Source: Candidatus Dadabacteria bacterium (GTDB lineage: Bacteria > Desulfobacterota_D > UBA1144 > Nemesobacterales > JADFKM01). From it: DNA of 16,193 bases. The stretch covers positions 1 to 16,193 of the forward strand of contig JADFKM010000046.1 of NCBI GenBank assembly GCA_022564935.1, given 5' to 3'. The position numbers and the translations under genes are program-made. Position 1 is the first letter of the stretch. Each line of letters starts with the position of its first letter. Positions 1 through 16,193 of the stretch are shown piece by piece. The notes under the pieces are model-generated. The model searched no databases. It worked only from the letters and a program-made list of their open reading frames with translations, and had not been told where the DNA came from.

Positions 1-69
1 TTCGCCTACGCTCAGTTCACAAAAAGCCTGCAGAGAGCCTATTGGATTAGTAAAAAGCCCTTAACGTGG

Positions 70-77
70 TATAAAAA
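70..77 (+). promoter_or_regulatory. Archaeal-type TATA box before the integrase
   Basis: TATAAAAA lies with its centre about 25 bases before the ATG at 99, the spacing expected of an archaeal TATA box on a leaderless transcript. It sits inside a short inverted repeat (GTGGT at 66-70 and ACCAC at 77-81). No good Shine-Dalgarno sequence is seen before either candidate ATG (87 or 99). Calling it archaeal is inference from spacing and gene content. Confidence 0.4.
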
Positions 78-98
78 CCACCTAAGATGAGGGCTAAC

Positions 99-1271
99 AT
101 GACAAAGATACATAATTTTGAAGGTAATTTTAAAAGCCAGCTTAAGAGAATTGAGAAGTCTAAAATTTCTAAATCAAATAAAGATATTTTGTTTAAATTT
201 AAAGATTATTTGTTAAGTGAAGGCATAGGATATGCTAAGATTACTAAATATCTACAAGACCTAGTGAAGTTTGAGAGAATGCTTGAAAAGACTTTTAAGA
301 GAGCAAACGAGCAAGATATACGTAAGGTAATTTCAGAAATCAACCAGACAAATCTCAGTGAACATACAAAGAGGGGATTTAAGCTAATTATAAAACGATT
401 TTATTGGTATCTTAGAGGATTTAAAAAAAGAGGTATTTATCCTCCGGAGGTTGAATGGATTTCTCTTACTATTTCTAGTAATCATAAGAAACTTCCTGAA
501 GAGCTTTTAACAGAAGAAGAGATTAAGGATACTATTCAAAACTGCGAAACAATTAGGGACAAAGCATTAATTATAACGTTAGCAGAATCAGGCGCCCGTG
601 TTTCTGAGATTGGCAACATGCAAATAAAACACGTATCTTTTGAGGAATATGGTGCTAGATTAACTGTAGACGGGAAAACAGGAACTCGTAAAATATTAGT
701 AATTAACAGCACACCCTATTTACAGGAGTGGATTAATCAGCATCCAAAAAATGATAATCCAAACTCTTATCTTTGGTATAACCCTCATGGCGAATTATTG
801 ACTTATGCAAGAATTGCCGCTATCTTAAAAAAAGCTGCTGGGCGAGCAGGCATAAAGAAAAGAATTTACCCGCATCTTTTAAGACATTCACAAGCAACAC
901 GCATGGCTTCAATAATGTCTGAAGCTGAAATGAAACAATATTTTGGATGGACTCAAAGTTCTAACATGACAGGGATTTATGTTCATATGTCTGGTAAGGC
1001 TGTAGATGATGCAATATTAAGAGCTAATGGCATTGAAATTAAAAAGGATAAAAAAGAACAAAAACTAAAACCAACTATCTGTTTAAGATGTAAAATTGAA
1101 AACCAAGCAACAAACCGTTGCTGTAGGCATTGTGGCTTAATTCTCGATGAAGAATATGCAAAAGAGAAGTTGAAGGAAGACGCAGATAGGACAAGAGCAG
1201 AGAAACTAATTAGTTCTCTAATGAAGGACGAAGAGGTAGTCGAGATTATCGAGAAGAAGTTTCAAATTTAA
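99..1271 (+). CDS. Tyrosine recombinase/integrase with C-terminal zinc ribbon, archaeal type
   Basis: Site-specific DNA recombinase of the XerC/D-lambda Int superfamily, expected to cut and rejoin DNA at a short core site through a tyrosine nucleophile. Numbered from the alternative ATG at 87, a SAM-like N-terminal core-binding domain spans about 30-120. The catalytic domain carries Arg171 (ESGARVSE), the beta-hairpin Lys197, His263-x-x-Arg266 (HLLRH), Trp288 in place of the second His (GWTQ), and Tyr298, so the active site looks complete. A C-terminal Cys4 zinc ribbon follows (Cys332, Cys335, Cys345/346, Cys349). This recombinase plus zinc-ribbon layout is common in archaeal integrases. I prefer ATG 99 because the TATA box at 70-77 places transcription start there; ATG 87 adds four residues. 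AT-rich composition contrasts with genes after 2.15 kb. Its 3' end overlaps the convergent gene by 26 bases. Confidence 0.85.
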   Translation: MTKIHNFEGNFKSQLKRIEKSKISKSNKDILFKFKDYLLSEGIGYAKITKYLQDLVKFERMLEKTFKRANEQDIRKVISEINQTNLSEHTKRGFKLIIKRFYWYLRGFKKRGIYPPEVEWISLTISSNHKKLPEELLTEEEIKDTIQNCETIRDKALIITLAESGARVSEIGNMQIKHVSFEEYGARLTVDGKTGTRKILVINSTPYLQEWINQHPKNDNPNSYLWYNPHGELLTYARIAAILKKAAGRAGIKKRIYPHLLRHSQATRMASIMSEAEMKQYFGWTQSSNMTGIYVHMSGKAVDDAILRANGIEIKKDKKEQKLKPTICLRCKIENQATNRCCRHCGLILDEEYAKEKLKEDADRTRAEKLISSLMKDEEVVEIIEKKFQI

Positions 1272-2022
1272 GATGTTTATAATAAGGGTTTAGTCTTAAG
1301 GTTTTAAAGCCTTCTTCATAATCAAATGGGAATATGTTTTTTGGGAAATAAGTGTTTTCTTTATGCTTTGTTTTAAGAATCAGGCTTCTGCACCTGTTCA
1401 AAAAATCTTCTTTTGACGATTCATATCTCAGCACTATTCCTCTGTCTAGGAACCCATTCAAGCTCGAGATACTTCTCTTTCCCAACTTTTTTATGTCTAG
1501 TTTGTTGAAACTTCTTAGGTTTTTTATATTATTAAACAGATTAACCCTTGCTCTACTTTTCAAAATGAAAATCTTATCTTTTAATAGTTTGCGTCGCAAA
1601 ACAAAATCAGAACTTTTGATTATTTTATTTATCTCTTTTCTTAGCTCACTACTATTTGTTAGAACCTTTTTGTTTCTTGTAATTTTTGCTATTTCGCTAA
1701 AATTAAGTCTTGGTTTCACTAATTTTGCAGACTTTTTCCTTATTGTATTTTCAAGCAAATTATCCTGATCTATAAAATCAAGCTTTATCCCATATTCGCC
1801 AATTATTTCTTTAAGGGATGTGTCGTCAATGGATTCAAGAAGATTTCTTATTATGTTTATCTTCTCGTCCTCTGGTATCACTCCCATAGCATTTCTAATC
1901 TCCTTATTTTTAAGCGATAGCATCTTGTCTTTTATCCTTTTCATTAGGGTTCCCCAACTGTCTGTTGAAATTTTCCTTTTGTTTTTTAAAAATAGAAGTT
2001 CAGTTTTAGTTAAATAACTCAT
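1246..2022 (-). CDS. Unknown basic protein, convergent with the integrase
   Basis: A 258-residue protein rich in Lys, Arg, Leu, Ile and Asn, predicted soluble and mostly helical. It has no signal peptide or membrane segment, and I recognise no catalytic motif. The start is the ATG at 2022-2020. No Shine-Dalgarno site precedes it; instead there is a perfect inverted repeat directly before the ATG and a TTTAAATA box centred about 26 bases upstream, fitting a leaderless archaeal gene under repressor control. It overlaps the integrase tail by 26 bases and shares its low GC, so the two probably belong to one mobile or foreign block. The basic composition would suit a nucleic-acid-binding partner of the integrase or a replication/regulatory protein, but that is a guess. 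Confidence 0.65.
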   Translation of the reverse strand: MSYLTKTELLFLKNKRKISTDSWGTLMKRIKDKMLSLKNKEIRNAMGVIPEDEKINIIRNLLESIDDTSLKEIIGEYGIKLDFIDQDNLLENTIRKKSAKLVKPRLNFSEIAKITRNKKVLTNSSELRKEINKIIKSSDFVLRRKLLKDKIFILKSRARVNLFNNIKNLRSFNKLDIKKLGKRSISSLNGFLDRGIVLRYESSKEDFLNRCRSLILKTKHKENTYFPKNIFPFDYEEGFKTLRLNPYYKHLKFETSSR

Positions 2023-2040
2023 TGTGACAAATATGTCACA
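2023..2040. promoter_or_regulatory. Perfect inverted repeat, candidate operator
   Basis: TGTGACA-AATA-TGTCACA: two perfect 7-base arms around a 4-base spacer. It abuts the start codon of the minus-strand gene (ATG at 2022-2020) and lies between it and the TATA box at 2045-2052. A dimeric regulator bound here would block transcription start, as archaeal repressors commonly do. The identity of the regulator is not visible. Confidence 0.5.
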
Positions 2041-2044
2041 TCAA

Positions 2045-2052
2045 TATTTAAA
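2045..2052. promoter_or_regulatory. TATA box, possibly bidirectional
   Basis: TATTTAAA on the plus strand reads TTTAAATA on the minus strand, matching the archaeal TATA consensus. Its centre is 26.5 bases from the minus-strand start at 2022 and 27.5 bases from the plus-strand ATG at 2076. Both distances fit leaderless archaeal promoters, so one near-palindromic box may serve both directions. Confidence 0.4.
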
Positions 2053-2075
2053 CATTATCATTTGCTCTTTTGAAC

Positions 2076-2663
2076 ATGGCAGATTCAAAGGATAAGAATT
2101 ACTGGATAAGGAAAATCCTTGAGCTAGATGACAAGAAAGATAAGGCCGCGGGGAGCACCAAGCTTTACTTCAAATGGACACTGGCAGTGAAGCTTGACCC
2201 CGGGGGACGCGATGAAGTCCTTAATATGGCCGACAGGTCCCTGGATGCTACCGTGACTTCGGGCGACAAGCTCAAGATCTACGTCGAGCCGGCCGAGGGC
2301 ACCCACCTCTATCTATTCCTCCTTGACTCTTCCGGCAGGCTTCAGCCTATCTTCTCGAGCGCCACCGCCTTCAAGGAACAAACCCCTGCTGGGGCGCCCA
2401 GAAAACGCTACATTCCCCTTGGGAAACTTTGGTTCACGTTCGACGAGGTCAAAGGGACGGAGACGTTTTACCTGATTGCTTCTGCCGACAGGCTGAACTC
2501 CCTCGAACAGGCTGCAAAGGACTATCTTGAATCCGGGAACAAAGGTAACGAGGCCCTGAAGGACAAAGTGCTGGGAGAGATAAAAAAAGCAAAGCGTAAA
2601 TACATAAGATTCACCACATTGGCCGAGAAGCCCGTTACGGTGGCGGGGACCCTCAGGGGTTGA
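2076..2663 (+). CDS. DUF4384-domain protein, 5' end probably chimeric, 3' end probably frameshifted
   Basis: The body from about residue 25 matches the DUF4384 type: a beta-rich domain with a GDKLKIYVEPAEGTHLYLF core, a polar IPLGK segment and a GTETFYLIAS strand. The family's molecular role is unknown; it often sits beside sensory or signalling genes, as here next to a CHASE2 cyclase. The first 22 residues (MADSKDKNYWIRKILELDDK) are encoded by AT-rich DNA; GC rises sharply at about 2143 and the DUF4384 similarity begins there. No Shine-Dalgarno precedes the ATG, but a TATA box lies 27 bases upstream, so the 5' end may belong to the archaeal-type block. At the 3' end the frame stops at 2663, yet the -1 frame continues to TGA 2741-2743 with a family-like tail (LDIADLAVEVEAS...KTIRIEHR), suggesting one base lost in the G run at 2656-2659. 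The TTG at 2070 is a weaker start. Confidence 0.65.
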   Translation: MADSKDKNYWIRKILELDDKKDKAAGSTKLYFKWTLAVKLDPGGRDEVLNMADRSLDATVTSGDKLKIYVEPAEGTHLYLFLLDSSGRLQPIFSSATAFKEQTPAGAPRKRYIPLGKLWFTFDEVKGTETFYLIASADRLNSLEQAAKDYLESGNKGNEALKDKVLGEIKKAKRKYIRFTTLAEKPVTVAGTLRG

Positions 2664-2729
2664 CCCTGGACATCGCCGACCTTGCGGTAGAGGTCGAAGC
2701 CTCTAACTTTTACAGCAAGACCATTCGAA

Positions 2730-4700
2730 TTGAGCATAGATGACAGGCGCACAATTTACACCCTATCACTGATAGCCGCCTCCTTCCTCCTGGCACTGCT
2801 GCTTAGTTTAATCTTTTCCGATGTCTTTACTGTTTGGAACTACAAAATCAACGACAGGCTGTTTATATTGCATTATGCTATCAGGGGCGACGAGCCGCTC
2901 TGGGAAATACGCCCCGGGGAGCCGGGCATAATCCACGTATCCCTCGACGACGAGAGCTACAGCAGCCTCGGCGAAAGGGTCAAATCCCGCAGGCTATACG
3001 CCGAGATACTCAATATCCTCGAGCGGGCGGGAATAGGTGCGGTCGCCTTCGATATAGTGTTCCAAAACGACACCCGCTCAACCCATGACGACGCCCTCGT
3101 GGATGCCGTGAGGCGCGCAGGCAATGTTTACATCCCGACCGTGCTGAAACCCCTTGAACCCGGCGCCGACTATAGAGTCGAGCTCGGCTCGCTGCTCGTA
3201 CCCTTGGGCGCGGATAACTATTACTGGAATCCGGTCGTCGTGGGAGGCGGCGGCGCTCCTGAAGCGACTGAGGCGATAGCCACGTTCCCACGGCTTGCAA
3301 GCATTGCCAAAGCCGTTGGGCACATAACCGTTTTCCCCGATAAAGACGGCGTCTTCAGGCGGGCCCCACTTGTTATGAAGACCGGAAATGGGTATGTGCC
3401 GAGCATCAGTCTCCTTATGGTCGCCCATTACCTTCGCGCCCCCCTGAGTGGGATTGAGATTTCCTTCGGTGATTATATAAAGCTCGCCGACATTGATAGG
3501 AGAGGGAAAAAGACCGACCTCCTGATTCCGATAAACGAAAGGGGCGAGGTCATCGTCAATTTCAGGAGCGCGTGGGTGGGCTCCTTTCCGTTCTACCCTT
3601 TTCATAAGCTTTTGCTCGTGGAAGAAGACCCCGACTTGATCGATATTCTCGCAGAAGAGATAAGGGGAAAACTTGCCATCATATCCGACGTGTCTACCAG
3701 CGGCAGGGACATAGGGCCCGTGCCAATGGAAAGCGTCTACCCCCTGAGCGGCATTCACGCAAACATTGTCAACTCCATGCTCACCGATAATTTCCTCGAC
3801 GAGACGGGCAAGGTGCATCAGTCGGCAATCGTATTTGTGCTTCTTCTTGCTCTCGCCCTTATAGGGCTCGTGAGGGGGGCGCTGTTTTTCAGCGCAGCTA
3901 CGGTTTCGCTGCTAGTTCTGTTTTTTGTTTTTGCGATATTGCTGCTGCTTTATAAAAACCTTTTTACCAACACCGTCATGCCCTCTCTGGGGATATTCCT
4001 TTCCATCCTCTCGGTCAATGCCTACCGGTACGCGGTCGAGCAGAGGGAAAAGGAGTTCATGCGCCGGAGGCTTGAGGAGTATTTCCCTCCCGCTGTATTG
4101 AAGAAGATACTGAGGTCTCCGAGCCTAATCTCTTCCAACGAGAAGAAGGTTCTCACCATCCTGTTCAGCGATATTGCGGGCTTTACAACGTGGAGCGAGA
4201 CACAGACTCCCGAGAGTATACATTCGACCCTTAACGAGTATTTTGAGAACATGGTGGATATAGTGTTCCGAAACGAAGGCACGGTGGACAAATATATGGG
4301 TGACGGCTTGATGGTGTTCTTTGGTGACCCGGTCGAGCAGCCCGACCACGCCGCTAGAGCCGTCAAGACGGCGCTCCAGATGCAGCAAAAAGCCGGGGAG
4401 CTGCGCGAGCGCTGGAAGTCCCTAGGGGGACTGCCCCTCAAGATAAGGATCGGTATCAATTTGGGCGAAGTGGTGGTCGGCAACATGGGCTCCATGAAGC
4501 GAATGGACTACACGGTGCTCGGTGCAAACGTCAACCTCGCCCAGCGTCTGGAGAGCAGCGCCCCGCCCGGAGGAGTTGTCGTGAGCGGAAGGGTATGGAG
4601 CGAGGTTAAGCACCTCTATGGGGGAGAGTATATGGGTATACTCAGCGCGAAGGGGATAAGCGAAGATATAAAGATGTACAGGATATTCGTACCCGAATGA
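2730..4700 (+). CDS. CHASE2-domain class III adenylate/guanylate cyclase
   Basis: Membrane receptor cyclase that makes a cyclic nucleotide (probably cAMP) from the triphosphate in response to an extracytoplasmic signal. Order: transmembrane helix at about 10-32, a CHASE2 sensor domain to about 360, three transmembrane helices at about 364-436, a short linker, then the cyclase domain at about 468-656. Catalytic residues are present: FSDIAGFT with metal Asp near 479, VDKYMGDG with substrate Lys521 and second metal Asp525, Asp593 (RMDYTVLG) in the purine-specifying position, and Asn602/Arg606 (VNLAQR) for transition-state binding. The Lys/Asp pair favours ATP over GTP. The start is TTG 2730, with no strong ribosome site; it overlaps by 14 bases the restored DUF4384 frame, so translation may be coupled. 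Length is normal for the family. Confidence 0.93.
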   Translation: MSIDDRRTIYTLSLIAASFLLALLLSLIFSDVFTVWNYKINDRLFILHYAIRGDEPLWEIRPGEPGIIHVSLDDESYSSLGERVKSRRLYAEILNILERAGIGAVAFDIVFQNDTRSTHDDALVDAVRRAGNVYIPTVLKPLEPGADYRVELGSLLVPLGADNYYWNPVVVGGGGAPEATEAIATFPRLASIAKAVGHITVFPDKDGVFRRAPLVMKTGNGYVPSISLLMVAHYLRAPLSGIEISFGDYIKLADIDRRGKKTDLLIPINERGEVIVNFRSAWVGSFPFYPFHKLLLVEEDPDLIDILAEEIRGKLAIISDVSTSGRDIGPVPMESVYPLSGIHANIVNSMLTDNFLDETGKVHQSAIVFVLLLALALIGLVRGALFFSAATVSLLVLFFVFAILLLLYKNLFTNTVMPSLGIFLSILSVNAYRYAVEQREKEFMRRRLEEYFPPAVLKKILRSPSLISSNEKKVLTILFSDIAGFTTWSETQTPESIHSTLNEYFENMVDIVFRNEGTVDKYMGDGLMVFFGDPVEQPDHAARAVKTALQMQQKAGELRERWKSLGGLPLKIRIGINLGEVVVGNMGSMKRMDYTVLGANVNLAQRLESSAPPGGVVVSGRVWSEVKHLYGGEYMGILSAKGISEDIKMYRIFVPE

Positions 4701-4771
4701 GGGCTGCAGGGCGCGGAGCTGTTCAGTAAAAACATTTTGCAGGTTCGCAACGCCCCGTAATGGAGGAGGAG

Positions 4772-5257
4772 ATGAGTAAGTTAAAGGTGAGAAAAGCCAT
4801 GGTCACTGACGCCGGTGCGATGGCTGAAATACTGCGGGAGATAGGCTGGTCTGAGCGCAGGAACTCACTCCCTCTCGGCGAAGTTACAGGGCCTATAGCG
4901 AGCCTGCTGGAGCGCTTCGAGAGGGACGACGGACATGAGGTGTTCGTCGCCGTGGACGAAGGTGACGGTGTGGTGGGGTTCGTTAACGTGCACTGGGTTC
5001 CCTTCATCATGCTCGGCGCGCTGGAGGGCTACGTATCCGACGTGTTCGTAAGCCCCTCTGCCGGGGGAAGGGGCGCCGGGAGCTCGCTCGTAAAGCGCGT
5101 TATGGAGGAGGGTAAGAAACGCGGCTGCATGAGGCTCATGGTCACAAACGGCAGGGACAAGCCGTCTTATAAGAGGGGGTTTTACAGGAAGCTCGGCTGG
5201 ACGGAGAGGCCCCAGGTGGTGAACTTCGTCTACTACTACACTGAGCCGTGGTCGTGA
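4772..5257 (+). CDS. GNAT-family N-acetyltransferase
   Basis: Predicted acetyl-CoA-dependent N-acetyltransferase of unknown substrate, 161 residues and cytoplasmic. The central beta strand and acetyl-CoA pyrophosphate loop are clear at about residues 88-107 (VSDVFVSPSAGGRGAGSSLV, the R/Q-x-x-G-x-G/A motif). A later FYRKLGW motif (about 137-143) is the typical GNAT C-terminal alpha4-beta7 region. I choose ATG 4772 because a strong GGAGGAGGA lies directly before it; the in-frame ATG at 4760 would use that purine run as coding sequence and has no ribosome site of its own. The gene stands 71 bases after the cyclase in the same direction. An IS remnant begins 5 bases after its stop codon, so the element landed just downstream without damaging it. 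Confidence 0.88.
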   Translation: MSKLKVRKAMVTDAGAMAEILREIGWSERRNSLPLGEVTGPIASLLERFERDDGHEVFVAVDEGDGVVGFVNVHWVPFIMLGALEGYVSDVFVSPSAGGRGAGSSLVKRVMEEGKKRGCMRLMVTNGRDKPSYKRGFYRKLGWTERPQVVNFVYYYTEPWS

Positions 5258-5261
5258 AGGC

Positions 5262-5462
5262 TGGGGTTGTGACAACTTTGGCAGAATGCGGAAAACGGCG
5301 ACAGTCGGCTTGACCTCTCCCCACAGTTCATACCACGGCAAGTGAGAGTTCTGGTTCAATTTTATCACTGTCTATCTTCTGCTCCAACTCATTCTTGAAT
5401 TCCATAGGCGTCATATAGTTCAGCGAGCTGTGTGGACGGCAGGTGTTGTAGTCAATCCGCCA
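5262..5462 (-). mobile_element. IS3-family insertion sequence remnant (3' end)
   Basis: Only the right end of an IS3-type element survives. On the minus strand 5462-5328 encodes the end of the DDE transposase OrfB: WRIDYNTCRPHSSLNYM, then TPMEFKNELEQKIDS..., stopping at TGA 5330-5328. The DYN-x-x-RPHSSL-x-Y-x-TP-x-EF signature is diagnostic of IS3 transposase C-termini. The 66 bases beyond the stop should be the non-coding element end, which probably terminates at TGGGGTTGTGACAACTTTGG starting at 5262, five bases after the GNAT stop. The rest of the element, including the DDE residues and the left inverted repeat, is missing, and the homology breaks at about 5462. It cannot transpose on its own. 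Confidence 0.8.
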
Positions 5463-6134
5463 AAGTTTGAGACGGCCAAGGCTCAGTTAGCTTTAAATGA
5501 GGCCGCAATCAAACCACTCGGTGAGGTTATTCGAGCACACGGTCTGGGAAACAAGGTTAGCGTGTCGTTACTTCATAAGCATTTTAATCTCTATGAAGAT
5601 GAGCTTCTCGTAAGAAACTTTGAAAATAATGCTCTTGAAATTAAGCCTGAATCAGGCACGGGACATAGAACCTTGCCCTACATGTGGTCATTTTCCAAGC
5701 TTCGCGCAGAAGATGACTTATCTGTTTATCCTGTAGAGTTTATCGGAAAGAAAGACGAAACAGCCGAATATGCAAATATTGCAGATTCTGTTTTGGAGAA
5801 TGAGGCATTCCTAAAGGATTTCTCTGCAAAATTGAAGGAACTGCATGTTGAGAATACTTTTGGGTTAAGTTTGATTCCCCACGGTCTATTCCAGATACCC
5901 GCGAAGCACACGCTATTTGAAACAGACGATATTTCAAATCGCAGACTCAATATCTCCATGAAGCCGTTAGACGAAATTGAGGCCATCGAGACTACTCGCA
6001 CACTTTTCATGTTTCCAACTGAGGAGAGCCTCGAACTCGAAGATATGTCGGTGGAGTGTGGAGTTCATTGCGGTGTACACTGTGGGATTCATTGTGGTGT
6101 ACACTGTGGGATTCATTGCGGCATTCACTTCTAG
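5430..6134 (+). CDS. Unknown protein with six C-terminal CG[V/I]H repeats, 5' end disrupted by the IS remnant
   Basis: I do not recognise this family. The open frame begins with GTG 5430, but its first 11 codons are antisense to the IS3 transposase remnant, so they are not native. Native-looking sequence starts near 5463 (KFETAKAQLALNEAAIKPLG), and the original start is probably lost; the next in-frame ATG is only near 5681. The body is soluble with no signal peptide, and contains a segment VSVSLLHKHFNLYEDELLV. The last 25 residues are six tandem tetrapeptides CGVH or CGIH (6057-6128) followed by Phe and stop. Six Cys plus six His in a regular array could bind soft or borderline metals such as Cu, Zn or Ni; this is inference. 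Base composition is more AT-rich than its neighbours and an attC-like palindrome follows its stop, suggesting acquired DNA. Whether it is still translated is unclear. Confidence 0.55.
   Translation: MWTAGVVVNPPKFETAKAQLALNEAAIKPLGEVIRAHGLGNKVSVSLLHKHFNLYEDELLVRNFENNALEIKPESGTGHRTLPYMWSFSKLRAEDDLSVYPVEFIGKKDETAEYANIADSVLENEAFLKDFSAKLKELHVENTFGLSLIPHGLFQIPAKHTLFETDDISNRRLNISMKPLDEIEAIETTRTLFMFPTEESLELEDMSVECGVHCGVHCGIHCGVHCGIHCGIHF
6057..6128 (+). repeat. Six 12-bp tandem repeats encoding CG[V/I]H
   Basis: Six in-frame 12-base units of the form TGY GGN RTH CAY. Units 2-3 and 4-5 form a higher-order 24-base repeat (6069-6092 and 6093-6116) that differs at one base. Synonymous changes among units (TGT/TGC, CAT/CAC, GGA/GGT/GGG/GGC) keep the amino acids constant apart from Val/Ile, which suggests selection on the peptide rather than recent slippage alone. 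Confidence 0.9.
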
Positions 6135-6141
6135 ATTGGTG

Positions 6142-6228
6142 TATAACAAACGCATGCACCCGACCCCAAAACCTGCCGCTCCTTTAGGTCGCTTTGGGTT
6201 AAAACAAGCTAAGCCCGGATAAGTTATA
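6142..6228 (+). repeat. 87-bp imperfect palindrome, attC-like
   Basis: The ends TATAAC (6142-6147) and GTTATA (6223-6228) are exact inverse complements. Inside, CCCAAAACCT (6165-6174) pairs with AGGT (6186-6189) and TTTGGG (6193-6198), leaving a 3-base bulge (CGC, 6190-6192) and an 11-base loop. It starts 8 bases after the stop codon of the CG[V/I]H gene. Size, terminal AAC/GTT boxes, extrahelical bases and position resemble an integron attC site. Against this, the right end is GTTATAT rather than consensus GTTRRRY, and no integrase gene or second site is present. Confidence 0.35.
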
Positions 6229-6404
6229 TCATCAAATTGCCGAACGACGCAACCCTGCTGAAGCGGGAAGCCGCATGATAAGGCGACATGTGTTTTGCCG
6301 TGTTGTGGTTGTTTCACCGGACAGCAGTTCGTTGGAAGGGAAATTTGGCTGTGGGGCGGGGGAGTGACCTCGGTCATCCGGCTGTATCTGTCAGGAGCTA
6401 CTCA

Positions 6405-6827
6405 TTATTTAGTTTTTTCTTCGGTTTTTTCCTCGGCTTGTATCTTCAGAAGGCACTCCATCACACCTGTCCAGTAGCGCCACCAGTAGGAGTTCTCTTT
6501 GTAGCTCTGTATCTTCTGGGATGTCTGGGTCATGCAGTCATCGAAGGTGTTGTAGTACAGGAGTAGGTTGTTTGCCGCGGTGCTGCAGTCCTCGGGGTCC
6601 ACCTCGAGCTTGTTGAGGGCCTCGTCAACATAGCGGCGGGTTTCTTCCACTTCCTTCCCCGCGTCCTCGGCAAGGGCTCTGATCTTCGTACCGGCTTCGA
6701 GGGCTTTGGGGTCGAGGTCGTCTTTGTGGTTGTTTACCAAGTCCACATAGTCCAGCACAAGGTGAAGGGCTTTGATCGCACTGTTGGTTTCCAAAAGGAG
6801 ATTGGTATATACTTTGGCGCTCGCCAT
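6405..6827 (-). CDS. Unknown small helical protein
   Basis: A 140-residue acidic protein that I do not recognise. It is predicted almost entirely helical with heptad-like stretches at about 10-75 and 83-130, no signal peptide and no membrane helix. It has three Cys (81, 98, 125), an aromatic cluster SYWWRYW at 113-119, and a charged tail (AEEKTEEKTK). A strong GGAGGTG ribosome site lies 9 bases before the ATG at 6827, which supports real expression and this start. It is read toward the IS/attC-like region and is separated from the methyltransferase behind it by a terminator, so it is probably its own transcription unit. A helical-bundle or packing role is possible, but nothing in the sequence establishes one. 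Confidence 0.72.
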   Translation of the reverse strand: MASAKVYTNLLLETNSAIKALHLVLDYVDLVNNHKDDLDPKALEAGTKIRALAEDAGKEVEETRRYVDEALNKLEVDPEDCSTAANNLLLYYNTFDDCMTQTSQKIQSYKENSYWWRYWTGVMECLLKIQAEEKTEEKTK

Positions 6828-6899
6828 TTATTTTCACCTCCGAGTGGTGGGGTAATGTCTGAATAAAGCTCATACATTACAACAGATTCGCATGATTTT

Positions 6900-6921
6900 C
6901 AAAATCGCCCCGCTTCGGGCG
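6900..6921 (-). terminator. Rho-independent terminator of the SAM methyltransferase gene
   Basis: Read on the minus strand, CGCCC (6921-6917), a 6-base loop and GGGCG (6910-6906) form a GC-rich 5-bp stem followed by ATTTTG. It sits about 50 bases beyond the stop codon of the minus-strand methyltransferase (6969). Confidence 0.55.
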
Positions 6922-6968
6922 CGGCCGTTTTATGGGAGTGATATGTATTGCTGGAAGTGATGAAGGCC

Positions 6969-7751
6969 TCACGGCTTCAGACTCCCGAAATAGACGCGTG
7001 TGTCGTACTCGAAGCGCGCCAGCCCACCGCTCTCGTGCTTCTGGAATATGGCGAGAAGCTCCGTCGTCATAGCGGCCCAGCCTTCCTCCCCCTCCGCAGG
7101 GGTGTATGAGGACGAGCGCACCCTTCCGAGCAGTCCTTCGAAATCGAAGTCCTGGTAGTTGAAGAAGACCGCGGTATCGAAATCCTCCCCGCCGAAAAAA
7201 GACGCAATGAGTGCAGTGTCGGTTGCGGCCTTTTTGGGGTTTACTGCGCCGTAGTCCGTACCGTATTTTTGGAGCAGCGCTTCATAGTCCGTCAAAAAAG
7301 GCGTGGAGCTGTCCCTGCGGTCGTTCCAGGTAAGCGCCGCAATACACCCCGGCCGCAGGATGCGCCCGAACTCGTGCCTAGCCGCTATTGGGTCGAACCA
7401 GTGAAATGAGTGTCCGACAGCTGCAAGGTCTACAGACTGGGAAGGGAGGCTCGTGTTTTCGGCTGCTCCCTCGACGCTGATAAAGCGGGGGTTGCCGCCG
7501 TAGTTCGAGACGGCGGCCTCCCTCATTGCGGCGTTCGGCTCCACGGAGAACACCGTGCTGCCGAACTCAAGGAAGAGCTCCGTCAGCTTCCCGGTGCCTG
7601 AGCCGATGTCTGCCACGACGGAGTCCGGCTCTAGCGCACACTCCTCCCGAAGCAGTTCCAACACAGCAGGCGGATATGATGGCCTGTACCTGTGATACAG
7701 GGCCGCCCTCGAGGTGAACCTTTCGGTAGGCGCGCTGGAGATGCTGCTCAT
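6969..7751 (-). CDS. Class I SAM-dependent methyltransferase
   Basis: A 260-residue cytoplasmic methyltransferase of the Methyltransf_11/trans-aconitate-methyltransferase-like type. The SAM-binding motif I is VADIGSGTG at 47-55, with an acidic residue (Glu71, in VFSVEPNAAM) at the end of strand 2 to bind the ribose. AAVGHSFHWFD at about 110-120 is the motif IV region typical of this subgroup. The N-terminal YHRYRPSYPP is also characteristic. The substrate cannot be read from the sequence. The start is ATG 7751, but no Shine-Dalgarno site is visible, so the start is only moderately certain. A long inverted repeat (7774-7819) lies just upstream and may regulate it. Confidence 0.88.
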   Translation of the reverse strand: MSSISSAPTERFTSRAALYHRYRPSYPPAVLELLREECALEPDSVVADIGSGTGKLTELFLEFGSTVFSVEPNAAMREAAVSNYGGNPRFISVEGAAENTSLPSQSVDLAAVGHSFHWFDPIAARHEFGRILRPGCIAALTWNDRRDSSTPFLTDYEALLQKYGTDYGAVNPKKAATDTALIASFFGGEDFDTAVFFNYQDFDFEGLLGRVRSSSYTPAEGEEGWAAMTTELLAIFQKHESGGLARFEYDTRVYFGSLKP

Positions 7752-7773
7752 AACAGCAATTTTAACACATCGT

Positions 7774-7819
7774 CGGTATGAGTAGTGCCGCTATCCGCTT
7801 GAGCAGTGCCGTCATACCG
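7774..7819. repeat. Inverted repeat upstream of the methyltransferase
   Basis: Perfect 8-base arms CGGTATGA (7774-7781) and TCATACCG (7812-7819) enclose 30 bases. Overlapping these is a direct repeat, AGTAGTGCCG (7781-7790) and AGCAGTGCCG (7802-7811), spaced 21 bases, two helical turns. It lies between the PHA-system gene and the methyltransferase start and could be an operator or an intercistronic hairpin. No T run follows on either strand, so a simple terminator is less likely. Confidence 0.45.
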
Positions 7820-7859
7820 TCTCTCGTTTCAACTTAATCAAAGAACCGAAGCAGAGCGC

Positions 7860-8141
7860 TCAGCTGTGATTAAGGTGTTTTTCGAGGTACTCATCGATCT
7901 GCTGTTCTATCAGGGGGCGGAGCGGCCAGAATATGAGGCCGAGCTTTACTACCACATTCACCACCGAGTCGCTGATTTCAATGAGGCCGTCCACGCCGGG
8001 GCGGCTGAACCTGAGTACGTCCCCTTCCCAACAGTACTCTACTGTCAGCTTCTCACTAACCTTCTTCGCCATTTTCTCTGCGGCCTCGCGCGCCTTATCC
8101 CTTCCCAGGCTGTGCTGTTTAGTGAAGTTTATGGTCGCCAA
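7860..8141 (-). CDS. Polyhydroxyalkanoate-system (PHA_gran_rgn) family protein
   Basis: A 93-residue protein matching the polyhydroxyalkanoic acid system family (TIGR02610-like): an N-terminal HSLGRDKAREAAEKMAKKV helix, then EGDVLRFSRPGVDGLIEISD and a VVVKLGLIFWPLRPLIEQQI tail. Members are small proteins often found near PHA genes, with an undefined role at storage granules; many hosts carry them without adjacent PHA synthase, as here. The start is TTG 8141, supported by GGAGGA five bases upstream; no ATG alternative gives the conserved N-terminus. It lies 70 bases downstream of the DUF1460 gene on the same strand and may be cotranscribed with it. Confidence 0.85.
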   Translation of the reverse strand: MATINFTKQHSLGRDKAREAAEKMAKKVSEKLTVEYCWEGDVLRFSRPGVDGLIEISDSVVNVVVKLGLIFWPLRPLIEQQIDEYLEKHLNHS

Positions 8142-8211
8142 CTCAATCCTCCTTAATCCGCTTCTTTGGTATGTGTTCGTGTTATCGGAACCCTCAGACT
8201 TGCCCTAAAGC

Positions 8212-9105
8212 TCACTTCGCCCTGAACACCACAATGCCGGGCTTGTCTGCAAAGTATGTTTTGAAATCCTCGTCCGCTACCTTCATGAGGGCTGTCTTTG
8301 ACGACGCGTGGCGGAAGTAGGTTTTTCCATCTTTCCGTATGAAAATCCCCGTGTGCGACACGCCGAGTCCCTCGGTTTCCGTGTACACACCGATGTAGTC
8401 CCCGGTCTTTAGCTTCGCAATCACCGCGTCGTCAATGACAGCCCCCGGTATGTAGGAGACCAATTGCCTCTTAACCGGTATGGCGGGCAGGTATAGGGAG
8501 CCGTCTTCTTTCAGGTTGAGGTCTTTGCTGGCCGTAAGTGCGCTGCCAACATCCCTGGTTATGTCGCGTATGTTTTCCGGGGAGCCGGACTTCCATTGGG
8601 TGAAGAAGTGCTTTCGTGATTTGTAGTCGACCTTCCCTCCCCGGTACCTGACCGTTTTGATGTTGCCACCGAATTCGCCAAGCGAGCTTGAAAGGCGCAT
8701 GGCCTCCACGTAGTCAAGGTACGTAAAGCAGTCCATACCTTCGAGGTTCACCACCAGTGTCTCTTTTATGTCCTTTCCTCCGACCAGTGTGTCCGGCTCG
8801 TACCTGGTGCCCAGGAAATGAGCGGAGATGTAGCCGATTCTCTCCCCCGGGTCGGGGATTTGCGAGGCTGCCCTTATAACGCCGTTGAGGCTCTGCTCGT
8901 CCCACTTCCCCAGCCTAATCACCTGCGCGTAGGCCGCCTTCCTACCCTCTTCAGGCTGCTGAGGTGACTGGCAGGACAGCGCGGGGATTAGCCCGAGCAC
9001 AATCAGTCCAAGAGCTATTACATCTGCTGAGGCACCGGTTTTGAGCCCCCTCCGTTCGTGATATCTTCTCACTGATTTATTCAACGGTTTAAATCTCTTA
9101 CTCAA
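8212..9105 (-). CDS. DUF1460 lipoprotein, NlpC/P60-like amidase fold
   Basis: Predicted periplasmic or outer-membrane lipoprotein of the DUF1460 family, a papain-like NlpC/P60-type fold; characterised relatives are N-acetylmuramyl-L-alanine amidases acting on peptidoglycan. A hydrophobic segment at about 28-44 ends in a lipobox (PALSC, Cys45). The core has the nucleophile in GMDCFTYLDYVEA (Cys126), YKSRKHFFTQW at 161-171, His251 in VSHTGIFI, and FRHASS at 265-269, all conserved features of the family. With the TTG at 9105 the N-terminal basic region is unusually long (about 28 residues); an in-frame GTG at codon 12 is a credible alternative. Neither has a good ribosome site. The PHA-system gene follows after 70 bases. 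Confidence 0.85.
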   Translation of the reverse strand: MSKRFKPLNKSVRRYHERRGLKTGASADVIALGLIVLGLIPALSCQSPQQPEEGRKAAYAQVIRLGKWDEQSLNGVIRAASQIPDPGERIGYISAHFLGTRYEPDTLVGGKDIKETLVVNLEGMDCFTYLDYVEAMRLSSSLGEFGGNIKTVRYRGGKVDYKSRKHFFTQWKSGSPENIRDITRDVGSALTASKDLNLKEDGSLYLPAIPVKRQLVSYIPGAVIDDAVIAKLKTGDYIGVYTETEGLGVSHTGIFIRKDGKTYFRHASSKTALMKVADEDFKTYFADKPGIVVFRAK

Positions 9106-9509
9106 AAGCTACGAGTTTCTATTAATCTACAACTTAAATCACGGTATTGCCAGCCGTGAAAGGCTTTGAGCATTTGCGGGTGTGTAAGTGAGAGAGGATG
9201 TTAATGGTATTTGGAGGTGTTTTCGGGTGAGACGAGCTTTTCAGACTCTCGGTCGGCTCCCGGATACTGAGCTTCCCCGACCAGTACAAGTCTTTCATTC
9301 ACAAATACGCAGAGGGGAATATGGGGCGGGAAGCCTCGGAGCCAATTAAGGAATACGCGAGTTAAGGTGTAGGGGTGGGTGGAGGACTGAGGGGGCGAGC
9401 TTAACCCTTCGGTTTTCGCAGTTGAGTGTTCGCTCAGGTGTGTGTAGTATCTGTTCCTTGACGGCCTCGCTTTAATAGGCGTTTTAATTTACCGGGCGAA
9501 CTGAACAGT
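9106..9509. other. Intergenic region with a possible gene remnant
   Basis: About 400 bases between divergent genes with no intact gene. A frame from ATG 9198 is interrupted by TGA at 9228-9230, then runs open to TAA 9363-9365 with coding-like sequence (DELFRLSVGSRILSFPDQYK, then SFIHKYAEGNMGREASEP). An overlapping GTG at 9227 with GGAGGTG upstream opens a different 40-codon frame ending in TAA at 9347-9349. The first may be a decayed gene fragment; neither is recognisable. Confidence 0.3.
9458..9488 (+). promoter_or_regulatory. Possible sigma-70-type promoter of the LLM oxidoreductase
   Basis: TTGACG (9458-9463) is followed after 18-19 bases by TTTTAA/TTTAAT (9482-9488), which would start transcription shortly before the ATG at 9510. 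The -35 is good and the -10 fair. No clear Shine-Dalgarno sequence is present, so the leader may be very short. Confidence 0.35.
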
Positions 9510-10511
9510 ATGGATAGAATCGGACTGGTTACCCCATACTGGGGCGATTTAACTAAGGATGAGCTGGTGGAGTTTGCCGCCGCGGCCGAGGATCTGGGAT
9601 ACGATTCCCTCTGGGTTCCCGAGATGTGGGGAAGGGATGCCCTGTCGCTCCTTTCAGCGCTTGCCGTAAAGACACACAAGATCAAGTTGTGCACGGGGGT
9701 AGTTTCGGTGTTCAGCCGCACTCCCGCGGCCATTGCTTCGGCCATCGCCACAATAGATGAGCTTTCCGGGGGGAGGGCGGTGCTTGGCCTGGGCACAAGC
9801 GGGCCCGCCGTGATCGAGAACTGGCACGGGATGAAGTTCGACAGGCCGCTCCAAAGAATCAGAGAGTACGTGGAAATAATAAGGCTTGTTCTCAGCGGAG
9901 AGAGGGTGAACTACGAGGGGGAGATTTTTTCACTCAGGAACTTCCGTCTGCAGTTTAGTCCCCCTAGGAGTGATATCCCGATCTTTATAGCCTCGCTCGG
10001 GCCTAAGAGCCTCTGCCTCACCGCAGAGCTTGCAGACGGCTGGATACCTTTTCTAGTTCCCAGAGAGGCTATAAAGAACACCATAGGCAGCGCTCTCTCT
10101 GAGGCCGGGCCAAATGCAAGAGAAACCGGGGATATAGCGGTCGCCCCGTACATACCTTCGTGCGTTTTCCCCGACGTTGAGGCTTCGGTAAGGGTGGTTA
10201 AGGAGCACGTTGCTTACTATGTGGGAGGGATGGGGGATTATTACCTCAACGCGCTCTCAAGGTGGGGCTTCGGGCATGAAGCGGAGGTAATAAGAGGCGC
10301 ATGGGAGAAGGGGAACAAACAGGAGGCGCTTGACGGGGTTACCGATAGGTTGATAGGGGCCGTCTCGATCGTGAGCGGTGGCGCTGCCGAAGGAGTGGTT
10401 AAGATAAGGGATTTTATCGGTGCCGGAGCTACGCTGCCCGTGGTGATGTTCCCGTCAAAGGCGACGCGCGAGATGGTACGCTCCACTATGGAAGCGCTGG
10501 CCCCCGCTTAG
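9510..10511 (+). CDS. LLM-class flavin/F420-dependent oxidoreductase
   Basis: A 333-residue TIM-barrel oxidoreductase of the luciferase-like monooxygenase superfamily, most like the F420-dependent branch. Features: an N-terminal barrel strand (RIGLVTPYWG), LGYDSLWVPEMWGRDAL at about 30-46, the TGVVSVFSRTPAAIASAIAT region at 62-81, ELSGGRAVLGLGTSG at 84-98, FDRPLQRIREYVEIIRLVL at about 110-128, and IPIFIASLGPKSLCLTAELADGWIP at 156-180. These are the standard cofactor-pocket signatures; whether it uses F420 or FMN cannot be decided here. The substrate is unknown. Length is normal. It stands alone, convergent with the sigma factor gene. Confidence 0.9.
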   Translation: MDRIGLVTPYWGDLTKDELVEFAAAAEDLGYDSLWVPEMWGRDALSLLSALAVKTHKIKLCTGVVSVFSRTPAAIASAIATIDELSGGRAVLGLGTSGPAVIENWHGMKFDRPLQRIREYVEIIRLVLSGERVNYEGEIFSLRNFRLQFSPPRSDIPIFIASLGPKSLCLTAELADGWIPFLVPREAIKNTIGSALSEAGPNARETGDIAVAPYIPSCVFPDVEASVRVVKEHVAYYVGGMGDYYLNALSRWGFGHEAEVIRGAWEKGNKQEALDGVTDRLIGAVSIVSGGAAEGVVKIRDFIGAGATLPVVMFPSKATREMVRSTMEALAPA

Positions 10512-10537
10512 GGGGGTGTTAATGAGGGTTTGTAAGA

Positions 10538-10555
10538 AATTACCTGCCGGTAATT
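10538..10555. terminator. Hairpin between convergent genes, possible bidirectional terminator
   Basis: AATTACC (10538-10544), loop TGCC, GGTAATT (10549-10555): a perfect 7-bp stem between the stop of the LLM gene (10511) and the stop of the sigma gene (10560). It lacks a T run and has a weak AT-rich base, so termination is likely but not certain. Confidence 0.4.
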
Positions 10556-10559
10556 GCGG

Positions 10560-11762
10560 TTAGGCGCTGATGAAGTCCTTGAGTAAAGAACCTACTTCGA
10601 AGTTCCTGAGCTTTTTCAGCGCTCTTCTTTCAATTTGCCTTATGCGCTCTCTCGTGAGGGAGTACCTATTGCCTATTTCGTCAAGCGTGTACGCATCTTC
10701 GTAGCCGATACCGAATCTCATCCTCAGGATATCCTCTTCCCTAAGGCTTAAGTGGGTAAACGCTTCTTCAATCTGCTTGTTCATAGCGACGATCGTCAAA
10801 TTGGCGTCGGTGGAGGACCTAGTGTCGGGAATGTTGTCAATGATCGTTGTGCCCTTTTCCCCGTTGCCTTTCGTTCCCAACGAGTCGAAATAAACTATGC
10901 TCGTAGTCGCTTTGATTAGCTTCTGGACTTTCTGTACGGTGAGCCCCGCTTCATTAGCTACGTCTTCGATCTTCGGCTCGACGCCGTTATGCTTCTTGAG
11001 CATGGATGTGGTCTTGTAAACCTTGTTTGCCTGTTCGAGGACTCGTATCGGAACTCTTATCAACCTCGTCTGGTCGAGCAGTGCCCTGGATATGCCCTGT
11101 GTAATCCACCAGGAGGCGTAAGTAGAGAACCTGTAGCCCCTTGTCGGGTCGAACTTCTCCACGGCCCGCATAAGCCCTATGTTTCCCTCTTGAATAAGGT
11201 CTGCGAAGGGAAGCCCCCGGCCTATATATTTTTTGGCTATGCTTATAACAAGCCTGAGGTTGGATTTTAGGAATCTACTTTTAAGCGTCTTTGCCCTGTG
11301 ATGATAGACCTTAACGAGGGAGTGGAGCCTTTTTATCCTTCTTGCGATCTGGGAAGTGTTGTCGGCCGTATAGGACGCGCCGTTTGCCCCGTTTGATTTT
11401 TTCGGATTGGAAGGTGGTGTGTAGGTCGTAGGAACGCCTTCACCTGTATCGAAAAATTTAAGCAATTCTTCAAGCTTTTGCGCTTTTGAATCGTATCTCT
11501 TAAATGTCATGGAGGTTTGAATCTCTTCGCTCGGACTCAGAAGCGACTCCCCTCCAACCTCTTTAAAATAGGACTGTAGAAGCTTGTGCTCTTCTTTCGC
11601 AACAAATTGGTTTTTCTCTTTTTCGTTTTGTTCTTTTTCTTCCGGTTCTGTATAATCCTCCAAAGGGGACTCCGAGTCGTCACTCGAAATGAAACCGTCT
11701 TCATACATGTATGAATCGATTTCAAATTCGCTTACGTGGTTATCTATGTTTTTATGTCCCAT
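10560..11762 (-). CDS. Sigma-70-family RNA polymerase sigma factor (group 2, RpoD/RpoS-like)
   Basis: A 400-residue sigma factor that directs RNA polymerase to promoters. An acidic N-terminus (1-55) is followed by region 1.2 (about 63-85, [20 protein letters not shown]), a low-complexity spacer (105-137), region 2 (163-235, with [19 protein letters not shown] and [20 protein letters not shown]), region 3 (about 240-300) and region 4 (335-390, [20 protein letters not shown] helix-turn-helix). The -10-reading segment reads [10 protein letters not shown] rather than the housekeeping WWIRQAITRA, and VPIRVLE replaces VPIHxxE, so it is likely a stress or developmental factor rather than the primary one. 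Start ATG 11762 is chosen because GGAGGGAG lies 5-7 bases upstream; an upstream in-frame extension to 11843 has no support and would overlap the promoter. A sigma-54 promoter precedes it. Confidence 0.92.
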
Positions 11763-11794
11763 AGGATCTCCCTCCTTACTTACAGCGGTAATAG

Positions 11795-11811
11795 TTGCAA
11801 TGTTCGTGCCA
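11795..11811 (-). promoter_or_regulatory. Sigma-54 (-24/-12) promoter of the sigma factor gene
   Basis: Minus strand: TGGCACG (11811-11805), four bases, TTGCAA (11800-11795). GG (11810-11809) and GC (11798-11797) are separated by exactly 10 bases, a full match to the TGGCAC-N5-TTGCW consensus. Predicted start of transcription is near 11785, about 23 bases before the ATG at 11762 and just ahead of the ribosome site. Confidence 0.7.
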
Positions 11812-11825
11812 AAACATCTATTTTC

Positions 11826-11837
11826 ACAACATGTTGT
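11826..11837. promoter_or_regulatory. Palindrome ACAACATGTTGT
   Basis: Perfect 12-base palindrome centred at about -46 relative to the predicted sigma-54 transcription start. It is close enough to the promoter to be a repressor or accessory-factor site. Confidence 0.4.
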
Positions 11838-11853
11838 ACCCATTCACTTTTTT

Positions 11854-11865
11854 GCGATATATCGC
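11854..11865. promoter_or_regulatory. Palindrome GCGATATATCGC
   Basis: Perfect 12-base palindrome centred at about -74 from the predicted sigma-54 start. The half ATCGCTA recurs downstream at 11901-11907. Confidence 0.4.
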
Positions 11866-11917
11866 TAATATTCCATTGTTTTTATTACTTTTTCTGACAC
11901 ATCGCTATCCCGAGCTT

Positions 11918-11930
11918 GACAAAAATTGTC
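11918..11930. promoter_or_regulatory. Inverted repeat GACAA-AAA-TTGTC
   Basis: Perfect 5-base arms centred at about -139 from the predicted sigma-54 start, a usual distance for an enhancer-binding activator site. It also contains a TTGACA that could be a plus-strand -35, but no good -10 follows. Confidence 0.35.
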
Positions 11931-11960
11931 TCGGTATCCAACATGAATTGCGAAGCCTAC

Positions 11961-11976
11961 TTCACATGGATGTGAA
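11961..11976. promoter_or_regulatory. Palindrome TTCACATGGATGTGAA
   Basis: Perfect 7-base arms around GG, centred at about -183 from the sigma-54 start and about 90 bases before the Cys-rich gene at 12062. It could serve either divergent gene. Confidence 0.45.
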
Positions 11977-12061
11977 AATGCTGCACGGGTGATTGACAAC
12001 GATTTGTTTTAATGAGACAGTAATTAGGTCTTGGAACCATGAAAACCCCGGAGGCTAATTA

Positions 12062-12262
12062 ATGAGTGTGAAGAGAATATGCTGGGATTGTAAGGACGCC
12101 CCTGTGCAGGAGTGGACGGTCGTCTCAAAGACCGACTCAAGCGACGGATGCTTGTTTAAGATTTGCTGCCCCGAATGCAAGAAGGAGACGCGTGTTTACG
12201 GGTGGATGATCGGGTGTAATTGTGACAATTGCAAGTCGCATATGATCGGGGCCGGAAAATAA
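12062..12262 (+). CDS. Small Cys-rich, zinc-ribbon-like protein
   Basis: A 66-residue cytoplasmic protein with nine cysteines: Cys7-x-x-Cys10 near the start, Cys30, Cys35-Cys36-x-x-Cys39 (CCPEC) in the middle, and Cys52-x-Cys54-x-x-Cys57 (CNCDNC) near the end. The pairing of CxxC with CxxC suggests a zinc ribbon, and the third cluster could bind a second metal. I do not recognise the family. A good CGGAGG ribosome site lies 6-8 bases before ATG 12062. It is divergent from the sigma factor gene, sharing a 299-base intergenic region full of palindromes, so it may be coregulated or modulate that system; this is inference. Confidence 0.78.
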   Translation: MSVKRICWDCKDAPVQEWTVVSKTDSSDGCLFKICCPECKKETRVYGWMIGCNCDNCKSHMIGAGK

Positions 12263-12299
12263 ATCACCATCGAAGTAACCGCAGACTGAAACCGCCGGT

Positions 12300-12322
12300 T
12301 GCCACACACAGCGGGCTTTTTT
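12300..12322 (+). terminator. Possible terminator after the Cys-rich gene
   Basis: GC-rich sequence containing CCGG...GCGGGC ends in a six-T run at 12317-12322, about 55 bases after the stop codon. The stem is weak and imperfect, so this is tentative. Confidence 0.25.
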
Positions 12323-12438
12323 CCTCCGGTTGTCGGGGGTATCTGTGGAGGGTGTCGCACCGGGAAATCAAGCTGCGTTTCACCGCCTGAGCCCCCCCCT
12401 TTTTTAAGTATTGAGATAATAGACACTTGAGGTATTAA

Positions 12439-12464
12439 CCTAAGACCGGGAATATCTACTTAGG
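12439..12464. promoter_or_regulatory. Inverted repeat CCTAAG-N14-CTTAGG
   Basis: Six-base arms (12439-12444 and 12459-12464) about 60 bases before the O-methyltransferase start. Placement suggests an operator; a weak -35-like TTGAGG at 12428-12433 overlaps the region. Confidence 0.3.
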
Positions 12465-12524
12465 ATTATATGAGGGAAAGCGGCGATGGCTGAGCCGTTG
12501 AGTTCACCCTTGTAGGAGGGGCCG

Positions 12525-13511
12525 ATGGAATTTTCTGACATTGCAGAAATGTCTTCGGCATTCTGGGGATCGAGGATACTTCATGTGGCGGTGAAGCTGG
12601 GCGTCTTCGATACGCTTGAGGAGGAGAGCATGACGGTGGACGAGGCCGCGCGTGCGCTCGGCACAGAGGGGCGCGCTACGTGGCTTTTCTTTAACGCGCT
12701 CGTAGCCCTTAAGCTTTTGCATAAAGAAGGGCAGAGTTACTCAAATACCGATGCCGCGTCTAAATACCTTGTAAAGACCTCGCCGCGCTACTTCGGGCAC
12801 ATGGTGCTTTTTGAAGAGAGCCTGTGGGAGCTCTGGGGAAGGCTTGAGAACTCGCTTAAGACGGGCGAGCCGTCGAGGAAGCCCGATATGTTCCAGGATT
12901 TAGAAGAAAATACCGAGAGGTTCATCATGGCCATGCACTCACTCGTATCCGCGAGGGGCGACGACGCCGTCTTGGCTTCGATGCTGGGCCTCGGCGGAGT
13001 GAAGACCGTCCTAGATGTCGGCTCCGGCCCCGGCACCTATCCAATCACGTTCCTAAACAAATTCCCACACTTAGAAATCACCATCTTCGACCTTCCCGGA
13101 ACCCTTGCGGTAACCCGCAGGGTGCTATCCGGGCAGGGTATGGAGGGGAGAATCAAGCTCCTTGAAGGCGACTACATCACCGACGACCTTCCCGGTGGGT
13201 TCGACCTCATCATGCTCTCGAACATCATCCACGGCGAGAGCGAGGAAGTGAACCGTAGCCTGATGGGCAAAATTTACAAGTCCCTCAATCCCGGCGGAAG
13301 GCTGGTCATTAAAGACCACATACTCAATGACGACATGACGAGCCCTGCGGTGGGCGCGATATTTTCCATCCAGATGCTGCTGTCGGCAAAGGGGAGGGAC
13401 TACTCCTTCACGGAGGTAAAAGAGTGGCTCCATTGTTGCAGCTTCAAAAACATCGAGTGGGTGCGCCTCGAGCACCCCATCAACTCCTCGCTTGTGATTG
13501 GAGAGAGGTAG
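12525..13511 (+). CDS. Family-2 O-methyltransferase with N-terminal dimerisation domain
   Basis: A 328-residue SAM-dependent O-methyltransferase of the plant-COMT/hydroxyneurosporene type (Methyltransf_2). An N-terminal winged-helix dimerisation domain (about 10-85, with MTVDEAARALG and TWLFFNALVALKLL) precedes the Rossmann domain: motif I VLDVGSGPG at 162-170, acidic Asp189 (IFDLPG), EGDYITDDLPGGFDLIMLSN at 214-233, and IIHGESEE at 234-241, where His236 is the likely catalytic base (the usual motif is LHDWxDE). The KSLNPGGRLVIKD segment at 252-264 is typical. The substrate, generally a hydroxyl on a phenolic, polyketide or carotenoid, is unknown. AGGAGGG four bases before ATG 12525 fixes the start; a 9-codon upstream ORF (12486-12515) ends inside it. 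Confidence 0.9.
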   Translation: MEFSDIAEMSSAFWGSRILHVAVKLGVFDTLEEESMTVDEAARALGTEGRATWLFFNALVALKLLHKEGQSYSNTDAASKYLVKTSPRYFGHMVLFEESLWELWGRLENSLKTGEPSRKPDMFQDLEENTERFIMAMHSLVSARGDDAVLASMLGLGGVKTVLDVGSGPGTYPITFLNKFPHLEITIFDLPGTLAVTRRVLSGQGMEGRIKLLEGDYITDDLPGGFDLIMLSNIIHGESEEVNRSLMGKIYKSLNPGGRLVIKDHILNDDMTSPAVGAIFSIQMLLSAKGRDYSFTEVKEWLHCCSFKNIEWVRLEHPINSSLVIGER

Positions 13512-13655
13512 GGTTCCGAGCCCACCTTATGGACACATAACACGGTCGAAGACCTTGGTGGAGTTAACTTGGTGTAATTACCCGCCTCTCTAATCCTAGG
13601 ATGTTATTTGGGTATGAGGGTAGGTTAAGCTGATGCGTTGTCTATATAAAAGAGC

Positions 13656-13670
13656 TGGAGTCACTACTCC
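13656..13670 (-). terminator. Weak terminator at the end of arsM
   Basis: On the minus strand GGAGT (13670-13666), loop AGTG, ACTCC (13661-13657) form a 5-bp stem overlapping the stop codon, followed by AGCTCTTTTATAT. The T run is short and offset, so termination is plausible only. Confidence 0.35.
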
Positions 13671-14446
13671 GGCTTCAGCGCGCTGATCTTCATGCTTGCG
13701 ATCGAGCCGGCGATTTCATTGGCTTTATCGGGGGTAAGCTTCAGCTTCTCTACGATCTCCCGGATGAGCGGGTCGCTGCAAAGGGACTCCGGGTCGAGGG
13801 ATGTCTCTTCTAACACGCTTAGTTCCTCGAACCCGGCTTGCTCGATATAGGTGAGGTAATCGTCCTTCAACGCCGCACCCGCCAAGCAGCCCGCATACGC
13901 CTCGACGGAGCTTTTTATGGCGTCGGGCAGCTCAGAGAGGAGCACAATGTCGGAGACCATGAGCCCGCCTCCGGGCCGGAGCACCCGGAACGCCTCGCCG
14001 AATGCCGTTGCCTTATCAGGCACCAGGTTTATGACGCAGTTCGAGATCACCAGGTCGATGGAGACGTCATCAACCGGCAGCTTTTCGATCTCCCCCAGCC
14101 TGAACTCGACGTTTCCGTACCCTCCCTTCCTGGCGTTTGCCTTGGCGCGCTCAACCATCTCCGAGGTCATGTCCACGCCTATAACACGTCCTGCGTCACC
14201 CACTTTTAGAGCAGCTAGGAAGCAGTCGAAGCCAGCTCCCGAGCCGAGGTCCAGCACTGTATCTCCCTCCCTTATGGCGGCGTGGGCAATGGGGTTGCCG
14301 CATCCGAGGCTGAGATTCGAGCCCTCGGGGGCCGAGCTTATCTCCCGCTCAGTGTATGCATTCCCTGCCCCACAGCACGAGGTGTCTTGGGCGGCCGCCT
14401 GTGCGTACTTATTTTTAACGAAACCTTTTATTTCCTCTTTCTCCAT
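13664..14446 (-). CDS. arsM: Arsenite S-adenosylmethionine methyltransferase ArsM
   Basis: Methylates arsenite with SAM to methylated, partly volatile arsenicals: cytoplasmic arsenic detoxification. At 260 residues it has the family hallmarks: an N-terminal SCCG (Cys24-Cys25), LSLGCGNP (Cys49), motif I VLDLGSGAGFDCF at 64-76, Asp92 for ribose binding, SNCVINLVPDK (Cys137) at 135-145, LRPGGGLMVSDIVL at 156-169 and AYAGCLAGA (Cys187) at 183-191. Cys49, Cys137 and Cys187 correspond to the three As(III)-binding cysteines of characterised ArsM enzymes. ATG 14446 is supported by GGAGGA about 9 bases upstream. No ArsR repressor or efflux gene is in the window, so it appears to be a stand-alone arsM. 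The neighbouring small membrane protein is divergent. Confidence 0.95.
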   Translation of the reverse strand: MEKEEIKGFVKNKYAQAAAQDTSCCGAGNAYTEREISSAPEGSNLSLGCGNPIAHAAIREGDTVLDLGSGAGFDCFLAALKVGDAGRVIGVDMTSEMVERAKANARKGGYGNVEFRLGEIEKLPVDDVSIDLVISNCVINLVPDKATAFGEAFRVLRPGGGLMVSDIVLLSELPDAIKSSVEAYAGCLAGAALKDDYLTYIEQAGFEELSVLEETSLDPESLCSDPLIREIVEKLKLTPDKANEIAGSIASMKISALKPE

Positions 14447-14735
14447 GATATTTTGTCCTCCGGCGATTCGAGGTTTGCGGGAATCAACAAACGCGGGTTT
14501 TTCATTGGCTCCCTATACCAGTAATGTAATGCCGTTATCGAAACGAACAAGTTGGTTTTGGCTCTCATGTTTATTTTCGGTGTCGGCTATACCTTTTAAA
14601 ACACGTATGTAAGGGCGACTTTTCCACATTACTGAGCGGCCCGGATAATTGCAGTATGACGGTTGCCATGTGCCGTGGATTCCGGTTACTTTACAGGGGG
14701 GCATATGAATTTACTTGGGGCCTCGAGGAGGCGCA

Positions 14736-15167
14736 ATGATTGAGCTTGCGAGACGGTTCATAAAGACCGGGTTAGTGTTTTTGATGGTGGGTCTTGTTCT
14801 CGGTCTTTACCTCATAGCGAGCAAGCACCTCCTGGGCAGTTGGCCTGACCGGGGGCTGATAACCGCCCATGTGCACGTGCTTCTCGTGGGTTTTCTCCTT
14901 TCCCTTATTATGGGAGTCGCCATATGGATGTTTCCCCGCCTGCGTGAGGACGGCAGCTACAGCCCCGCTCTTGCGGAGGCGACGTACTGGCTGCTTACCC
15001 TCGGTACGGCCTTTCGGTTCGCGGCGGAAGTGGCTATTGCTTATCTGCACACCATGAAAGCTCTCGATTGGGTCGTCGTCCTGGGCGCCGCTTCTCAGAC
15101 CCTTGCGGCGATTCTGTTCGTATACAACATCTGGTCGAGGGTGCGTCCTATGGGGAAGCAGACCTGA
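14736..15167 (+). CDS. Small four-helix membrane protein with HxH motif, heme-copper oxidase subunit I/NnrS-like fragment type
   Basis: A 143-residue inner-membrane protein with four predicted helices at about 8-28, 44-66, 81-103 and 111-133. The second begins AHVHVLLVGFLLSLIMG (His45, His47) and ends in WMFPR, resembling the heme-binding helices of CcoN/NorB-type oxidase subunit I and the HAHxxxxG helices of NnrS. Stand-alone proteins of this size are often annotated as cytochrome oxidase subunit I-like, but they lack the other heme and Cu ligands and cannot be an oxidase alone. A heme- or metal-binding accessory role is inference. Start ATG 14736 is set by GAGGAGG five bases before it; the TTG at 14715 would place that site inside the gene. 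No oxidase genes are adjacent. Confidence 0.8.
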   Translation: MIELARRFIKTGLVFLMVGLVLGLYLIASKHLLGSWPDRGLITAHVHVLLVGFLLSLIMGVAIWMFPRLREDGSYSPALAEATYWLLTLGTAFRFAAEVAIAYLHTMKALDWVVVLGAASQTLAAILFVYNIWSRVRPMGKQT

Positions 15168-15658
15168 GCCCACTCCCTTTTGCCTAGAATACATTAAGGA
15201 TAAGTTAGGGGGAATGAAAGCACCTATAAACTTAACAAAATTCATTAACTTCATTTAGCTTCTCCCTGAAATTGTTAAAAAAATTAAAAATTATAAAGTC
15301 GCGTTTTGTTTTGATCCTTTCTCAAAAATCGCCTTCCCGTTTTATCGCATTTATTCCCGGATGACAAAATATAACCAGTGATTACAGAGAGTTAGGAAGC
15401 GAATAGTAAATGACTCGGCATGCCTGGCGCAGCCATTTGGAGGAAATACGTGGACTTTGATGGCGAGGATGTCCCAATAGTTTAATAAATTACTTTAGAA
15501 ATAGTAAATAACCTCTTGTAATTAAGAGAAAATATTGTTACAATTGATAGAAGTGCGAATATACGCACAGAGTAGGTTGGAAAATAAATTGTTATGGTAT
15601 ATGCCAAAACAAATCATTCACAAATAACAAAACCTTTCAATAGGGAGGAGAGAGAGAT
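15168..15658. other. AT-rich intergenic region
   Basis: About 490 bases with no recognisable gene. It contains A/T tracts around 15220-15300, a 21-codon ORF at 15420-15485 (coding-like, MPGAAIWRKYVDFDGEDVPI) without a convincing ribosome site, a hairpin GTGCG-AATATA-CGCAC at 15553-15568, and an extended -10-like TGGTATATG at 15595-15603 that may promote the following gene. Confidence 0.5.
15553..15568. repeat. Inverted repeat GTGCG-AATATA-CGCAC
   Basis: Perfect 5-base arms with a 6-base spacer, about 90 bases before the secreted-protein gene and about 30 bases before its possible extended -10. It could be an operator or a hairpin. Confidence 0.35.
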
Positions 15659-16144
15659 ATGAGTAAAGGATTTGTCAAGGTCGCATTGGTCGCAGTATTG
15701 GCTGCGGTTCTGTCTATGCCGTGGTCGGCAGAGGCAGAAGAGGGTCTTTTGGGGGTGGAGTTCGCTTTTACGGTCGGCGCCCAAGTAGGTCCTTTTGATA
15801 CGGACGCAGGCGTGTTCGTGGCCGGAGAGATCGGGATTCCCATAGCACAGGCGGGCCCGGGGGTTTTCATGGGACTCATGAACATCGGTTGGTCTCAGAC
15901 GGATGACGACTTGATTTTTGAGCCGACGATCAACGCCGTGGCGCCGGGGCCGATCCTGACTCCCATGCTGCTGCGTGACTGGCAAGGCGACGTCGAGAAA
16001 GCCGCAGGCGGCGTGCCCATGGGGCGGGTCGGCCAGCCCGACGAGGTGGCGGAAGCCGTCGTCTGGCTGTGCTCCGATCGCGCCAGCTTCATCACCGGTC
16101 ATGTGCTGCCGATCGACGGTGGCATGATGTGCAAGGTCGGCTGA
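15659..16144 (+). CDS. Chimeric ORF: secreted/outer-membrane-type N-terminus fused to SDR C-terminus
   Basis: Residues 1-26 are a clear Sec signal peptide (MSKGFVKVALVAVLAAVLSM, cleavage after AEA). Residues 27 to about 90 are glycine-rich with alternating hydrophobics, like the start of an outer-membrane beta-barrel or similar exported protein. From about residue 90 the sequence is the C-terminal third of a short-chain dehydrogenase: INAVAPGPILTPML at 91-104, VPMGRVGQPDEVAEAVVWL at 119-137, and SDRASFITGHVLPIDGG at 139-155. The Rossmann GxxxGxG and the YxxxK catalytic residues are absent, so it cannot be a working SDR, and an exported SDR tail makes no sense. GC rises sharply at about 15928. 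AGGGAGGAG before ATG 15659 supports the native start of the N-terminal part. An assembly join or a recent recombination is likely. Confidence 0.75.
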   Translation: MSKGFVKVALVAVLAAVLSMPWSAEAEEGLLGVEFAFTVGAQVGPFDTDAGVFVAGEIGIPIAQAGPGVFMGLMNIGWSQTDDDLIFEPTINAVAPGPILTPMLLRDWQGDVEKAAGGVPMGRVGQPDEVAEAVVWLCSDRASFITGHVLPIDGGMMCKVG

Positions 16145-16193
16145 GTAAGCCTTCGCTTTAGGGTTGCGATCACCCCGCTCACCGGCAAAGCGG

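Follow-up and report, generated by a model that had tools for sequence, protein, structure and literature searches.

A probable sigma-54 promoter before a group-2 sigma factor gene of a Dadabacteria genome, with a putative activator site shared with type IV pilin genes

Few cascades in which sigma-54 controls a group-2 sigma factor have been described, and the RpoN-RpoS pathway of Borrelia is the standard case. The hrpL gene of Pseudomonas syringae is an RpoN-controlled sigma gene as well, but its product is an ECF factor (group 4), unlike the group-2 factor considered here. The Rrp2-RpoN-RpoS pathway of Borrelia burgdorferi (PMC2940757, PMC11109971) places a sigma-70-family gene under the control of sigma-54 and of a response regulator that acts as an enhancer-binding protein. 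The locus analyzed here would share this wiring, as judged from its sequence, but its target is one of several RpoD-like paralogues and not RpoS, its upstream region carries a conserved repeat common to pilin genes, and there is no evidence here of BosR or of a virulence link.

The control of pilin genes by PilS-PilR and sigma-54 in Pseudomonas aeruginosa, Geobacter sulfurreducens and Dichelobacter nodosus (PMC6058289, PMC2725144) offers a second comparison. Shared features are a sigma-54 promoter with an upstream activator site before the pilin gene, the position of pilS-pilR next to pilC, and a regulon reaching surface functions. In contrast to these systems, the conserved site found here forms a clean palindrome, TGACA-N5-TGTCA, and a group-2 sigma gene is part of the proposed regulon, for which a limited literature search returned no PilR report. 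The fliA operon of G. sulfurreducens (PMC2725144) likewise has a sigma-54 promoter before another sigma gene, but FliA belongs to group 3.

The locus lies in a stretch of 16,193 nt that was analyzed as a whole (the window). With a probability of roughly 0.85, we consider positions 11796-11811 to be a real sigma-54 promoter that drives a group-2 sigma gene belonging to a pilin-type regulon, with a PilR-type protein as the most likely activator. This reading is based on the conservation of the promoter and of an upstream repeat, on their arrangement being shared with pilin genes, and on the presence of a pilC-pilS-pilR cluster. If true, it would provide a second cascade of this kind, in an unrelated and apparently uncultured order, linked to type IV pili by its activator site.

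The sigma factor gene and its -24/-12 element

The features of the locus are as follows.

9510-10511, plus strand: LLM-class F420-dependent oxidoreductase-like gene, convergent with the sigma gene (NCBIfam matches)
10560-11762, minus strand: gene of a group-2 sigma-70-family factor, 400 aa, with regions 1.2, 2, 3 and 4 (Pfam and clade placement)
11762-11760, minus strand: start ATG of the sigma gene
11777-11770, minus strand: predicted ribosome-binding site AAGGAGGG, 7 nt upstream of the ATG, read from the sequence
11811-11796, minus strand: -24/-12 sigma-54 promoter element TGGCACGAACATTGCA, an exact consensus match
11917-11931, minus strand: inverted repeat AGACAATTTTTGTCA, putative enhancer-binding-protein site (UAS), 120 nt upstream of the -24 box
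12525-13511, plus strand: O-methyltransferase-like gene on the divergent side (Pfam PF00891)

In the sigma protein, sigma-70 regions 2, 3 and 4 exceeded the Pfam cut-offs, while region 1.2 reached 18.3 bits against a cut-off of 22 bits. Its nearest solved relatives are the primary sigma factors SigA/RpoD. With the RpoS family model TIGR02394 the protein scored 248 bits, well below the cut-off of 378.7, so it is not an RpoS orthologue. Eight paralogous matches to it were found in its own genome, and up to 18 in the genomes of relatives. On the basis of the Pfam regions, the resemblance to SigA/RpoD, the TIGR02394 score and the paralogue counts, the protein was assigned to group 2, as one of the many RpoD-like paralogues rather than RpoS. 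The protein is close to the primary sigma without being it. An earlier note on this DNA had called it a group-2 factor, which is right, and had compared the locus with the RpoN-RpoS pathway of Borrelia, a comparison that holds for the wiring and fails for the identity of the target as RpoS. Across the order, RpoD-like sigma paralogues are unusually numerous per genome (again up to 18 matches).

A longer version of the open reading frame would begin with the ATG at position 11843, but this start was rejected because it is located 5′ of the -24/-12 element. The ATG at 11762 is preceded at 7 nt by AAGGAGGG, in keeping with the well-placed ribosome site noted before. Neither neighboring gene is proposed as part of the switch. 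The oxidoreductase-like gene also adjoins the sigma gene in genomes G003 and G001 (loci L082 and L077, respectively), and a homologue of the O-methyltransferase-like gene is found on the same side of the sigma gene in G003 (L082).

The element TGGCACGAACATTGCA shows no mismatch to TGGCACG-N4-TTGCA, and its GG-N10-GC spacing is exact, as the earlier note had stated. It is placed 49 nt 5′ of the start codon and on the same (minus) strand as the gene. Transcription from a sigma-54 promoter is RpoN-dependent and is expected to start approximately 12 nt 3′ of the GC; counted from the GC of the -12 box, the predicted transcript would start at about 11785 and have a leader of about 23 nt. In a scoring matrix made from the published consensus, without fitting to a site set, TGGCACGAACATTGCA has the top possible score, and no site scoring as high occurred in any of 30 shuffled windows. 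Weaker sites (score >11) were found about twice per shuffled window, so the motif alone is only moderately convincing. At the level of the whole genome TGGCN7TTGC is not enriched (49 occurrences versus 66 for the reversed control). The frequency of weaker matches and the lack of genome-wide enrichment both favor the alternative that the element is a chance match and that an ordinary promoter drives the gene, but the comparison of orthologues and paralogues described below makes this highly improbable.

Conservation of the promoter and of the upstream repeat

Orthology was assigned by synteny and by a tree comprising 75 sigma paralogues of related genomes, in place of plain similarity. The sigma gene of the window falls into a single 17-member clade (SH-aLRT 100), and it is this clade that the promoter-bearing genes form. 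Upstream DNA is readable for 16 of its 17 members, the remaining one being truncated where its contig stops. All 16 readable members have a -24/-12 element in the 400 nt before the gene, compared with 1 of the 57 other paralogues (Fisher p ~3e-15, a value inflated by near-identical genomes within a genus, although members of the clade come from four families of the order), and such an element occurs in 1.6% of shuffled upstream regions. In an alignment of 12 divergent members anchored at the promoter, hardly any columns other than the promoter bases are conserved over a stretch of 96 nt.

This difference between orthologues and paralogues, together with the linked inverted repeat, rules out a chance match statistically for the lineage. 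The comparative evidence settles that the element is real, and the observation is confirmed. The conservation of the GG/GC bases in orthologues, which the earlier note had proposed as a check, is thus found in 16 of 16 readable cases.

Sigma-54 promoters are recognized, among other features, by an activator site located roughly 80-150 nt upstream. The repeat AGACAATTTTTGTCA deviates by one mismatch from TGACA-N5-TGTCA. Allowing at most one mismatch, this repeat was identified in 15 of the 16 readable orthologues versus 1 of 57 other paralogues (p ~2e-13), and in 14 of these 15 its distance to the -24 box is 103-120 nt. The exception is G019 (275 nt). The orthologue of G017 has the promoter and no repeat, which counts against the main reading. 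A scan for a conserved IHF site between the repeat and the promoter gave no consistent one. The earlier note had also postulated an RpoN-to-sigma cascade coupled to an enhancer-binding activator; the cascade gains support from the promoter in 16 of 16 readable orthologues and from the conserved repeat, and the coupling from the placement of that repeat at enhancer distance.

At the G019 locus (L050) the repeat and the promoter are separated by about 165 nt more than elsewhere among the orthologues, an excess that looks like the insertion of a short element.

Genes sharing the arrangement and the candidate activator

The repeat, spacer and promoter at fixed spacing gave 20 matches in 43 genomes of the order, and the reversed control gave none. 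Ten matches precede intact or contig-cut sigma genes of the clade and one precedes a truncated copy. Others lie before genes encoding type IV pilins (G019 and G017) and subtilisin-like proteases (G027, G021 and G035), while four have no clear target gene or an uncharacterized one. With one mismatch allowed, pilins of G000 (the genome of the window), G003, G015 and G025 (two) were added, along with diguanylate cyclases, response regulators and a glycogen phosphorylase. The pilin of the window's own genome has a weak -12 box, TTGTA, which counts against the main reading.

Since the repeat and promoter are common to genes of type IV pilins, secreted proteases and signaling proteins, the sigma gene is assigned to a pilin-type regulon. 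The stress or developmental regulon suggested earlier was not borne out, these three categories being the co-regulated candidates. The conserved activator site, its presence before pilin and protease genes, and the delimitation of a specific sigma clade are new relative to the earlier note. A specific function can in this way be proposed for one of many RpoD-like paralogues, and the motif pair can be used to chart the regulon.

Two further observations concern individual loci. At L325 (G008:C113) the repeat and promoter precede a truncated N-terminus of a sigma gene, a decayed duplicate. In the window's own genome, at L089:3016-3087 (G000:C85:36015-36086, minus strand), three near-perfect sigma-54 elements follow one another in tandem over 72 nt, and no gene is clearly placed downstream of them.

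Six intact genes encoding enhancer-binding proteins (bEBPs) and one split frame were distinguished in the genome of the window. The GAFTGA motif is present in four of the bEBPs, and GSFTGA or GAFSGA in the others. One regulator with GAFTGA is encoded in a cluster with pilC and a sensor kinase gene, i.e. in the pilC-pilS-pilR arrangement. A simple hydropathy scan gave five membrane segments for the putative PilS, for which six are expected. The genome contains PilS-PilR genes and a pilin gene that shares the activator site. PilR acting with sigma-54 is a known activator of pilin genes (PMC6058289), and because pilins share the repeat, the PilR-type protein of the pilC-pilS cluster is the leading candidate and most likely the activator that would bind it. 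Literature searches on PilR site sequences and on Dadabacteria sigma factors yielded no paper that deals directly with either.

The distribution of PilR orthologues and of the sigma clade across genomes is correlated: 13 genomes have both, 22 have neither and four each have only one of the two (p ~1e-4, a value that ignores phylogeny, the 22 genomes with neither representing about three clades). A strong PilR match is absent from four genomes with the sigma gene (G008, G013, G019 and G035), at a cut-off of 1e-100 that would hide fragments. Genera that lack PilR are poorer in other bEBPs as well, and the co-occurrence therefore does not point to PilR specifically.

These last two results, like the number of candidate bEBPs in the genome, are compatible with the same promoter and cascade operating with a different activator: the repeat may be bound by a non-PilR bEBP, such as the L099 regulator encoded near a prepilin peptidase or another NtrC-family protein. 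We regard this as a possible but less probable arrangement, given that the repeat precedes pilins, the classic PilR target (PMC6058289), in five genomes and that the L099 protein has GAFSGA in place of GAFTGA.

With a PilR-type activator, as we prefer, the switch could operate as follows. The phosphorylated enhancer-binding protein would bind TGACA-N5-TGTCA about 120 nt upstream, loop to the RNA polymerase-sigma-54 complex at the -24/-12 element and open the promoter by ATP hydrolysis. The sigma factor would then be made and would redirect core polymerase to its own promoters, so that a PilS/PilR-type system with RpoN would switch on both the pilin and the sigma gene. Whether this extends across the uncultured order, with the pilin two-component system and sigma-54 also turning on a dedicated group-2 sigma factor and surface or pilin sensing feeding a second sigma program, is a proposition to which we give even odds.

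In the genome of the window, pilR is followed by another group-2 sigma gene (L100:3022-6256, G000:C37). A sigma gene beside pilR was rejected as a conserved feature: none was present in the 1.5-kb flanks of other PilR loci, and this gene belongs to another sigma clade.

The rpoN gene and other features of the window

An RpoN domain was not found in the genome of the window, the assembly of which is 88.6% complete, while rpoN is present in 55 of 60 relatives. In relatives the gene is located behind leuC-leuD, in the block rpoN-hpf-ptsN-hprK-rapZ; in the genome of the window a different gene comes after leuC-leuD, and a search for hprK there, run without a positive control, gave no match. The block was either moved into the missing 11% of the assembly or lost. 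Loss of rpoN by the species, leaving the promoter as a relic or the gene under an undetected sigma-70 promoter, would explain the missing domain, the altered surroundings of leuD and the lack of an hprK match. We consider it unlikely, since the species retains a -24/-12 element of maximum score and six intact bEBPs, and a relocated block could be missing from an assembly of this completeness. Moreover, two near-complete relatives that lack rpoN (G004 and G009) are also without close relatives of the PilR-type bEBP and without enrichment of the repeat. As PilR-type regulators, repeat enrichment and a perfect promoter are all kept here, unlike the first two in G004 and G009, we think that rpoN exists in the organism but was not assembled, and that RpoN would use the promoter.

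Three other parts of the window deserve mention. Positions 1-2050 have a G+C content of 31-39%, compared with about 53% over most of the remaining sequence, and include a tyrosine recombinase gene (87-1271) whose product has a C-terminus resembling a zinc ribbon; this looks like a foreign or chimeric segment. The open reading frame at 5430-6134 has no Pfam match and encodes a C-terminal Cys-Gly-x-His repeat (CGVHCGVHCGIHCGVHCGIHCGIHF), possibly indicating metal binding or a modified peptide. The open reading frame at 15659-16144 combines an N-terminus like that of secreted or outer-membrane proteins with the C-terminal portion of a short-chain dehydrogenase (PF13561), which may reflect misassembly near the contig end.
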